The notes beneath the pieces are model-generated. The model ran no database searches and had not been told where the DNA came from. It was given only the letters and a program-made list of their open reading frames with translations. Position numbers and translations under genes: made by a program. A stretch of 52,464 nucleotides of DNA from a virus. Of this stretch, positions 1-52,464 are shown piece after piece. Numbering within the stretch: position 1 is the first letter of the stretch; each line of letters opens with the position of its first letter. The DNA lies in IMG/VR virus record IMGVR_UViG_3300048999_000016, positions 1-52,464 of that record. The stretch is one strand, 5' to 3'.

Positions 1-2166
1 ACGGATCACACGGTCAAACCCTGCCGCCGCCGCTGGCTTCAAATGAGCGAATGAAGAACGCGATAACAGATTGACTTGCAAGTATGCACGGCGTACCATC
101 CCGGTTTGCCAATTGGCTTCGTTGAATTGACCGCGTGGCAATCGTTTGTCGCCTTTCTTCCACGTAACGTACCGCAACAGAAATTCCATTAGTTCCTTAT
201 ATGCAACCGTGTCTGTTGCGTCGCCTGTTTCGCCTGCCTTGACTTTGTGTGCAATGAGCGCCGCGCCGTTTTCAACGATGTTTGCCGCCCACTCCAAATA
301 TGAACGCAATATCACCGGATTCCATGGATCGACGCCGATTGCAATCAATCCAGCGATACGCACAACGTTTGTGGGCACACGTCCCCAAAGTTCGCCCTGA
401 TCCTCTGTTTCAACGGCACGCGTATGCATATGCTCCGTGTATGCGTCAAACCACACACGTGCATCGGCATCTAGCATTATGTCGCGCACACTATTCTGTT
501 GTATCGCTGCAATGCATGACATGACAAGACCGCTGATGTCTTTGATTGTTTCTTGTGATAGCTGTATTTCGTCGCGCTGTTTGTTTATTTTTTTTGCTGC
601 CTCTTCTTTCGTGTAATTCAAAATGACGAATCGACCAATCGTGCCATCGTCAATCAAATTGGTATTGATTAGTTGCATGAATTTCTTTGGCGTCGCTTCA
701 CCAAGAATAGACAACGATGGCGATTGTGTGCTCGTGGTGTTCTGTTTCACATCGGCGAATACTGATGCACCGATAATGTTTCCCTTACCTGCTTGACCGT
801 GCAGATTCAAAATTGCGTGTTTCAATTGCACGTCGCCCATCATTGCTCGGTCATTAGTAATTCGCTGAAAGAAAGTGGAAAATTCCTTGATGCGAAACAA
901 CAGGGATTTTTGCGCGTGCATCTTGGCATACAAACCTTGACCGCTCGCCGCATACTCCATCGAATAGAATTCATTTAATGATGTGATCATCGGCAATGAA
1001 TTCACAATGGCGATAATGCCACGATGCATTGCTTCTTTGCCGCTGGTAGATGGCCCCAACACAATCGTGTATGTGTTTACGCCGTCGCCATCCACGTTAT
1101 ACACTCGGCCACATATGCCGCTCATAAATCCAATGGCACCGGCAATTGCAACTTTGATTTGTGGATATGGCGCGCGCCAATAGATGAACCGTGCCAATTC
1201 GCCGAATATGCCGGGCACTTCGCTAATTGCCTGCATTTCGGGTAACGCGTTAACCGATGTTGCCTCAATATCCGGTGTGGCGAGTGGTGTAAACGCTGGC
1301 CCTTGAATCGGTGGCAAAGGTACAAGATTGCCCACAGGAACGTCACGATCCATCGCGTGATCGATGGTAGCCTCAACATACTTAGGCCGTGATTGCACCT
1401 TATCGCGTCGGCCTAATGGCGTCTGAAACCACAGCCGTTCTACCTGCGCGCGATTGCGCGAATAGAACCACAGCATATTCACTAACGCCTGATCGCCTGC
1501 GCTGTCTGATTTGTCGGCAGTGTCCACCGGCATAGGCGTGCCCGGCTGTGCTTCCCACAACGCACGAAACTTTGCACCGTTGGCAGCGTTGAACGCCATT
1601 TGCAATATGTAATCGTCAGTGTATTTTTCTGGCGAGTCAACGCGCGCGGCTTCGGATCGTTGCCGGTGCGCTGTCAATGCTGCATGTAAACTCAACAATT
1701 GCGGAGTGCAATCGTTGATTGGTAGATCGCGCATTGTATTCCCGGTGACGGTCATATACCGTTCCTGAGAATACAGTTCAATCTTGCCGTACTTTACCGC
1801 AGTGGGAACCTTGCCGCGACAAATGAGATGTACGCCGTGACCGCTTGGCGAGAATTCCGCATACGTCGGTATATTGTCAAAAATTTCCTTTTGTCGCGCC
1901 TGCGTCGTTGGGTCATTGTTGGGGTCCAGATCGATAAACGTAAACGGATCAGACGCACTAAGCACGTAACCCACACCGTTATAATTGCCGCCGTTAATGC
2001 TAGTCGCATGTGCTGCCTCGAATGTTGACCACGTTTCAGGATTGGTTGTATCTGCTTTGTGTCCGGTGCGCGCGTTGTATGGAACCTTTGTTAGTTTCTC
2101 GCCGACCATTTCCAAACGCCATACAACCCAATTGGGGAATTGGATTAGATCATTGGGAATTGGCAT
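1..2166 (-). CDS. Primase-polymerase (AEP PrimPol, NrS-1-like) with DUF3987-like ATPase domain, 3' end cut by window edge
   Basis: Open frame of 722 codons from the ATG at 2166 to the window edge with no stop. The N-terminal part has archaeo-eukaryotic primase motifs: DLD at residues 79-81 (metal-binding DxD), SGHGVH at 108-113 (the SxH-type motif) and YMTVTGN at 137-143. The opening 'WVVWRLE..KLTKVPYNARTG' resembles phage NrS-1-type primase-polymerases. The C-terminal half has a P-loop, GPSTSGKE near residues 371-378, as in DUF3987 proteins. The role is inferred to be priming, and perhaps DNA unwinding, at the phage origin. It starts inside the 3' end of the small gene ending at 2145, so the two are probably co-translated. 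Continuing on the minus strand from 52464 the frame reads Ala-Tyr-Phe-Asp-stop, which gives a 726-residue protein if the molecule is circular. Confidence 0.85.
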   Translation of the reverse strand, partial: MPIPNDLIQFPNWVVWRLEMVGEKLTKVPYNARTGHKADTTNPETWSTFEAAHATSINGGNYNGVGYVLSASDPFTFIDLDPNNDPTTQARQKEIFDNIPTYAEFSPSGHGVHLICRGKVPTAVKYGKIELYSQERYMTVTGNTMRDLPINDCTPQLLSLHAALTAHRQRSEAARVDSPEKYTDDYILQMAFNAANGAKFRALWEAQPGTPMPVDTADKSDSAGDQALVNMLWFYSRNRAQVERLWFQTPLGRRDKVQSRPKYVEATIDHAMDRDVPVGNLVPLPPIQGPAFTPLATPDIEATSVNALPEMQAISEVPGIFGELARFIYWRAPYPQIKVAIAGAIGFMSGICGRVYNVDGDGVNTYTIVLGPSTSGKEAMHRGIIAIVNSLPMITSLNEFYSMEYAASGQGLYAKMHAQKSLLFRIKEFSTFFQRITNDRAMMGDVQLKHAILNLHGQAGKGNIIGASVFADVKQNTTSTQSPSLSILGEATPKKFMQLINTNLIDDGTIGRFVILNYTKEEAAKKINKQRDEIQLSQETIKDISGLVMSCIAAIQQNSVRDIMLDADARVWFDAYTEHMHTRAVETEDQGELWGRVPTNVVRIAGLIAIGVDPWNPVILRSYLEWAANIVENGAALIAHKVKAGETGDATDTVAYKELMEFLLRYVTWKKGDKRLPRGQFNEANWQTGMVRRAYLQVNLLSRSSFAHLKPAAAAGFDRVIR

Positions 2167-2354
2167 TGTTCTTTCTTGTCCGATGAGACGGCCCGACGTA
2201 GCAACATAGCTACAATTTGCGCATAGGATAATTGCACGTCATGCTCACGCGCGTATTCTAATTGGGTTTGTAACACGTGACGGATACAATCATCCTCAAT
2301 TATGCTCACCGTGATTCGTGGTGGCACAGGCGGCTTTCCTGCTCTGCTAGGCAT
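2145..2354 (-). CDS. Small ribbon-helix-helix-like protein, possible regulator
   Basis: A 69-residue protein whose 3' end overlaps the primase-polymerase start by 22 bases. A short basic/Pro-rich N-terminus is followed by the strand-like 'PRITVSIIEDD' and two predicted helices ending in 'AQIVAMLLRRAV'. This layout resembles ribbon-helix-helix DNA-binding proteins, but I cannot assign it to a known family. It lies directly behind the leftward promoter at 2364-2392. Its ATG sits 10 bases after the -10 box, so the mRNA leader would be only 2-3 bases. It could repress the divergent promoter pair; that is inference from position. Confidence 0.6.
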   Translation of the reverse strand: MPSRAGKPPVPPRITVSIIEDDCIRHVLQTQLEYAREHDVQLSYAQIVAMLLRRAVSSDKKEQCQFPMI

Positions 2355-2363
2355 AGATCACCG

Positions 2364-2392
2364 ACCATATGCAAAATGCAGTGACGTGTCAA
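2364..2392 (-). promoter_or_regulatory. Leftward sigma70-type promoter for the primase operon
   Basis: On the minus strand there is a perfect -35 box TTGACA (2392-2387), a 17-base spacer and the -10 box TATGGT (2369-2364). Only nine bases separate the -10 box from the ATG at 2354. Transcription starting about 7 bases after the -10 would therefore give an almost leaderless mRNA. Confidence 0.75.
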
Positions 2393-2445
2393 GAAAAACT
2401 GTGCGTATCGCGCACACCCGCATAAACACTGGCGATTTTTCATAC

Positions 2446-2474
2446 TTGACATCGTGCCCTGTCAGATGTAGCGT
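2446..2474 (+). promoter_or_regulatory. Rightward sigma70-type promoter for the replication operon
   Basis: Plus-strand TTGACA (2446-2451), a 17-base spacer and TAGCGT (2469-2474), which keeps the key T1, A2 and T6 of the -10 consensus. It is followed 24 bases later by the Shine-Dalgarno AAAGGATCAC and the ATG at 2512. It is back to back with the leftward promoter, leaving about 53 bases in between for a regulator. Confidence 0.65.
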
Positions 2475-2511
2475 TGTGTGACCGGCATCCCACCGGCCCG
2501 AAAGGATCACA

Positions 2512-2928
2512 ATGGCGTTCACCGAGGAACAGAAAGCGCGAATCAACGATTGGCAATACGCGCAACAGAAAGCGCGTCAATGGCGCGAAACAGAAATGAG
2601 TTTGCGCGCTGAAGTTATGGGTTTTGCGTGGCCTGCATATCAAAATGCGCCGACCGCTGGCACGGTGTATGCAGACATCGCCGCCGGTTACAAATTGAAG
2701 TACGAACAATCATTTTCGTATAACCTGAAAGACACGCCGACGGCGTTTGTGGAAGAAATTCTCAACAAACATTTTGAACCGGTTGCCGCTGATCTTCTGG
2801 TACGGTGGAAACCTGAATTGTCGGTGAGCAATTACAAAAAACTTACCGCCGACGAACAACGGTTGTTTACTCCGGTGCTTACTATCAAGCCGGATGCGCC
2901 CAAACTGGAATTGATCGCGCCCAAATGA
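2512..2928 (+). CDS. Conserved phage protein, first gene of rightward replication operon
   Basis: A 138-residue protein with a clear Shine-Dalgarno, GAAAGGATCAC, before the ATG. The N-terminal 70 residues are charged and helical. The C-terminal half, 'LLVRWKPELSVSNYKKLTAD' followed by 'LTIKPDAPKLEL', is a pattern I know from small conserved phage proteins encoded near Sak-type recombination ATPases. The biochemical role is not known to me. Its stop overlaps the ATG of the next small gene (ATGA), so the operon is translationally coupled from its first gene. Confidence 0.75.
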   Translation: MAFTEEQKARINDWQYAQQKARQWRETEMSLRAEVMGFAWPAYQNAPTAGTVYADIAAGYKLKYEQSFSYNLKDTPTAFVEEILNKHFEPVAADLLVRWKPELSVSNYKKLTADEQRLFTPVLTIKPDAPKLELIAPK

Positions 2929-3053
2929 TAATCAAACCAGCGTCGCCCCGGTGCAGACATTGCATGATGCACCGGATGTGGCACGGTTTGAATTCTGGCG
3001 CGTGCATGATTAAAAGTTTGATCACCGGCAAAATCGAAAAATATGAAGAATGA
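2925..3053 (+). CDS. Small Cys/His-rich protein (42 aa)
   Basis: A short frame whose ATG overlaps the upstream stop (ATGA at 2925-2928) and whose 3' end overlaps the next start. It encodes 42 residues beginning 'MIIKPASPRCRHCMMH' with a CxxC pair at residues 10 and 13, His 17 and a later Cys at 27. This spacing could bind a zinc ion. No function is recognised. Both-end overlap with neighbours is the main evidence that it is real. Confidence 0.55.
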   Translation: MIIKPASPRCRHCMMHRMWHGLNSGACMIKSLITGKIEKYEE

Positions 3054-3369
3054 TGACTATCTCCAATTTTGCTTGGATGAAATCAAATACCCGCGTTGCG
3101 CTCACGGCGTAGATACGCGTCTAGGCTGTTGGCCGTGCAGCAAGAAAGGAATCACAATGGACATTTCCGAAACAAACGTGCCGGATGATTTGCGCACCTT
3201 ATGGGATTTGGTGACAAATGCGCTGCCCGGTGATCCACCGGCATGCAGCGCTCAAGACGTGCGCGCACTGTTGGAAGAAATCATTATCAGCCGCAAAGCC
3301 TCGCGCGAATTGCGCGAATACGTGCACGATCTAGTTACACGCGCCGAAAGGATATTCAAACAATCATGA
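3043..3369 (+). CDS. Small protein with Cys-rich N-terminus; possible second internal start at 3157
   Basis: A 108-residue frame starting at the ATG at 3043, inside the 3' end of the previous gene. Residues 19-32 hold a Cys-His-Cys-Cys group ('RCAHG' and 'GCWPCSKKG') likely to bind zinc. An in-frame ATG at 3157 (residue 39) has a much better ribosome site, GAAAGGAATCACA, nearly the same as that of the first gene of the operon. Either the gene starts at 3157, giving a 70-residue helical acidic protein, or both forms are made. Function unknown. Its stop overlaps the next ATG. Confidence 0.6.
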   Translation: MKNDDYLQFCLDEIKYPRCAHGVDTRLGCWPCSKKGITMDISETNVPDDLRTLWDLVTNALPGDPPACSAQDVRALLEEIIISRKASRELREYVHDLVTRAERIFKQS

Positions 3370-3605
3370 AAATATACTTGCGTCTCGGTCGCCGTGGTAT
3401 CGAACTAGCACCCACCGTGCAACACGTCACCAATCTTAACGGTTGCGATAGTGAAATTATGCTTGTCATTGTGGATGAATCAGCAGACGAAGCGATCCAC
3501 ATCACCATGCATCGTGAAGAAGCGATTTCATTAGGCGAATCGCTCTGTAACGCTTTCCATCATGCGAGCATCGCGCAACCGTACGAAATGAAGGTACGTC
3601 TGTGA
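3366..3605 (+). CDS. Hypothetical phage protein (79 aa)
   Basis: The start was chosen at the ATG at 3366, which overlaps the upstream stop (ATGA); the frame stays open upstream but inside the preceding gene. The 79 residues begin 'MKIYLRLGRRGIELAPT' and read as a small alpha/beta protein: two or three strands, then an amphipathic helix 'REEAISLGESLCNAFHHA'. I do not recognise a family. It is coupled by a GTGA overlap to the downstream ATPase gene, so it is probably made in similar amounts. Confidence 0.65.
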   Translation: MKIYLRLGRRGIELAPTVQHVTNLNGCDSEIMLVIVDESADEAIHITMHREEAISLGESLCNAFHHASIAQPYEMKVRL

Positions 3606-4303
3606 CATCTAACGATCTTCGGCCAGCATCGGCAATCGCGCGGCAATACGGCGTCAAGGCACTCGTATTCGGTCCACCGGGTCAAGGTAAGACACCGGTG
3701 ATGCTCACGGCACCACGTCCCGTCGCGTGCCTCATTGAACCGGGATTCGCATCGATCCGTAAAACCAATCTACCAATGTGGGTTGCAACCGAGTACGCGC
3801 GTCTCGATGAATTCGTAACGTGGGCAACACAATCGAAAGATGCGCGCAACTTCGACACATTCTTTTTTGACTCCGGTTCACAAGCTGCGCAGAACATCGA
3901 AGAAACCGAACGACCGAAACACAAAGATGGTCGCAAGATGTTCTATCAGGTACAGATTCAAATGTGGGCGCTATTTAATCGCATGTACATGGCGCAGAAT
4001 GCCCACGTGGTGATGATTGCAAAAGAAACCACATTGGAAGACGGTCGCATCGTGCCGATGTTTCCATCAAAAAAGATAACGCGTGATATGACGCACCTTT
4101 TCGATTTGAACGCGCGGTTTTGCCGTATCAATTTCGGTGGCACGCCGACCGCATGTTTCCAGTGCTTGCAAGGTTACGATTTGCATATGGAAATACGCTC
4201 ACGGTATGGTGAGACAATGCCCGATGGATCGTATCGTGAATATCTATCGCAGTACGAACCACCGAATTATCAATCGTTGTTTAATAAGGCGATGGAACTG
4301 TGA
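3602..4303 (+). CDS. Sak4-like phage recombination ATPase (AAA/RecA-like)
   Basis: 233 residues from a GTG start overlapping the previous stop. The Walker A motif GPPGQGKT is at residues 24-31, and a Walker B-like hydrophobic stretch ends in Asp ('FDTFFFDSG'). This is the short RecA-core layout of phage Sak4/AAA_24 proteins, single-strand annealing or strand-exchange ATPases that act with a phage ssDNA-binding protein. The DUF669-type ssDNA-binding gene lies just downstream, separated only by an HNH gene, which supports the pairing. Length is normal for the family. Confidence 0.85.
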   Translation: MTSNDLRPASAIARQYGVKALVFGPPGQGKTPVMLTAPRPVACLIEPGFASIRKTNLPMWVATEYARLDEFVTWATQSKDARNFDTFFFDSGSQAAQNIEETERPKHKDGRKMFYQVQIQMWALFNRMYMAQNAHVVMIAKETTLEDGRIVPMFPSKKITRDMTHLFDLNARFCRINFGGTPTACFQCLQGYDLHMEIRSRYGETMPDGSYREYLSQYEPPNYQSLFNKAMEL

Positions 4304-4767
4304 GCGAATTAACGTTTCTGTATAACTCGTGGAGGAAACCACGGCACGCGGTATATAAGTGCTCGTGTGGTAAGGTATGCGAGAAACGCAAGGATCACGT
4401 CAAAAGTGGTAACACACGCTCATGTGGGCACCTTGCGGAAGTTACGCGTACACATTTCAGTGTCAAGCACGGTCATGCATTGTCAACCGGAAGAAGCCGC
4501 ACGTATCAGTCATGGTTATCAATGCGCCGTCGTTGTCTCGATCCCAAGGCGAAAGGATATGGTGATTATGGTGCACGCGGTATTACAGTATGTGAACGAT
4601 GGTTAAATGATTTCGGTGCATTCCTTGCCGATATGGGCGAACGTCATTTCGGAATGACGATTGACCGCGAGGATGTAAACGGCAACTACACTCCCGAAAA
4701 TTGCAAGTGGTCAACCAACAAACAGCAAATGAATAACCGGCGTATATCACAACGTCAGAAAGCGTAG
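4300..4767 (+). CDS. HNH homing endonuclease
   Basis: 155 residues from a GTG that overlaps the upstream stop (GTGA). The N-terminal third has two Cys pairs ('YKCSCGKVCEKR', 'TRSCGH'). The C-terminal half is the classic phage free-standing HNH type: 'YGARGITVCERW', then 'DREDVNGNYTPENCKW' and a final 'QMNNRR'. Such genes are mobile and cut intron- or gene-free alleles. It sits between Sak4 and its usual ssDNA-binding partner, so it is best read as an invasion of a conserved gene pair. No role in replication needs to be assumed. Confidence 0.9.
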   Translation: MSELTFLYNSWRKPRHAVYKCSCGKVCEKRKDHVKSGNTRSCGHLAEVTRTHFSVKHGHALSTGRSRTYQSWLSMRRRCLDPKAKGYGDYGARGITVCERWLNDFGAFLADMGERHFGMTIDREDVNGNYTPENCKWSTNKQQMNNRRISQRQKA

Positions 4768-4773
4768 ATAACC

Positions 4774-5490
4774 GTGGCACAAATTGGTGGAACGTTCAGC
4801 GCACGAAATGTACCGCCGCAGTCGGCACCCGAGGCATGGCCCGAGGGATGGCACAAGGTAATAATTTTCAATTCAGAAATTGTTGCCGCACTCGACAATG
4901 CAAACAACAAAATGTTGCGTTTGCATTATCGCGGTATCGAAGGGCCAATGACCGGCAAGGAAACAAACGAAAATATCAACCTGTGGAATCAGAACCAACA
5001 GGCAAGCGAAATTGCACAGCGTACGCTATCGTCGGTGTGTCACGTGACCGGCGTGTACGACGTGCAAGACTCGGCGCAGTTGCACAATATCCCGATGCAA
5101 ATCCGCATTGCCCACACAAAGAGTGGTGAAACCGTGTACGGCAACGTGAAAGCGCACAAGGATATTCACGGCAACGATCCCGGCAAGACGGGTGCGGGTC
5201 AACAGGCACCGGCACCGGCTCCAGTGCAACAGGCACCACAGCAATACGCACAGCCTGCCGCGGCTGCGCCACAGAACGGCCAGTTTGCCGTCAGTGCTCC
5301 AATGCCAATGCCCGGCGCGCCTGCGGGTGCTCCTGCGCCTGCGGGATGGCCTGCGGGTCCACCGGCTGCAACCGCTCCGGCTCCGCAGTACCAGCAACCG
5401 GCGCAGCAATACGCGCAACCGGCACAACAGGCACCACAGACGTTCCAACAGGGACCGATGCCCGGTGCACCGCCATGGGGTCCACGGTAG
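4774..5490 (+). CDS. DUF669-type ssDNA-binding protein with Pro/Gln/Ala-rich tail
   Basis: 238 residues from a GTG. Residues 1-130 match the DUF669 phage ssDNA-binding pattern: 'KMLRLHYRGIEGPMTGKE', then 'NLWNQNQQASEIAQRTLSSV', then 'IPMQIRIAH'. From about residue 145 to the end it is a disordered Pro-Gln-Ala-Gly tail finishing in PPWGPR; the acidic tip of bacterial SSB is absent. It probably coats ssDNA for the Sak4 ATPase and the replisome. No strong Shine-Dalgarno is visible before the GTG, in line with the HNH gene having been inserted here. Confidence 0.85.
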   Translation: MAQIGGTFSARNVPPQSAPEAWPEGWHKVIIFNSEIVAALDNANNKMLRLHYRGIEGPMTGKETNENINLWNQNQQASEIAQRTLSSVCHVTGVYDVQDSAQLHNIPMQIRIAHTKSGETVYGNVKAHKDIHGNDPGKTGAGQQAPAPAPVQQAPQQYAQPAAAAPQNGQFAVSAPMPMPGAPAGAPAPAGWPAGPPAATAPAPQYQQPAQQYAQPAQQAPQTFQQGPMPGAPPWGPR

Positions 5491-5668
5491 AAATTTTGAG
5501 GGGCTGCCACGTTGCCGCGCTTCCAACACGCGTGCAATGGGTTTGGAGGGCAGCCCATTGAAACGGCAACGATGTTTGTTGCCGCGTGCGTTCTATTCGT
5601 AAGCCACCCGGTGATTTGGTTACGGGCCAAACACGATGCAGAGGGAACGCACGCGGGAGCATACAACA
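5491..5668 (+). ncRNA. Structured intergenic region with competing stem-loops, no convincing gene
   Basis: 178 bases between the ssDNA-binding gene and the next start. Several perfect complements nest or compete. GGGCTGCC (5501-5508) pairs with GGCAGCCC (5549-5556). CAATGGG (5535-5541) pairs with CCCATTG (5554-5560), inside GTTGCCG (5511-5517) with CGGCAAC (5564-5570). A second GTTGCCG (5579-5585) can also pair with CGGCAAC. The first and second pairings cannot form together because they share 5554-5556. No T-run follows. A TTG-started 61-codon frame (5512-5697) crosses it but resembles nothing known. Confidence 0.45.
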
Positions 5669-5851
5669 ATGCGATTGATTTCGGAAGACGTGTATGACGG
5701 TTTGCTGAAAGTCTATGGTGCTGCGCAGTTGTTCTGCGAAGTAACGCAAGGTGAAATGTCGGAATTGGAAGGATCAGAATCCAACAGCATCCCGGCAGAA
5801 TTCATGCTATTGCACCGTGCCGTCAAGGAATACGAGAAAATACCGCGATGA
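5669..5851 (+). CDS. Small acidic phage protein (60 aa)
   Basis: The start was chosen at the ATG at 5669, which has GGGAG nine bases upstream; the frame extends further up but without a ribosome site. It is a helical, acidic protein beginning 'MRLISEDVYDGLLKVYGAAQ' with one Cys. No family recognised. Its TGA overlaps the ATG of the next gene, which makes it part of the coupled operon that leads to the nuclease and helicase genes. Confidence 0.6.
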   Translation: MRLISEDVYDGLLKVYGAAQLFCEVTQGEMSELEGSESNSIPAEFMLLHRAVKEYEKIPR

Positions 5852-5988
5852 TACAGGCAGAACGTAACATGACATATGACGAATTCGCGCGTGTCTATCG
5901 GTTGGTTGCAGAAGTGTACAATCATCCGGCACCCGCTGATTTGGAAATCCAACGCGCGTTTGCCCGGTATATCGTGGTGACGAAATGA
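5848..5988 (+). CDS. Very small phage protein (46 aa)
   Basis: The ATG overlaps the upstream stop and the TGA overlaps the next ATG (5985). The 46 residues, starting 'MIQAERNMTYDEFARVYRL', are mostly helical with basic and acidic residues mixed. A second Met at residue 8 is a possible start. No function is recognised; the two-sided overlap supports a genuine gene. Confidence 0.55.
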   Translation: MIQAERNMTYDEFARVYRLVAEVYNHPAPADLEIQRAFARYIVVTK

Positions 5989-6833
5989 GTGATCAGCAAC
6001 AATGCGATTTGCTTTCTGAACGGTTAACCAATCGGCTTGCAACAATCACGCTGTGTGATGCCCACGCGCTAAACACCCGGCTTGAACTAGGCGCGATGGG
6101 GCACGAGTGCGACCGCAAATTGTGGTATGACTTCCGCCACGTTGTGAGCGAAGATCACACAACGAAACGTGACCGGCAGAACATGCATACGCATATCGTG
6201 CGCGAATTAGTGCGTGATCTACTGACGAACGCCGGTGTGCGTGTTGGTGCGCGTGCCGATTTTGAAAGTATCAACGGCCATTTCCACGGCGATTCACAAT
6301 ATATGGTCAATCTGCCGTTGCGTGAAGGTGACGAACCGGAATTGATGCCGGTGTTTATTCACGTGAGCGGCACCGGTGCGAAGTTTAACGAAATCACTGG
6401 TGGTGGGTTGGAACGTGCGAAGCCTACGCACTACGCGCGCATGTGCGTGCTGTTGCGGCAATTGGATTTGATCCACGGTATATACATCGCGTTCAACAAA
6501 AACGATGAATCGTATTACGTGGAAGTGGTTCCGGTGGATGTCGAAGTGGCGAAAAAAGTAACGCATCGTGCGGAGTCAATCATTTATGCCACGATCCCGC
6601 CGCCACGTATCAATGAGTCTCCGGCGTGGCACGTGTGCAAAGCGTGTGCGGCGAATGAGATTTGCCATCCCGATCCGGTTGCAAATCCGAAAGTGCTGAA
6701 GAATTGCCGCTCGTGCAAAAATGCGTATCCGATGCCCGGTGGCCGATGGCAATGCGATTTTTACAAGCAAATCATACCGGTTGAATTTGTGGACAAAGGA
6801 TGCGAAACGGCGTATAGTCAAATCACCATATGA
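5985..6833 (+). CDS. RecB/Cas4-like PD-(D/E)XK exonuclease homologue with degenerate catalytic residues
   Basis: 282 residues. The N-terminal 'GHECDRKLWYDFRH' and the middle 'RAKPTHYARM' followed by 'IAFNKNDESYYVEVV' match phage RecB/Cas4-like exonucleases. A C-terminal Cys cluster ('CKACAANEICH', 'CRSCKNAYP', a late Cys) matches their metal-binding tail. Family members carry GHxDG and ExK catalytic motifs. Here GHxDG reads GHFHG, with Asp replaced by His, and the ExK strand reads 'FIHVSGTGAKF', with both acid and Lys missing. The fold seems kept but the nuclease chemistry probably lost. It overlaps both neighbours by 4 bases and precedes the helicase, so it may act as a structural partner. 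Confidence 0.75.
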   Translation: MSDQQQCDLLSERLTNRLATITLCDAHALNTRLELGAMGHECDRKLWYDFRHVVSEDHTTKRDRQNMHTHIVRELVRDLLTNAGVRVGARADFESINGHFHGDSQYMVNLPLREGDEPELMPVFIHVSGTGAKFNEITGGGLERAKPTHYARMCVLLRQLDLIHGIYIAFNKNDESYYVEVVPVDVEVAKKVTHRAESIIYATIPPPRINESPAWHVCKACAANEICHPDPVANPKVLKNCRSCKNAYPMPGGRWQCDFYKQIIPVEFVDKGCETAYSQITI

Positions 6834-8470
6834 ACGCAATGTTAAATCCGATTGTGCAAGAATGGTATTTCCAGAATGATGCGGTGCAAAGTGTTTACGA
6901 TTACTTTGACAAAGCAACTGGAAATCCAATCATTGCGATGCCCACCGGTGTAGGTAAAAGCATTGTCGCCGGGAAATTGATCCGGCGTATCCTGCAAGAA
7001 TACCCACGGCAACGCATCCTGTGCATGACGCACGTTAAGGAACTAATCAAGAACAACAGTGAAAAGCTATCGCAACTGTGGCCGACCGCGCCGTACGGCA
7101 TCCTATCGGCTGGATTGAAATCACGTGACACGTCTCTGCCGGTGATCTTCGGCGGCATCCAAACGGCAATCAATTACACAACGCAAATTGGATGGCGTGA
7201 TTTGATGATTGTTGACGAGGCACATTTGATTTCGCCCAAGGCGAAAACGCGGTATCAACAGTTCATTGCGGCAATGCTGGAAATCAATCCAAATTTCAAG
7301 GTGATTGGTCTAAGTGCAACGCCATGGCGTCACGGCACAGGACATCTAACGAATAGTGGTATTTTCACTGACGTATGTTTCGACATCACCGGTTTTGATT
7401 GGTTCTTGCGGCTGATCGATGAAGGTTATCTGTGTCCACTCGTGCCGAAAAAGACGGCAATCGAACTAGATTACGGCAATGTAAGTATCGGTCCAGATGG
7501 TGACTATGCGAAGAAGCAATTGCAAGACGCCGTGGATGACCACGATACAAATCGTAAAATCTGCGAAGAAATTTGCGAAATGGCAGATAAACGTAACTCG
7601 TGGCTGCTGTTTTGTGCCGGTGTGAAGCATGCGCAACACGTCGCCGATACACTTTGCAAAATGAACGTCAAGGCACTAGCAGTGTATGACAAGATGGGAG
7701 ACAAGGAACGCGATTACGCACTTGATTCGTTTCGTGGTGGTGACACGCGTTGCTTAGTCAATAACAACATTCTAACCACCGGGCACGATTTCCCGTTTCT
7801 CGATTACATTGGCATGTTGCGGCCAACGGATTCGGCGGCACTGTGGGTGCAGATGCTTGGACGTGGCACGCGTCCCTATCCCGGCAAGGATAATTGCCTA
7901 GTGGGTGATTTCGCTGGCAACACACGGCGTCTTGGCCCGATTAACGATCCGGTGATCCCTGTACCACGTGGGCAAACGAGTGGTGACGCGCCCATTAAAT
8001 TATGTCCAAATTGCGGTGCCTACAATCATTCGTCATCGCGCATTTGTATTGGCTGTGGTTACGAATTCCCGGTGATGGGTTGGGATAGGAACGTATTACT
8101 TCAGCCACAGGCAGATGACGCGCCGCTCGTGGCCTTGCGCGAGCAACCGGTGTATGAGTGGTTCAACGTGTCGCGTGTGATCTACACCACGCACAAAAAA
8201 GAGAATACGCCGGATTGTTTGAAAGCTAGTTACGTTTGCGGCTTGCGCGTGTTCCACGAGTATCTGCATTTCGAGCATCCCGGTTATGCTAAGCACAAGG
8301 CACACGAGTGGTGGCGTCAGCGTGTGTTAGCAAGCAATAGTGACTCACCGGACACTACGGCTGAGGCAGTAGCACGTGAAAAAGAAATATGCGTGCCGGG
8401 CCGAATATTGATTTGGGTTAACCGGAAATATCCGGAAATTGTCAGCTATGAAAATTTTAGGGTGCAATAA
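6830..8470 (+). CDS. SF2 DNA helicase (RadD/DEAH-type) with zinc ribbon
   Basis: 546 residues. Helicase motif I is MPTGVGKS near residues 37-44, motif II is DEAH in 'LMIVDEAHL', and motif III is 'LSATP'. Motif VI is in 'MLGRGTRPYPGK'. A four-Cys zinc ribbon ('CPNCGAY' and 'CIGCGYEFP') follows the second RecA lobe. This is the RadD-like layout widely found in phage replication modules. No separate DnaB-type helicase is present, so this is the main candidate for origin or fork unwinding along with the primase ATPase domain. It starts inside the stop of the nuclease-like gene (ATGA). Confidence 0.9.
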   Translation: MNAMLNPIVQEWYFQNDAVQSVYDYFDKATGNPIIAMPTGVGKSIVAGKLIRRILQEYPRQRILCMTHVKELIKNNSEKLSQLWPTAPYGILSAGLKSRDTSLPVIFGGIQTAINYTTQIGWRDLMIVDEAHLISPKAKTRYQQFIAAMLEINPNFKVIGLSATPWRHGTGHLTNSGIFTDVCFDITGFDWFLRLIDEGYLCPLVPKKTAIELDYGNVSIGPDGDYAKKQLQDAVDDHDTNRKICEEICEMADKRNSWLLFCAGVKHAQHVADTLCKMNVKALAVYDKMGDKERDYALDSFRGGDTRCLVNNNILTTGHDFPFLDYIGMLRPTDSAALWVQMLGRGTRPYPGKDNCLVGDFAGNTRRLGPINDPVIPVPRGQTSGDAPIKLCPNCGAYNHSSSRICIGCGYEFPVMGWDRNVLLQPQADDAPLVALREQPVYEWFNVSRVIYTTHKKENTPDCLKASYVCGLRVFHEYLHFEHPGYAKHKAHEWWRQRVLASNSDSPDTTAEAVAREKEICVPGRILIWVNRKYPEIVSYENFRVQ

Positions 8471-8853
8471 TGGCAAAGAAATTCACAACGATTACATCCG
8501 GTGTTACATATAGTTTTAGGCGCAAAGCCGCAATTTGCGCACGCATCGCAGAAAAATCGATGTCCACGTTTGTACATGATGCCGTAGAACAAGCATGCGA
8601 AAATTACCCTGAAATTGAAACAACACGCGCAATATGGGATGTACCAACAGAAATGCAGTTATTTATTAATTTGTGCACGAGTGCGCCGCACTTACTCGAT
8701 CCATTGGAACGATCCACAATGTACGCGATAACTTATCTGGCAAGTCCAAATAAACTGAGTGCTTACGTGGAAAAACATTGGAATGTTGTGCGTGAGTGCA
8801 CAATGGGACGCCGGGCACACCACACATTACCAGATGAAAGAGGCAAACTATGA
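8470..8853 (+). CDS. Hypothetical protein, possible DNA-binding N-terminus
   Basis: 127 residues beginning 'MAKKFTTITSGVTYSFRRK' and then 'CARIAEKSMSTFVHDAVEQ', which looks like a short strand followed by helices of a ribbon-helix-helix type; the similarity is weak. The remainder is helical and has no recognisable domain. TAATG overlap with the helicase gene upstream and ATGA overlap downstream place it firmly in the replication operon. Confidence 0.65.
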   Translation: MAKKFTTITSGVTYSFRRKAAICARIAEKSMSTFVHDAVEQACENYPEIETTRAIWDVPTEMQLFINLCTSAPHLLDPLERSTMYAITYLASPNKLSAYVEKHWNVVRECTMGRRAHHTLPDERGKL

Positions 8854-9443
8854 CGGTCGCAGGATGCGTACAGTTTAGGGAATCATGGCGCGTGCAAATC
8901 GAATACGGCGAAAAATACGTTGACGGTGGGTACACGCGCAAATTTGAAACCGATGTACTCGCCGAATCAATGGGCGGTGCAATTGCCGCTGCTGTTGCAT
9001 TTCTGAATCGAAACGAAAAAGATCGTATTTCGCCTGAAAATGTCACCGGTGTTGTACGGAGTGAGTTATCACCATATTTGCTTGTGCCCACAACGGTTGA
9101 AGCGTTGCATTATCCCGACGTGGAAGTAACAGCAGATATTGCCGACGCCGCACGGTATCGCAAGCCGGTGGAGAGTGTGCACCCACACCCGCCCGGTTGT
9201 TTTTGCACTGACTGCATGCCCACGCGCTACACGAACACGCAACAGCCGGAATTACCGATGACACAAGCGCGCATGCAAGCCGAACAAGCTGCCGCACTGC
9301 CGTTGCGCGAACCAGAGCACGCCGCGCTGCCGACAACGCCGCTCATTAGTCAACGGGCCATAGATCGTGATCAGAACAACGCGCAACGGCGTGGATTTGC
9401 AACGCGAGCCACAACCGGTGACGATGAAGGAAATGAGAGATGA
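8850..9443 (+). CDS. Hypothetical phage protein with Cys motif and disordered C-terminus
   Basis: 197 residues with a good ribosome site (AGAGG). Residues 10-80 look like a small beta-rich domain: 'WRVQIEYGEKYVDGGY', then an Ala-rich helix. The middle has 'HPHPPGCFCTDCMP', a CxCxxC group with nearby His that could hold zinc. The last 75 residues are rich in Gln, Ala, Arg and Pro and probably disordered. Not recognised. It overlaps both neighbours by four bases. Confidence 0.65.
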   Translation: MTVAGCVQFRESWRVQIEYGEKYVDGGYTRKFETDVLAESMGGAIAAAVAFLNRNEKDRISPENVTGVVRSELSPYLLVPTTVEALHYPDVEVTADIADAARYRKPVESVHPHPPGCFCTDCMPTRYTNTQQPELPMTQARMQAEQAAALPLREPEHAALPTTPLISQRAIDRDQNNAQRRGFATRATTGDDEGNER

Positions 9444-9679
9444 AATTAGGCGACCGGCAAGACATTCCGCGCGAAATTCCGATATTAAACAACACGGTAC
9501 AACGTGCGTTGGTTATGGCACTATTTTCCGATCCACTGTTACGTGAAACAATCTGCCGTACTTGCCTCAGTTGCTTTAATTGGGCACATGAAGAAGAAAC
9601 ATGCAAATTATACAAGCAACGGCCACCGGCAAAGATCATTGCTAATGGTTGCGAAAGTTACGACGATTTGCCATTCTAG
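9440..9679 (+). CDS. Small Cys-rich conserved phage protein (79 aa)
   Basis: Has the pattern 'CRTCLSCFNWAHEEETCKLY' followed by 'RPPAKIIANGC' and the end 'YDDLPF'. I know this pattern from short phage proteins in replication modules, probably zinc- or Fe-S-binding, of unknown function. The start overlaps the upstream stop and has GAAGGAAATGAGAG before it. The acidic-aromatic end DDLPF resembles the SSB C-terminal tip, so recruitment by the SSB-tip docking route is conceivable; that is speculation. Confidence 0.7.
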   Translation: MKLGDRQDIPREIPILNNTVQRALVMALFSDPLLRETICRTCLSCFNWAHEEETCKLYKQRPPAKIIANGCESYDDLPF

Positions 9680-9695
9680 AAAGGAAATTCCCGAA

Positions 9696-9989
9696 ATGCG
9701 TGTTAATATTTATGCTGAAGAAATGACCAATCGTGTTGAAATCATCGAAAAGGTAATCGATGGTCGCACGTTTACCGCAGTTCGTTTTTATCTTGAACTG
9801 CCTTGCACAATCCCGGCAACCGCGAGCACGGCTGACAAATTTGAAACGGTCAACGTTCGTGGTCCCTTTATACATCGTCCCGGTGATGATGACTCCGGTG
9901 CTGTTACGTTTTGGGGCAAGCAAGATTTGCGTCCATTGTTACAAAAAGCAATTGTGCTATTAAACGAACATTACGCAAAACCACGGTGA
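9696..9989 (+). CDS. Conserved phage protein (97 aa), unknown function
   Basis: The start was set at the ATG at 9696 behind AAGGAAATTCCCGA; the frame is open upstream only through the previous gene. The sequence starts 'MRVNIYAEEMTNRVEIIEK', continues 'FTAVRFYLELP' and has 'RGPFIHRPGDDDSGAVTFW' near the end. This is a well-conserved phage small-protein pattern that I recognise, but its role is not established. It is compact and beta-rich. Confidence 0.7.
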   Translation: MRVNIYAEEMTNRVEIIEKVIDGRTFTAVRFYLELPCTIPATASTADKFETVNVRGPFIHRPGDDDSGAVTFWGKQDLRPLLQKAIVLLNEHYAKPR

Positions 9990-10283
9990 ATGATGGAACG
10001 CGATAAAAAATTTATTGCCGTAATCGAAGAAACAACAAAAATGGCGGCACTGATTCGTTTAATGGACGATGACGAATTAGGGACGTTGTTTATGACGTGT
10101 CTTGCGGCACAGCCAATCTATCCCGATCAAAAAGCACCGGATGCACAAGTTAACAAAATCATTGTCACAATTACCGGTGAATTAGTGTATCGGCGTAAAT
10201 TTCACGGTGAGTTACCACGTGATGAAAACGCGGAAGAATTAGTAAACGAAATCCGCAAACAACAACCGCCACCAATCATGTAA
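9990..10283 (+). CDS. Hypothetical protein (97 aa)
   Basis: Starts one base after the previous stop, with two consecutive Met codons. The N-terminal 45 residues are a likely helical hairpin with acidic stretches ('MDDDELGTLF'); the middle is beta-like ('NKIIVTITGELVYRRKF'); the end is 'KQQPPPIM'. No recognisable family. It is followed after 14 bases by the lectin-like gene, and the spacing contains that gene's ribosome site. Confidence 0.6.
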   Translation: MMERDKKFIAVIEETTKMAALIRLMDDDELGTLFMTCLAAQPIYPDQKAPDAQVNKIIVTITGELVYRRKFHGELPRDENAEELVNEIRKQQPPPIM

Positions 10284-10297
10284 CAAGAAAGGTTACG

Positions 10298-11170
10298 ATG
10301 ACTGATAACGTGCATTTGGTAGTTACAGACAAAGACGGCACGGTGCTCGACATTACCGGCAGTCTAGATGCGGCGCTGATCACTAAGACCGCGCCCGTAG
10401 TTACGCCACCGGTTGTCACGCCGCCCGTAGTTACACCGCCTGTTGTAATTGTGGGTGCTCCGGTGATCCCTGCCGATGCACACCGCGAAAACATGCTGAC
10501 AAAGAAATGGAAAGGCAACCACGACGCCGGTACTGGCGGCACCGCAAGTGGTACATCGTCGTACCCTGAAACGTCACCCGATGGTCGCGCTAACTGCCTC
10601 AAGTACGATTTCGATACCAACGGCGGAGGAATGATCTATCACGTGTTGGCACTAACTGCCGGTGCATCGAAGTTCAACAAAATTTGTTATCGCAAGCGCG
10701 AGCGCAAAACTGATCCCGGCGGATGGAAGACAATCAATCAAGTAGAAACCGACGTGGAAATGACCGATATTAAAACCGGTATTCCCACTGATCTTGCGAT
10801 GCAGCAATCGGCAACCGGTGGCAACGGTGAAGAAGTTACGATCAATCACCATTGGACACCGACCGGCGTTAAGATCAATCCACAGTTACGTGATCCGAAC
10901 GCGTGGCATCTCACCGAAAACTACATGACGTTGCACGCTGACAAAACCATCACGTATGATTTTGTGGCGTTCGACAATGTTCTATATCCCATCGGCAAGG
11001 TAGGATTCCGTGTAACCGATCAGGATTCTACACCGTGGGGTTTGGACGAAGCCAACGTGCAAGCGCAATACAACGGTATTGCCGGTGCGCAACATCACAC
11101 GGTATTTCTTGATATATTTGAAATTGTGTTCTGGTATGACCCAACGGTGGATAGTGTCAAAGCCGCGTAA
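10298..11170 (+). CDS. Beta-sandwich (LamG/ConA-like) protein with VVTPP hinge, within the replication module
   Basis: 290 residues with Shine-Dalgarno AAGAAAGGTTACG. A short N-terminal domain ('VHLVVTDKDGTVLDITG') is joined by a hinge of repeated VVTPP units (residues ~34-50) to a ~210-residue beta-rich domain. The pattern 'VETDVEMTDIKTG', 'WHLTENYMTLHADKTITYDF', 'FDNVLYPIG' suggests a jelly-roll of the laminin-G/concanavalin type. A similar 'WHH...TIDG...IG' stretch occurs in the fibre encoded at 34971-37343. It has no signal peptide. A virion or carbohydrate-binding role would be expected, yet it is co-transcribed with polymerase and clamp genes. Function unknown. Confidence 0.6.
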   Translation: MTDNVHLVVTDKDGTVLDITGSLDAALITKTAPVVTPPVVTPPVVTPPVVIVGAPVIPADAHRENMLTKKWKGNHDAGTGGTASGTSSYPETSPDGRANCLKYDFDTNGGGMIYHVLALTAGASKFNKICYRKRERKTDPGGWKTINQVETDVEMTDIKTGIPTDLAMQQSATGGNGEEVTINHHWTPTGVKINPQLRDPNAWHLTENYMTLHADKTITYDFVAFDNVLYPIGKVGFRVTDQDSTPWGLDEANVQAQYNGIAGAQHHTVFLDIFEIVFWYDPTVDSVKAA

Positions 11171-12176
11171 CAAAGAAGACAACACGTTATTGCAAGCGTT
11201 ACGTTTTATCAGTGTTGCACAACGCGCCACTGGTACGACGATGCAAACCCATTGCGGATTTCACAATGGGTTTGCATACGCTTGTGATAGTACGATCACG
11301 GCGGCATATCCGGTGCCGGATTCGTTCGACGTTGCATTGCACACCGGTTTGTTGTTCGCTGCTGTCGAGCGTGCGCAGGGTCCAGTCACATTCTCGCAAG
11401 CGAAAAACGGCCAGTTCATATTCCGCGCTGACGGCTACCTGCCGGGCATGGGAGACTTCAGGGCATACATTCCCACACTTGAGCGCTCCGTGCTCCCTGT
11501 GAGCCTGCCTGACGCGAATATAGCCGCCTTGGATGACCGATTCAAAGAGGCTTTGACGGCCGTTTCTCCGATCGCCACGGAAAAGAGTCTCCAGATCCCC
11601 TGCGCGTCGTTTCTGATGACTCCCGGCGCGCTCGTGGGCACCAATTTTGAAATGATGATGGAAGCATGGCACGGCATTGCATTGCCAACCGGCTTGATTC
11701 TATCGAAGGATTTTGCAACCGCCGTGTGCAAGCAAACAATGCCAATCACCGGCTTCGGTTTTAGCGACAACAGTGTAACGGTGTACTTTGGTGATGCGTG
11801 GATTAAAACGCAATTGTTCGCGCCAACGTTTGAAGGAAAACCGTCATGGCCCGATCCAGAATCATTCTGGAAATTAAAACAACCGAAACAGTTGCAAGAT
11901 ATACCGGCTGGCCTGTGGGAATGCATTGATGCTGTAGCGCCGCATTGCGAAGATGACACGGTGTACTTTATTGATGGTTGCGTATCATCTGCGCACAAGA
12001 TCGCCGAAAAGGGCGCGAGCATCACACTCGACGGCATACCGCCGCGCTCTGCGTACAAGATCAAAAATCTTAACTACATGCGCAAGTATGCGAAGCGTGT
12101 AGAGTGGCGCAAGGATCACGCTCTATTTTTCGGCGATAGCATGCGCGCAATTGTCATGGGACGCACGAGTGCTTGA
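11154..12176 (+). CDS. Sliding-clamp-like (DnaN-fold) DNA polymerase processivity protein, tentative
   Basis: About 340 residues. The start is uncertain: GTG at 11154 (overlapping the previous stop by 17 bases) or ATG at 11136; neither has a strong ribosome site. The regions 'FIFRADGYLPGMGDFRAYIP' and 'HGIALPTGLILSKDFATAV' followed by 'GFGFSDNSVTVYF' recall phage proteins annotated as beta-clamp-like. Its place just before the polymerase supports that reading. It would tether the polymerase to DNA. Codons in about 11430-11640 are rich in GAG, CTC, CTG and CAG, unlike the rest of the gene, suggesting a recombined patch. Confidence 0.55.
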   Translation: MSKPRNKEDNTLLQALRFISVAQRATGTTMQTHCGFHNGFAYACDSTITAAYPVPDSFDVALHTGLLFAAVERAQGPVTFSQAKNGQFIFRADGYLPGMGDFRAYIPTLERSVLPVSLPDANIAALDDRFKEALTAVSPIATEKSLQIPCASFLMTPGALVGTNFEMMMEAWHGIALPTGLILSKDFATAVCKQTMPITGFGFSDNSVTVYFGDAWIKTQLFAPTFEGKPSWPDPESFWKLKQPKQLQDIPAGLWECIDAVAPHCEDDTVYFIDGCVSSAHKIAEKGASITLDGIPPRSAYKIKNLNYMRKYAKRVEWRKDHALFFGDSMRAIVMGRTSA

Positions 12177-14217
12177 ATTTTGGGAAGAATACGTTACAAC
12201 TTCAAAGCACACGAAACGTGCATTGTCGCGTGTGCCACCACCTATACCAGAAACCGGTTGGCGGCCTGATACCACATTCCCGAACCTGAGTGCAGCGGTT
12301 GCGCTCGGCTTCGATTTGGAAGTAAAAGAATATGATTTGGAACATGGTCCCGGTTGGGCGCGCGGCCAATCGCATATTGTCGGTGTTGCTATTACGGCGT
12401 TTGCGTCAAACGGTGAACGAATTAGACGGTATTATCCGGTTCGCCATGAAATCGAACCGGAATTTAACATCGAAACAGCGCGAGTGTTTAATTACACTGC
12501 TGAAACGTTCAGCCGCAATATCCCTGTATGCGGTGCGAATCTTATCTACGACGTTGGAACCGCCGCCGCCGAGGGAATAACAATCACCGGCGAGTTACAT
12601 GACTGCCAATTTGCCGAACCGCTGTTACATGAAACCGGTGAAGTAAATTTGGATTTTCTCGGCCTAAAATATCTAGGCGTTGGCAAAGATGCAAACGAAT
12701 TACAAAAATGGCTTACCGAGGCATACGGTGATCGTGGCGAACGCTGGCGAGAAAATATATATCGATGCTCGCCGCGTCTTGTGGGTCCATATGCAGAGCA
12801 AGATTCCGAAATTCCGTTCGACATAATCAATAAGCAAATTCCACGGTTACAAAACGAAAATTTATATCAGCTATACCGCATGGAATGCGATTTGATTCGG
12901 CTGTGGGTACGCATGCGGTTTGCCGGTGTCCAGATAGATTTGCCGTATGCCCACAAGCTGTACGGCGAAATCTCCGGCATGATTGACGAGTTACGCACGA
13001 ACCTGCGCAACATGACCGGCGTGGATGTGGACGCGACAACGCCGACCGCGCAAGTTAAACAAGTGTTCGATGCGGCAGGGATTCCATATCCTTACACGGC
13101 ACCATCGAAGAATTTCCCACAAGGGCAACCGTCGTTCGTTAAGGAATGGCTTGCGGCCCAAACGCATCCCGCCGCTGAATTAATTCAGCAAATACGCGAG
13201 CATGAAAAGATACGAACGACGTTTATTAAATCCTACATTCTGGAAAACCACGATACGGCGGGAAAAATACACGGTGAATTTCATCCGCTGCGCGCCGACA
13301 ATGACAACGCAAAGAGTAAAAGCAAGGGCACACGCTCCGGCAGATTGTCATCCGCACATCCAAATTTGCAGAACATACCGGTGCGCACCGAACTAGGGAA
13401 GAAAATCCGCACGGCATTTGTTGCGGATTACGGCCATAAGGCATTTCTAGAATGTGATTATTCGCAGTACGAATACAGGCTACTTGCACATTTCGCGGTT
13501 GGTCCCGGTAGCGACGAACTGCGCGCGAGTTATTGCAATAATCCGTTGATGGATTATCACGATAACATGCAGTCAACGATTTTCAATAAAACCGGAAAGC
13601 AGTTAGAACGTAAGCCGGTCAAAACTATCAATTTTTCGTTAATGAACGAAATGGGTGAACGGGAATTGGCCCGGCGTCTCGGCCTACTCGACAAAAACGG
13701 CAAACCGAACGAACAATGCATTGCACTGTTTCAGGCATACCACGCCGGTGCACCATACGTTAAAGCAACATCGCGCGCGGCACAGGACGAGGCACAGGCA
13801 CTCGGTTATGTGACCACGATATTAAATCGTCGAAGCCGGTTCGATCTATGGGAACCACGTGAAAAGAATTGGGAAGAACCGGCGAAGCCGCTTTCGTATC
13901 AGTTTGCGTTACGTGAATACGGCCATGACATCATACGCGCAATCGTCCACATTGCATTAAATCGCAAGTTGCAAGGTAGCAATGCCGATGGTATGAAAAT
14001 GTCGCTATGGCTCGCGGATCGCGCGGGAGTATTCAGAGTAATTGGTGATCCACGAATCACGGTACACGATTCGCTTGGATTCTCACAGATAGATGACTCA
14101 CCACCACAGATGCAAGGATATAGTGAACTGTTTCACATCATGGAAACGGCGTTACCGTTGCGCGTGCCTGTGCGTGTGGATCACAAAACGGGTGCTAATT
14201 GGGGAGAGTGTGCATAA
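12151..14217 (+). CDS. polA: Family A DNA polymerase with 3'-5' exonuclease domain and unusual motifs B and C
   Basis: 688 residues from TTG 12151; GTG 12169 is an alternative. The proofreading domain has D55-L56-E57, an 'ANLIYD' Exo II and a YxxxD Exo III ('YAEQD'), so it looks active. Polymerase motif A is 'DYSQYEYRLLAHF' with Asp near 436. Motif B is 'KPVKTINFSLMNEMG': the conserved Lys (near 491) and Phe are kept, but the Tyr-Gly that normally follow four residues later are Asn-Glu. Motif C is VHDSL (Asp near 640), with Ser where Glu is usual. It is the replicative polymerase candidate. The start overlaps the clamp-like gene. Confidence 0.9.
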   Translation: MSWDARVLEFWEEYVTTSKHTKRALSRVPPPIPETGWRPDTTFPNLSAAVALGFDLEVKEYDLEHGPGWARGQSHIVGVAITAFASNGERIRRYYPVRHEIEPEFNIETARVFNYTAETFSRNIPVCGANLIYDVGTAAAEGITITGELHDCQFAEPLLHETGEVNLDFLGLKYLGVGKDANELQKWLTEAYGDRGERWRENIYRCSPRLVGPYAEQDSEIPFDIINKQIPRLQNENLYQLYRMECDLIRLWVRMRFAGVQIDLPYAHKLYGEISGMIDELRTNLRNMTGVDVDATTPTAQVKQVFDAAGIPYPYTAPSKNFPQGQPSFVKEWLAAQTHPAAELIQQIREHEKIRTTFIKSYILENHDTAGKIHGEFHPLRADNDNAKSKSKGTRSGRLSSAHPNLQNIPVRTELGKKIRTAFVADYGHKAFLECDYSQYEYRLLAHFAVGPGSDELRASYCNNPLMDYHDNMQSTIFNKTGKQLERKPVKTINFSLMNEMGERELARRLGLLDKNGKPNEQCIALFQAYHAGAPYVKATSRAAQDEAQALGYVTTILNRRSRFDLWEPREKNWEEPAKPLSYQFALREYGHDIIRAIVHIALNRKLQGSNADGMKMSLWLADRAGVFRVIGDPRITVHDSLGFSQIDDSPPQMQGYSELFHIMETALPLRVPVRVDHKTGANWGECA

Positions 14218-14444
14218 TGCAATACACGTATTGCCGTGCCTGCGGCCAGCCAATTAAATCGGATAATCGAAAAACAAAGCCGGGTGAGTATGAGCACGCG
14301 CGCGGCTGCCCTAACGATCACAAGCCAACAAAGCCGGTGCCCTTGTTAGTCGGTGGTGGCACTGCGGTGCCGGAAGGTGGCGAGTATGGCGCGGCTGGAT
14401 TAGGTAATCCGCCGCCTGTGCTGCCATCTAAGCCGCCCAAGTAA
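14217..14444 (+). CDS. Small zinc-ribbon-like protein, last gene of rightward operon, antisense to tail-tip gene
   Basis: The start is at the ATG at 14217, overlapping the polymerase stop (TAATG). The 75 residues begin 'MQYTYCRACGQPIKSD' and continue 'YEHARGCPNDHKP', giving CxxC and a later Cys/His that suit a zinc ribbon. The remainder is Gly/Pro-rich ('LLVGGGTAVPEGGEYGAAG'). Its final 127 bases lie on the opposite strand of the tail-tip gene's last codons, so both frames code Gly/Pro-rich tails across the same DNA. Function unknown. Confidence 0.6.
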   Translation: MQYTYCRACGQPIKSDNRKTKPGEYEHARGCPNDHKPTKPVPLLVGGGTAVPEGGEYGAAGLGNPPPVLPSKPPK

Positions 14445-17038
14445 TTGCCGTTCACGTCGTACTGCCCTGTCTCCGGAATAATCGCGTGCGTCAATACATC
14501 GCTATCGTGGGCATAATAACGATCATCATAGTTAACAACTTTGATTTGTTGCAGCATTTTATCTTGCGGCTGATTATCGTTAATGAGAAATGCACGGTTA
14601 CGTGTATCGCCGGATGACACGATATAAAACGCCGCCTTTGCGAAGTTGCGCGGATCGCTGGAAATCGCTTGTGAAAATGCACTGCCGAGGATCACCGTGC
14701 GTGCATCCGGTCCCGGCGTGATTGGGTGACTCTCCAGCGAACCATCCGGCATCTGTACCCAAATGACGTACGATCCACTTGAGATATTCACCGGTTGCGA
14801 TAGCATGAGCGCCAAACCATTCATGCCTATAATTTCGCCGTCAATCGTATCCTGTCGCGTATTGTCGGCAACTAGCACCCGCTCATTAACTACGCACGTC
14901 GAAGCCTCGCGCGTCGCATTAAACTGCACGATAGTGTTCTGATACAACATTTTCTGATAAAGCCGCCACGCGAGCAATAGTGCCTGTGTGGTATTTCGCA
15001 CGCCAATGGATGTAATTTTCTTTGGATTTTTCGCCGATCCGTCGCGCGGGAAATACAACGTTTGCGCCGTATCTACATTGGGGTAGTTACTCGCGTTTGG
15101 GTTGACGTAATCGTACGTGAGTCCGTCGTTATTTTCGGGAAGTCCAAATGTAACTGTTCGTGTTTCGCTATTCGGTTGTTTGTTACGGTGATTGAAAAGA
15201 AGAGTAGCATCGCTCGATTTCTGTTCAAAGGCAAGCGAAAGGATATTACCACGCCGGTACGCCGTGCAACCAACTGCCGCCGCAATATCGCCGACAATTT
15301 CTTCAAACGACCGATTTGTATCGTCATAGGTATAACAAAACTCCGTCGCTAATTTTGTTCCGAAATACCCTTGAGCTTGTGCCACAGCGCCGTGAATTCC
15401 TGCGGTATCGATCTCAGATAAAGCGCGATTGCCGATGTACGGGTCCAGTGCCAAACCGCAAAGAATATCCGCCGCATTATTCGTTCCTTTCGCTGCTCCA
15501 AATGTACTGCCGTTCCAGATAGGAAAACGCCGTGTAACTAGCAGGTTTAATTTCCGTTCCTTTTCCGACAATGCCGCCTGTGTCGCATACGTCATTGTTT
15601 GAACGGTGGTGACGTTGCCAAAATGTGCAACTGTAACCGGTGAAATTGCAAATAGGTCAGCCCATTGCGTTTGGTCGGATACCTGATCGTTCTTGTCTAT
15701 CTGCATGTTGGTAGTGCGACGCGCACGCACAGATACCGGCCCGGTTGTGGGCAACACGCATTTGATCGTAACAGCACGTGTGTTGCGGATCGTCGCCGAT
15801 CCCGGCACCACGCCGTTGTAATACAATTCGCTTCCGATGATATGACCGTTAGCATCCAACGCTGTCACGCCGACTTGTACGCCGACATCTACGCTATGCT
15901 GGTTGCCGTCGCCATCTAAGAAATAGGCACCATTGGGTGCAACGAAATTTGCCCACACTTCGGCCAGCGTGCCAACGTTCAAGACAAACGGGCCAATCCA
16001 TTGCACGCCGGTAGTGGCGATGGTTGGTGATTTGAAATCGGTGGAACCTAGTTGTGCATTTGCGTTGCAACCGGCGATTTTATTCCAATCGGGATTAGTT
16101 ACTCCCGGATTTGCAAGGATCACTGTATCCGATGTGACCGATAGCACGGTAAACGTGCCGTCAAGATTAAACGAAATGCCATTCTGAGTATTGGCCGAAT
16201 TGGTGATTGCAACTTGACTATTCGGCTGGAAATACTGCGTCAAATCAACCGCGGAATTGTTCGTATTAATCGAATCAGGATAGATGAAACGAATATTGTT
16301 GTTGCCCTTGACGATGTTGGCATTGGGTGCAATAAGTAACTGACCGTTCACTAAATCGAGCGGTTGTGCCGAAACTACTTTGCGCCCGATTGGTGAACCG
16401 ACAACCATCTGCGGCACACCACTGTTAGGTGACGTGTTAGGACCATACACGGCAACTGACGTGCCGGTGATCGCCGTCACTGAATTATTGGTGTAGTTCG
16501 CCGTGTTGTCTTTTATATCGTGGATGTCATACGCGCCACGACCGATGCACATATAACTGATTTCCACTTCTTGCGAATTGATATATTCCTTGTACGGTGT
16601 CACGATTAAATCGGGAATGCTTCGCACCGTACCGACAATATCCGGAATACGCTCGCCCAACCGTGCCGTATTCTGACGGCCAGTTAGCGCGTTATTTGGT
16701 GACGCCTGCGATTGATTCGGCGGCTTAGGACGCAACAGAAACGATAGACCGATGGAAATTGCACCGATGGCAATTGCAACAATGATGCCGATAGTTATCG
16801 GGTCATGCGGGTATGTAACTACCCAAAAATCGCCGGCCAAATTTCGCAAGTAATCAATGCCTGCCTCATCGTGCGGAGTGACATCGTGCTCTAGATCGAT
16901 GCTGCCGTGATACAGCTTGGCATCCGTGGGCATTTCAACGAATTCGTTACTGAGAAATGCACAAATATCCTCATCGGTGACGTGGGTAGTCCACGCCGTA
17001 GCGTCGAGTGGATCAGCACAAACCGTAATTCGATTCAT
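14318..17038 (-). CDS. Central tail tip / host-specificity protein (lambda gpJ-like)
   Basis: 906 residues, last gene of the late leftward operon. A hydrophobic segment near residues 81-103 ('IIVAIAIGAISIGLSFLL') is followed by 'SPNNALTGRQNTARLGERIP' and 'IVGTVRSIPDLIV'. This pattern is typical of the region joining lambda gpI and gpJ type proteins. It is followed by long beta-rich domains and a Gly/Pro-rich end. It would form the tail tip and contact the host surface. It starts four bases inside the NlpC/P60-like gene stop. No terminator is visible after its stop, where it meets the convergent operon. Confidence 0.85.
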   Translation of the reverse strand: MNRITVCADPLDATAWTTHVTDEDICAFLSNEFVEMPTDAKLYHGSIDLEHDVTPHDEAGIDYLRNLAGDFWVVTYPHDPITIGIIVAIAIGAISIGLSFLLRPKPPNQSQASPNNALTGRQNTARLGERIPDIVGTVRSIPDLIVTPYKEYINSQEVEISYMCIGRGAYDIHDIKDNTANYTNNSVTAITGTSVAVYGPNTSPNSGVPQMVVGSPIGRKVVSAQPLDLVNGQLLIAPNANIVKGNNNIRFIYPDSINTNNSAVDLTQYFQPNSQVAITNSANTQNGISFNLDGTFTVLSVTSDTVILANPGVTNPDWNKIAGCNANAQLGSTDFKSPTIATTGVQWIGPFVLNVGTLAEVWANFVAPNGAYFLDGDGNQHSVDVGVQVGVTALDANGHIIGSELYYNGVVPGSATIRNTRAVTIKCVLPTTGPVSVRARRTTNMQIDKNDQVSDQTQWADLFAISPVTVAHFGNVTTVQTMTYATQAALSEKERKLNLLVTRRFPIWNGSTFGAAKGTNNAADILCGLALDPYIGNRALSEIDTAGIHGAVAQAQGYFGTKLATEFCYTYDDTNRSFEEIVGDIAAAVGCTAYRRGNILSLAFEQKSSDATLLFNHRNKQPNSETRTVTFGLPENNDGLTYDYVNPNASNYPNVDTAQTLYFPRDGSAKNPKKITSIGVRNTTQALLLAWRLYQKMLYQNTIVQFNATREASTCVVNERVLVADNTRQDTIDGEIIGMNGLALMLSQPVNISSGSYVIWVQMPDGSLESHPITPGPDARTVILGSAFSQAISSDPRNFAKAAFYIVSSGDTRNRAFLINDNQPQDKMLQQIKVVNYDDRYYAHDSDVLTHAIIPETGQYDVNGNYLGGLDGSTGGGLPNPAAPYSPPSGTAVPPPTNKGTGFVGL

Positions 17039-17379
17039 CGGAAGAATTGATAATCCTTAAATCCGTGCGTTGCTACATTCAACGGTTGCAATGATGCACC
17101 GGTTTTTTGCAAATGGAAAATCTTATCGTACCAATAAATACCAATGTGCATTTCGCCGGTAGACTTGCGCATTAAACAAAGACACGGCGTGACTGGCTGC
17201 CGCAACCGTACCACATATTTAACATGGCTCGGCATCACCTTTCGAGTTGCCGCTTCCATAAGGCCATGCAGTCTATCTGAAATATCTTCGCCGGTGAGAT
17301 GTGCCCACACTTCGCGCACGAAATGGAAACAATCGTACACGTTGCGCACATACACACGATCTATAAATTCATCTGTCAA
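17035..17379 (-). CDS. Tail-tip NlpC/P60-like peptidase (lambda gpK-type)
   Basis: 114 residues from a TTG at 17379 that overlaps the previous stop (TTGACAGATGA). The catalytic Cys lies in 'VYDCFHFVREVW' near residue 17 and a His in 'MHIGIYWYD' near residue 78, the two hallmark residues of NlpC/P60 domains. It is short for a full gpK but complete for the peptidase core. It probably trims peptidoglycan during DNA entry. Position directly before the tail tip gene is canonical. No in-frame ATG suits the start, so coupling to the upstream stop is likely. Confidence 0.75.
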   Translation of the reverse strand: MTDEFIDRVYVRNVYDCFHFVREVWAHLTGEDISDRLHGLMEAATRKVMPSHVKYVVRLRQPVTPCLCLMRKSTGEMHIGIYWYDKIFHLQKTGASLQPLNVATHGFKDYQFFR

Positions 17380-17734
17380 AAAAGTGGTCCCCTATTGCTT
17401 CGCCAGTTGCGTCGCCGAATTCTTTCGCCTCTTCGCCAATTTCATGCAACATCTTATGCCAAAAATGCGGCCGATTTTCATTCAACGTTGTCAGATATTC
17501 TTCGCACGTTGCGCGTGCTTCATCGCGCGTGCTCACTGTCGGACCTAACGGCATGCCGCTGGTGCCTGACTTATTCAGTTGCACCATTGAAAATGCGCGC
17601 CAACCGCTGAGTGATTGCCGGATAACCTGCGCCACGCGTAAGCCTTTATGTAACAACCATTGTGACACGGTGGCGGATTCTTCATCGGGCCACCAACCAT
17701 CTTTCGGCATGTTGTCATCGTTAATCGTTGTCAT
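17369..17734 (-). CDS. Minor tail-region protein, unknown
   Basis: 121 residues, starting by ATGA overlap with the upstream minor tail gene. The sequence is Trp-rich at the N-terminus ('KDGWWPDEESATVSQW'), then 'IRQSLSGWRAFSMVQLNKSG', and ends with a helical acidic stretch 'EIGEEAKEFGDATGEAIGD'. I do not recognise a family. Placement between a DUF1833-like protein and the peptidase suggests a tail-tip assembly or baseplate component. Confidence 0.65.
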   Translation of the reverse strand: MTTINDDNMPKDGWWPDEESATVSQWLLHKGLRVAQVIRQSLSGWRAFSMVQLNKSGTSGMPLGPTVSTRDEARATCEEYLTTLNENRPHFWHKMLHEIGEEAKEFGDATGEAIGDHFFDR

Positions 17735-18243
17735 AGCAACCCATTTAACATCGGAAATCGATCCAGCGTGTATGTTTCGCCTGTTTCAGCCGTGTTTAAT
17801 TGTGGCGCGTTCGCCGCAATTGTGGAACCTGCCTTAGTGAACGAAATGTTATCTGCAAGAAACGTCACCGGGCCATACATCGGCGCGTTCAAGTTATCCG
17901 AACGATACGACCGGAAAATGACCATCGGTTTAAGTACAAAATTGCTTGCCGCTGCAATTCGATCTAGTTCCATCGGCAACACTGATCCTAGATCGCCTAA
18001 ATCGATTTGTAACTGCTGATCTAGTGTTGTGTCTGATCCTTGCCGTGTGATCTTTGCTGGATAGTATTGAAACGCCTGCATAACTCCATTTTCCAGCCGT
18101 GCCGTAATTCCACCGGTAGCGTTGCGCACAAAGAAGTAACTACGCGAAAAATTCACGTGCGATAGTTGAACCGTTTCCAGTTCGATAATGCTGGAAAACG
18201 AATTCAGAAAAAACGATTTGTATTGCGCGCTGTAATCGCTCAT
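17731..18243 (-). CDS. Minor tail protein (DUF1833-like)
   Basis: 170 residues. Features are 'YKSFFLNSFSSIIELETVQLSH' near the N-terminus, then 'YFFVRNATGGITARLENG', and 'MYGPVTFLADNISF' near the C-terminus. The overall beta-rich, Arg-poor composition and operon place recall DUF1833-type minor tail proteins that sit between the tape measure and tail tip. Overlaps both neighbours by four bases. Confidence 0.65.
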   Translation of the reverse strand: MSDYSAQYKSFFLNSFSSIIELETVQLSHVNFSRSYFFVRNATGGITARLENGVMQAFQYYPAKITRQGSDTTLDQQLQIDLGDLGSVLPMELDRIAAASNFVLKPMVIFRSYRSDNLNAPMYGPVTFLADNISFTKAGSTIAANAPQLNTAETGETYTLDRFPMLNGLL

Positions 18244-18692
18244 TCGCCAAATGTCGCTATCTGCTCGGCATCGTCGTTTGGATCAGTTGCCACCGGCCAT
18301 ACATACAACGTTGCTTGAACCACGTACTGTAACCCTTGTTGTGACGCAAGTTTGAACGATCCCTTTTGAAATTGACATTGATGTGTTTCGGTCGGATCGC
18401 TGGTATCTATCGGCATCGCCAGCATGAACGGTGTTAACGGCGTACCATTCTTGCCGATCACCGTACGATAAAACGCACGCAAGTAGTTATAACCGCGTGG
18501 TCCCACCGTCCACCGTACAGATACAATATCAATCGTGCCAAGCAAATCGGCCCGTTGCCGTGGCGCGCCGCCGTCAAGTGCAGTTTCAACAATGCCATCG
18601 TCGGGCTGATCGCTGAAACCTTGCGAGTCCGGTGGTAGCGCAAGAATCGGTAATGCACCGGCAGTTGCCGGATTCAACGGGAGACTAGCCAT
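18240..18692 (-). CDS. Minor tail protein downstream of tape measure
   Basis: 150 residues with 'VETALDGGAPRQRADLLGTI', 'VSVRWTVGPRGYNYLRAFYR' and 'GKNGTPLTPFMLAMPID'. This is the pattern of small beta-rich minor tail proteins (gpM-like position) encoded right after the tape measure gene. It overlaps the tape measure gene's end by eight bases. It likely forms part of the distal tail ring. Confidence 0.7.
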   Translation of the reverse strand: MASLPLNPATAGALPILALPPDSQGFSDQPDDGIVETALDGGAPRQRADLLGTIDIVSVRWTVGPRGYNYLRAFYRTVIGKNGTPLTPFMLAMPIDTSDPTETHQCQFQKGSFKLASQQGLQYVVQATLYVWPVATDPNDDAEQIATFGE

Positions 18693-21171
18693 TACGCCGC
18701 CTTGTCGCTGCCGTATGCACTGCTAGTGCTTTCGATGTTTTACTATTCGGATTTGCAACCGCTGTTGCGATATGACCGTCTGTGTTGTTCTGGATTTCCT
18801 GCCGGGCAATCACGCGTACGGTGCTATCGTCCATGTGGTTCACTTGAAACGTTGTTCCGCCTAGTGTGTGATCTTCCACCGTGACGTGCAACCTTCCGCC
18901 GCCGCCACCGGTTGATTGTGTTGCCGCGCGCGCTACACTCGCACCGCTGTTAATCGCATTTAACAAAGCGTAGTGCTGTTGGGTTGCGCGTGCGTTCACC
19001 ACGTATTCGCCAGAGGATGCGCGGATCACCATGGAGTCGGATGTCCCGCTGCCGGTTCCGCTCACTGGCCCACCACTGGCGTAATGGGGCACAATGCCGC
19101 CTGTAGCGAAGCCAAACCCCATAAACCCTGCACCGCCTACCGCGCCTGCCCCGCCGCCGCCTACAGGCAACAGGAACGATAGAGCGGCGCGGGTGATTAT
19201 GGCCTGTATCGCCATCTTGATTAGCGCCGAAATGATTTCCTGCAATCCCTCACGCGCAACATTCGTCATTGCTTGCTTGAACGACGTGGCATACACAATG
19301 CTGTGGGCAATGCTATCTGCAAAGCCATCACCGATAGTTTTGAATAGCGATGTAAAATCCCGCTGCACTTCCACGAAATCAGATTTGGGGAATGCTTGCC
19401 GTAACGCGTTACGCGCCGCACCGCCCACAGTGCTAGGGTTGTTTGCGCCGAATTGACCGGTTAATTGATTCTGTTGCGCCTGCACTTGCACACGCTGACT
19501 ATCCAAATTCGTCAGTTGTGCTTTTTGCTCGTTTGGATCGAGAAATTTCTGTGATTGGATTTTCGCTTGACTTTCGGCAATGTCGGCAAGTATTTCGTTA
19601 TACGCCGTCATCTTGGCGTTGTACTCTTCTTGCCGTGCCGTCTGCCCCGAAATCACACCGGTTGCCAAATCAGTTTGCGCCTGCGCAATTGCATTTTGCT
19701 CTGTTACTTGTCGCTGGATCGCGGTATAGTCACGCGCCGCCGTTGCTAAATCGGTCAAGCCTTGAATCTGTTGCCGTAACGCCGCAAGCGATTCCTCGCC
19801 CTGTTGTTTTGAATCTTCGCCGATCATGCGCGCACCTTCAGATTCAAACGCCGCCATGCGTTCTTTGGTATCGCGCTGCACTTCAGACACGTACGCTTTT
19901 TCTGACGTGATCATTTCTTCAAACGCTTTTTTCTGCGAAATACTACCTTGCTGCGCTTGAATCCCTATCATTGTCCAGAACGAAACTACATCGCGCCGAC
20001 CGTCATCACTGAATGCTGCAATTTCCGCCGCTTGGTCCCGCCAACCGGCAATGATCTTTTCCTGCGCGGTTTTGTACGCTTCCATCGCCGCTTTACCTTC
20101 GGCGTATTTTTCATTCTGTGTTGCAAGCGCACCCGTCGCTTTGTCTAAATCTAGTTGTTGCTGTGCCGCACGCACGCCGGTAGCTGCTGTCGCCTCTTCT
20201 TGCCCGTATTGCGTAATCAATCGCTTGTACACTTCCGATTGATCGTTAAATATCGTACCGGGCTGTTTTGACTTATTGATTGCATCCGACAAACGTGTAC
20301 GCGCCGCTTCATAATCTGCGGATGCTTGCCGTAATGCTTCGGTATCTTGTCCAACGTCAAATGCCGATCCAGCCGCGCGCCCACGCTGCGCTTGCCCGGC
20401 ATGACTGCCGATGGCTTCCGCCGCTGTTACGCGTTGTTCGCGCGTATTGCGCAGCATATTTTGCTGGATTTCAATTTCTTTTTGTTCCGAATCAGATAAC
20501 GCCTTAAATGCCGCATCTTGAATTTTGCGGAGTGCGCCCCAATCACGAACCAAATCCGCAACCTTAATCGCCATTTCACCGAGTACATTAATCAGTGCGA
20601 GCGCACCAAATACAGGAAACGCCGTTGATAGCGCCGCACTCATACCGGGAATGATTGTAAGGAATCGCTCTGCCGCGCGAATCGGAATGGAACCACCGAA
20701 TGTACGAATAGCCGCCGACGCCTCATACATATGCACCGTGGTATTTTGCGCGCCGCGTCCGGTGGCATTGGCTGCCGCCGTCAAACCGTTAATGCCCTTT
20801 GTAGATGCGACCGTTGCCGATCCAGTGGCGTTAATCGCCGCTGTCATCTGATTTGCCGACATGATGACAACTTGCATTTGTAACACGAACCGTTGCAAAT
20901 TACCTTCGGCTTTAGCTGCCGCGTCGCTTAAACGACCAATTGCCGCCGCAGAATTGCCCACGCTTCGGGACATTCCGCTTGCCGCCGTCGAAACGCTGGT
21001 TAGATTTCCTGCCGTGATCTTTGCAAGCGCGCCCTGTAATCCTGTTAACTGTTTTTCAGCATTTTCGGCATCTAGTGCAATCGCCTTTAATTTCGGTGAA
21101 ATAGTTGTGGCGATACCATCGCGTACCGTGATGTCAATGCCACTACCTAGATTCATGCCCGGCGTGCCCAT
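18685..21171 (-). CDS. Tape measure protein
   Basis: 828 residues. The N-terminal half is helical and Ala/Gln-rich with long coiled coils. A hydrophobic segment 'AERFLTIIPGMSAALSTAFP' and a second near residue 680 ('ALIKMAIQAIITRAALSFLL') could cross a membrane. The Gly-rich 'FATGGIVPHYASGGPVSG' near the end is characteristic of phage tape measures. At about 0.15 nm per residue the tail would be near 120 nm (inference). It starts one base into the previous stop (TAATG). Confidence 0.9.
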   Translation of the reverse strand: MGTPGMNLGSGIDITVRDGIATTISPKLKAIALDAENAEKQLTGLQGALAKITAGNLTSVSTAASGMSRSVGNSAAAIGRLSDAAAKAEGNLQRFVLQMQVVIMSANQMTAAINATGSATVASTKGINGLTAAANATGRGAQNTTVHMYEASAAIRTFGGSIPIRAAERFLTIIPGMSAALSTAFPVFGALALINVLGEMAIKVADLVRDWGALRKIQDAAFKALSDSEQKEIEIQQNMLRNTREQRVTAAEAIGSHAGQAQRGRAAGSAFDVGQDTEALRQASADYEAARTRLSDAINKSKQPGTIFNDQSEVYKRLITQYGQEEATAATGVRAAQQQLDLDKATGALATQNEKYAEGKAAMEAYKTAQEKIIAGWRDQAAEIAAFSDDGRRDVVSFWTMIGIQAQQGSISQKKAFEEMITSEKAYVSEVQRDTKERMAAFESEGARMIGEDSKQQGEESLAALRQQIQGLTDLATAARDYTAIQRQVTEQNAIAQAQTDLATGVISGQTARQEEYNAKMTAYNEILADIAESQAKIQSQKFLDPNEQKAQLTNLDSQRVQVQAQQNQLTGQFGANNPSTVGGAARNALRQAFPKSDFVEVQRDFTSLFKTIGDGFADSIAHSIVYATSFKQAMTNVAREGLQEIISALIKMAIQAIITRAALSFLLPVGGGGAGAVGGAGFMGFGFATGGIVPHYASGGPVSGTGSGTSDSMVIRASSGEYVVNARATQQHYALLNAINSGASVARAATQSTGGGGGRLHVTVEDHTLGGTTFQVNHMDDSTVRVIARQEIQNNTDGHIATAVANPNSKTSKALAVHTAATRRRNG

Positions 21172-21638
21172 TATTTGCCTGCCTTGCTAACGAAATCTTC
21201 GATGAGTAGTTCAGCACGTTCCACGAATCCAGCCGGTGCTTGCTTACTGCTGCCATTATTCAATTTCACAATATAAGGCATCCAATTTTGCAAGTGGATC
21301 ACATCACCGGGTTTTTTCTCAATTAACACCGTGCGCGCTGCCTCAAGTGTGGGCGGAATGTTTGCCTCGCGTGTCACTGCCGGATCGATCGTATGCGTCC
21401 AAGTACCGGCAACCATCTTGCCGCGTTGTGACGGTGCGTATGGCGGAATGATTTCCTGCACCGCAGTATTGAGCGTAACGCGCCAATTGGACAACGCCGC
21501 GCCTGTATCCACCGGTGTTACGTTTACAAGATCAGTCAAACCGATAATGACCGCAGTAGATGCAATTTCGCTTGCAAACACGTTGGCTTGTGCGTCAAGA
21601 TTTCGCATTGCCGCTGCCAAATCTTTAAGTGTCGCCAT
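21171..21638 (-). CDS. HK97 gp10-like tail/neck completion protein
   Basis: 155 residues. The signature 'VTPVDTGAALSNWRVTLN' followed by 'WMPYIVKLNNGSSKQAPAGF' and a helical end matches the HK97 gp10-like family of tail-completion or minor tail proteins. In many siphophages this gene sits before the tail tube gene; here it lies between the tail chaperone and the tape measure, a less usual place. It overlaps the end of the chaperone extension by 14 bases. Confidence 0.7.
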   Translation of the reverse strand: MATLKDLAAAMRNLDAQANVFASEIASTAVIIGLTDLVNVTPVDTGAALSNWRVTLNTAVQEIIPPYAPSQRGKMVAGTWTHTIDPAVTREANIPPTLEAARTVLIEKKPGDVIHLQNWMPYIVKLNNGSSKQAPAGFVERAELLIEDFVSKAGK

Positions 21639-21951
21639 GCTTGCCGCGCTCCAAACTGATCGTGTCTAGCTGTGGAATGATGCGAAACAAAAATTCGGTT
21701 TGTTCTTCGTCGAAATCGTGAAACCGTGCATACTGTGCAACCGATGTCCATGGTATCCGGCCCGGTGACATGCCCACGTGTCGATCACCGCTCAAATCAA
21801 AAAACGCATGCAAATACATTTCCAAGCCGGGCAATAATTCCGTTCTGTTTCTAATTCGTTCCGGTATTTGAGTGCCTGACATACGGCAGTCTCGCAAAAT
21901 CTGCATTTCGACACCGCCGTAATCAAGCGCATATTCAAATACCGATATTAG
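21625..21951 (-). CDS. Tail assembly chaperone C-terminal extension (gpT-like), reached by -1 frameshift
   Basis: Continues in the -1 frame directly after the slippery heptamer at 21957-21951 with no stop. Fifteen codons ('LISVFEYALDYGGVE') lead into 'MQILRDCRMSGTQ' and on to 'SPGRIPWTSVAQYARF'. That last pattern is typical of the T half of lambda-type gpGT chaperones. The fused protein would be about 248 residues. A separate start at the ATG at 21906 is possible but has only a weak ribosome site. Its 3' end overlaps the gp10-like gene. Confidence 0.75.
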   Translation of the reverse strand, partial: LISVFEYALDYGGVEMQILRDCRMSGTQIPERIRNRTELLPGLEMYLHAFFDLSGDRHVGMSPGRIPWTSVAQYARFHDFDEEQTEFLFRIIPQLDTISLERGKHGDT

Positions 21952-22370
21952 TTTTTTTCCGCCGCCTCCGTTGCAATCGCCTGATAGTTCGCAATCTTCC
22001 CTGCCTCATACGCGAGTGTCAAATACAAATCAGGTAGTTGCGTTAATAGCTTGATTGCGTTGTCATACGAAAATCGAATTTCCTGTTCGTCAATGTCGCG
22101 CACGTGCTGCCAACCTTTCAGATTGGCTTTCACGAATACTTCCACGTTCAAACGAAACATATGTTGCGGGTCGAGCGTGCCTGCCTCGATTTCGCGCGAA
22201 TATGGACGCATGATTTGATCGCGTATTTTCGTGAATTGATGATTTTGTCCACCGATGCGCGCAACGAAAAACGTTGCCTCTGTACCGTCGGCATTAAAAC
22301 CGGCTGGCTTAATTGGTACGCCGCTGACTTCCATTTGTTCGTCAGTTCCAAACGCTTTCCACAGTGACAT
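21948..22370 (-). CDS. Tail assembly chaperone (gpG-like)
   Basis: 140 residues from the ATG at 22370 behind AAAGGTGTTTTGAAT; the frame is open further upstream but runs into a hairpin. It begins 'MSLWKAFGTDEQMEVSGVP' and contains 'RDIDEQEIRFSYDNAIKLL' and 'PDLYLTLAYEAGKIANY', helical as in the gpG group. Its last three codons (GAA AAA AAC) before TAA contain the A-AAA-AAC slippery heptamer. It lies between tail tube and tape measure, the usual chaperone position. The chaperone coats the tape measure during tail assembly. Confidence 0.8.
   Translation of the reverse strand: MSLWKAFGTDEQMEVSGVPIKPAGFNADGTEATFFVARIGGQNHQFTKIRDQIMRPYSREIEAGTLDPQHMFRLNVEVFVKANLKGWQHVRDIDEQEIRFSYDNAIKLLTQLPDLYLTLAYEAGKIANYQAIATEAAEKN
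21951..21957 (-). promoter_or_regulatory. Programmed -1 ribosomal frameshift site A-AAA-AAC
   Basis: On the minus strand the zero-frame codons GCG GAA AAA AAC TAA place the heptamer A AAA AAC in exactly the X XXY YYZ register, immediately before the stop. This is one of the most slippery heptamers in bacteria. The -1 frame is open through the downstream gpT-like sequence. Confidence 0.8.
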
Positions 22371-22395
22371 ATTCAAAACACCTTTCGGGATTATG

Positions 22396-22425
22396 TAAGA
22401 ATGGCCGCACTTAGCGGCCATCTTA
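22396..22425 (-). terminator. Hairpin after tail tube gene (attenuator or 3' stabiliser)
   Basis: ATGGCCGC (22401-22408) and GCGGCCAT (22414-22421) form a perfect 8-bp stem with a 5-base loop, extended by TAAG/CTTA across a one-base bulge. In the leftward transcript it lies between the tail tube stop and the chaperone ribosome site. The following bases have only a weak U-tract, so partial termination or mRNA protection is more likely than full termination. Confidence 0.55.
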
Positions 22426-22453
22426 CCATGGGAACGCCGCAGTGTGCGCTAAG

Positions 22454-23992
22454 TTACGGCGTCCCCATACCGGCTTGGGGGAGATACAAAAAGAACGTGG
22501 CGAGTAGGGTATATCCCAAATTATTCATCGCCATATTGTTAGTCAATTGCGTTTGAATCGGCTTATCTTTCACAATGTCCAATTGACCGCCGCCCATTGT
22601 CAAAAGTGGCGCGTCCAAGCAAAATCCCTGATTCTTTGCCGCGAAGATCATAAAGTAACCCACATCGGCATTTGCACGAATCGCTTGAATTGCTTCCACC
22701 GAATTAAAGTACGCCGTCAACGTCGCCGTTACATCGAAATCACCGGCAGTGGCATCGAACGCACCGAGTACGCCGACCGCTTTGGTAGGTGTCACGCCGT
22801 TGTTAATCGATAGCTTGACATCCGATGCGAACGCAAACGCCGCGCCGGGATTCAGCGTGGTTGGGTCCAGCAAGTACAAACGTTGCATGAGCAAATCAGT
22901 AGAGCAATTGTATGCTGATTCATCCAAGATTGGCATGCGCGTGCCGGTCATTAGGCCATCCACGCCGGTGCGATACAGCGCGTCCAATCCCACAAACGTC
23001 AAATCAGCATCCAACAATCCCGCTTGCTTGACGTTCAAGGTGATTTGATTAGCGTGGGCACCAACGATGATTTCTGACTGTATGCCGGTGCCATCGTTGC
23101 CAAGCTGCCGTTCCAACGTGTAGGTGCGGCGAATGATCGAAGTACCTTGCTCATTCTTCAACACGCGACCGATGAAAATCGGCATTGTGATGCCGGTGCC
23201 AGTATTGGCGACCGCTGCAAATTGCGTTAAATCGAGCACAAGCGAATGTGCCGACACGCTGTACACGCGAGCATACCCACGGTTGACCGGCACGCCGCCA
23301 CTCTGCATGTATGATCCGGTGAAATCTCCGCCGAGGAAAACCCACTCGCCGGGAATCACGCCTAGTTGCGTGAATAGCGTTGTGGTTGATGTGATAATAA
23401 CGTGATTGCCGCTGATCGTAATCGACAATTCGCCGGTGGCAAACATCACGCCGACTTTATCCAGTTTCGCCGCTGCCGGTGGTGCCTCAGTGACAAGCGC
23501 GCCGGTTGTTGTAACCGTCGTGGCCGAAATTGCCGTGACTTCTGAAATGCCGTTGTTCTGGTAGTTCACAAATCCAGATGCAAGCACAATATCGTTTGCC
23601 GCAAACAACGCTGACAAACCGGCTGCCGCCGTATACGCGTTGCCGCCCGATGTTCCGGTGAGCGGGATTTGCGTACCGTTCAGCGGTTGCGTTGATGCTT
23701 TTTCGCGCATATTCGCAAACCAGAAACCTTGCAAAATACGCTGCAAATTGTTCTGCGTCCAATCCTGATTAAAGCCGCCGCTCGCGTCAAGATCAGTGGT
23801 TGAACCTTTCAACTTCTGGCGCAGATTGTTGATGACGTTGCGCGATGTGTTCGTAACTTTGCCGCCGAAATTGGAATAGCTATTCGGCTCCAGTTGATAA
23901 AACGTTGGCGAACCGGGCAGCACCTTTGGTGTAACTTCTTCGGCGAATGCAAGACCACTCACATTGCTATCAATCGTTGCCGGAACTGTCAT
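22454..23992 (-). CDS. Major tail tube protein
   Basis: 512 residues with ribosome site GGGGGA before ATG 23992. N-terminal 'GLAFAEEVTPKVLPGSPTFY' and 'FNQDWTQNNLQRILQGFWF' fit the large phage tail-tube family. The middle has an Ig-like region (about residues 150-260), and the C-terminus has 'MFAAKNQGFCLDAPLL'-like beta strands. It is long for a tube protein; the extra inserted domain may decorate the tail. It follows the tail terminator gene and is followed by a strong hairpin, consistent with high expression. Confidence 0.8.
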   Translation of the reverse strand: MTVPATIDSNVSGLAFAEEVTPKVLPGSPTFYQLEPNSYSNFGGKVTNTSRNVINNLRQKLKGSTTDLDASGGFNQDWTQNNLQRILQGFWFANMREKASTQPLNGTQIPLTGTSGGNAYTAAAGLSALFAANDIVLASGFVNYQNNGISEVTAISATTVTTTGALVTEAPPAAAKLDKVGVMFATGELSITISGNHVIITSTTTLFTQLGVIPGEWVFLGGDFTGSYMQSGGVPVNRGYARVYSVSAHSLVLDLTQFAAVANTGTGITMPIFIGRVLKNEQGTSIIRRTYTLERQLGNDGTGIQSEIIVGAHANQITLNVKQAGLLDADLTFVGLDALYRTGVDGLMTGTRMPILDESAYNCSTDLLMQRLYLLDPTTLNPGAAFAFASDVKLSINNGVTPTKAVGVLGAFDATAGDFDVTATLTAYFNSVEAIQAIRANADVGYFMIFAAKNQGFCLDAPLLTMGGGQLDIVKDKPIQTQLTNNMAMNNLGYTLLATFFLYLPQAGMGTP

Positions 23993-24001
23993 TGCATCCC
24001 C

Positions 24002-24463
24002 CTAAATTAATTCGTCAAATTGAAAAGTAGCACTCACGTTGAATTGATACCACGCGCCACTTAAACCGATTGGTGCAATCTTCGCATTACGAAACCAAAC
24101 TTTATCGCTCGGTTCACGCTTCCGAAACGTATTTCGGCACATCGTGGCAAGTAACCGACCGCGAGTGTACGCCGGTGGATCGTTCGCCGGTGCGAATACC
24201 TGCGCAAAAATCAAGCCTTGCGACGTGTATAGCTTCGGCCCGTAGCCGCCTGCTAGAGCGGTTTGTGACTCTGTGACCATCTGCTCGGTCACCCTGAGCC
24301 AGTAAGTGCCTGCCGGTGGCGAATCCGGCTTCTCTGCACCCTGCCAACGTATCTCCGGCACTGTCTGTATGCCCACTATGCCGGGAGCATTCGCCGTCCA
24401 ATCGGCCTTTATCATGCCGAACATTGCATCCACTGCCGCCGAATATGTTGTGGTTTGCCCCAT
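24002..24463 (-). CDS. Tail terminator protein
   Basis: 153 residues. 'AAVDAMFGMIKADW', then 'ARGYGPKLYTSQGLIFAQVF'-like strands ('YGPKLYTSQGLIFAQVFAP'), ending 'YQFNVSATFQFDELI'. This helix-then-sheet order and position before the tail tube gene match tail terminator (gpU-like) proteins. Codons near 24240-24400 are rich in GAG, CAG, CTC and AGG, unlike the neighbours, which may mark a recombined patch. It begins three bases after the previous stop. Confidence 0.65.
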   Translation of the reverse strand: MGQTTTYSAAVDAMFGMIKADWTANAPGIVGIQTVPEIRWQGAEKPDSPPAGTYWLRVTEQMVTESQTALAGGYGPKLYTSQGLIFAQVFAPANDPPAYTRGRLLATMCRNTFRKREPSDKVWFRNAKIAPIGLSGAWYQFNVSATFQFDELI

Positions 24464-24466
24464 GCG

Positions 24467-24877
24467 TCATTTCTGAAACGTAACGTAATACAACACTGGT
24501 ACGCCGTCCGGTTCCACAACGTCAATCGAACTAATCGCCATTACCGAATTATCTGGTTTGATCACCGTATCTGTTAGTTCCGGTGTAAATGGCACGTTGC
24601 CCGGCAACAAACCCATTTGACCGCCGCCCGGTACATCCGAACCTTTCATCATTGCGTATAACTGTGCTGCCAAACCTTTACCGCGCGTGAGCAAACATTT
24701 CACAATGAATCGTGCCGGTGGCACCGGTGCGTTGTTTAGTTGTTCCTCTGTCACCTTCCACGGCTGTGTAACATCCACTGTTACATTCGTTGCCGCCGCG
24801 TTTGTCTTTACCCACGTAACCGTTGCGCCATCTTCGGCAATCATCGTTGCGGCAAACTGCGCATCCGACAAACTCAC
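24467..24877 (-). CDS. Head closure / head-tail joining protein
   Basis: 136 residues from a GTG overlapping the previous stop (GTGA). It contains a conserved-looking 'ATVTWVKTNAAATNVTVDVT' at the start and ends 'VPVLYYVTFQK'. Small, beta-rich, and located between the adaptor and the tail terminator, it fits the head-closure slot. I do not see a definite family signature; the assignment rests on gene order. Confidence 0.6.
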   Translation of the reverse strand: MSLSDAQFAATMIAEDGATVTWVKTNAAATNVTVDVTQPWKVTEEQLNNAPVPPARFIVKCLLTRGKGLAAQLYAMMKGSDVPGGGQMGLLPGNVPFTPELTDTVIKPDNSVMAISSIDVVEPDGVPVLYYVTFQK

Positions 24878-25404
24878 GCGCGTACCACTTCCAAACCACC
24901 GGCCATACTGCGATTAGTCAACAGTGGCGCGAGTAGTGCGTTCACACTCTCAATAACGGGTGATGTAGTAATGCCGATCCGTTCGCTAAACGTGCGCGTT
25001 AGTACGTCAACCTTGCGCAATGTAAGAAAGCCGCCGCCCTGCGCTTGCGGCAACGATGTGGGCAACAGAATAACGCCGTTGCTTACTTCCATGACTAGTT
25101 GACATTCTGCATCGATGACACGCTGTGGAATTGACGCCGAATCCAGCCACGCGCCACGAAAATCAACATGACGCCGTGGCCAAGACAATTCTTGACCGTT
25201 ATACGTGCAACGTCCCTTGAATTGCCGTTCAAATGTTTCAAGGTACAGCATCGCATGCGTGATTAACGGCAATAGTGCCGTGTCATCTGCCGGTAGCGTG
25301 ATGCCTGCCGGAACCGCATAGGCGCGCACAACGTCACCGGATGCGTAAGAATTCGCCCCGGTGACGTTGCTGCCATCTTCGACGATGATTGGTGACGTGG
25401 GCAT
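24874..25404 (-). CDS. Head-tail adaptor (DnaT-like/gp6-like)
   Basis: 176 residues. 'GANSYASGDVVRAYAVP', a helix 'LITHAMLYLETFERQFKGRC' and 'NGQELSWPRRHVDFRG' form the pattern of phage proteins often labelled putative DnaT-like, which act as head-tail adaptors (connector completion). The Q..SWPR motif is the hallmark. It lies two genes after the capsid, as expected. Confidence 0.75.
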   Translation of the reverse strand: MPTSPIIVEDGSNVTGANSYASGDVVRAYAVPAGITLPADDTALLPLITHAMLYLETFERQFKGRCTYNGQELSWPRRHVDFRGAWLDSASIPQRVIDAECQLVMEVSNGVILLPTSLPQAQGGGFLTLRKVDVLTRTFSERIGITTSPVIESVNALLAPLLTNRSMAGGLEVVRA

Positions 25405-25406
25405 TG

Positions 25407-25925
25407 TTAGGACGCGTTACGCTGCCATCCTGCCGCTTTGGGTGCACCCGCTGCCGCTGCCGGTGTATCGGGATTCTGCAATTTTGAATCCACTTCCGGC
25501 GAGCCGGTTGCATTCTTCTGGCTGCCCACACGTGCAACGTGATCCACCGGCTTGTTATCGATCACTGCCGTGCGTGTCGCCTGTGCAATCGCAACGTCTG
25601 TTTCGTCGTGCTGCTTTTCGCCGACGGTCGGATTGACCGTATCCGAAACGGGCGCATCCGGCAAAACGGAAATTGTGCCAAGTGGCCGCAACTTCGGACC
25701 ACTCGCCGCAATTTTCTGCGCCTGCAACCGTTCATTGACACGCCGGTTGTTATCGTTCTTGCCGAACTGATCCGAACCGCTCAATTCCGGCAAGTACATT
25801 TCAGTCGGTTCGCTGTACGTCGTTGCCAAGTGCTTTTGATCTTCCGGCAAAGACGCGTTGCGAATATCCGCCTGCTCTTTCAATTGCTGTTGCCGCAAAG
25901 TACCGGGAGTTGCTGCCGTTGCCAT
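25407..25925 (-). CDS. Disordered virion-region protein downstream of capsid
   Basis: 172 residues behind a strong ribosome site (AGGAGCAACGATC). Rich in Ala, Gln, Pro, Thr and charged residues with almost no hydrophobic runs, so largely disordered. 'TEMYLPELSGSDQFGKND' is the only ordered-looking part. Its place between capsid and adaptor genes suggests a capsid-associated or packaged protein; there is no family match I can name. Confidence 0.6.
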   Translation of the reverse strand: MATAATPGTLRQQQLKEQADIRNASLPEDQKHLATTYSEPTEMYLPELSGSDQFGKNDNNRRVNERLQAQKIAASGPKLRPLGTISVLPDAPVSDTVNPTVGEKQHDETDVAIAQATRTAVIDNKPVDHVARVGSQKNATGSPEVDSKLQNPDTPAAAAGAPKAAGWQRNAS

Positions 25926-25960
25926 GATCGTTGCTCCTGATTTGAATTTTGTGAAACGGT

Positions 25961-25980
25961 GCGCGGTATTTCTACCGCGC
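25961..25980 (-). terminator. GNRA-capped hairpin after major capsid gene
   Basis: In the leftward transcript GCGCGGTA-GAAA-TACCGCGC forms a perfect 8-bp stem with a stable GAAA tetraloop, right after the capsid stop. The downstream bases have only scattered U, so it is more likely a 3' stabiliser or a weak attenuator than a full terminator. Confidence 0.55.
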
Positions 25981-25984
25981 GCAA

Positions 25985-27019
25985 TTAACCGTTGGTGACC
26001 ATGAACGCAAGTTTCACGTTTTCCCGATATTCAACACGCGCCCAATTCGCCGCAACCTGCAAATCAGCATTCGTTGCATTGACGCCAACGCTTACCGTGC
26101 CGCCGACGAAATTGTAACCGGCTGGATGCATCATCATCGATTTGCGTTCGATTAGAATATCGACGCCGCCGCCGTTACCCTGCAAGGGCTGCCGGTAAAT
26201 TTCCACCGGCACTTGCGTGGTGCCTGCCGCGTAGCCGATCGCGCCCTGTGCGAAGAGAATCGACAAGTACCGCGCCGCAACCAACGTGCCGCCGCTGCCC
26301 GTCGCCGGGAAAAACGGCATGTCTTCGTCAACGATGACAAGTTTCTCATCGAAGTACGGCATTTTGATTGGTACTTGTGACGGTTGCACATACGTGATCA
26401 GTTCGTTCTTGATCATGTTGGAAAGCACGGTCGGGTGCACCATGAGTGCCGCAACATCGCCGAAATGCTCACCGAGAGTGAAATTTGCGTCAACGAACGC
26501 GTTGCGCGCAAATTGGTTTGCCGTTGTGGGCGCAACCGCCGCGCCTGCCGCAATGTTAACAACCATGTCGGCACTGTTCTGTGCAACGTTGGCGTTGTAC
26601 ACGCCTAGCACCGTTGCGAGCAAACGTGACTGCCAACGCCGCTGCCAATACCGATCAGTGCGCGCGCGGATTGCCGCCATCGGATCAGTACCGGCAAGTT
26701 CGCGCACAAGATTCGCCGCGCTCCATGCCTGATCCAAAAATGCCTTGCGCATTTTCCATTCGAGCGTGCCGAGTTTCAACGGCACTGCAACGTCAGCCGG
26801 GTTATCCGTCTGGTAATTCGGCTCGATGGTACGATCCAAATCGCCCCACGCGGGGACCGTGACTTCCAAGCCGGTGTCACTGTCGAGCGCCGCACGCAAA
26901 ATTGGATCTTGCGTAACAATGCCACTCTCAAAGATCGCTGTAAGTTTGGGGTTAATTACATCCTGATACGAAAGGAAAACCGACGGAATAATAACATCCG
27001 AGAGTTGCACGAGTGCCAT
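25985..27019 (-). CDS. Major capsid protein (HK97 fold)
   Basis: 344 residues behind GGAGCGTTAAGCC. Starts 'MALVQLSDVIIPSVFLSYQ', continues 'IFESGIVTQDPILRAALDSD' and has 'LMVHPTVLSNMIKNELITYV' in the A-domain-like part and 'VDILIERKSMMMHPAGYNFV' near the end. This is the pattern of HK97-fold capsids of siphophages with separate scaffold genes. The preceding gene is a typical scaffold. No N-terminal delta domain is evident. Confidence 0.85.
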   Translation of the reverse strand: MALVQLSDVIIPSVFLSYQDVINPKLTAIFESGIVTQDPILRAALDSDTGLEVTVPAWGDLDRTIEPNYQTDNPADVAVPLKLGTLEWKMRKAFLDQAWSAANLVRELAGTDPMAAIRARTDRYWQRRWQSRLLATVLGVYNANVAQNSADMVVNIAAGAAVAPTTANQFARNAFVDANFTLGEHFGDVAALMVHPTVLSNMIKNELITYVQPSQVPIKMPYFDEKLVIVDEDMPFFPATGSGGTLVAARYLSILFAQGAIGYAAGTTQVPVEIYRQPLQGNGGGVDILIERKSMMMHPAGYNFVGGTVSVGVNATNADLQVAANWARVEYRENVKLAFMVTNG

Positions 27020-27045
27020 GGCTTAACGCTCCGCGAAACGCATCC

Positions 27046-27789
27046 TCAGATGCGGATTTGTTGCGAAGACCGTAGCGCATTACTCTCCCGCGCAAACTTG
27101 TCGGGGTCGGTGCGCAACAGTTCCGCCCGTTCAAGGCCATTCAAGTCCTTAAACGGTTTGGACTGCGGGGCACCGCCGCCGCCATTCCTTTGGTCACCGT
27201 TGGCACCGCCACCGGCTGCTTTGCTGCCAATCAAGATTGAATGCAAATCTTTATTGGCCTTGATTTCTTTCTTGAACGTATCTGCCGTTGCCGCTTCATC
27301 CACTGAACCGTCTTCATGCAGAAATTGCACAACCGGCTTGCCGTCATCATCGATTGCAACCTTGATCCGGTCAATCACATACTTTTGACCGATCTTGGGA
27401 ACCGTAAACAATTCGGTAGCGATTGCCTGCGCCGTCTGTTGGCGCAAATGTTCTTGCGTAGCTGTAAGCTGCGCCGTTGCCTTGCTCAAATCAGCGGTGT
27501 ACTTATCGTTCCACTCTTTTTCGATTTGCTTCGCAGTTTTTTCCTTGCCGTCGCCGCTGGAATGTTTCGCGCGTTCCGCCGCAAGTTCCGCTTCCAAATC
27601 CGCTGCTTTCTTGCCGCGTTCCTTCGCCTCTTGCTTCTCACGTGCGAGCGCACGTTTCAGTGCACCGGTATCCTCGGTTCCTTCCACGTCGAGCGTAAAC
27701 TCACCATCGCCATTGTCCACGTACTCTTTTCGCACCGCTTCGCTAAGTGCGTCATGCTCGGCCTTGGTGATCTTCGCTTTCAACGCCAT
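27046..27789 (-). CDS. Scaffolding protein
   Basis: 247 residues behind GGGAGCGTTTCGATTT. A long charged coiled coil (about residues 50-125: 'LAREKQEAKERGKKAADLEA') is followed by a small folded part and a Gly-rich linker ('AAGGGANGDQRNGGGG') and a basic C-terminal helix that could bind the capsid. This composition and its place directly before the capsid gene are diagnostic of scaffold proteins. Confidence 0.85.
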   Translation of the reverse strand: MALKAKITKAEHDALSEAVRKEYVDNGDGEFTLDVEGTEDTGALKRALAREKQEAKERGKKAADLEAELAAERAKHSSGDGKEKTAKQIEKEWNDKYTADLSKATAQLTATQEHLRQQTAQAIATELFTVPKIGQKYVIDRIKVAIDDDGKPVVQFLHEDGSVDEAATADTFKKEIKANKDLHSILIGSKAAGGGANGDQRNGGGGAPQSKPFKDLNGLERAELLRTDPDKFARESNALRSSQQIRI

Positions 27790-27807
27790 AAATCGAAACG
27801 CTCCCGG

Positions 27808-28785
27808 TTACTTATTGATGAATGAAACGATCTTCGCTCTAAACTGATCATCTGTCAACGGTCGGGTTGCAGAAATTCCTCTGATCATATCTTGGATGCT
27901 AACTGCCAACGTGCCCACATAGGCGGATTGCGTCGGCATTTGGATATTATCCTCAACAGCGACAACCGGCATCGTGTGGGCACGGCATCCGTAGTGCCCC
28001 GGTGGAACTGGCCCTTTACCGTTCTGGTAAACGTTGCCGTTATGTTCGATGCAAAAATCGGTAGTCTTTTCATCTAAAATCGAGCACCACATATACGCTG
28101 CAAGAAAAATTGAACCTACCGCAAGATTGGTAATTGCATGCGCGTGTTGAATCACTGTGCTCGTATTTGTCGCCGCCTGATTATTGAATATTGCAAACTG
28201 ATCACGAAACGCCGTGATTAATGTTGGTTTATCCCAACCGTTCACATACGCACGTTGAATAAGCGCATTTGTTTTTTTGAGATGAGTTAATGCCATTTCG
28301 TTTATCATCTCAACCGGATACATACCAGTAGCGCCGACCGGTGTATTTTTGATTACGCTCCAGAGCGTTTGCGGTTCTGTCGCCGCAGTAATGCCCCGGT
28401 GCGAACCATGCGCGCGAGCTTCTTCCGCTTCGCCGACACTTTGCGTAAATGCTGCCTCATAGATTTTGGTTGCGGCATCTTGATCCACTTCCACGAATGC
28501 TTGCAACTGCGCAATTAATTCGTTGACGTATTTGCTGTAAAATCCGGCTTCGGCTTCTTTCAATTGCCAAATAAACTGCCGTAACTCTGCCTTGCGAAAT
28601 CCATCGAGTGTTTCATACCGCACAGCGTTAATGTACTGCGTGAATTGCGCAAGTAACACCGCAAGGTGCCGTGAATACTCGTTTGCAAATCGTGCCTTGA
28701 TTCCTTGCAAATATGATTGAAATAGAAACAACCATAGAAACAATTCACGATTTCGCTTTTCAAATTGATCGAATGTTTCCGCCAT
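27808..28785 (-). CDS. Minor head protein (SPP1 gp7 / Mu gpF-like)
   Basis: 325 residues. A helical N-terminal 250 residues is followed by the typical SPP1 gp7-type C-terminal motif: 'DEKTTDFCIEHNGNVYQNGK' and then 'PPGHYGCRAHTMPV', with Cys and His that likely bind metal. It follows the portal gene by a TAATG overlap, the standard order. The protein is thought to help portal incorporation or DNA ejection. Confidence 0.85.
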   Translation of the reverse strand: MAETFDQFEKRNRELFLWLFLFQSYLQGIKARFANEYSRHLAVLLAQFTQYINAVRYETLDGFRKAELRQFIWQLKEAEAGFYSKYVNELIAQLQAFVEVDQDAATKIYEAAFTQSVGEAEEARAHGSHRGITAATEPQTLWSVIKNTPVGATGMYPVEMINEMALTHLKKTNALIQRAYVNGWDKPTLITAFRDQFAIFNNQAATNTSTVIQHAHAITNLAVGSIFLAAYMWCSILDEKTTDFCIEHNGNVYQNGKGPVPPGHYGCRAHTMPVVAVEDNIQMPTQSAYVGTLAVSIQDMIRGISATRPLTDDQFRAKIVSFINK

Positions 28786-30566
28786 TACTTGCTCTTTGTC
28801 ATTTTAGGATATGGCGCTGCCTTTGGTGGTGCCGGTGCTGGTGTGGGTGCACCGCTTGCGCCGCTTGCGCCGCCTGCGCCCGGTTGTGGCACCTTGCCGT
28901 CTTCCGGTGGAATAGCATTAGGATCAGCACCGGAAGGTAGATAGACCACCGGTTGTGGTTGCGCGAGCAATTCCGCTTGTACTTGGTCCCATGCCTCTTC
29001 ATCGTCCAATGTCGCCGAACCTGCGTCACGCAATTGCGCGCGCATCTCAGACCACGTAATAACGCCTGCCTCATATTCCTTCACCGCTTGCGCGCGAATT
29101 TCGGCAGACATTTTATTCAAATCGAAATCTTTGTTTAATCGGTATTTGATACCGTTACCTGTACTTGAAACGTTGTTCTTGTCCTTTGGATCAGTTACCG
29201 AGTTATTGCCAAGAAATGCTTGGCACCATCCAAGTGCCCATTCGATTGCATCGCTCACGTTATCGGCGATATTCGCAAGTACCGATGACTCAGACGTGGT
29301 ATTAATCACCGTTTCAGTCGCCGTACGCGATGACTTCATTTCTTGAACTAACTTCGCGCCTAATGCAACCATCTGCTGTTCTTTCGCTTTCATCGCTTCA
29401 GCCGCAAGTTGCTGCGCCGAAATTTCAACCAATTTCATATCGCCGCCCGGTGGCAATGGCACCGCTGCGCGCGAACCGAACATTACCTTGCCTTTCAATA
29501 CCGTATCGACCCAATCGGTACTTAGTCCAGTTATCACCGGTGTAGGCTGGCCGACCATGAATACTATTTCCTCGTGATCCGCGCTGTTATGAAAATGACC
29601 GATTGCTAATTCGCAAAGATCGTCGAGCGGTGCCTTTTGCATTTGGTGCGTGTTACCTTCAGCACCAACCATGAAAAACGGCATTTCGCCGTCGAATTCC
29701 CGACCATCGGAATTTTTCGGCGTGTACGTTTTTTGTAGCACCACATCGCCTTGTGCTTTTTTGTTGGACTCATCCCAATTGTGCCAAATTTCAGCGTAAT
29801 GCTTGCCGTCAGCCGATAAACGTAACACGCGATATTGCGTGTATTCGATCAGTTCAAAATCGTCACCTTCTGCCCACACGCGCTCACGTAACACCACGAG
29901 AGACAAAACCGTGTTTGCGCCTAGTCGAGTGGTACGCCAATTGATAATATCCCATGGCTCGTACCACATAATTGTAGGCCGCAACCGTCCGCTTTCAATA
30001 TCGGCCATTGACGCAACCGGTGGTGCAACATCTTCGGTTGATGCTGGCGCATCGTTCTGCTGTGCTGTATTCGCAGATGCCACATCTGCCGCCGTGGGAT
30101 AGTCCACAAGGAAACCGCCGCGACCATATGCCACAACGGATTTCACCGCTTGTTTCGCTACCTGATCCAGCGAATTACCGGTGCCGTCCGCATCGGCTTT
30201 AATGTTGTCGAGTGTATCGGGAATATTCGCTTGCGGATCGCGCAAGAACACTTGGCCCACTAAGCCTTTCAATGTTCGATCCGGCACGTTATACCATACC
30301 GCGCGATTGACATACGCGTTGTATCGCATGCGATTTTCGACGGAATCATCTGCACCATTCGGCATCGGCAAATAACGCTTGCGTTTGTCATGCTCCCAAA
30401 CTATCGCATTGATAGTTTCAGAAAGTGGCGCGTTCAAAAACCACGGTTCCGGTGGCAACAAACCTTTCAACGCCGGTGAACCTTGCAAACAATCGAAAAT
30501 GCGTTCGTACACCATGAGCATTCTAGATAGTTCACCACGCGTGAACGATACACCGGTATTTGGCAT
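28785..30566 (-). CDS. Portal protein (DUF4055-like)
   Basis: 593 residues from the ATG at 30566, which has AAAGGTTGGAA before it; a TTG five codons upstream is less likely. 'PNGADDSVENRMRYNAYVNR' then 'VWYNVPDRTLKGLVGQVFLR' near the start and 'SVVAYGRGGFLVDYP' are characteristic of DUF4055 portals. The middle has 'AADVASANTAQQNDAP', a disordered insertion. The C-terminus is Pro/Gly/Ala-rich. It forms the DNA entry ring and works with the terminase encoded just upstream. Confidence 0.85.
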   Translation of the reverse strand: MPNTGVSFTRGELSRMLMVYERIFDCLQGSPALKGLLPPEPWFLNAPLSETINAIVWEHDKRKRYLPMPNGADDSVENRMRYNAYVNRAVWYNVPDRTLKGLVGQVFLRDPQANIPDTLDNIKADADGTGNSLDQVAKQAVKSVVAYGRGGFLVDYPTAADVASANTAQQNDAPASTEDVAPPVASMADIESGRLRPTIMWYEPWDIINWRTTRLGANTVLSLVVLRERVWAEGDDFELIEYTQYRVLRLSADGKHYAEIWHNWDESNKKAQGDVVLQKTYTPKNSDGREFDGEMPFFMVGAEGNTHQMQKAPLDDLCELAIGHFHNSADHEEIVFMVGQPTPVITGLSTDWVDTVLKGKVMFGSRAAVPLPPGGDMKLVEISAQQLAAEAMKAKEQQMVALGAKLVQEMKSSRTATETVINTTSESSVLANIADNVSDAIEWALGWCQAFLGNNSVTDPKDKNNVSSTGNGIKYRLNKDFDLNKMSAEIRAQAVKEYEAGVITWSEMRAQLRDAGSATLDDEEAWDQVQAELLAQPQPVVYLPSGADPNAIPPEDGKVPQPGAGGASGASGAPTPAPAPPKAAPYPKMTKSK

Positions 30567-30577
30567 TTTCCAACCTT

Positions 30578-32179
30578 TCAACGCGCAAACTGTACAGTTA
30601 TGTTTTTCGCCGTGCGATACGTGCCTTTTAATACACGGTAACGTGCACCGTCGTACGGGTGATCTTCCGCGGTTGTGTCCACATCATCGCGCTTCACTTT
30701 ATCACGCGGGAGTACCGGCGTTAGAGCGATAAATGCCCGGCAGTGATCGAAGACATAAAAACCCGGCCCTTCCCCTAGTTCCGATGCTGTAAGCCTGTCT
30801 CGGAGCAACTGTAGGCCATTACGACGGCTGCCCGGTGACTTGTCGGACTCTTCCCAACGGATGCCCACGCTTGCCATTTTCGTTTCGATATTTTCTTCGC
30901 TCGCCTCGTGCACGTCGCGTATTTGATTATCTGCCGGGCCAGATACCGGTTGCCGTAAAATCCAACCGTCTTGCATTAATGCAATTTCAGTATCGCGGAT
31001 TGTTTCGGCAACAGGCACTGCGCCTAATTTCATTCCTTCATTGTCGCCTAACTCACCTTTATAAAAATAGTATTCATGGATCAGTATCAGCGAACCGGGT
31101 GCCGGTGTCCACGTGTCAAAGCTACCGTCACGATTACGCTTGAAACTCGTGAGTGTTTCACCGGTTGCGAGTGCCCACCAACCACACCACGCCGGGTGAG
31201 TACTGCCCCAATCGAACGACCGATCCACGTACCAATCTGCCGGTATCTGATACTTGCGCGGTTTGACATGCACACTTTTCCGCCATACGTCATCGAGCGC
31301 GCCGCCGCTTACAATCTCCCACGAACCGGTTAACCACGATGACCGCTTTGCCGGATCAGTTTGCGAATGCAGCGACGCGATATACTGCGCGTCAAGATAT
31401 ATGTTTTCCTTGTAACTTCCGAAAATTGCAACCTGCGTTTTGTTGTATATTTCGTTACGCTGTGTCTTCGGATTGAAAACCTCCACCGGCGTAGTTACAA
31501 TTTTCCCATTCGGTGCCGGATCGATGAAACGACGTTTGACCGCTGCAAATCCGATACCTTCACTATTCGTTGTTGAAAATGTTTTCAGCGGGATTGGTGG
31601 CAACGTGTAATTGCCGTTTTCATCTTGCGGACTATCTTTTTCCTGCGTCCACGATGACCGGTTACACGATTGCATCGCGTCATAGAATTTCAAATTGACC
31701 CAATTTGTTAATTCGTTCCAACCTTGAAATGGGTACTCGTGACCGTGATACAGCGGATAACTCGCCTCACTCGTGCCGGATCGAAATAATAGCTGCTCAC
31801 CGGTGGGCCATTCCCACAGGTACGCCGATTGCGATTCATAAAACCGCGCGCCATCTTCAAACGCGAGAAACATCTTTTTCGATTGTTGCAACAAATCGTC
31901 AAGATTTTTGTACTCGTAACCGAAAATAATGCCGCGCCAATACTCGCCATATCCTAAGCCGACATAGCGCCGATAATTCGCAAGTTGTGTGGTAGTTTTG
32001 CCGGGTCCACGTGTGCCGTGGTATAGCGTCTGATCCGCGCGTGTGTCCAACGCGAGCGCCTGTGACGATGGGTAATACTTCCCATTGATAACGCGTCCCG
32101 GTAGTGGCTGCCATACAACTTCAAACGGCTTGCCGTTACTCGTGGTGGCTTGCGTGGGTAATGTCGCTGTCGTTGTCAT
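30578..32179 (-). CDS. terL: Terminase large subunit
   Basis: 533 residues. Walker A is GTRGPGKT near residues 55-62. The Walker B region is 'PFQGWNELTNW', with Asn where the catalytic pair usually begins with an acid, leaving Glu as the catalytic carboxylate. The nuclease domain starts at 'YVDRSFDWGSTHPAW', whose Asp is typical of the RNase H-like fold. It packages DNA through the portal. The start overlaps the small terminase end by 44 bases. Confidence 0.9.
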   Translation of the reverse strand: MTTTATLPTQATTSNGKPFEVVWQPLPGRVINGKYYPSSQALALDTRADQTLYHGTRGPGKTTTQLANYRRYVGLGYGEYWRGIIFGYEYKNLDDLLQQSKKMFLAFEDGARFYESQSAYLWEWPTGEQLLFRSGTSEASYPLYHGHEYPFQGWNELTNWVNLKFYDAMQSCNRSSWTQEKDSPQDENGNYTLPPIPLKTFSTTNSEGIGFAAVKRRFIDPAPNGKIVTTPVEVFNPKTQRNEIYNKTQVAIFGSYKENIYLDAQYIASLHSQTDPAKRSSWLTGSWEIVSGGALDDVWRKSVHVKPRKYQIPADWYVDRSFDWGSTHPAWCGWWALATGETLTSFKRNRDGSFDTWTPAPGSLILIHEYYFYKGELGDNEGMKLGAVPVAETIRDTEIALMQDGWILRQPVSGPADNQIRDVHEASEENIETKMASVGIRWEESDKSPGSRRNGLQLLRDRLTASELGEGPGFYVFDHCRAFIALTPVLPRDKVKRDDVDTTAEDHPYDGARYRVLKGTYRTAKNITVQFAR

Positions 32180-32645
32180 GCGTTAACGCGTTTTGTTGTG
32201 CCTCAAGTGTTATGGCGTACTCTTCGTCGGTGCCGTGATCTTTTTGTACCATAACACGATTCACAGTTACATTATTGACGGTGATGTTAGACGGTGCCGG
32301 TTTTTCTACATGCCCACGCATTGACGCGTATAGGTTATCGTACTTGAAACCTACTTCTGGATCATTCCGGCGTGCGTTGCGCGCGTGCTCAAGTAGTTCC
32401 TGTAAATACGCCGCCTTTGTGGGCAACAAATCATCTTCAGTAAGTACCTGTTTCAGCCGTTCGACTTCATCGAGTACAACCTTGTCATTAACCCACTGCT
32501 GTGCGACCGTGTACGCCTGATGACCGTTTGTGGGAAACAGTTTGGATGCCGCACGAAATGGCTGTTGCGGGTCTTCCAACCATAACCGCGCGAATCGTAG
32601 TTTATTATTCCTTTCTCCCTCTGTTAATGCTTGAATTAAATCCAC
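32136..32645 (-). CDS. terS: Terminase small subunit (probable)
   Basis: 169 residues from a GTG with GAGG nine bases upstream. N-terminal 'LRFARLWLEDPQQPFRAASK' and 'QAYTVAQQWVNDKVVLDEVE' resemble the helix-turn-helix of small terminases. A helical middle ('LQELLEHARNARRNDPEVGF') and a C-terminal tail 'NITVNNVTVNRVMVQ' follow. Directly upstream of terL, as expected. It overlaps the preceding membrane-protein gene by 41 bases. Confidence 0.75.
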   Translation of the reverse strand: MDLIQALTEGERNNKLRFARLWLEDPQQPFRAASKLFPTNGHQAYTVAQQWVNDKVVLDEVERLKQVLTEDDLLPTKAAYLQELLEHARNARRNDPEVGFKYDNLYASMRGHVEKPAPSNITVNNVTVNRVMVQKDHGTDEEYAITLEAQQNALTHDNDSDITHASHHE

Positions 32646-32952
32646 GCAAAACCTCTTCTTTGTGGTCCCTAAATTCTTTGCCTAAATCGCGCCTGTCTTT
32701 CACTTCTTCATTCAACCGATATTCCATCATTTCATCGGCACTTTGCAATTTCGTAATTGCTTCTTTCGCTTGATCCATTCCTTCCGATAATGCTTTGACT
32801 GCTTTATTGTTGACTTCCGACCGTGATGTAAATGCATGCCGAAAGATATAGGCCAGAATCGGGATAGCCGCGTACTCTGCTATCAATTTCCAAATATCGT
32901 ACTCAAATGACGCCGGTTGGGGAATAAAAACAAGGCAGAAAATGGCCGTCAT
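32605..32952 (-). CDS. Membrane-anchored coiled-coil protein
   Basis: 115 residues. One or two hydrophobic stretches at the N-terminus ('MTAIFCLVFIPQP', 'LIAEYAAIPILAYIF') are followed by 60 charged residues with heptad character ('AVKALSEGMDQAKEAITKL'). It could be a holin partner, a spanin-like inner protein or a superinfection-exclusion factor; I cannot decide. It begins four bases after the stop of another membrane-plus-coiled-coil gene, suggesting the two work together. Confidence 0.6.
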   Translation of the reverse strand: MTAIFCLVFIPQPASFEYDIWKLIAEYAAIPILAYIFRHAFTSRSEVNNKAVKALSEGMDQAKEAITKLQSADEMMEYRLNEEVKDRRDLGKEFRDHKEEVLRGFNSSINRGRKE

Positions 32953-32956
32953 TCGA

Positions 32957-33430
32957 TTATGCTCCCTTGGGATGTTTGTAACTCTCCTGTCGCGCGGCGA
33001 TGTGCAACTTCTGCCGTTCTACTAACGCATCGGCCCTTGTGTTTACCTTTTCCATTTCCTGCTTAAATTCATTCGTTGCGTTGGACAACTGCTTTGATTC
33101 TTTTTCTGAGCACTCCAGCGTGTTTTCGATTTGTCGCGCGTTGCGTTCAACCATGATTAGTAAAAATCCGCCTGCCGCCGTGCTAAGAAACGCTACATAC
33201 TTCAAACCGAATGTGAAATTAAAGTATACGGCAATGATCCAGTATGCACGATAAAACGCCATGAGATACCAGAACCAAATAACACATTGCAAAAATGTCT
33301 TATGCCCGGCAAGTGGATTTCTGTACCACTTCCACAAGCGCAGCGTAATTGTGATGTAAAAGAGCACGGAAAAACCATCGGCAATCATGCGTGCCCAATC
33401 GATCAACAATAGTTGTTGCGTAACATGCAT
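32957..33430 (-). CDS. Multi-spanning membrane protein with coiled-coil tail
   Basis: 157 residues behind AGGAAAGGATTTTCCACG. Three or four transmembrane segments lie in the first 95 residues ('GFSVLFYITITLRLW', 'CVIWFWYLMAFYRAYWIIAV', 'YVAFLSTAAGGFLLIMV'). A 60-residue coiled coil follows. It lies between the lysis cassette and the terminase genes. A holin-like or envelope-remodelling role is possible; not recognised. Confidence 0.6.
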   Translation of the reverse strand: MHVTQQLLLIDWARMIADGFSVLFYITITLRLWKWYRNPLAGHKTFLQCVIWFWYLMAFYRAYWIIAVYFNFTFGLKYVAFLSTAAGGFLLIMVERNARQIENTLECSEKESKQLSNATNEFKQEMEKVNTRADALVERQKLHIAARQESYKHPKGA

Positions 33431-33447
33431 CGTGGAAAATCCTTTCC

Positions 33448-33485
33448 TGCGATAATGGGTGCGCTGTTACACGCACCCAATCGCA
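33448..33485 (-). promoter_or_regulatory. Long stem-loop in the leader of the membrane-protein gene
   Basis: GGGTGCG (33457-33463) pairs with CGCACCC (33472-33478) over an 8-base loop. The outer segments TGCGAT and ATCGCA extend the stem across a small internal loop. In the leftward transcript it is followed at once by the Shine-Dalgarno AGGAAAGG. There is no U-tract, so an RNase III processing site or translation-control hairpin is more likely than a terminator. Confidence 0.5.
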
Positions 33486-33502
33486 ACGAACTGTGTTACG
33501 TT

Positions 33503-34294
33503 TTACGCCGCCTGCAAATTGCCTGTCAGTGCCTTTTCCAATTGCGCGAACATCGCCGGATCGATGCCGTTGAGGAAACCGACAACAGCGCTGATTGCTT
33601 TTTCCACTGCCGACGCCGACGCATCCGCACCGGCATCCTTCAACGCTTGTTCAATCAAGCTGCCGATTGAATTTGCAACCACACCGGCTTTGATTTGACC
33701 GCTGCCGTTTTGCTGCCCGGCTGCCGATAGCGTACCCTCTGCCATCACCACAAGCTGCACAATTTCAGACGCAACCGCACCCCATGGAGTGAACGCAAAG
33801 ATCGATGCCGTGAACTGTGCGATGGGCAAAGTGTTCTTGAGCACCACGTCCGCTTTGGATAGATCAGACGCAATTACTTTGCCTGCATGCTGTAGCCATG
33901 TTTCGGCTTTCTGCAAGATGCTTTCATGCGTGACCGGTGCCGCTGCAACTGCATTCTGTGCAAGCGTATTCGGCACGCCGGGAGTGGGTGCGGTTGTCGC
34001 CATTGGTGGAATCTCCGTACCACCACGAGGAACCGCAGTGGTTGATTTGAGCGGGGCAACGCCGTGCCACGTTGGAATTGATAGATGGCTTGGGATAGCC
34101 GGAAGTTTATTCATGGTGTATTCGATTGCCTCTGTTGCTGCCGCGCGAACGTGTACCGCGTGATTATCTACAATTTCATTGATTATTAGTTGCTTTGCTA
34201 GTGGAAGCAACCGCGACCGTAGAATCTGCACTAATGATTTGCTCGCCGCTTGCGGGGGAGATGGCTGCGTCAAGGGTAGTTTTGCGTTGTCCAT
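33503..34294 (-). CDS. Hypothetical protein near lysis genes (263 aa)
   Basis: The N-terminal 45 residues lie inside the 3' end of the holin-like gene in another frame (119 bases shared). It has a helical N-terminus, a Pro/Thr-rich middle ('GGTEIPPMATTAPTPGVP') and a helical, partly hydrophobic C-terminal half ('FTASIFAFTPWGAVASEIV', 'AISAVVGFLNGIDPAMFAQL'). It could associate with membrane or virion. No family recognised. Confidence 0.55.
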   Translation of the reverse strand: MDNAKLPLTQPSPPQAASKSLVQILRSRLLPLAKQLIINEIVDNHAVHVRAAATEAIEYTMNKLPAIPSHLSIPTWHGVAPLKSTTAVPRGGTEIPPMATTAPTPGVPNTLAQNAVAAAPVTHESILQKAETWLQHAGKVIASDLSKADVVLKNTLPIAQFTASIFAFTPWGAVASEIVQLVVMAEGTLSAAGQQNGSGQIKAGVVANSIGSLIEQALKDAGADASASAVEKAISAVVGFLNGIDPAMFAQLEKALTGNLQAA

Positions 34295-34517
34295 TTCTAT
34301 ACCATCCCCACAGTGTCACCACCAACGGCACGCCTAGTTTGAAAAATACCAGATAAATAAACGGATGTGGAACCAATCGCGCGTTGACTGCTTTCCAGAT
34401 CGAAACTAAACCATCGCGGAAATCAGCCGACGTTGCGAACGTTGTAATGCAAAATGCAATTACAACCGCGCCGCTATGTGTCGATATGTGGTATTTCGTC
34501 AGAAATCGTTGGAGCAT
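34176..34517 (-). CDS. Two-span membrane protein, holin candidate
   Basis: 113 residues from the ATG at 34517 behind AAAGGTGCGGACG; the longer open frame upstream is only the shadow of the endolysin gene. Two hydrophobic segments, 'SGAVVIAFCITTFAT' and 'FIYLVFFKLGVPLVVTLWGW', then a soluble tail. It starts 43 bases inside the endolysin gene, so lysis enzyme and putative holin are translationally linked. Size and topology fit a class II holin, but the 40-residue tail is unusual. Confidence 0.6.
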   Translation of the reverse strand: MLQRFLTKYHISTHSGAVVIAFCITTFATSADFRDGLVSIWKAVNARLVPHPFIYLVFFKLGVPLVVTLWGWYRNGQRKTTLDAAISPASGEQIISADSTVAVASTSKATNNQ

Positions 34518-34971
34518 CGTCCGCACCTTTCCATTCCTTGTAAATTGCAAGCACTGTTTTTGTGCGCCATTCCGCCGTGGCGTAATTCGTGCTCGCCTCT
34601 TGCACGTATTCCTCGCCAGTCTTCGCATCGAGCGCACGCGCGTAGTGCGGATATGCATCGCGCAACCGAACCATGGTTGCCATATGATCCACAATGCTCG
34701 CCGTGTCGCTTGGGTAGCTAATGAACGGTGCCACGATTGAAACCGTAGCACCCTGTAAGCGCTCCCTCGTGGGCAATGCAACTGTGCCGAATTCGGCATG
34801 CCGATGCTGTTTCATGCCGAATAGATTGTGAAACTTCGTCGCAAGCGCCGACGTGCCCCACGCCGATTCCACGGCTGCCTCACACGCTGCGTAATCGGGC
34901 CAGATGTGCTGCGCCGTTGCGCATGCTTGCGCCGTTGCACGTAACCATGTCAGTTGCTTTTCGCTTGGCAT
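34474..34971 (-). CDS. Endolysin, glucosaminidase-type (FlgJ-like)
   Basis: 165 residues. 'ACEAAVESAWGTSALATKFH' followed by 'NLFGMK' is the hallmark of the glucosaminidase/FlgJ lysozyme-like fold, with Glu of 'VESAWG' as the catalytic acid. 'DHMATMVRLRDAYPHYARAL' and 'NYATAEWRTKTVLAIYK' complete the domain. No signal peptide, so a holin is needed for release. It starts one base into the fibre gene stop (TAATG). Confidence 0.85.
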   Translation of the reverse strand: MPSEKQLTWLRATAQACATAQHIWPDYAACEAAVESAWGTSALATKFHNLFGMKQHRHAEFGTVALPTRERLQGATVSIVAPFISYPSDTASIVDHMATMVRLRDAYPHYARALDAKTGEEYVQEASTNYATAEWRTKTVLAIYKEWKGADDAPTISDEIPHIDT

Positions 34972-37343
34972 TAGATTGGTCCTATCCAGCCAACCGCGCT
35001 GAAATCTACGTTATCCATGTACGTTGTGCCCCAACCTGTCGGGGCTGTTGTGGCCTGTGACCCAAACCACACTGTGTCAATCGTGGCATTACCGGTATTC
35101 AGATTTGACGCCGATGTGTATGTAATCGTACCGTCAACCTTGATAATGTATTGTCCCGCCGTTGGACTAATTTTTGTATACGTTTCTACTAAGTGGATCG
35201 CGCCTGCCGGTACAGTTCCGCCGCCTGCTGTTGTGCCTGTGGCCTGATTATTACCTGTAACGGTTGGCGTTGTTTGTCCTAAATAGTAAGAAAATAGTTG
35301 TGCGCCACTATGGAAGAATTTCAAAATTCCCATAACTGACGTTGTGCTCACCGTGGAAACATAGATATATTGCCGCGTGTACAACGTTGACGTTGGCGAC
35401 GATAACACATCCGTGTAATAGTTATTACCGGTTGGGAACGCCGCACCATTTGGCGTAGTATGCGGATGCAATGTAGAAATTGACGGTGATCCGACCGCAG
35501 TTAATCCAACCGCTGTTGGTGTACCGCTGTCGAAATCGAACGAATCCAATTCGCCGGTTCCGGCTGTGCCGCCGCCGTTGCTGCCGGGATTGGTGTTAGG
35601 ATCAGCCGCGTTGCCAAACGTAACAATGTCAGTATCAACATTTATCGTTGACGTTGCCGGGCTGCCACTACTCGCCGTTGTCGGATCAAGATCGATTTGC
35701 CATTGTCCACCATTTTGCGCCCATGTAGTTGTTGTCGCTGGCAATGATCGTCCAATTGCGGTTGTTGTACCGTCAATTGTGAATGTATCCCACCAAATAC
35801 ACGGTGCCGTACCTGCTGCGCAGTTATGCGCAGCGGGTAAATCACGATGAAATGTCTGTTTAATATGGTGCCAACTACCATCAAACACCGTGCCACACGC
35901 TGCCGGTGTGTTAACCCAACCGTTGCCCTGATTATCATATTGAAAAATGAGCGAATGACCGTTACATTGCGAACCAGCCATGTAATCCCATCCGCTGCAA
36001 AACGAATAGGTGTCAAATTCCAAATTGATTAAACCGCTGGATCGAACCGCACGCACGTAAAAATCACGCGCGAAATTTGTAGATGTGCAATCCGCCGCAA
36101 GTGCGCTGCCGCTTACCGGTGTCCACAATGCTTGCGTATACACGCCGCCTGCAACGGCTGTACTGATACTCATCGTGCCCACAGCGTTCGCTGTGCCGGT
36201 TGCCGCGCTCGGAGTGTTATTGCCAAACGATGATTGCGGGGTACTTGCCGGTGCCTGTGATCCAACGCCGCCGCTGCAAACACTACTGCCGACATAGCAC
36301 GTTTTGAATTTCACGCTGCCGTCAGTTAAATCGACGGTTTGACTTACTGTGCCAATTCCTGTACCGGGATCACCCGCCGTACCACCGCCACCGGTAGTGC
36401 CGCCGCCTGTACCGCCGCCCGTCGTTCCGCCTGTGCCGCCTGCACCGGGGATGCCCAAATCTAAATAGAACGTATTTGGATCAGTACCCGCGCGAATGTT
36501 CGCCGTTGCCAGCGCCGTGGATGCGAGCGTTGCAACATTGCCGATTAGCATCGTTGGTGTTGGGCTGTCGGCACCGTTGGTTCCGTTCGTGCCGTTCGTA
36601 CCATTTGCACCGGCTGCGCCATCGGCTCCCGGTGGCCCTTGGGGGATGCCTAGATCGATGGCGTATTGATTGACACCCACAACGCGCACGGCTGCCGTGG
36701 CTTGGCTGCCGGGGTCCAGCGTGGATACAGTGCCCATCTGGAACGATGGCGTTGAACCGCTCGCGCCGTTCGTTCCGTTGGTGCCGTTTGTACCGTTCGT
36801 GCCGTTGGTTCCGTTGGCACCTTTAATCGGCCCAACCAATGGCCAGATTGTGCCACTTGCTGCCTTTGGCCCATACAGATTCATTGCCGTTGTATCGATA
36901 ACGAAATCGCCGACACTATGCGATATGCTCGCCGGTGGACCGCTGTTAGCATACAAACCGGGTCCAGCCGGGCCAGTGGCACCGGTGCCGTGCGTATCGG
37001 CATAATGCTTGTTTGCAACTTGATTGTCAGTTGTCGGATCAGCGATAAAAATATTCAACAGCGTTTGACCGTTCAGCAGTTGTATAACCTGCGCCGCTGT
37101 TATGTTGCTGCCTGTACCATTATTGCCGCCGACCGGTGACGGATACGAATACAACGCATGGAACTGCCACACGTGCAAACCCAAATAGTTAATGCACGTC
37201 CATTGTGCGCCGTTGGCATCGTTTTGTGTGTAGACATCACCCGGTGTACACGTTGCCGTGGGTGCGCCGTTGCCGTTCGTGTTGGTTGCCCACAGTGGTG
37301 CCGCTGCTGCAAACAACACAAGCATAGTTACAAATCTGCGCAT
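34971..37343 (-). CDS. Exported collagen-like fibre with two LamG-like domains
   Basis: 790 residues from the ATG at 37343, preceded by GGGGAATC; a longer frame to 37367 has no ribosome site. A Sec-type signal peptide opens it ('MRRFVTMLVLFAAAAPLWA'). Next come a mixed region, collagen-like Gly-X-Y runs and two tracts of Gly-Thr-Asn repeats, then Gly-rich linkers. Two beta-sandwich domains follow, one with 'WHHIKQTFHRDL' and 'WWDTFTIDGTTTAIG', the last ending 'YMDNVDFSAVGW'. It looks like a receptor-binding or adhesin fibre. A signal peptide is unexpected for a virion protein. It directly follows the tailspike-like gene and precedes the endolysin. Confidence 0.75.
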   Translation of the reverse strand: MRRFVTMLVLFAAAAPLWATNTNGNGAPTATCTPGDVYTQNDANGAQWTCINYLGLHVWQFHALYSYPSPVGGNNGTGSNITAAQVIQLLNGQTLLNIFIADPTTDNQVANKHYADTHGTGATGPAGPGLYANSGPPASISHSVGDFVIDTTAMNLYGPKAASGTIWPLVGPIKGANGTNGTNGTNGTNGTNGASGSTPSFQMGTVSTLDPGSQATAAVRVVGVNQYAIDLGIPQGPPGADGAAGANGTNGTNGTNGADSPTPTMLIGNVATLASTALATANIRAGTDPNTFYLDLGIPGAGGTGGTTGGGTGGGTTGGGGTAGDPGTGIGTVSQTVDLTDGSVKFKTCYVGSSVCSGGVGSQAPASTPQSSFGNNTPSAATGTANAVGTMSISTAVAGGVYTQALWTPVSGSALAADCTSTNFARDFYVRAVRSSGLINLEFDTYSFCSGWDYMAGSQCNGHSLIFQYDNQGNGWVNTPAACGTVFDGSWHHIKQTFHRDLPAAHNCAAGTAPCIWWDTFTIDGTTTAIGRSLPATTTTWAQNGGQWQIDLDPTTASSGSPATSTINVDTDIVTFGNAADPNTNPGSNGGGTAGTGELDSFDFDSGTPTAVGLTAVGSPSISTLHPHTTPNGAAFPTGNNYYTDVLSSPTSTLYTRQYIYVSTVSTTSVMGILKFFHSGAQLFSYYLGQTTPTVTGNNQATGTTAGGGTVPAGAIHLVETYTKISPTAGQYIIKVDGTITYTSASNLNTGNATIDTVWFGSQATTAPTGWGTTYMDNVDFSAVGWIGPI
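36574..36819 (-). repeat. Two tracts of 9-bp repeats encoding Gly-Thr-Asn
   Basis: The fibre gene contains tandem 9-base units (GGNACNAAC type on the minus strand) at 36574-36606 and 36766-36819, separated by a non-repeated stretch. They encode GTN triplets that extend a collagen-like segment. Such tracts can change copy number by slippage and so alter fibre length. Confidence 0.7.
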
Positions 37344-37350
37344 GATTCCC

Positions 37351-39375
37351 CTATGAAATGCCGACAAGTTTCCACGTACCAGAACACACGTACATATTCG
37401 TGGGAGTAAACCAGATATTCATGCCGAGTGGACCGCCGCACGAACCGCCCGGTGCTCCCGGTGCCTGCCAAATCGTAATTGCGCCAATGACGCCGACGAT
37501 TTGTGCACCGCCCGTCATCGTTGGGAAATTGGTTGCTAGTAATGGCCTTTGCGCGGCTGAAATAACATCATCCACTTGCACCGCGCCGCCGAAATGCATC
37601 GCATTAAGCGACGTATCGCCCCATAACAGGAAATTGTGCAATCCGCCTGCGTTTAATGCACCATTGAGACACGCAACGGCAATACCTGTGCCGGTGTTGA
37701 CATGGTTGTTATAGATTGAAATAGAACCAATTGCGCCGCCATCGACTAAACAATTCGCCGTGCCAATTTTCGTATTTTCGTCAATTGACGTGGAAATAAC
37801 ATGCTTTAATTGAATTTCTGTTGTATTGTTCGCCGCGTTTGTTGTCGGATCAGTCGTATTTCCAGAATCGTTGAAGAAGTTATGACTGATTATCGAATTG
37901 ACGTTATTGCCGCCGAACTGCGCCGTGTAGCCTGTGGGGATCGTCACGCCGGGATCACCGGCAACGCATCCGGTGACCACACCGATTTTCTGTGCTTCAA
38001 AATACGTGGATTCAATTCGTGTGCCCGTAGTGAAGCACGATAGAAATCCACCGTACGAATTTTGATCCGCCGTGCCGTTATTGGCGATTGTGTTACTCAG
38101 CCAATAGTTACCGAACGCCGACGAAACGCTGCCGCCAATGATGTCATTTTCAAGCACACCCCAATGCAGATTGTTTTGCATGCGATTACTTACCGCATGA
38201 ATCGCGTTGGGTGCGTAGCCGCTTGTACCGGCACGCGTAGTGGCAACCCACGTTGACGGTGTGGAACGGTCCCACGTGCATAGATTGGAACCATTGCACG
38301 TATTGCCGTTTACGCGTACACCGTTCAAATTCAAACTTTCGGATGTTTCAAATAATTCGACGTGGTTTGCGCCATCGATCCAAATACCGTCACCGTTTGA
38401 AAATCCCTGTACGATGACATCGCGCACCGCGTAGCCTTGACCGGCACGAACATGCACACCGGAAATGCCGCTGGCTGTGCCAATGATCTTGCATCCGCCA
38501 TCGATCACAGTACCGCCCAAATTCACGGTGCCGTTAACTGCAACCGGCGTTGTGATAAAACTTCCGCCACCGGTGTATGTAATCGTGGCCTGTTTATCGC
38601 ACGTAAACGTTGTGCCGTTCGCGCGTGCCGGTAGTACAATGCCGGTAGTTACGGGGTTGTACACTCCCGGTGGAATCCATAGGTGGCACGGTGCCGCATC
38701 GGTGCATAGCGATGCCGCGCTATTCGCCATAGCGCCGATGTCGCCACCGGTCCCCATAAGCGCAACGTCAAGCATGCCGTTAATATTGCGCACACTGCCG
38801 TTTGTGCCGTTGAAATTCGTTGCTGTAAAATTGGTAAAGTTCACCAATCCTTCAACAGTCAAATTGCCGGGCACATCGAAACTACCGTTAACGCCATTTG
38901 CCGTAACTGTGCCGGGATCGCCTTTAACCGTCAACGGCCCATTGATTACATTGACCATTAAATTTGCGCTGCACCAATCAAACGTGGCACCGCCGCTCGG
39001 CGATATATCCACGTTCTGATACACCGTAGTGTGACCGTTAACAACAAACGTGAACGTATACGGAATTTTGGTATTGCTCGCGCCTGTCACCCATTGCAAC
39101 TGCAACGGTGCCATTTGACCATTGGTGATCGCGCGCGAAATGGCATTGCCCACGGCTTGATAGCTGTTGCCGCCTGTGGTACTGCGAAACGGCATCGCAT
39201 GCCCGGCACCGTCTGTGGCTTGAATTACCACCGTGCCATTTGCAAGACCGCCGCCAGCATCGGTTATACAACCGGTGTTATTTGATAGTGTGTTAATCGT
39301 GATTAGTTCCGGCGTCTGCGCCGTTACCACGATGGGAAATAGTAACACTGCGAGTGACAAAAGAAGACGCCGCAT
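37351..39375 (-). CDS. Exported right-handed beta-helix (pectate-lyase-like) tailspike/adhesin
   Basis: 674 residues from the ATG at 39375; a GTG at 39399 lies on the end of a terminator and is unlikely. It opens with a clear signal peptide ending in VTA before Gln ('LLFPIVVTAQ'). The middle has beta-helix rungs: 'CKIIGTASGISGVHV', 'GDGIWIDGANHVELFETSES', 'NNLHWGVLENDIIGGSV'. A C-terminal 'HFGGAVQVDD' and 'APGGSCGGPLGMNIWF' part follows. This is the architecture of polysaccharide-degrading or -binding tailspikes. It heads the operon fibre-endolysin-holin and begins 25 bases after a rho-independent terminator. Confidence 0.75.
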   Translation of the reverse strand: MRRLLLSLAVLLFPIVVTAQTPELITINTLSNNTGCITDAGGGLANGTVVIQATDGAGHAMPFRSTTGGNSYQAVGNAISRAITNGQMAPLQLQWVTGASNTKIPYTFTFVVNGHTTVYQNVDISPSGGATFDWCSANLMVNVINGPLTVKGDPGTVTANGVNGSFDVPGNLTVEGLVNFTNFTATNFNGTNGSVRNINGMLDVALMGTGGDIGAMANSAASLCTDAAPCHLWIPPGVYNPVTTGIVLPARANGTTFTCDKQATITYTGGGSFITTPVAVNGTVNLGGTVIDGGCKIIGTASGISGVHVRAGQGYAVRDVIVQGFSNGDGIWIDGANHVELFETSESLNLNGVRVNGNTCNGSNLCTWDRSTPSTWVATTRAGTSGYAPNAIHAVSNRMQNNLHWGVLENDIIGGSVSSAFGNYWLSNTIANNGTADQNSYGGFLSCFTTGTRIESTYFEAQKIGVVTGCVAGDPGVTIPTGYTAQFGGNNVNSIISHNFFNDSGNTTDPTTNAANNTTEIQLKHVISTSIDENTKIGTANCLVDGGAIGSISIYNNHVNTGTGIAVACLNGALNAGGLHNFLLWGDTSLNAMHFGGAVQVDDVISAAQRPLLATNFPTMTGGAQIVGVIGAITIWQAPGAPGGSCGGPLGMNIWFTPTNMYVCSGTWKLVGIS

Positions 39376-39399
39376 GCGTGGAAGAGTAGCACAGTGCAC

Positions 39400-39430
39400 A
39401 AAAAAATGCCGGGAGTTTTTGGCTCCCGGC
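39400..39430 (-). terminator. Rho-independent terminator before the tailspike gene (leftward)
   Basis: In the leftward transcript GCCGGGAG (39430-39423) pairs with CTCCCGGC (39415-39408) over a 7-base loop, followed by A and seven U (39406-39400). The stem is perfect and GC-rich. It lies between the gene ending at 39494 and the tailspike ATG at 39375, so genes further left need a separate promoter or antitermination. Confidence 0.85.
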
Positions 39431-39493
39431 TGCCGTGACTACGCTCTTGCACGCAGTCAACCGAATTAAATCAAGCATAGCACAAGGGAAGAC

Positions 39494-40060
39494 CTAGCTT
39501 GGCGTCTCCACGCCGCTGCCCTGTGCGACCGCTCCACCGGTGCCGGGATCGCCACTTACAGGCGCGCTGCCGCTCGCACCCGCTCCGGCTGTGGGATCGC
39601 CGCCGACCGGTGCGGGAGTGCCGCCAGTGCCGGGATCAGTGGTAACGGTGCCGGGATCGGTGGTGGTGGTAGTGCCGCCGCTGGCATCGCCGCCGCTCGC
39701 CGGAACACCGGGCACACTCGCAAGCACGTTCTGCATCGCCGTGTTGTTTGTCTGCAACTGTGAAAGCAACGATGTCACCGTTGTGTCTGTGCTCGGATCG
39801 TCTGCATTCGCAATTGCGGCCTGCAACTTCGCAATTAGCTGCTGCTCGGTTGCTGTGTTCGTTTGCACTTGCTGTGCAAGCGATTTTACATCGATGTCTA
39901 CCTGTGACATGACACGCTCCAGTTTATTCAGATTTAACCGCTTCACTGCAAGATACAATTCAGCGAGAATTACCGCAAACGGTTGGTCACTGGTATACAA
40001 CACCATTAGTGACGCATCTAGAAATTTCTCACGCGCTGAAAACCGTTCGTCGTTTTGCAT
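39494..40060 (-). CDS. Virion-region protein with helical N-terminus and Gly/Thr/Pro-rich tail
   Basis: 188 residues from the ATG at 40060 with GAGGGATAAA before it. An in-frame ATG at 39910 also has a good site (GGAGCGTGTC) and would give a 138-residue form starting 'MSQVDIDVKSLAQQVQTN'. The helical region contains heptads ('LAQQVQTNTATEQQLIAKLQ'). The final 70 residues repeat 'GGTTTTTDPG' type sequences and are disordered. Possibly a capsid or tail decoration protein. It is the last gene before the terminator. Confidence 0.6.
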   Translation of the reverse strand: MQNDERFSAREKFLDASLMVLYTSDQPFAVILAELYLAVKRLNLNKLERVMSQVDIDVKSLAQQVQTNTATEQQLIAKLQAAIANADDPSTDTTVTSLLSQLQTNNTAMQNVLASVPGVPASGGDASGGTTTTTDPGTVTTDPGTGGTPAPVGGDPTAGAGASGSAPVSGDPGTGGAVAQGSGVETPS

Positions 40061-40155
40061 TTTATCCCTCGCAATTTTCGCCGGTAATCGTGCCCACAGT
40101 ACCGGCAAACTGTGTCCCGCGTTGGCGTATGAACGCTGGCACTGAACCGGATCAT
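40018..40155 (-). CDS. Possible small Cys-containing protein (45 aa), tentative
   Basis: Lies in the 137-base gap upstream of the gene at 40060 and overlaps its start in another frame. The peptide contains 'TVCRYCGHDYRRKLRGIKC', a CxxC-GH group plus a later Cys that could be a zinc knuckle. There is a GGGG directly before the ATG, too close for a normal ribosome site. It may be chance, but no other gene explains this gap. Confidence 0.3.
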   Translation of the reverse strand: MIRFSASVHTPTRDTVCRYCGHDYRRKLRGIKCKTTNGFQRVRNF

Positions 40156-40197
40156 CCCCGATCTATTCCGCACAATACCATAACTCGCCGACAAAAA

Positions 40198-40959
40198 TTA
40201 ATTCGATTTGTAAGCTACTATCATGCCAACACTTACGTCTGATGCGGACAACGGAATCGTTGCAGATTGTGTGCCTGTTGTTGTTACAACTTTGTCATAC
40301 CATCCCAATGTGTTGCGCTCATTCGCCGTGCGATTCGTATAACCGGTGGTGGTGCCCCACGTCTGCCCCGCGTTGAAATTCTCGCAAAATGCAAGCACCA
40401 AATCGTTAGAACCTACTGTTGCCGCTGTTGTACCTGTGGCGCAACTTGTGCTTGCCGTGTTGTTGAGACTCACAACCGTTTTATCTGCCGTTGCGCTATT
40501 CCACGTGAAATTGGCCGAATAAGTTAATAGCGATATGTCAGTAAATGAACCGCTGCCGCCCGTCCACGTTATAACCGGGTGAATCGTTGTGGCTGTGTTG
40601 ACTAGACACGCATAGACACTTACGACGAAATGACCGCTGCCGTTAGACTGAAACGTACTCGCCGGTGTGATCGCTTGTATCTTGCTCGTGCATGGCGCGG
40701 TTCCTGTAAACGTAAGCGCCGCGGTTGCACTTGACGATACGCTCGCCGTCTTTGAAATCACAATCATTAATTCGCCAAATGCACTTGCCGCTGCTGCCGT
40801 GCAATTGGCTGTGGCTGTTGCCGTGTTTGCGACGCATAATGCCGTAGTCGGCGCAATGATGCGACCGGTGCCAAGCAACAAACCCGATTCGCCGTTATCT
40901 TGCTTCGCCGCGAGTGGCAACGCAATAAGTAACAGCGCAAGTAGCGAAACAAATTTCAT
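40198..40959 (-). CDS. Exported beta-sandwich protein (253 aa)
   Basis: The start was chosen at the ATG at 40959 by ATGA overlap with the upstream gene. A signal peptide 'MKFVSLLALLLIALPLAA' with an Ala-x-Ala-like end is followed by a Thr/Ser/Ala-rich beta-sandwich. 'GELMIVISKTASVSSSAT', 'HPVITWTGGSGSFTDISLL', 'NDLVLAFCENFNAG' and the ending 'DVSVGMIVAYKS' are typical of Ig-like cell-surface or fibre modules. Four Cys could form disulfides after export. It follows a second exported protein gene in the fibre cluster. Confidence 0.7.
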   Translation of the reverse strand: MKFVSLLALLLIALPLAAKQDNGESGLLLGTGRIIAPTTALCVANTATATANCTAAAASAFGELMIVISKTASVSSSATAALTFTGTAPCTSKIQAITPASTFQSNGSGHFVVSVYACLVNTATTIHPVITWTGGSGSFTDISLLTYSANFTWNSATADKTVVSLNNTASTSCATGTTAATVGSNDLVLAFCENFNAGQTWGTTTGYTNRTANERNTLGWYDKVVTTTGTQSATIPLSASDVSVGMIVAYKSN

Positions 40960-41336
40960 GGGCCAACCCAAATGTTAATTGACTGCGCGCCGCCTGTGAT
41001 CGATGACGTGTTGGGATTGCACACTTGCGCAATTACAGTGCCGCTGCCGGGTGCAACGCGTACCACTAAACCGCCACTGCTGCCGTAACCCGCAACTGCG
41101 CTTGGATCGCTGGCCCAACCGAAATTAACGTGACTCGCCGTAGTTATGCCGGTAGCTGTAAATGGGCTGCCTGTAACTGCCGTGCACGCTCCGGCTGTAA
41201 TCGCCGTTGTGGGCAAAGCAACGCCGTTATTGTTGTACGCGTTCAAACTACCGGCTTGACCGTGCACATTGTCAATGCGCACGAACACAAACAACACAAG
41301 CACAAATGTTGCGAAAATTCCAATTCGTTTCATCAT
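40956..41336 (-). CDS. Small exported beta-rich protein (126 aa)
   Basis: The start is at the ATG at 41336, overlapping the upstream stop. N-terminal 'MMKRIGIFATFVLVLFVFV' is a signal peptide or anchor; a cleavage after VHG is plausible. The mature part has 'ACTAVTGSPFTATGITTASH' and 'VRVAPGSGTVIAQVCNP', a compact beta sheet with two Cys that may pair. Same operon as the next exported protein. Could be a chaperone or subunit for the exported fibres. Not recognised. Confidence 0.65.
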   Translation of the reverse strand: MMKRIGIFATFVLVLFVFVRIDNVHGQAGSLNAYNNNGVALPTTAITAGACTAVTGSPFTATGITTASHVNFGWASDPSAVAGYGSSGGLVVRVAPGSGTVIAQVCNPNTSSITGGAQSINIWVGP

Positions 41337-42241
41337 GCAACTATCATCCAATTCACAAGCGAAGTGTCAAGCGCGCTTGTCGAGTTAATCACGAACGACG
41401 TGCCGTTAACGATTGTGCCCACGCTCAAGACGCCGATTTGGCCCGAGACACCCGCATGCGTAAGAAACACCAACATGCCGGTTGCCGCCGCTGCGTTTGT
41501 AATCGTAACCGTGCCGCCTACTAATGTGGCTTGGCCTTTGGTGATCGTCGGCACGCCGAGTGCCGTACGCGCTGCTGCCGCCGTTGTGGATGCCGTGCCA
41601 CCTTGCGCAACCGCTAACGGCGTGCCAAGCGTAAGCGACGGCATCGTAACCGTGGCTGTGCCCGGTGTGCCGGTATGCGTGATTGATAGCGTGCTTGTGG
41701 GGTTGGTGCCTGCGCCGACCGTGACAACCATTTGCCATAGATCGTTCGCCGCCGCGCTGCCCGTCCAATAACCACCATACAATTGCAATATGGGCGAATT
41801 TGTATTTGCACCGCTGTTTACCGGTTGGTTTGATGCAAAGCGAACAAACCCCGTTGAACCTGCAACGCTCGGTGCCGTGAATAGCAAAACAGCATTCGGT
41901 GTGCTACCTGCGCCGACGACATGCTGCAATGACCAATTGATACTTGCCGCCGCGCTGCCCGTCCAATACGATCCGAAAAATCCAATCGTGTATGAGTTAC
42001 CATTCGCGCCGCTCGTGGCAACCGATGACGCACCATGATTCACAATTTGAAACGTTTGCGTTGCCGCCCATGTTTGCGCTGCTGCTAAAAAAGCAACGCC
42101 GGGCAACATCGTTGAATCAACCGCACCGCTTGCGTTTAATCCAACGATATTCCCGGCGTTAGCAGCACCGGCAGACGTTTGCGCCGCTCGCGCTTCGTCA
42201 TATCGTCCACCGTTATTGAAAACGTACTTGTCGCCTGCCAT
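41333..42241 (-). CDS. Tail/head fibre with shared N-terminal anchor and internal WTGSAAA repeats
   Basis: 302 residues. The N-terminal 46 residues ('MAGDKYVFNNGGRYDEARAA'...) closely match those of the neighbouring gene at 42248, so this is probably an attachment or assembly module. Two internal repeats begin 'FFGSYWTGSAAA' and 'LYGGYWTGSAAA', sharing over 20 identical bases near 41753 and 41950. 'AQGGTASTTAAAARTALG' is a motif common in phage tail fibres. It has no signal peptide. Probably a virion fibre. Confidence 0.7.
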   Translation of the reverse strand: MAGDKYVFNNGGRYDEARAAQTSAGAANAGNIVGLNASGAVDSTMLPGVAFLAAAQTWAATQTFQIVNHGASSVATSGANGNSYTIGFFGSYWTGSAAASINWSLQHVVGAGSTPNAVLLFTAPSVAGSTGFVRFASNQPVNSGANTNSPILQLYGGYWTGSAAANDLWQMVVTVGAGTNPTSTLSITHTGTPGTATVTMPSLTLGTPLAVAQGGTASTTAAAARTALGVPTITKGQATLVGGTVTITNAAAATGMLVFLTHAGVSGQIGVLSVGTIVNGTSFVINSTSALDTSLVNWMIVA

Positions 42242-42247
42242 GCCGTC

Positions 42248-42763
42248 CTATGCGATTACGGTTGTGTAGACTTGTGACGGCTGGAAATAAAGCGACGTTG
42301 CACTGATCGCATCGCCCACACGCTGCACGCTATTGCCTGCCGATGATGGCGCGGCTGCTGCGACCGCACCGGATGCGCCGAGGAACGCCGGGCCAACAGT
42401 TAGGCCAGTTAAACCGGTGATCAATCCTTCACCGATTTGCACCGTACCACTCGCACCGCTGCCGATGGCTCCCGGTGCAAAGCCGTTTGCCTCATTGCCT
42501 GCCGTTGTGTTGTCTGCCGGTTTAACGTTTGCCGTGCCTGCATTGTTATACACACGCACTAGCTGCCCGGCTGCAATCGCTGCCGATGCAAGCACCGTGA
42601 TTGTGATTAAACCGCTGATACCGGCAAGCATCGTTGCGTCAATCAAACCGGCACTATTCAAACCGACTAGCTTACCGGCATCACCGGCTCCCGCGCTTGT
42701 TTGATTTGCGCGTGCTTCATCGAACCGGCCACCGTTGTTTACTAGATACTTATTCCCCGCCAT
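42248..42763 (-). CDS. Virion fibre/decoration protein with shared anchor and FLG domain
   Basis: 171 residues. The N-terminal anchor ('MAGNKYLVNNGGRFDEARAN') matches that of the next gene. The C-terminal 110 residues ('GQLVRVYNNAGTANVKPAD', 'VGPAFLGASGAVAAAAP', 'VQRVGDAISATSLYFQP') resemble phage head-fibre or decoration domains. Nearly the same ending pattern occurs in the gene at 42773, so anchor and end domains appear as exchangeable modules. Confidence 0.7.
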   Translation of the reverse strand: MAGNKYLVNNGGRFDEARANQTSAGAGDAGKLVGLNSAGLIDATMLAGISGLITITVLASAAIAAGQLVRVYNNAGTANVKPADNTTAGNEANGFAPGAIGSGASGTVQIGEGLITGLTGLTVGPAFLGASGAVAAAAPSSAGNSVQRVGDAISATSLYFQPSQVYTTVIA

Positions 42764-42772
42764 TATTTCCCC

Positions 42773-43222
42773 TTATGCCGCAAGCACAACCGGCGGCTGT
42801 AGTTGCACAAGCAACGTTGTTGGATTGATTGGTATCCCGATGATTTGGCAAAATCCAACCGTGGGCGCAGTTTGGGAAAGTGTGCCGCTCGGCCCTAAGA
42901 ACACCGGGCCATTGTTCCAGTTCCAACCGGAATTGGTAATTGCACCGCTGAATTGAATATCAAGATCGCCACCGGCTTGTACGCTGTTGGAAGCGATTCC
43001 GGCAACATTCCCCGCCTGCGTCGCATCGGCGCTGTCAGCACGCACAGGAACGCCGTCAACGATGCTCATAGGCGTGTATTGGCCTATGGAGACGGGCGGC
43101 TGGACTCGAAACAAGGCAACGCCACTGCCGGGTGCTCCCGGTGGTCCCGGTGGCCCTTGCAAGCCTTGCGCAGCGGGTGCGCCAATCGGGATCGTACCAG
43201 TGAAGCCGACGAATCCGCCCAT
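42773..43222 (-). CDS. Virion decoration protein with collagen-like N-terminus
   Basis: 149 residues from the ATG at 43222; the frame is open to 43249 but that part lies near the terminator. Neither start has a clear Shine-Dalgarno. 'GLQGPPGPPGAPG' is a short collagen-like stretch. The rest, ending 'GPVFLGPSGTLSQTAPTVG' and 'TTLLVQLQPP', shares the FLG domain of the neighbouring protein. No signal peptide. It begins just left of a terminator, so it probably has its own promoter or is read through. Confidence 0.65.
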   Translation of the reverse strand: MGGFVGFTGTIPIGAPAAQGLQGPPGPPGAPGSGVALFRVQPPVSIGQYTPMSIVDGVPVRADSADATQAGNVAGIASNSVQAGGDLDIQFSGAITNSGWNWNNGPVFLGPSGTLSQTAPTVGFCQIIGIPINPTTLLVQLQPPVVLAA

Positions 43223-43240
43223 GGGAAAGAAGCGTAGCAC

Positions 43241-43276
43241 AAAACACAAACGGCGCGAGAATTAACTCGCGCCGTG
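43241..43276 (-). terminator. Rho-independent terminator (leftward)
   Basis: ACGGCGCGAG (43251-43260) and CTCGCGCCGT (43267-43276) form a perfect 10-bp stem with a 6-base loop. In the leftward RNA it is followed by a U-rich stretch (UUGUGUUUUGUG). It separates the early/accessory block (43328 and up) from the fibre cluster. Confidence 0.75.
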
Positions 43277-43327
43277 CGTATCACCGGTGAAGCCGAGGCA
43301 ATGCGGCATGGCCGATGAATCGTTCAA

Positions 43328-44068
43328 TTACTCAGTGCGATAGACGCGCGCACCCTCGCCAGCCGGATCGCTCGCGTCAACACGCCGAATGACGTAATGC
43401 GCGTATTTGCCGACCGTCTCAACACCGTTGGAATCCTTGACCGTTGCTTTCTTCTTCGCCTGCATGGTCGCCGTGCTCACAACACCGGCGAACGTCTTTG
43501 CCGGGTTGCCGTTCTTGCTGTCTGCCGCCGTGGGGATGTGAAACGAGAAATACACCGTTTCATCATTCGGTCCCTTTGTCGGTGGCTGCAACTGCGCGAA
43601 CGGGTACTTGCTCGGCTTGCCGCCATTGGTGATGCGCAAACTGCCCTTGAGTGGTACACCGCTCGCAACGGCAAATGTGGGTGCCGTGTTCGCCTGTGCG
43701 CTTGTCTGATCTACTGCAACCGCTTCTGTTGCCATTGTGGGATTGTCCTTTACCAATTCTGAGTCTTGGGCACCGGATGTTGCACCGGATGCCGTCGCTG
43801 TAATTGATGCTACATCATTGCCCACAACTTGTGAAGGAAATTCGTCAGCCAATTTTTGCGTCGCACGAACACGCACAATTGTGTCTGCCGCGTTCACTGA
43901 TGCCGCATCGTCCGGATGCATTTCGATCAGCCCATGAGCCGCAAACGCCTGTGCGTCCATAAACGTCACCCGCGATTCGCCGACCGTAAACGTATCGTCA
44001 ACGATCCGTTGTTTCGTTGCCTCAGTCGGATCGATTTCCACAACTGCCTTGCTTTTCTTCTTTGCCAT
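43328..44068 (-). CDS. Hypothetical protein (246 aa), last gene before terminator
   Basis: Ribosome site GAGGCAATGCACA before ATG 44068. Starts Lys-rich ('MAKKKSKAVVEIDPTEATK'). A first part (to ~85) looks like a small alpha/beta domain, the middle is Ala/Thr/Ser-rich and disordered, and the end has 'KYPFAQLQPPTKGPNDETVY' and 'YAHYVIRRVDASDPAGEGAR'. I do not recognise it. Its position, between a nuclease gene and a terminator, leaves the role open. Confidence 0.6.
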   Translation of the reverse strand: MAKKKSKAVVEIDPTEATKQRIVDDTFTVGESRVTFMDAQAFAAHGLIEMHPDDAASVNAADTIVRVRATQKLADEFPSQVVGNDVASITATASGATSGAQDSELVKDNPTMATEAVAVDQTSAQANTAPTFAVASGVPLKGSLRITNGGKPSKYPFAQLQPPTKGPNDETVYFSFHIPTAADSKNGNPAKTFAGVVSTATMQAKKKATVKDSNGVETVGKYAHYVIRRVDASDPAGEGARVYRTE

Positions 44069-44107
44069 TGTGCATTGCCTCTTGATTTGGGATTTTGTAT
44101 TGCCGGA

Positions 44108-44530
44108 TTACACTATCAGTTGCGGTACAGTGTTGTCTACAGGAAACATATACGATTGCGCAATTGCAATTGCATGCTCCCAACCTTTTGCCACGGTGAC
44201 GCCGTAGCCGGTGGCCTTGAGCGCACCGATCCACTTCCATTGCTCGGCAGAAACGGCACTGGCTGTCGCACCGGGTAACTTCATTTCAATAAAGCAACCA
44301 TGCAAACCGTAATTCGCAACCGGAATAAAAATATCCGGTATGCCTGCCTTGACGCCTTCCGCTTTCATGCGCGCGGCAGTTGCCTTGTCACGTAGTCCAC
44401 CGTTGGGGATTGCAAACGGCAAATGCCACAGTGGGGATAGCTTCGCACGTTCATTGCATTCGCAGAAAAACGCCATTTGGTGCCCATGCTCGGTGCCGCT
44501 CGCCGCAAGTTGTGCCGGAGTATATATCAT
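44108..44530 (-). CDS. VRR-NUC endonuclease
   Basis: 140 residues from the ATG at 44530, which overlaps the previous stop (ATGA) and has GGAG upstream. 'GGLRDKATAARMKAEGVKAG' then 'IPDIFIPV' and 'HGCFIEMKLPG' give the VRR-NUC motif: Asp in IPD, Glu-x-Lys in EMK. 'SAEQWKWIGALKATGYGVTV' follows as usual. The catalytic residues are all present. Such phage enzymes are Holliday-junction-like or nicking nucleases. Together with the degenerate RecB-like protein, this may be the active nuclease of the genome. Confidence 0.85.
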   Translation of the reverse strand: MIYTPAQLAASGTEHGHQMAFFCECNERAKLSPLWHLPFAIPNGGLRDKATAARMKAEGVKAGIPDIFIPVANYGLHGCFIEMKLPGATASAVSAEQWKWIGALKATGYGVTVAKGWEHAIAIAQSYMFPVDNTVPQLIV

Positions 44531-45108
44531 TTCTTGCTCCATTCGCCTTTCTTTGTGCAAATGAAACCGTGCCATGTATCACCGGGTTTGCACGCACTAT
44601 CGGTTTGGATCGTATCAATTTCCCAATTAGGAGTGATTGTATCGATTTCATGCTGCGTAAGATGCGATGGCTGCATATCAATTTGGTCCTGCATTCTTCT
44701 GTGATCGTACCAATCCAGCCATTCGGCTTGCGTGTGTGGTTTGCGCGTGTCAAAATCGTACGAATCAAAATCGTTGCACGGCAACGGACCTTTGCACGTG
44801 CGTGCCGTTGGCACCTTGTGATGTTTGGGTACGATCTGAAAATATTTCGCAAACCATGCGATTTCGTTTTGTGATCCATCGGAATAACCGTGATCGTATT
44901 CGGTTGCCTTTGCGATTTCGATGCGCCGATTAAAAAAATCCGCTGTTTCGTGCGCGGGTCCACACGCTGCTTGCCAGTGCTCATGCAACGTTTGCCATTT
45001 GCCATGCTCGTAACCGTGACTGTTACCTGCAAGCCAACCAATCACGCCACCACAAAGCGTGAACCACGCCGCCATGATTAAAAAACCAATTAGCATTTTG
45101 CGATTCAT
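44527..45108 (-). CDS. Membrane-anchored protein (193 aa)
   Basis: N-terminal anchor 'MNRKMLIGFLIMAAWFTLCG' with no obvious cleavage site, then a His/Trp/Asp-rich soluble part with five Cys ('TCKGPLPCNDFDS', 'ACKPGDTWHGFICTKKGEW'), probably periplasmic with disulfides. Overlaps the VRR-NUC start by four bases. A surface- or periplasm-facing role such as exclusion is possible. Not recognised. Confidence 0.6.
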   Translation of the reverse strand: MNRKMLIGFLIMAAWFTLCGGVIGWLAGNSHGYEHGKWQTLHEHWQAACGPAHETADFFNRRIEIAKATEYDHGYSDGSQNEIAWFAKYFQIVPKHHKVPTARTCKGPLPCNDFDSYDFDTRKPHTQAEWLDWYDHRRMQDQIDMQPSHLTQHEIDTITPNWEIDTIQTDSACKPGDTWHGFICTKKGEWSKK

Positions 45109-45111
45109 CGC

Positions 45112-45267
45112 TCAATAAACCTCATGCTTTTGTGTTGGATCGAACATTGCTGTTAAAATGTGTAGTTGCCTGCTATCAATCACACCGCGTGAGGCAGCGC
45201 GACACAATAATGCGCTGATTCTTTGATTCCATATGCGATGCGTACATTTCAGAATTAACTTTCTCAT
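45112..45267 (-). CDS. Small basic protein (51 aa)
   Basis: The ATG overlaps the previous stop (ATGA at 45267-45264). The protein begins 'MRKLILKCTHRIWNQRI' and is Arg/Lys-rich with two Cys. It ends three bases before the start of the membrane-anchored gene. No family recognised. It fills a gap that otherwise holds no gene. Confidence 0.5.
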   Translation of the reverse strand: MRKLILKCTHRIWNQRISALLCRAASRGVIDSRQLHILTAMFDPTQKHEVY

Positions 45268-45488
45268 CCGATTAAATCCTCCATTGCCTTGTCTATTGCC
45301 TTGTCAACCGCTGTGGGCGCAAGTGGTACGCTCGGTTCAATCGGAGTATACACCGGCTCCACGTACGGCAAACCGCATTCGCCGCCCAAATCCCAAATCT
45401 CAAAACAGGCTTCGCACAAACCATTTGTCACGGCTTGCTCAGTGCACGGCACGCGACACTTGCACGTCACAACCGCACCGCTTCCCAA
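45264..45488 (-). CDS. Small Cys-rich zinc-type protein (74 aa)
   Basis: 'VTCKCRVPCTEQAVTNGLCE' followed by 'ACFEIWDLGGEC' gives a Cys cluster suited to one or two zinc ions; the tail is Pro-rich and acidic ('PIEPSVPLAP'). The start overlaps the previous gene. One of several small early Cys-rich proteins. Function unknown. Confidence 0.6.
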   Translation of the reverse strand: MGSGAVVTCKCRVPCTEQAVTNGLCEACFEIWDLGGECGLPYVEPVYTPIEPSVPLAPTAVDKAIDKAMEDLIG

Positions 45489-45724
45489 TGATGCCCGTCT
45501 TGTTTAAGTAAATTCAATTGATGCGCCGTTTTAACTGCCTGTGCTTCATTACGCATTAAACACGTTTGCGATAATTGGGCCATACTGTGCCCTAATTTGC
45601 TCCAATACAAACAACCGGCACCACGCACGACCCAATATTCTTTTGATTGTCGTTTCACCGGCCTGCGCACCAAATCGCCGCACCGAATGTTACAATCCAG
45701 AAAATAAGCGGATACACAATCCAC
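45467..45724 (-). CDS. Hypothetical protein (about 85 aa)
   Basis: The start is uncertain (GTG 45724 or TTG 45727), within the end of the upstream gene, and no clear ribosome site is seen. Contains 'CNIRCGDLVRRPVKRQSKEY' then 'WVVRGAGCLYWSKLG', a small Cys-containing, probably beta-rich unit, and a helical 'NEAQAVKTAHQLNLLKQ'. Not recognised. Confidence 0.5.
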   Translation of the reverse strand: MDCVSAYFLDCNIRCGDLVRRPVKRQSKEYWVVRGAGCLYWSKLGHSMAQLSQTCLMRNEAQAVKTAHQLNLLKQDGHHWEAVRL

Positions 45725-45938
45725 CAAGCAGTTCTAATTGCAATTCCAAATACTCGCGTTTGCATAGCAGCTTGACCATTTCTTTCGTTGTGAATCGGCA
45801 AACAATGGTTGCGCGCACCGGATCATACAACGTGTATGCCGACCGCATATTGCGAATGTGGTGGTAGCACTTCACCCATGTATCGGCACACGTAATCACA
45901 ATTGTTGCAGATGGTGACGCGAGTAATCGGTATATCAT
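45690..45938 (-). CDS. Hypothetical protein (82 aa)
   Basis: The start was chosen at the ATG at 45938 with AGGATAGGTTACACG upstream; a TTG at 45968 overlapping the previous stop is an alternative. Starts 'MIYRLLASPSATIVITCADT' and has 'TIVCRFTTKEMVKLLCKREY' later. A mixed alpha/beta protein with several Cys. Not recognised; it overlaps the downstream gene. Confidence 0.5.
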   Translation of the reverse strand: MIYRLLASPSATIVITCADTWVKCYHHIRNMRSAYTLYDPVRATIVCRFTTKEMVKLLCKREYLELQLELLGGLCIRLFSGL

Positions 45939-45964
45939 CGTGTAACCTATCCTGTCACGGAATT

Positions 45965-46381
45965 TCAATAGCGCACCAACCGGGATTGATTCGCTTGCTG
46001 TGTGTGAATCGCGTTAATGTTGCGCGCCACGTTGCCGAGTGCCCACGCTGCCGCAACGAACGCGATGCCACGGCCAATGTACGGGTGCCCGGCACGGTTA
46101 AACAACGCTGCCGTGCCATCGACAACCAACACCGTGCCAAACTCATATGCGGCAAGCCTGCCGGGTGATTGCACCACGAACGCCGGTAACGTGTGTTCGA
46201 TCATTGCCGGGTGCATCGTCACACCCTCACGCGTAGTGAGATAATCGCCAAGCGCACCGGCTGCAACTAAACCGTATGCGGTATAGTCAGCAGCATTGAA
46301 ATCAATGGTTTTGTGTTTGCGCGTCTCTTGCGCATGCACCGTAGTTGCGAGCAATAGGACCGCGATGGCTGCTGTTTTCAC
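45965..46381 (-). CDS. Exported or membrane protein with signal peptide (138 aa)
   Basis: Starts at a GTG overlapping the previous stop (GTGA). The signal peptide 'MKTAAIAVLLLATTVHA' has a classic Val-x-Ala site before Gln. The mature part has hydrophobic segments 'AYGLVAAGALGDYLTTREG', 'EFGTVLVVDGTAALF' and 'GIAFVAAAWALGNVARNINA', so it may be a small integral or outer envelope protein. A role in altering the host envelope, for example exclusion of other phages, is possible but unproven. Confidence 0.6.
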   Translation of the reverse strand: MKTAAIAVLLLATTVHAQETRKHKTIDFNAADYTAYGLVAAGALGDYLTTREGVTMHPAMIEHTLPAFVVQSPGRLAAYEFGTVLVVDGTAALFNRAGHPYIGRGIAFVAAAWALGNVARNINAIHTQQANQSRLVRY

Positions 46382-46584
46382 GGCTGCCCCGGCCCGAGTG
46401 GATCGCGTACCGGCTCATCTAATGCGCGCTTATTCGGCGTCAAGTCTAGTTTGTATTTCGGTGGGCGCATCGCCGCAATATTCAAATGTTTGCGCACCGC
46501 GTCACACGCCGTTGTCGGATTGTCTTGACCGACTACATCGATACGCGCGATAACTTCGCCGTCAAATTTGATTTCCACTTCCAT
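46378..46584 (-). CDS. Small hypothetical protein (68 aa)
   Basis: Ribosome site GAGGCAATGCA before ATG 46584. Begins 'MEVEIKFDGEVIARIDVVGQ', a beta hairpin, then a helix 'TTACDAVRKHLNIAAM' and a Pro-rich end. Small beta-alpha fold; not recognised. Overlaps the exported-protein start. Confidence 0.6.
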   Translation of the reverse strand: MEVEIKFDGEVIARIDVVGQDNPTTACDAVRKHLNIAAMRPPKYKLDLTPNKRALDEPVRDPLGPGQP

Positions 46585-46643
46585 TGCATTGCCTCGATTC
46601 GGGAGTTACAACCGGGACCATACCGCATCCCGGCTGTAGTTGT

Positions 46644-46796
46644 CTAGCTACTTTGCACTTTCAAACGCGGGGTATTCATCGCGCTTGAGTTAACTTTCAT
46701 TGTTGGCGTGCTCAAGTGCTGATTCGGTGGATGGTTGCGTCCGGTTGGAAGCACCGGTGACGTGAATGCAAGAACAAACAAATACAATAGTGCCAT
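46644..46796 (-). CDS. Small peptide with hydrophobic N-terminus (50 aa)
   Basis: ATG 46796 follows a strong site (AAAGGTGGTGCA). The opening 'MALLYLFVLAFTSPVLPTG' is a single hydrophobic helix, a signal or anchor. The remaining 31 residues are Asn/Ser/Thr-rich and soluble. Too short to classify. It lies directly downstream of the structured leader described at 46838-46942. Confidence 0.5.
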   Translation of the reverse strand: MALLYLFVLAFTSPVLPTGRNHPPNQHLSTPTMKVNSSAMNTPRLKVQSS

Positions 46797-46837
46797 TGCA
46801 CCACCTTTCGGATACAACACCGTGAGCATACTGGCTC

Positions 46838-46942
46838 CCGGTTGCGCAGCTACCTGATGCCTTTACCCTGCCTGTTAATTGGGGATGCAAGGATATTCCG
46901 CAATCTTCCCCTTTGGCTGCGCAACCGGCAATCAATCTGCCG
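46838..46942 (-). ncRNA. Structured leader, copy 1 of a duplicated RNA element
   Basis: The intergenic stretch 46797-46957 has no gene. CCGGTTGCGCAG (46838-46849) is the perfect inverse of CTGCGCAACCGG (46917-46928). The latter overlaps one arm of a small hairpin CGGCA/TGCCG (46926-46942). The same order and a 21-base identical sequence recur at 47312-47374. In the leftward RNA the element follows a terminator and precedes the ribosome site of the 50-residue peptide gene. Confidence 0.55.
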
Positions 46943-46948
46943 TGATTG

Positions 46949-46983
46949 AAAAAATGAGCCGGTGGTCCTTCAGTTACACCGGC
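46949..46983 (-). terminator. Rho-independent terminator (leftward)
   Basis: In the leftward RNA GCCGGTG (46983-46977) pairs with CACCGGC (46964-46958) over a 12-base loop, followed by UCA and six U (46954-46949). It follows the stop of the gene ending at 46997. Confidence 0.75.
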
Positions 46984-46996
46984 CCGTCAAGCAAAC

Positions 46997-47278
46997 TTAA
47001 ACCACAAATCCCGGTGATTCTGCCGTTACACGCTCGCGCTCGCGCGCTGCCTTGCGCTCAAGTGTCCACCGGGTCAATTCCGAAATGAACAACGCGTGAG
47101 AGATGTGCACACCGCGAAACACATATGCAATTACGCCGTTTGCAAAATGCCGGATCAGAAAATCCGATTTCAAAACCGTAATTCTGCGGTTGGGGTTGCA
47201 CGATACAATCATGTCGAGAAATTCAAGGAACCACGCCGTACTCATTTCCGGCTGGTATGTCAGAACGATTTCTTCCAT
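46997..47278 (-). CDS. Hypothetical early protein (93 aa)
   Basis: The start was chosen at the ATG at 47278 with GGAGGCAATACG upstream; a longer frame to 47386 covers only the structured leader. Starts 'MEEIVLTYQPEMSTAWFLEF' and has 'RRITVLKSDFLIRHFANGVI', then a basic helix 'LTRWTLERKAARERERV'. A small alpha/beta protein with basic tail; could bind nucleic acid. Not recognised. Confidence 0.6.
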   Translation of the reverse strand: MEEIVLTYQPEMSTAWFLEFLDMIVSCNPNRRITVLKSDFLIRHFANGVIAYVFRGVHISHALFISELTRWTLERKAARERERVTAESPGFVV

Positions 47279-47311
47279 CGTATTGCCTCCGATGTTGCGA
47301 CTTATTGATTC

Positions 47312-47376
47312 CCGGTTGTGCGCTGTGGCGCGTCCACATCGATTGTCCACGCACAACCGGCAATCAATCTGCCGGT
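47312..47376 (-). ncRNA. Structured leader, copy 2 of a duplicated RNA element
   Basis: CCGGTTGTGCG (47312-47322) is the perfect inverse of CGCACAACCGG (47350-47360). The second arm overlaps ACCGGCA (47356-47362), which pairs with TGCCGGT (47370-47376). The two stems cannot form together. The 21 bases at 47354-47374 are identical to 46922-46942. It lies in the 139-base gap between a terminator and the GGAGG site of the gene at 47278. Confidence 0.6.
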
Positions 47377-47378
47377 GT

Positions 47379-47411
47379 AAAAACACGGTACGCCGTTGCA
47401 GCGTACCGTGT
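47379..47411 (-). terminator. Rho-independent terminator (leftward)
   Basis: Perfect 11-bp stem: ACACGGTACGC (47383-47393) with GCGTACCGTGT (47401-47411), 7-base loop, followed in the leftward RNA by a run of five U. It closes the DUF932 gene transcript. Confidence 0.85.
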
Positions 47412-47417
47412 CAAGGG

Positions 47418-48404
47418 TTATCTTGCGATTCCGGCCATGTCCAGTGCGACGTTAACCGCGCTGTTTTTCAGTTCGTTCGAGTTGCCGAACCACGCCGACA
47501 TCATGCGCGAATCAGCAGTGCGACCGCGACGGTGATCAGCGTAGTAGGTTACGCCGTTGACCGCGCCCCACAGAGTGCCACGCGCCGATTCCAGATTGGC
47601 ACCGGGTGAAAGGATTGTGTCATCCTTGATTTCACGCGCCACCTTCGTCAACGTGCCATCCTTAACGCTGATAACGTTGGTGTCACCCATTAGCTTGCAC
47701 ATGAAATCGAGCCATGCCGATTCGTCAATCGTGACGTTTGCGAGCGCCGCTGCATTCTCATTCGCACGAATCACGTTGCCGATTTCATCGGCCATCATCA
47801 CTCTGCAACGCTCCTTTTCGGCATCGGTGAATTTGGCTGAGTGCTTGAGTTTGAAAGGTGCCTTGCCTGCCGACCGTGCCGCGTCGAAGGTATTGTTGCA
47901 GACAACGCGTACCTGAGTGCCGCGTCCCTCAGTCTGTAAGCTGCCATCGTGGGAAGTGCTCAGAAGAATCTTGCCGGTGAGTTTGTCGCCGCCTTTCAGG
48001 GTAGTAGTTGAACCGCCGTTGATGTTCGCCAGTGCCCACACAACCGCGCCACCGTGCAACGCGCCTACTACATCCATCGTGGCGTGCCCGGCTTCGCAAA
48101 ACGAGTGGAACATTTCGATAATTTCCGCATTTTGCACCGGCTGGTAACGATCCGATGCAACATGGAAAACCTGTTGTGTGTCACCGCGAGTGATGGCCTT
48201 ATAACCGGGGATCACCAGATTGCGGTTGGAAGCATCCGCATCCGTGTTGCGCATTGCGATGGTGCGCGCTTCGACGGGCCAATTCAGCCCGGCTGAAATC
48301 AGCATTTCCATGCCGGTTGCCGTCTCATCTACGCGTACGCCAAGACCATGCCACGGTGTCTCGCCCTTGTATGCAATCTGGTTGTCTACGATGTTTGCAG
48401 CCAT
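47418..48404 (-). CDS. DUF932-family protein
   Basis: 328 residues from the ATG at 48404 with a near-perfect Shine-Dalgarno AAGGAGAAACAAA. 'ETPWHGLGVRV' at the N-terminus, 'TQQVFHVASDRYQPVQNAEI' and 'VRVVCNNTF' are hallmarks of the DUF932 / phage-plasmid-like family. The biochemical role of the family is unresolved; members occur on phages and plasmids. It has its own promoter and a strong terminator, so it is probably a single highly expressed early gene. Confidence 0.85.
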   Translation of the reverse strand: MAANIVDNQIAYKGETPWHGLGVRVDETATGMEMLISAGLNWPVEARTIAMRNTDADASNRNLVIPGYKAITRGDTQQVFHVASDRYQPVQNAEIIEMFHSFCEAGHATMDVVGALHGGAVVWALANINGGSTTTLKGGDKLTGKILLSTSHDGSLQTEGRGTQVRVVCNNTFDAARSAGKAPFKLKHSAKFTDAEKERCRVMMADEIGNVIRANENAAALANVTIDESAWLDFMCKLMGDTNVISVKDGTLTKVAREIKDDTILSPGANLESARGTLWGAVNGVTYYADHRRGRTADSRMMSAWFGNSNELKNSAVNVALDMAGIAR

Positions 48405-48467
48405 TTTGTTTCTCCTTGTTTCCGGTTTGTGCGCCGGTGCGCGTCTGTGTTGTTTGTTACTTCCACA

Positions 48468-48496
48468 ACTGTACACGTGCACCGGGACACTTGCAA
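48468..48496 (-). promoter_or_regulatory. Promoter for the DUF932 gene
   Basis: Minus-strand TTGCAA (48496-48491), 17-base spacer, TACAGT (48473-48468), with TG directly before the -10. It lies 64 bases before the ATG at 48404, leaving a normal leader with a strong ribosome site. Confidence 0.55.
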
Positions 48497-48523
48497 ACAA
48501 AATCGTAAATAGTTTTCCACAGG

Positions 48524-48751
48524 CTACGTTGCCGTTTGTGTCATCGGCCCTTGCCACGCGACAAACTCCCAATCACGCGCCATCACATCGAAAGCATCCA
48601 ACGTGTAGATGACCGACCGCATGTATCCTCCGCTCATACGGTCATACCGGTATTGTTCATTGCGCACGTACAACGGGAAATGCAAACGCGGGTGCGCAAA
48701 CTTGCGCATGTCGCCGTTGACTGCGAACCGGGTTATTTCAATGATCGTCAT
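48524..48751 (-). CDS. Hypothetical early protein (75 aa)
   Basis: Starts by ATGA overlap with the protease-like gene. 'MTIIEITRFAVNGDMRKFAH', then 'RYDRMSGGYMRSVIYTLDAF', then 'WEFVAWQGP'. Mixed alpha/beta, aromatic-rich. No family recognised. Last gene of the operon beginning at 50047. Confidence 0.6.
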   Translation of the reverse strand: MTIIEITRFAVNGDMRKFAHPRLHFPLYVRNEQYRYDRMSGGYMRSVIYTLDAFDVMARDWEFVAWQGPMTQTAT

Positions 48752-49422
48752 CGCGGTATAAACTCCATAATGTCATAGACACGCTTGGACGATCCGCACT
48801 GCCGGGCAGTCTCATGCACTACGCCGTCAATGACCGCAAACACATGGCCTTTAACGCCGATGATGCACCGTTTGGGTAGCAAGCCTGATTTCAGCACCTT
48901 GCCGACCGTCATCGATTCAGCAGCGCACAAACCACCGTTCAACGCAATTTTGACGCGCGATGTAATCGGCACAAACTTGCCGTGCTCGCCATCATAGTTG
49001 CTGCAATGGTATGACCACATTGTGATGCCTTGCCCATCCTTCCGACCGCGCGACTTGAGAAACGCATGCGCATCAGCATAGGGGATGCCTGCGGCGACCG
49101 CCAGAGCGTGCACGGTGCAGTCGGATTCCTCGTGGGGATGTGTGGCGCGTGCTACGTCCGTATTGACGCGCATAGACGCAAACCTGCGGCGATTGGCCCA
49201 CCGGCGTGTCTTGCGCACGATCCGCAAATCCTCAAGTAATCCGTTTTGCACCGGGAATGTCCAATGTTTGTTCTTGCCGTCCATACCGTGCAACTGTGGT
49301 GGGAAATTAATTCCGCTGTGCGTCTCCGCTGGCGTCAACGATTGAAATAAAAACCGTTGTTTACGCCAGTAAAACGCCGATTCATTGCGCCGTAACTGTT
49401 TCAGTTCGTCAAGTGTGGTCAC
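48748..49422 (-). CDS. Papain-like cysteine peptidase-fold protein
   Basis: 224 residues from the GTG at 49422, which overlaps the previous stop (GTGA); the longer frame is a shadow. The second half shows 'ESDCTVHALAVAAGIPYADA', then 'FLKSRGRKDGQG', then 'KGHVFAVIDGVVHET'. The Cys in DCTVHAL and His in GHVFAV fit the Cys-His pair of C39/papain-like domains found in many phages. The N-terminal 85 residues are basic. It might process a host or phage protein early in infection; substrate unknown. Confidence 0.65.
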   Translation of the reverse strand: MTTLDELKQLRRNESAFYWRKQRFLFQSLTPAETHSGINFPPQLHGMDGKNKHWTFPVQNGLLEDLRIVRKTRRWANRRRFASMRVNTDVARATHPHEESDCTVHALAVAAGIPYADAHAFLKSRGRKDGQGITMWSYHCSNYDGEHGKFVPITSRVKIALNGGLCAAESMTVGKVLKSGLLPKRCIIGVKGHVFAVIDGVVHETARQCGSSKRVYDIMEFIPR

Positions 49423-49622
49423 AGTACATTCTCCGCATACACCGTCTCGGCTGCATCGAATTCTGTCGGCATCTGTTGTTCGCTGTTGGTTCCGCAATAT
49501 GTGAAAATCGCGTTGTCGCCGGTGCAATTGTCTGTTTTGACGTAACGCGCAACCGGTGCATTGCGCGTAATGGAAAATGCCGTGCCAATCGGCAATTCTG
49601 CGAAGATGCATTTCTGTCTCAT
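49419..49622 (-). CDS. Small early protein (67 aa)
   Basis: ATG 49622 follows GGAAGGCACT and overlaps the previous stop. 'MRQKCIFAELPIGTAFSITR' and 'ARYVKTDNCTGDNAIFTYCG' suggest a small beta barrel with three Cys. Not recognised. Confidence 0.6.
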   Translation of the reverse strand: MRQKCIFAELPIGTAFSITRNAPVARYVKTDNCTGDNAIFTYCGTNSEQQMPTEFDAAETVYAENVL

Positions 49623-50047
49623 AGTGCCTTCCATGCTACGCAAACGTCACAGGTAAACACATTGCCGCGATGACCGCATGCAAGCACCGGTTCGACGTAC
49701 GGCGCGCCAGTAGATACCGCCGACCGCAATTCGGGGCAGTGTGCCTCGCACGTCAAGCAATTGCGCACCGGCGTGGTGTGACCGCAACAGCGGACACCTT
49801 CCCATTGCCACGTGCCCGGCTTGTACGTACGCTGACGCGACCGCTTGCCGGTAACTTGCGTGAGCACAAACAGCGAACCATCGGCCTTGACTGCAAACGC
49901 GCCACCGACGCGTGCACTCGTGTACCGCATCGCCGCTTCCCACGATGCGCCGCCTAGTTTCTGGCCCAACGCGCGCCAATCGGCGACCGTGAGCAAATCG
50001 GCATCTTGCGCCGCGCGATTAAAGTTAGTTACCGTTTTATTTGCCAT
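49619..50047 (-). CDS. Early protein with two zinc-ribbon-like Cys/His groups (142 aa)
   Basis: Start at the ATG at 50047 with GGAGG nine bases upstream, directly after its own promoter. Helical N-terminal 50 residues. The C-terminal 55 residues have 'RCCGHTTPVRNCLTCEAHC' and 'ACGHRGNVFTCDVCVAW', two Cys/His clusters that could bind zinc. May bind nucleic acid or a host protein. Not recognised. Confidence 0.65.
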   Translation of the reverse strand: MANKTVTNFNRAAQDADLLTVADWRALGQKLGGASWEAAMRYTSARVGGAFAVKADGSLFVLTQVTGKRSRQRTYKPGTWQWEGVRCCGHTTPVRNCLTCEAHCPELRSAVSTGAPYVEPVLACGHRGNVFTCDVCVAWKAL

Positions 50048-50067
50048 TTGGAATTGCCTCCACACAC

Positions 50068-50096
50068 ATCCTCGCATTGATGACCGTGCATGTCAA
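50068..50096 (-). promoter_or_regulatory. Early leftward promoter, extended -10 type
   Basis: TTGACA (50096-50091), 17-base spacer ending in TGC, then GAGGAT (50073-50068). It shares ACGG in the spacer and the TGC-GARRAT-GT core with the promoters at 50.5 and 51.4 kb. The expected leader is about 14 bases and contains GGAGG. Confidence 0.7.
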
Positions 50097-50105
50097 GCGT
50101 TTATT

Positions 50106-50342
50106 TTACAATTCTTCCAACCGTGGCTGACGATTCACGCGCCGACGATCCGCCATAAACCGGCGTTGCCAGTATTCCGACAACGGAATTGCCCTTGCAC
50201 GCTCGGTTGTCCAACCCCAATCTGATTTGGAAAATCGCACGCGTTTTAATCCGTCGTGACCGGGCAAATCCGCCACGTACCATACGGGTGCGTAACCGCT
50301 GCGCGCCCGTATGTGCGTCTGTTGTTCGCTGCCAATCATCAT
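50106..50342 (-). CDS. Hypothetical basic early protein (78 aa)
   Basis: Starts at the ATG at 50342 overlapping the previous stop. Rich in Arg and Trp ('VRFSKSDWGWTTERARAIPL', 'SEYWQRRFMADRRRVNRQP'), suggesting nucleic-acid binding. No family recognised. It ends just before the promoter of the next operon. Confidence 0.6.
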   Translation of the reverse strand: MMIGSEQQTHIRARSGYAPVWYVADLPGHDGLKRVRFSKSDWGWTTERARAIPLSEYWQRRFMADRRRVNRQPRLEEL

Positions 50343-50506
50343 TTGGCCACCGCCAATACCGTACCGCCGTCTGATTCAAGGTTAACAGCCGTGTATGTGT
50401 TCTGATTTGCGAAAATGTATGCAATCATGCGTTTACCTGCGGCAATAGTACCGTTGAACTGCTCTGACATCTGCCATTTGCCGCCGTTGAAGTAATTGAT
50501 TGTCAT
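50339..50506 (-). CDS. Small early protein (55 aa) from near-leaderless promoter
   Basis: The start at the ATG at 50506 was chosen because the -10 box of a TTGACA promoter ends ten bases upstream; the longer frame would run through the promoter. 'MTINYFNGGKWQMSEQFNG' then 'MIAYIFANQNTYTAVNL'. Beta-rich, unknown. No Shine-Dalgarno lies between the expected transcription start and ATG. Confidence 0.6.
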   Translation of the reverse strand: MTINYFNGGKWQMSEQFNGTIAAGKRMIAYIFANQNTYTAVNLESDGGTVLAVAK

Positions 50507-50515
50507 AATGAATAC

Positions 50516-50544
50516 ATTTTCGCAAACTACGCCGTGACTGTCAA
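50516..50544 (-). promoter_or_regulatory. Early leftward promoter, near-leaderless
   Basis: TTGACA (50544-50539), 17-base spacer with CACGGCGTA and ending TTGC, then GAAAAT (50521-50516). Nine bases then separate it from ATG 50506, so the mRNA leader is 2-3 bases. Confidence 0.75.
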
Positions 50545-50547
50545 CCG

Positions 50548-50721
50548 TTAGTTTTCCACATTCTTTCCACCGGCAACGTACAACCGATACCAACCGTCCT
50601 TTTCGCACGTGATACGCACGTACCACCAATACCGCTGCAATGCCGTACGCGCGCGCTCTGCTGCTGCGCGCGTCGGGTGTGCCTTGCCGATCCGGTGAAA
50701 CACTCTTCCGCGCGTTGTCAT
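50548..50721 (-). CDS. Small basic early protein (57 aa)
   Basis: Start at the ATG at 50721, sharing bases with the previous stop (TGATG). 'MTTRGRVFHRIGKAHPTRAA', then 'RYWWYVRITCEKDGWYRLYV'. A basic helix then a beta hairpin; might bind nucleic acid. Not recognised. Confidence 0.55.
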   Translation of the reverse strand: MTTRGRVFHRIGKAHPTRAAAERARTALQRYWWYVRITCEKDGWYRLYVAGGKNVEN

Positions 50722-51062
50722 CACTCCGCGAGCCTCCGTTTCTCGTCCCTGATAAACCGCTGAAACATCTTGATATGTTCGTTGATTGCGTTTGCCGTGA
50801 TCGTCAAACAAACCAATTCTTTACACACCGCTTGTGGCGGCACGCCGGGATGCTTACGCAGTAATGACCGGTGCGTATCATCCAAGTATGCCCACACGTT
50901 GATTACGCGTTTAAGACCATGCTCCAATTCCGCCAGATGCGCGTATATCAGCGTATCGTCACCGCGGTAGCGTGTGCCGTACAGTGCCAACCGCTCACCG
51001 CGTGCAACCATATCAAATGCGGCTGCTTGCCGCTCGCCTGTATGGATATATTTCCAATCCAT
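50721..51062 (-). CDS. Hypothetical early protein (113 aa)
   Basis: Begins directly after the stop of the 45-residue gene. Helical: 'ELEHGLKRVINVWAYLDDTH', 'NEHIKMFQRFIRDEKRRLAE'. No domain recognised. It has two Cys in the middle ('AVCKELVCLTI'). Confidence 0.6.
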   Translation of the reverse strand: MDWKYIHTGERQAAAFDMVARGERLALYGTRYRGDDTLIYAHLAELEHGLKRVINVWAYLDDTHRSLLRKHPGVPPQAVCKELVCLTITANAINEHIKMFQRFIRDEKRRLAE

Positions 51063-51200
51063 TTATTTCACCGCCTTTGGGAATCGAAACGTTGCGCGCA
51101 TTGGTGGCTGGCTGTTCCACGTGCTTTGCATCGGAACATACAGGTAAGAAAAATCGCCGCTGGCCGACCGCACCAGTTCCGACAGTTGATTACGATCCAT
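51063..51200 (-). CDS. Very small early protein (45 aa)
   Basis: Starts two bases after the previous stop and ends where the next ATG begins. 'MDRNQLSELVRSASGDFSYL' then 'MRATFRFPKAVK'. No family recognised. The tight packing on both sides supports it. Confidence 0.5.
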   Translation of the reverse strand: MDRNQLSELVRSASGDFSYLYVPMQSTWNSQPPMRATFRFPKAVK

Positions 51201-51202
51201 GA

Positions 51203-51409
51203 CTATTTGCATATGGGTTTTGCCTCCAGCTTGACGTTGCGCATGTTGAGTGCGCTGTGCTTAAATGTTGCCGAGTATTGATTCGCCGACCGTAACGCCA
51301 TTGCGCAAGCCGCTTCTGGCGTCTTGGCGCTAAAATCGCCCCAATTGCCATTTCCGCCGTTTGCGACGTTCCGCACGTTGTACCTAACGAACTGTTGACG
51401 TTTTGCCAT
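51203..51409 (-). CDS. Small early protein (68 aa) from a leaderless promoter
   Basis: Start at the ATG at 51409, exactly six bases after the -10 box GAGAAT. 'MAKRQQFVRYNVRNVANGGN', then 'KTPEAACAMALRSANQYSAT', a beta strand and helix like small nucleic-acid-binding or domestication proteins. The longer frame upstream would pass through the promoter. No Shine-Dalgarno, so leaderless translation is expected. Confidence 0.65.
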   Translation of the reverse strand: MAKRQQFVRYNVRNVANGGNGNWGDFSAKTPEAACAMALRSANQYSATFKHSALNMRNVKLEAKPICK

Positions 51410-51415
51410 ACACAC

Positions 51416-51444
51416 ATTCTCGCACGTACGCCGTAACGTGTCAA
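51416..51444 (-). promoter_or_regulatory. Early leftward promoter, leaderless
   Basis: TTGACA (51444-51439), 17-base spacer CGTTACGGCGTACGTGC, GAGAAT (51421-51416), then GTGTGT and ATG. Transcription should start at or one base before the A of ATG. Confidence 0.8.
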
Positions 51445-51470
51445 CAAAAATCTGCAAATAAAATTAGCAC

Positions 51471-51686
51471 CTACACCGAAACGGTATAGGTGCTGATGAT
51501 GAATTTGGCCCGGTTGATTGTCTGCCGTGCTTCCAGCATTGCGCCATGCAACATTTGTTCTTGCGCATCGCTCAAGAGCGATAGCGCGATGTGGTGTGCG
51601 TCGGTGCATGACTGCGAAATAAGATCGCGGATGTCTTGAATCATGCATCCGAACATCATCGTTTGTGCTTCCACCGTCATTGCCAT
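51471..51686 (-). CDS. Small early protein (71 aa)
   Basis: Start at the ATG at 51686 overlapping the upstream stop (TAATG). 'MAMTVEAQTMMFGCMIQDIR', then 'LLSDAQEQMLHGAMLEARQT'. Almost fully helical with hydrophobic faces, perhaps a helical hairpin dimer. No family recognised. Confidence 0.6.
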   Translation of the reverse strand: MAMTVEAQTMMFGCMIQDIRDLISQSCTDAHHIALSLLSDAQEQMLHGAMLEARQTINRAKFIISTYTVSV

Positions 51687-51829
51687 TACCGCACCATCCT
51701 TGTGTTTAAGATCACACCGCCGTACGCTGATACTGCCTGATGCTCTGCTGCCCACACGTCGTGCGCTTGCACGTTGTGGCTGTGTTTGTTGCCCTTAGTT
51801 GCCATCACGACCGTGTATGTATTAAGCAT
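51686..51829 (-). CDS. Very small early protein (47 aa) from a leaderless promoter
   Basis: The ATG at 51829 lies exactly six bases after the -10 box GAATAT. 'MLNTYTVVMATKGNKHSHNV' then 'AVSAYGGVILNTRMV'. A second Met at residue 9 is possible. Stop and next start overlap (TAATG). It has no ribosome site. Unknown function. Confidence 0.55.
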   Translation of the reverse strand: MLNTYTVVMATKGNKHSHNVQAHDVWAAEHQAVSAYGGVILNTRMVR

Positions 51830-51835
51830 GAATAC

Positions 51836-51865
51836 ATATTCACACGTCACGGTGCACCGTGTCAA
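51836..51865 (-). promoter_or_regulatory. Early leftward promoter with 14-bp palindromic operator candidate
   Basis: TTGACA (51865-51860), 18-base spacer, GAATAT (51841-51836), six bases, ATG. The spacer contains CACGGTGCACCGTG (51848-51861), a perfect 14-bp palindrome touching the -35 box, a natural site for a dimeric repressor. Confidence 0.7.
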
Positions 51866-51877
51866 TGTTAATTGCAG

Positions 51878-52114
51878 TTATTTTTGCAATCGCATTTCAA
51901 GTTCCGCAAACAGTACATCGGCGAATTTAGCAGCAAACGCGGTTGGATCGTAATACATACCGGTGTTTGTTGCGCCGACGAACTGCAAAGCAGCACAAGC
52001 GAACTGTGTCCACAGTTGCCTTTGCTCTGTTGTAGCTAGTACCGTATCCGGTGTGGTGTACGGCTTCTGATTTGCGTTTATTCCGTCAGTGGTGGACGGT
52101 TGACGTTGTAACAT
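51878..52114 (-). CDS. Small early protein (78 aa) next to the origin-like region
   Basis: Ribosome site AAAGGAGTTACATC before ATG 52114. Gln/Thr-rich N-terminus ('MLQRQPSTTDGINANQKPYT'), then a helix 'QLWTQFACAALQFVGATNTG' and 'FAAKFADVLFAELEMRLQK'. Looks like small phage proteins of unknown function. Its promoter overlaps one of the repeat copies of the origin-like region. Confidence 0.6.
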   Translation of the reverse strand: MLQRQPSTTDGINANQKPYTTPDTVLATTEQRQLWTQFACAALQFVGATNTGMYYDPTAFAAKFADVLFAELEMRLQK

Positions 52115-52170
52115 GATGTAACTCCTTTGTTTAGTAATACATATAAGATATATAATATATATATATCATA

Positions 52171-52199
52171 TATATAATGAATAAGTACAGTAGAATCAA
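52171..52199 (-). promoter_or_regulatory. Promoter overlapping the first iteron copy
   Basis: TTGATT (52199-52194), 17-base spacer, TATATA (52176-52171) on the minus strand, upstream of the gene at 52114. The -35 box lies inside the inverted repeat copy at 52192-52220, so a protein binding the repeats would also control this promoter. Confidence 0.5.
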
Positions 52200-52418
52200 T
52201 GACGTATAAGAGATATAAGGTTTTTCCGGGTGCGCGATTTGTTAAATTTCACGCGCCGTGACCGTGCCACGTAACCGTACACCGTACACGTGATCGTCCG
52301 AGAGTGCCCGAGCGCGAACCGGCAAAAATATTATATCTCTATATGTCGTTGATTCTGAACGACTTGCGTGACATTTCCACTTTATATGCCCTTATATCTG
52401 TTATATCTTGTTGATTCT
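52192..52418. repeat. Three copies of a 26-29 bp origin-type repeat
   Basis: Copy 1 (52192-52220) reads on the minus strand as CCTTATATCT-C-TTATA-CGTCA-TTGATTCT. Copy 3 (52390-52418) reads CCTTATATCT-G-TTATA-TCTTG-TTGATTCT. Copy 2 (52331-52356) differs from copy 1 by a one-base gap and two changes over its length. Confidence 0.75.
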
Positions 52419-52464
52419 AACAAAGTTAACTCATTCGACAATCATCGAATCAATCGAAGTACGC

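Follow-up and report, generated by a model that had tools for sequence, protein, structure and literature searches.

Four fibre-like proteins (A–D) encoded in a cassette beside the lysis genes of a siphovirus begin with predicted Sec signal peptides, and on balance we favour the interpretation that they are exported and would be either surface-exposed or released at lysis. Fibre-like proteins predicted to be exported in this way recur as a class in tailed phages, cultured ones included. The class is apparently undescribed so far: a search of the open literature turned up no account of tailed phages that encode exported fibre-like proteins in tandem, which is weak evidence, since most subscription papers lay outside that search. 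Phages meet their hosts through their fibres, whose synthesis and mounting are assumed to take place in the cytoplasm.

The window analysed here (the whole 52,464-nucleotide stretch of IMG/VR record IMGVR_UViG_3300048999_000016) is the record of a siphovirus whose tip is of the lambda-J type. Genes for the tape measure, a J-like tip protein, the portal, the major head protein and TerL lie on its minus strand and those for DNA polymerase and helicase on its plus strand, and its gene order is like that of cultured phages, Halfdan and Langgrundblatt1 among them. The cassette occupies 8.3 kb between a DUF7303 gene (43328–44068) and the endolysin gene (34474–34971), and runs from three leaderless fibres (42773–43228, 42248–42763 and 41333–42241) through D, C, E and B to A, flanked or split by two terminator-like hairpins:

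43328–44068, minus strand: DUF7303 gene, which bounds the cassette on the left; lies near the lysis genes in relatives
43250–43275, minus strand: terminator-like hairpin separating the DUF7303 gene from the fibre cassette, with a stem of 10 bp (consensus match only)
42773–43228, minus strand: short collagen-like fibre, no signal peptide, one Cys, start codon uncertain (phrog_4368, E = 4.5e-15)
42248–42763, minus strand: virion-type fibre, no Cys, N-terminal paralogue of the 41333–42241 fibre (phrog_4368, paralogy)
41333–42241, minus strand: virion-type fibre, no signal peptide, no Cys, K1-lyase_C domain (PF24146, E = 5e-18)
40956–41336, minus strand: protein D, 126 aa, 2 Cys; predicted signal peptide at about 41259–41336, cleavage site uncertain
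40198–40959, minus strand: protein C, 253 aa, 6 Cys; predicted signal peptide at 40906–40959
39494–39910, minus strand: protein E, small and coiled or of low complexity, between C and B, no signal peptide, no Cys
39408–39430, minus strand: terminator-like hairpin with an 8-bp stem and a T run, between E and B (consensus match only)
37351–39375, minus strand: protein B, 674 aa, 14 Cys; predicted signal peptide at 39319–39375, with Q as the first residue after the cut; body possibly a beta-helix, with a C..YVC..W module at the C-terminus
34971–37343, minus strand: protein A, 790 aa, 10 Cys; predicted signal peptide at 37287–37343
34474–34971, minus strand: endolysin (glucosaminidase; PF01832, E = 8e-18), which immediately follows A and closes the accessory cassette on the right

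The start of D overlaps the stop of the 41333–42241 fibre and the start of C overlaps the stop of D, which suggests translational coupling. Protein E matched no family above threshold, and Rfam and tRNA scans of the window were empty. In Halfdan, Langgrundblatt1 and two related loci (L004 and L005), the lysis genes closely follow the DUF7303 gene and there is no such cassette, and the surroundings of TerL in loci L004–L011 showed no fibre-like leader protein like those of the window. Since the cassette is missing at the same place in related phages, we regard it as an accessory insert beside the lysis genes.

An earlier note on this DNA had proposed that the proteins starting at 37343, 39375, 40959 and 41336 carry good signal peptides, and this was borne out: the ATG starts were confirmed and the scores lie far above the phage background. 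The predicted leaders are MRRFVTMLVLFAAAAPLWA in A, followed by a mature chain beginning TNT, MRRLLLSLAVLLFPIVVTA in B (mature start QTP), MKFVSLLALLLIALPLAA in C (KQD) and MMKRIGIFATFVLVLFVFVRIDNVHG in D (QAG). Scores were obtained with a home-made scorer (not SignalP) that combines n-region charge, h-region hydropathy and a cleavage matrix built from 22 well-known E. coli precursors, which themselves score 10.9–23.1; a threshold of 9.5 was applied. A, B, C and D scored 11.0, 13.3, 11.1 and 14.6, compared with a maximum of 9.8 among 166 proteins of three related cultured phages, and the observed score was reached by 0, 0, 11 and 2 of 2,000 whole-protein shuffles, respectively. The remaining window genes scored at most 6.5, save the one at 45965–46381 (17.8). 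In ordinary phage contigs (the collagen-repeat sample described below), no more than 2.0% of the ORFs that are 200 aa or longer passed the threshold, so four leaders in one fibre cassette are not a matter of chance. A scan of A–D found no lipobox, and no transmembrane segment in the mature parts.

Behind its signal peptide, protein A consists of a C-x17-C module, collagen-like Gly-X-X repeats, a Cys-rich domain (residues ~338–570) and a C-terminal domain. The collagen-like stretch, as labelled earlier, is visible directly and matches phrog_4120 'minor tail protein' (E = 7e-6); with further stretches common to other fibres, fibre-like modules are thus present in A. The LamG, beta-helix and Ig labels given in the earlier note found no such backing: Pfam and NCBIfam searches of A–D returned nothing above threshold and no enzyme family, and B, C and D had no family match. 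A beta-helix in B and a 'LamG' domain in A are plausible readings of the sequences. When the mature chains were modelled with AlphaFold2, the pLDDT was 27 for A and 34 for B, too poor for use; a PDB sequence search gave no match for A and one insignificant match for B, and no catalytic or sugar-binding residues were identifiable in the window proteins.

The Cys counts of A, B, C and D (10, 14, 6 and 2) are all even, next to 0, 0, 1 and 0 in the neighbouring leaderless fibres and E, and 0–3 in most head and tail proteins of the window, the J-like protein having 9. According to Dutton 2008, as cited in PMC7678975, exported proteins favour even Cys counts. The sole A orthologue found (L003:979-3339), which lies in a locus that keeps the order B, A, endolysin, has a leader only 26% identical to that of A and of equal mean hydropathy (2.18), and a mature part that is 70% identical with a dN/dS of about 0.15. 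Eight Cys are invariant between the two; C419 and C449 occur in window A only, both missing in L003, and C285 and C292 occur in L003 only, both missing in window A, a joint gain or loss of two pairs that is the pattern expected of disulphide partners. Residues 338–570 of A also match a second locus (L025) at 36% identity, with six Cys of that domain kept, and all 8 covered Cys are conserved in a partial B orthologue (L002). Even, co-varying Cys, a leader conserved in character and not in sequence, and recurrence of the class in phages that include cultured ones make predicted export of A–D via Sec, instead of assembly in the cytoplasm, well supported, and this part of the earlier proposal stands. 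Such periplasmic export is distinct from export past the outer membrane, for which no route was found for A–D.

Two IMG/VR scans with degenerate patterns for the YxCT..NTW module yielded about 105 loci, in which proteins with paired-Cys modules mostly carried a leader and single-Cys ones generally did not. After removal of incomplete (fragment) and redundant proteins, 68 of the 85 proteins with a signal peptide had an even mature Cys count (p = 1e-8), compared with 131 of the 265 proteins without one (p = 0.6). Because the scan had selected for Cys, the parity test was repeated on motif-free signal-peptide proteins of these loci, and 37 of 49 were even (p = 2e-4). At least two such signal-peptide proteins of at least 200 aa are present in 33 of the 105 loci, and leaders begin 21% of ORFs of at least 200 aa, versus 2.0% in the collagen-repeat sample. 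The phrog_2 terminase, the one terminase type sought, was found on 19 of 42 contigs tested, and one locus (L032) has terminase and portal genes just upstream of two such genes. The window shows the trait of the class, a tailed phage in which two or more Cys-rich, fibre-like genes stand in tandem and encode signal peptides, and its proteins have sequence in common with the wider class only in patches. Membership of A and B in a wider module family was put to an HMM of the C..YVC..W module built from other phages, which left both unmatched though the pattern looks alike; we therefore base no homology claim on this likeness.

A GTN-collagen scan served as a base-rate sample of collagen-like fibres unselected for Cys. 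Leaders were present in 4 of the 88 decidable collagen-like fibre ORFs from IMG/VR, with 84 lacking them, so the exported class is a minority. Ordinary cytoplasm-assembled tail fibres and spikes resemble the A–D cassette in their collagen-like repeats, modular build and site beside fibre and lysis genes, but they differ in having no signal peptide and few Cys; by their signal-peptide scores and this base rate, A–D depart from the virion-fibre pattern of a signal-less chain folded in the cytoplasm.

Of the five cultured phages of Acidobacteriota, three carry cassettes of this kind (Tunturi 1, 2 and 4; records PP887698, PP885685 and PP885687). The podovirus Tunturi_1 was isolated on Tunturiibacter psychrotolerans (PMC11924767). 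Its gp12, gp13, gp14, gp16 and gp17, encoded between the tail gene gp11 and the endolysin gp21, carry leaders and have mature Cys counts of 20, 10, 20, 1 and 32; gp13 and gp14 score 8.0 and 8.3, under the 9.5 threshold, and are leader-like by eye. Tunturi_2 resembles Tunturi_1, and an insert in its gp17 adds exactly two Cys. Tunturi_4 is an unrelated siphovirus with leaders on gp113 and gp114, the latter having a domain of about 600 aa in common with Tunturi_1 gp17 (50% identity); beta-helix, chitobiase-C and Ig-like matches were found in gp17 and a Big_2 match in gp114. The leader proteins of these phages are annotated as tail spike, pectin lyase, and tail or virion structural protein, and the phrase 'signal peptide' is absent from the main text of PMC11924767. 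Like the window, all three phages encode large fibre-like proteins in tandem that begin with Sec leaders and are rich in Cys, nearly always in even numbers, and in Tunturi 1 and 2 their genes stand directly before the endolysin, as in the window; the proteins have no detected direct similarity to A–D, only similarity via intermediates. A signal-peptide protein of loci L088 (9451-11190) and L072 resembles mature D at its C-terminus and Tunturi_1 gp12 at its N-terminus, and the central region of A is common to a signal-peptide protein in L060. In a tblastn search of the phage collection, A, B, C and the 45965 protein all went unmatched, and an IMG/VR scan for C found no relative. The 41333–42241 fibre had one match in 50,697 phage records, a Tunturi_3 tail fibre; this match and the links of A and D hint at an acidobacterial host for the window phage. 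A genome scan with TerL gave nothing but distant loci resembling phages, the majority of them in MAGs, and thus pinned down no host.

We interpret A–D as an accessory cassette of fibre-like proteins exported by the phage. Each leader would be a Sec/signal-peptidase-I signal, and the chain would cross the membrane unfolded; folding and disulphide formation would follow in the oxidising periplasm of the host, a Gram-negative bacterium and probably one of the Acidobacteriota. Late synthesis would be expected of genes that adjoin the lysis genes, and the products may be surface-exposed or, having no membrane anchor, may be kept in the periplasm until lysis frees them. A comparable route is seen in Porphyromonas gingivalis phages, which have signal-peptide genes of unknown function (PMC10367356); the proteins resemble those of the window in the host Sec/SPase I route and in a Gln after the cleavage site (B, probably D), but no tandem fibre-like cassettes were reported in them (PMC10367356). 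The most likely targets would be host-surface and extracellular glycans, bound or modified, and possible benefits would be progeny kept off debris and siblings, dispersal through slime, or adhesion. Candidate functions for A–D are those of an adhesin, a decoy, an exclusion factor, a depolymerase or a fibre docking after lysis. Soil-virus carbohydrate enzymes such as chitosanase (PMC9485262) offer a parallel in concept, soil phages encoding accessory proteins that act on glycans, but those are defined enzymes, whereas A–D match no enzyme family.

An alternative interpretation, which we consider unlikely while ranking it first among its competitors, is that A–D are virion fibres matured in the periplasm, to which they would be exported and in which they would be oxidised and cleaved, to dock signal-less on virions when lysis mixes the compartments. 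Collagen-like repeats and an architecture common to ordinary phage fibres agree with this, as do the signal peptides on most large fibre or spike candidates of Tunturi_1 and the annotation of its gp14 and gp17 as tail spike and virion structural protein. Spikes of P22 join finished particles late, a precedent for such attachment. However, a lambda-J-like tip protein and fibres free of signal peptides are already present in the window phage, A–D show no recognisable N-terminal domain for particle binding, and PMC11924767 gives no Tunturi virion proteomics. We caution that the earlier note's premise, which bars virion fibres from export, is an assumption: docking may follow lysis, and A, with its virion-fibre architecture, may associate with virions. 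The more general proposition that some tailed phages split their maturation, with heads and tails made in the cytoplasm and disulphide-bonded receptor fibres in the periplasm, docking only at lysis, strikes us as a shade more doubtful still.

Clearly more improbable is surface exclusion, in which the proteins would bind the receptor or mask it, whether from the periplasm or from outside, and block sibling phages in the manner of T5 Llp. Phage-encoded, exported receptor-blocking proteins exist, and A–D are likewise phage-encoded, predicted to be exported, possibly active at the receptor, similar to receptor binders and accessory. Llp is a small lipoprotein, however, whereas A–D are soluble, fibre-like and without a lipobox or anchor; their genes adjoin lysis genes and lie in no early region, and making four proteins, two large ones among them, would be an expensive way to achieve this. 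It is very unlikely that the N-termini are not functional signal peptides and that A–D are ordinary cytoplasm-assembled fibres with hydrophobic starts: A–D do sit among virion-type fibre genes and a home-made scorer underlies the prediction, but the orthologue's leader has diverged yet is equally hydrophobic, the Cys are even and co-varying, four independent leaders stand within one cassette, and the same pattern recurs in unrelated phages. Least probable of all is the earlier suggestion of a host surface-protein cassette captured recently by the phage, for although bacteria commonly have signal-peptide proteins with Ig-like or beta-helix modules, A and B have the codon usage of the structural genes of the phage (r = 0.90 and 0.93), no relative of A turned up when 85,462 bacterial and archaeal genomes were scanned by pattern, the detectable relatives are all in viral contigs and the B–A–endolysin order is kept in L003; we discard it on codon usage and relatives.

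Tunturi 1, 2 and 4 plaque on cultured soil bacteria, and the purpose of exported fibre-like proteins is therefore directly testable. A recurring cassette of such proteins implies either that tailed phages routinely release adhesins or glycan-active proteins from the dying cell, or that some fibres mature outside the cytoplasm. Either reading would alter what the labels 'tail fibre' and 'virion structural protein' mean in soil viromes.

Two possible expression signals lie beside B and D, two of the exported fibre-like genes, and a further signal-peptide gene lies outside the fibre cassette:

39375-39430 (within): terminator-like hairpin before B, ending about 33 bases ahead of its ATG
41343-41370, minus strand: exact TTGACA with a GATGAT box, just upstream of D
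45965-46381, minus strand: 138-aa signal-peptide protein, strong predicted leader MKTAAIAVLLLATTVHA followed by QET

Since the hairpin ends so close to the start codon and the sequence upstream of B holds no clear Shine-Dalgarno, expression of B may depend on transcription reading through the hairpin, or its message may be leaderless. The TTGACA/GATGAT site ahead of D is located inside the 3' end of the preceding fibre gene, and promoter-like sites occur in this region no more often than expected by chance.

The 138-aa product, the fifth strong signal-peptide protein of the window, contains no cysteine; a Pfam search assigned it no family and the phage collection searched held no match. Within the cassette, two neighbouring virion-type fibres (41333-42763) have paralogous N-termini (MAG[ND]KY..NNGGR.DEARA.QTSAGA), which suggests a common attachment domain.

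Near exported fibre-like genes of two other contigs lie phrog_1501 genes of unknown function (L034:8117-8536 and L041:3947-4357). Among the cultured Acidobacteriota phages, gp17 of Tunturi_2 (L238:10903-14745) contains, compared with that of Tunturi_1, an insert with exactly two cysteines. The podovirus Tunturi_1 and the siphovirus Tunturi_4 are unrelated phages, yet one fibre-like domain, roughly 600 aa long and 50% identical between them, occurs in both (L237:7019-9325 and L233:19474-23028), each protein with its own predicted signal peptide; judged from these sequences, the common domain is a case of exchange among phages with one host genus.
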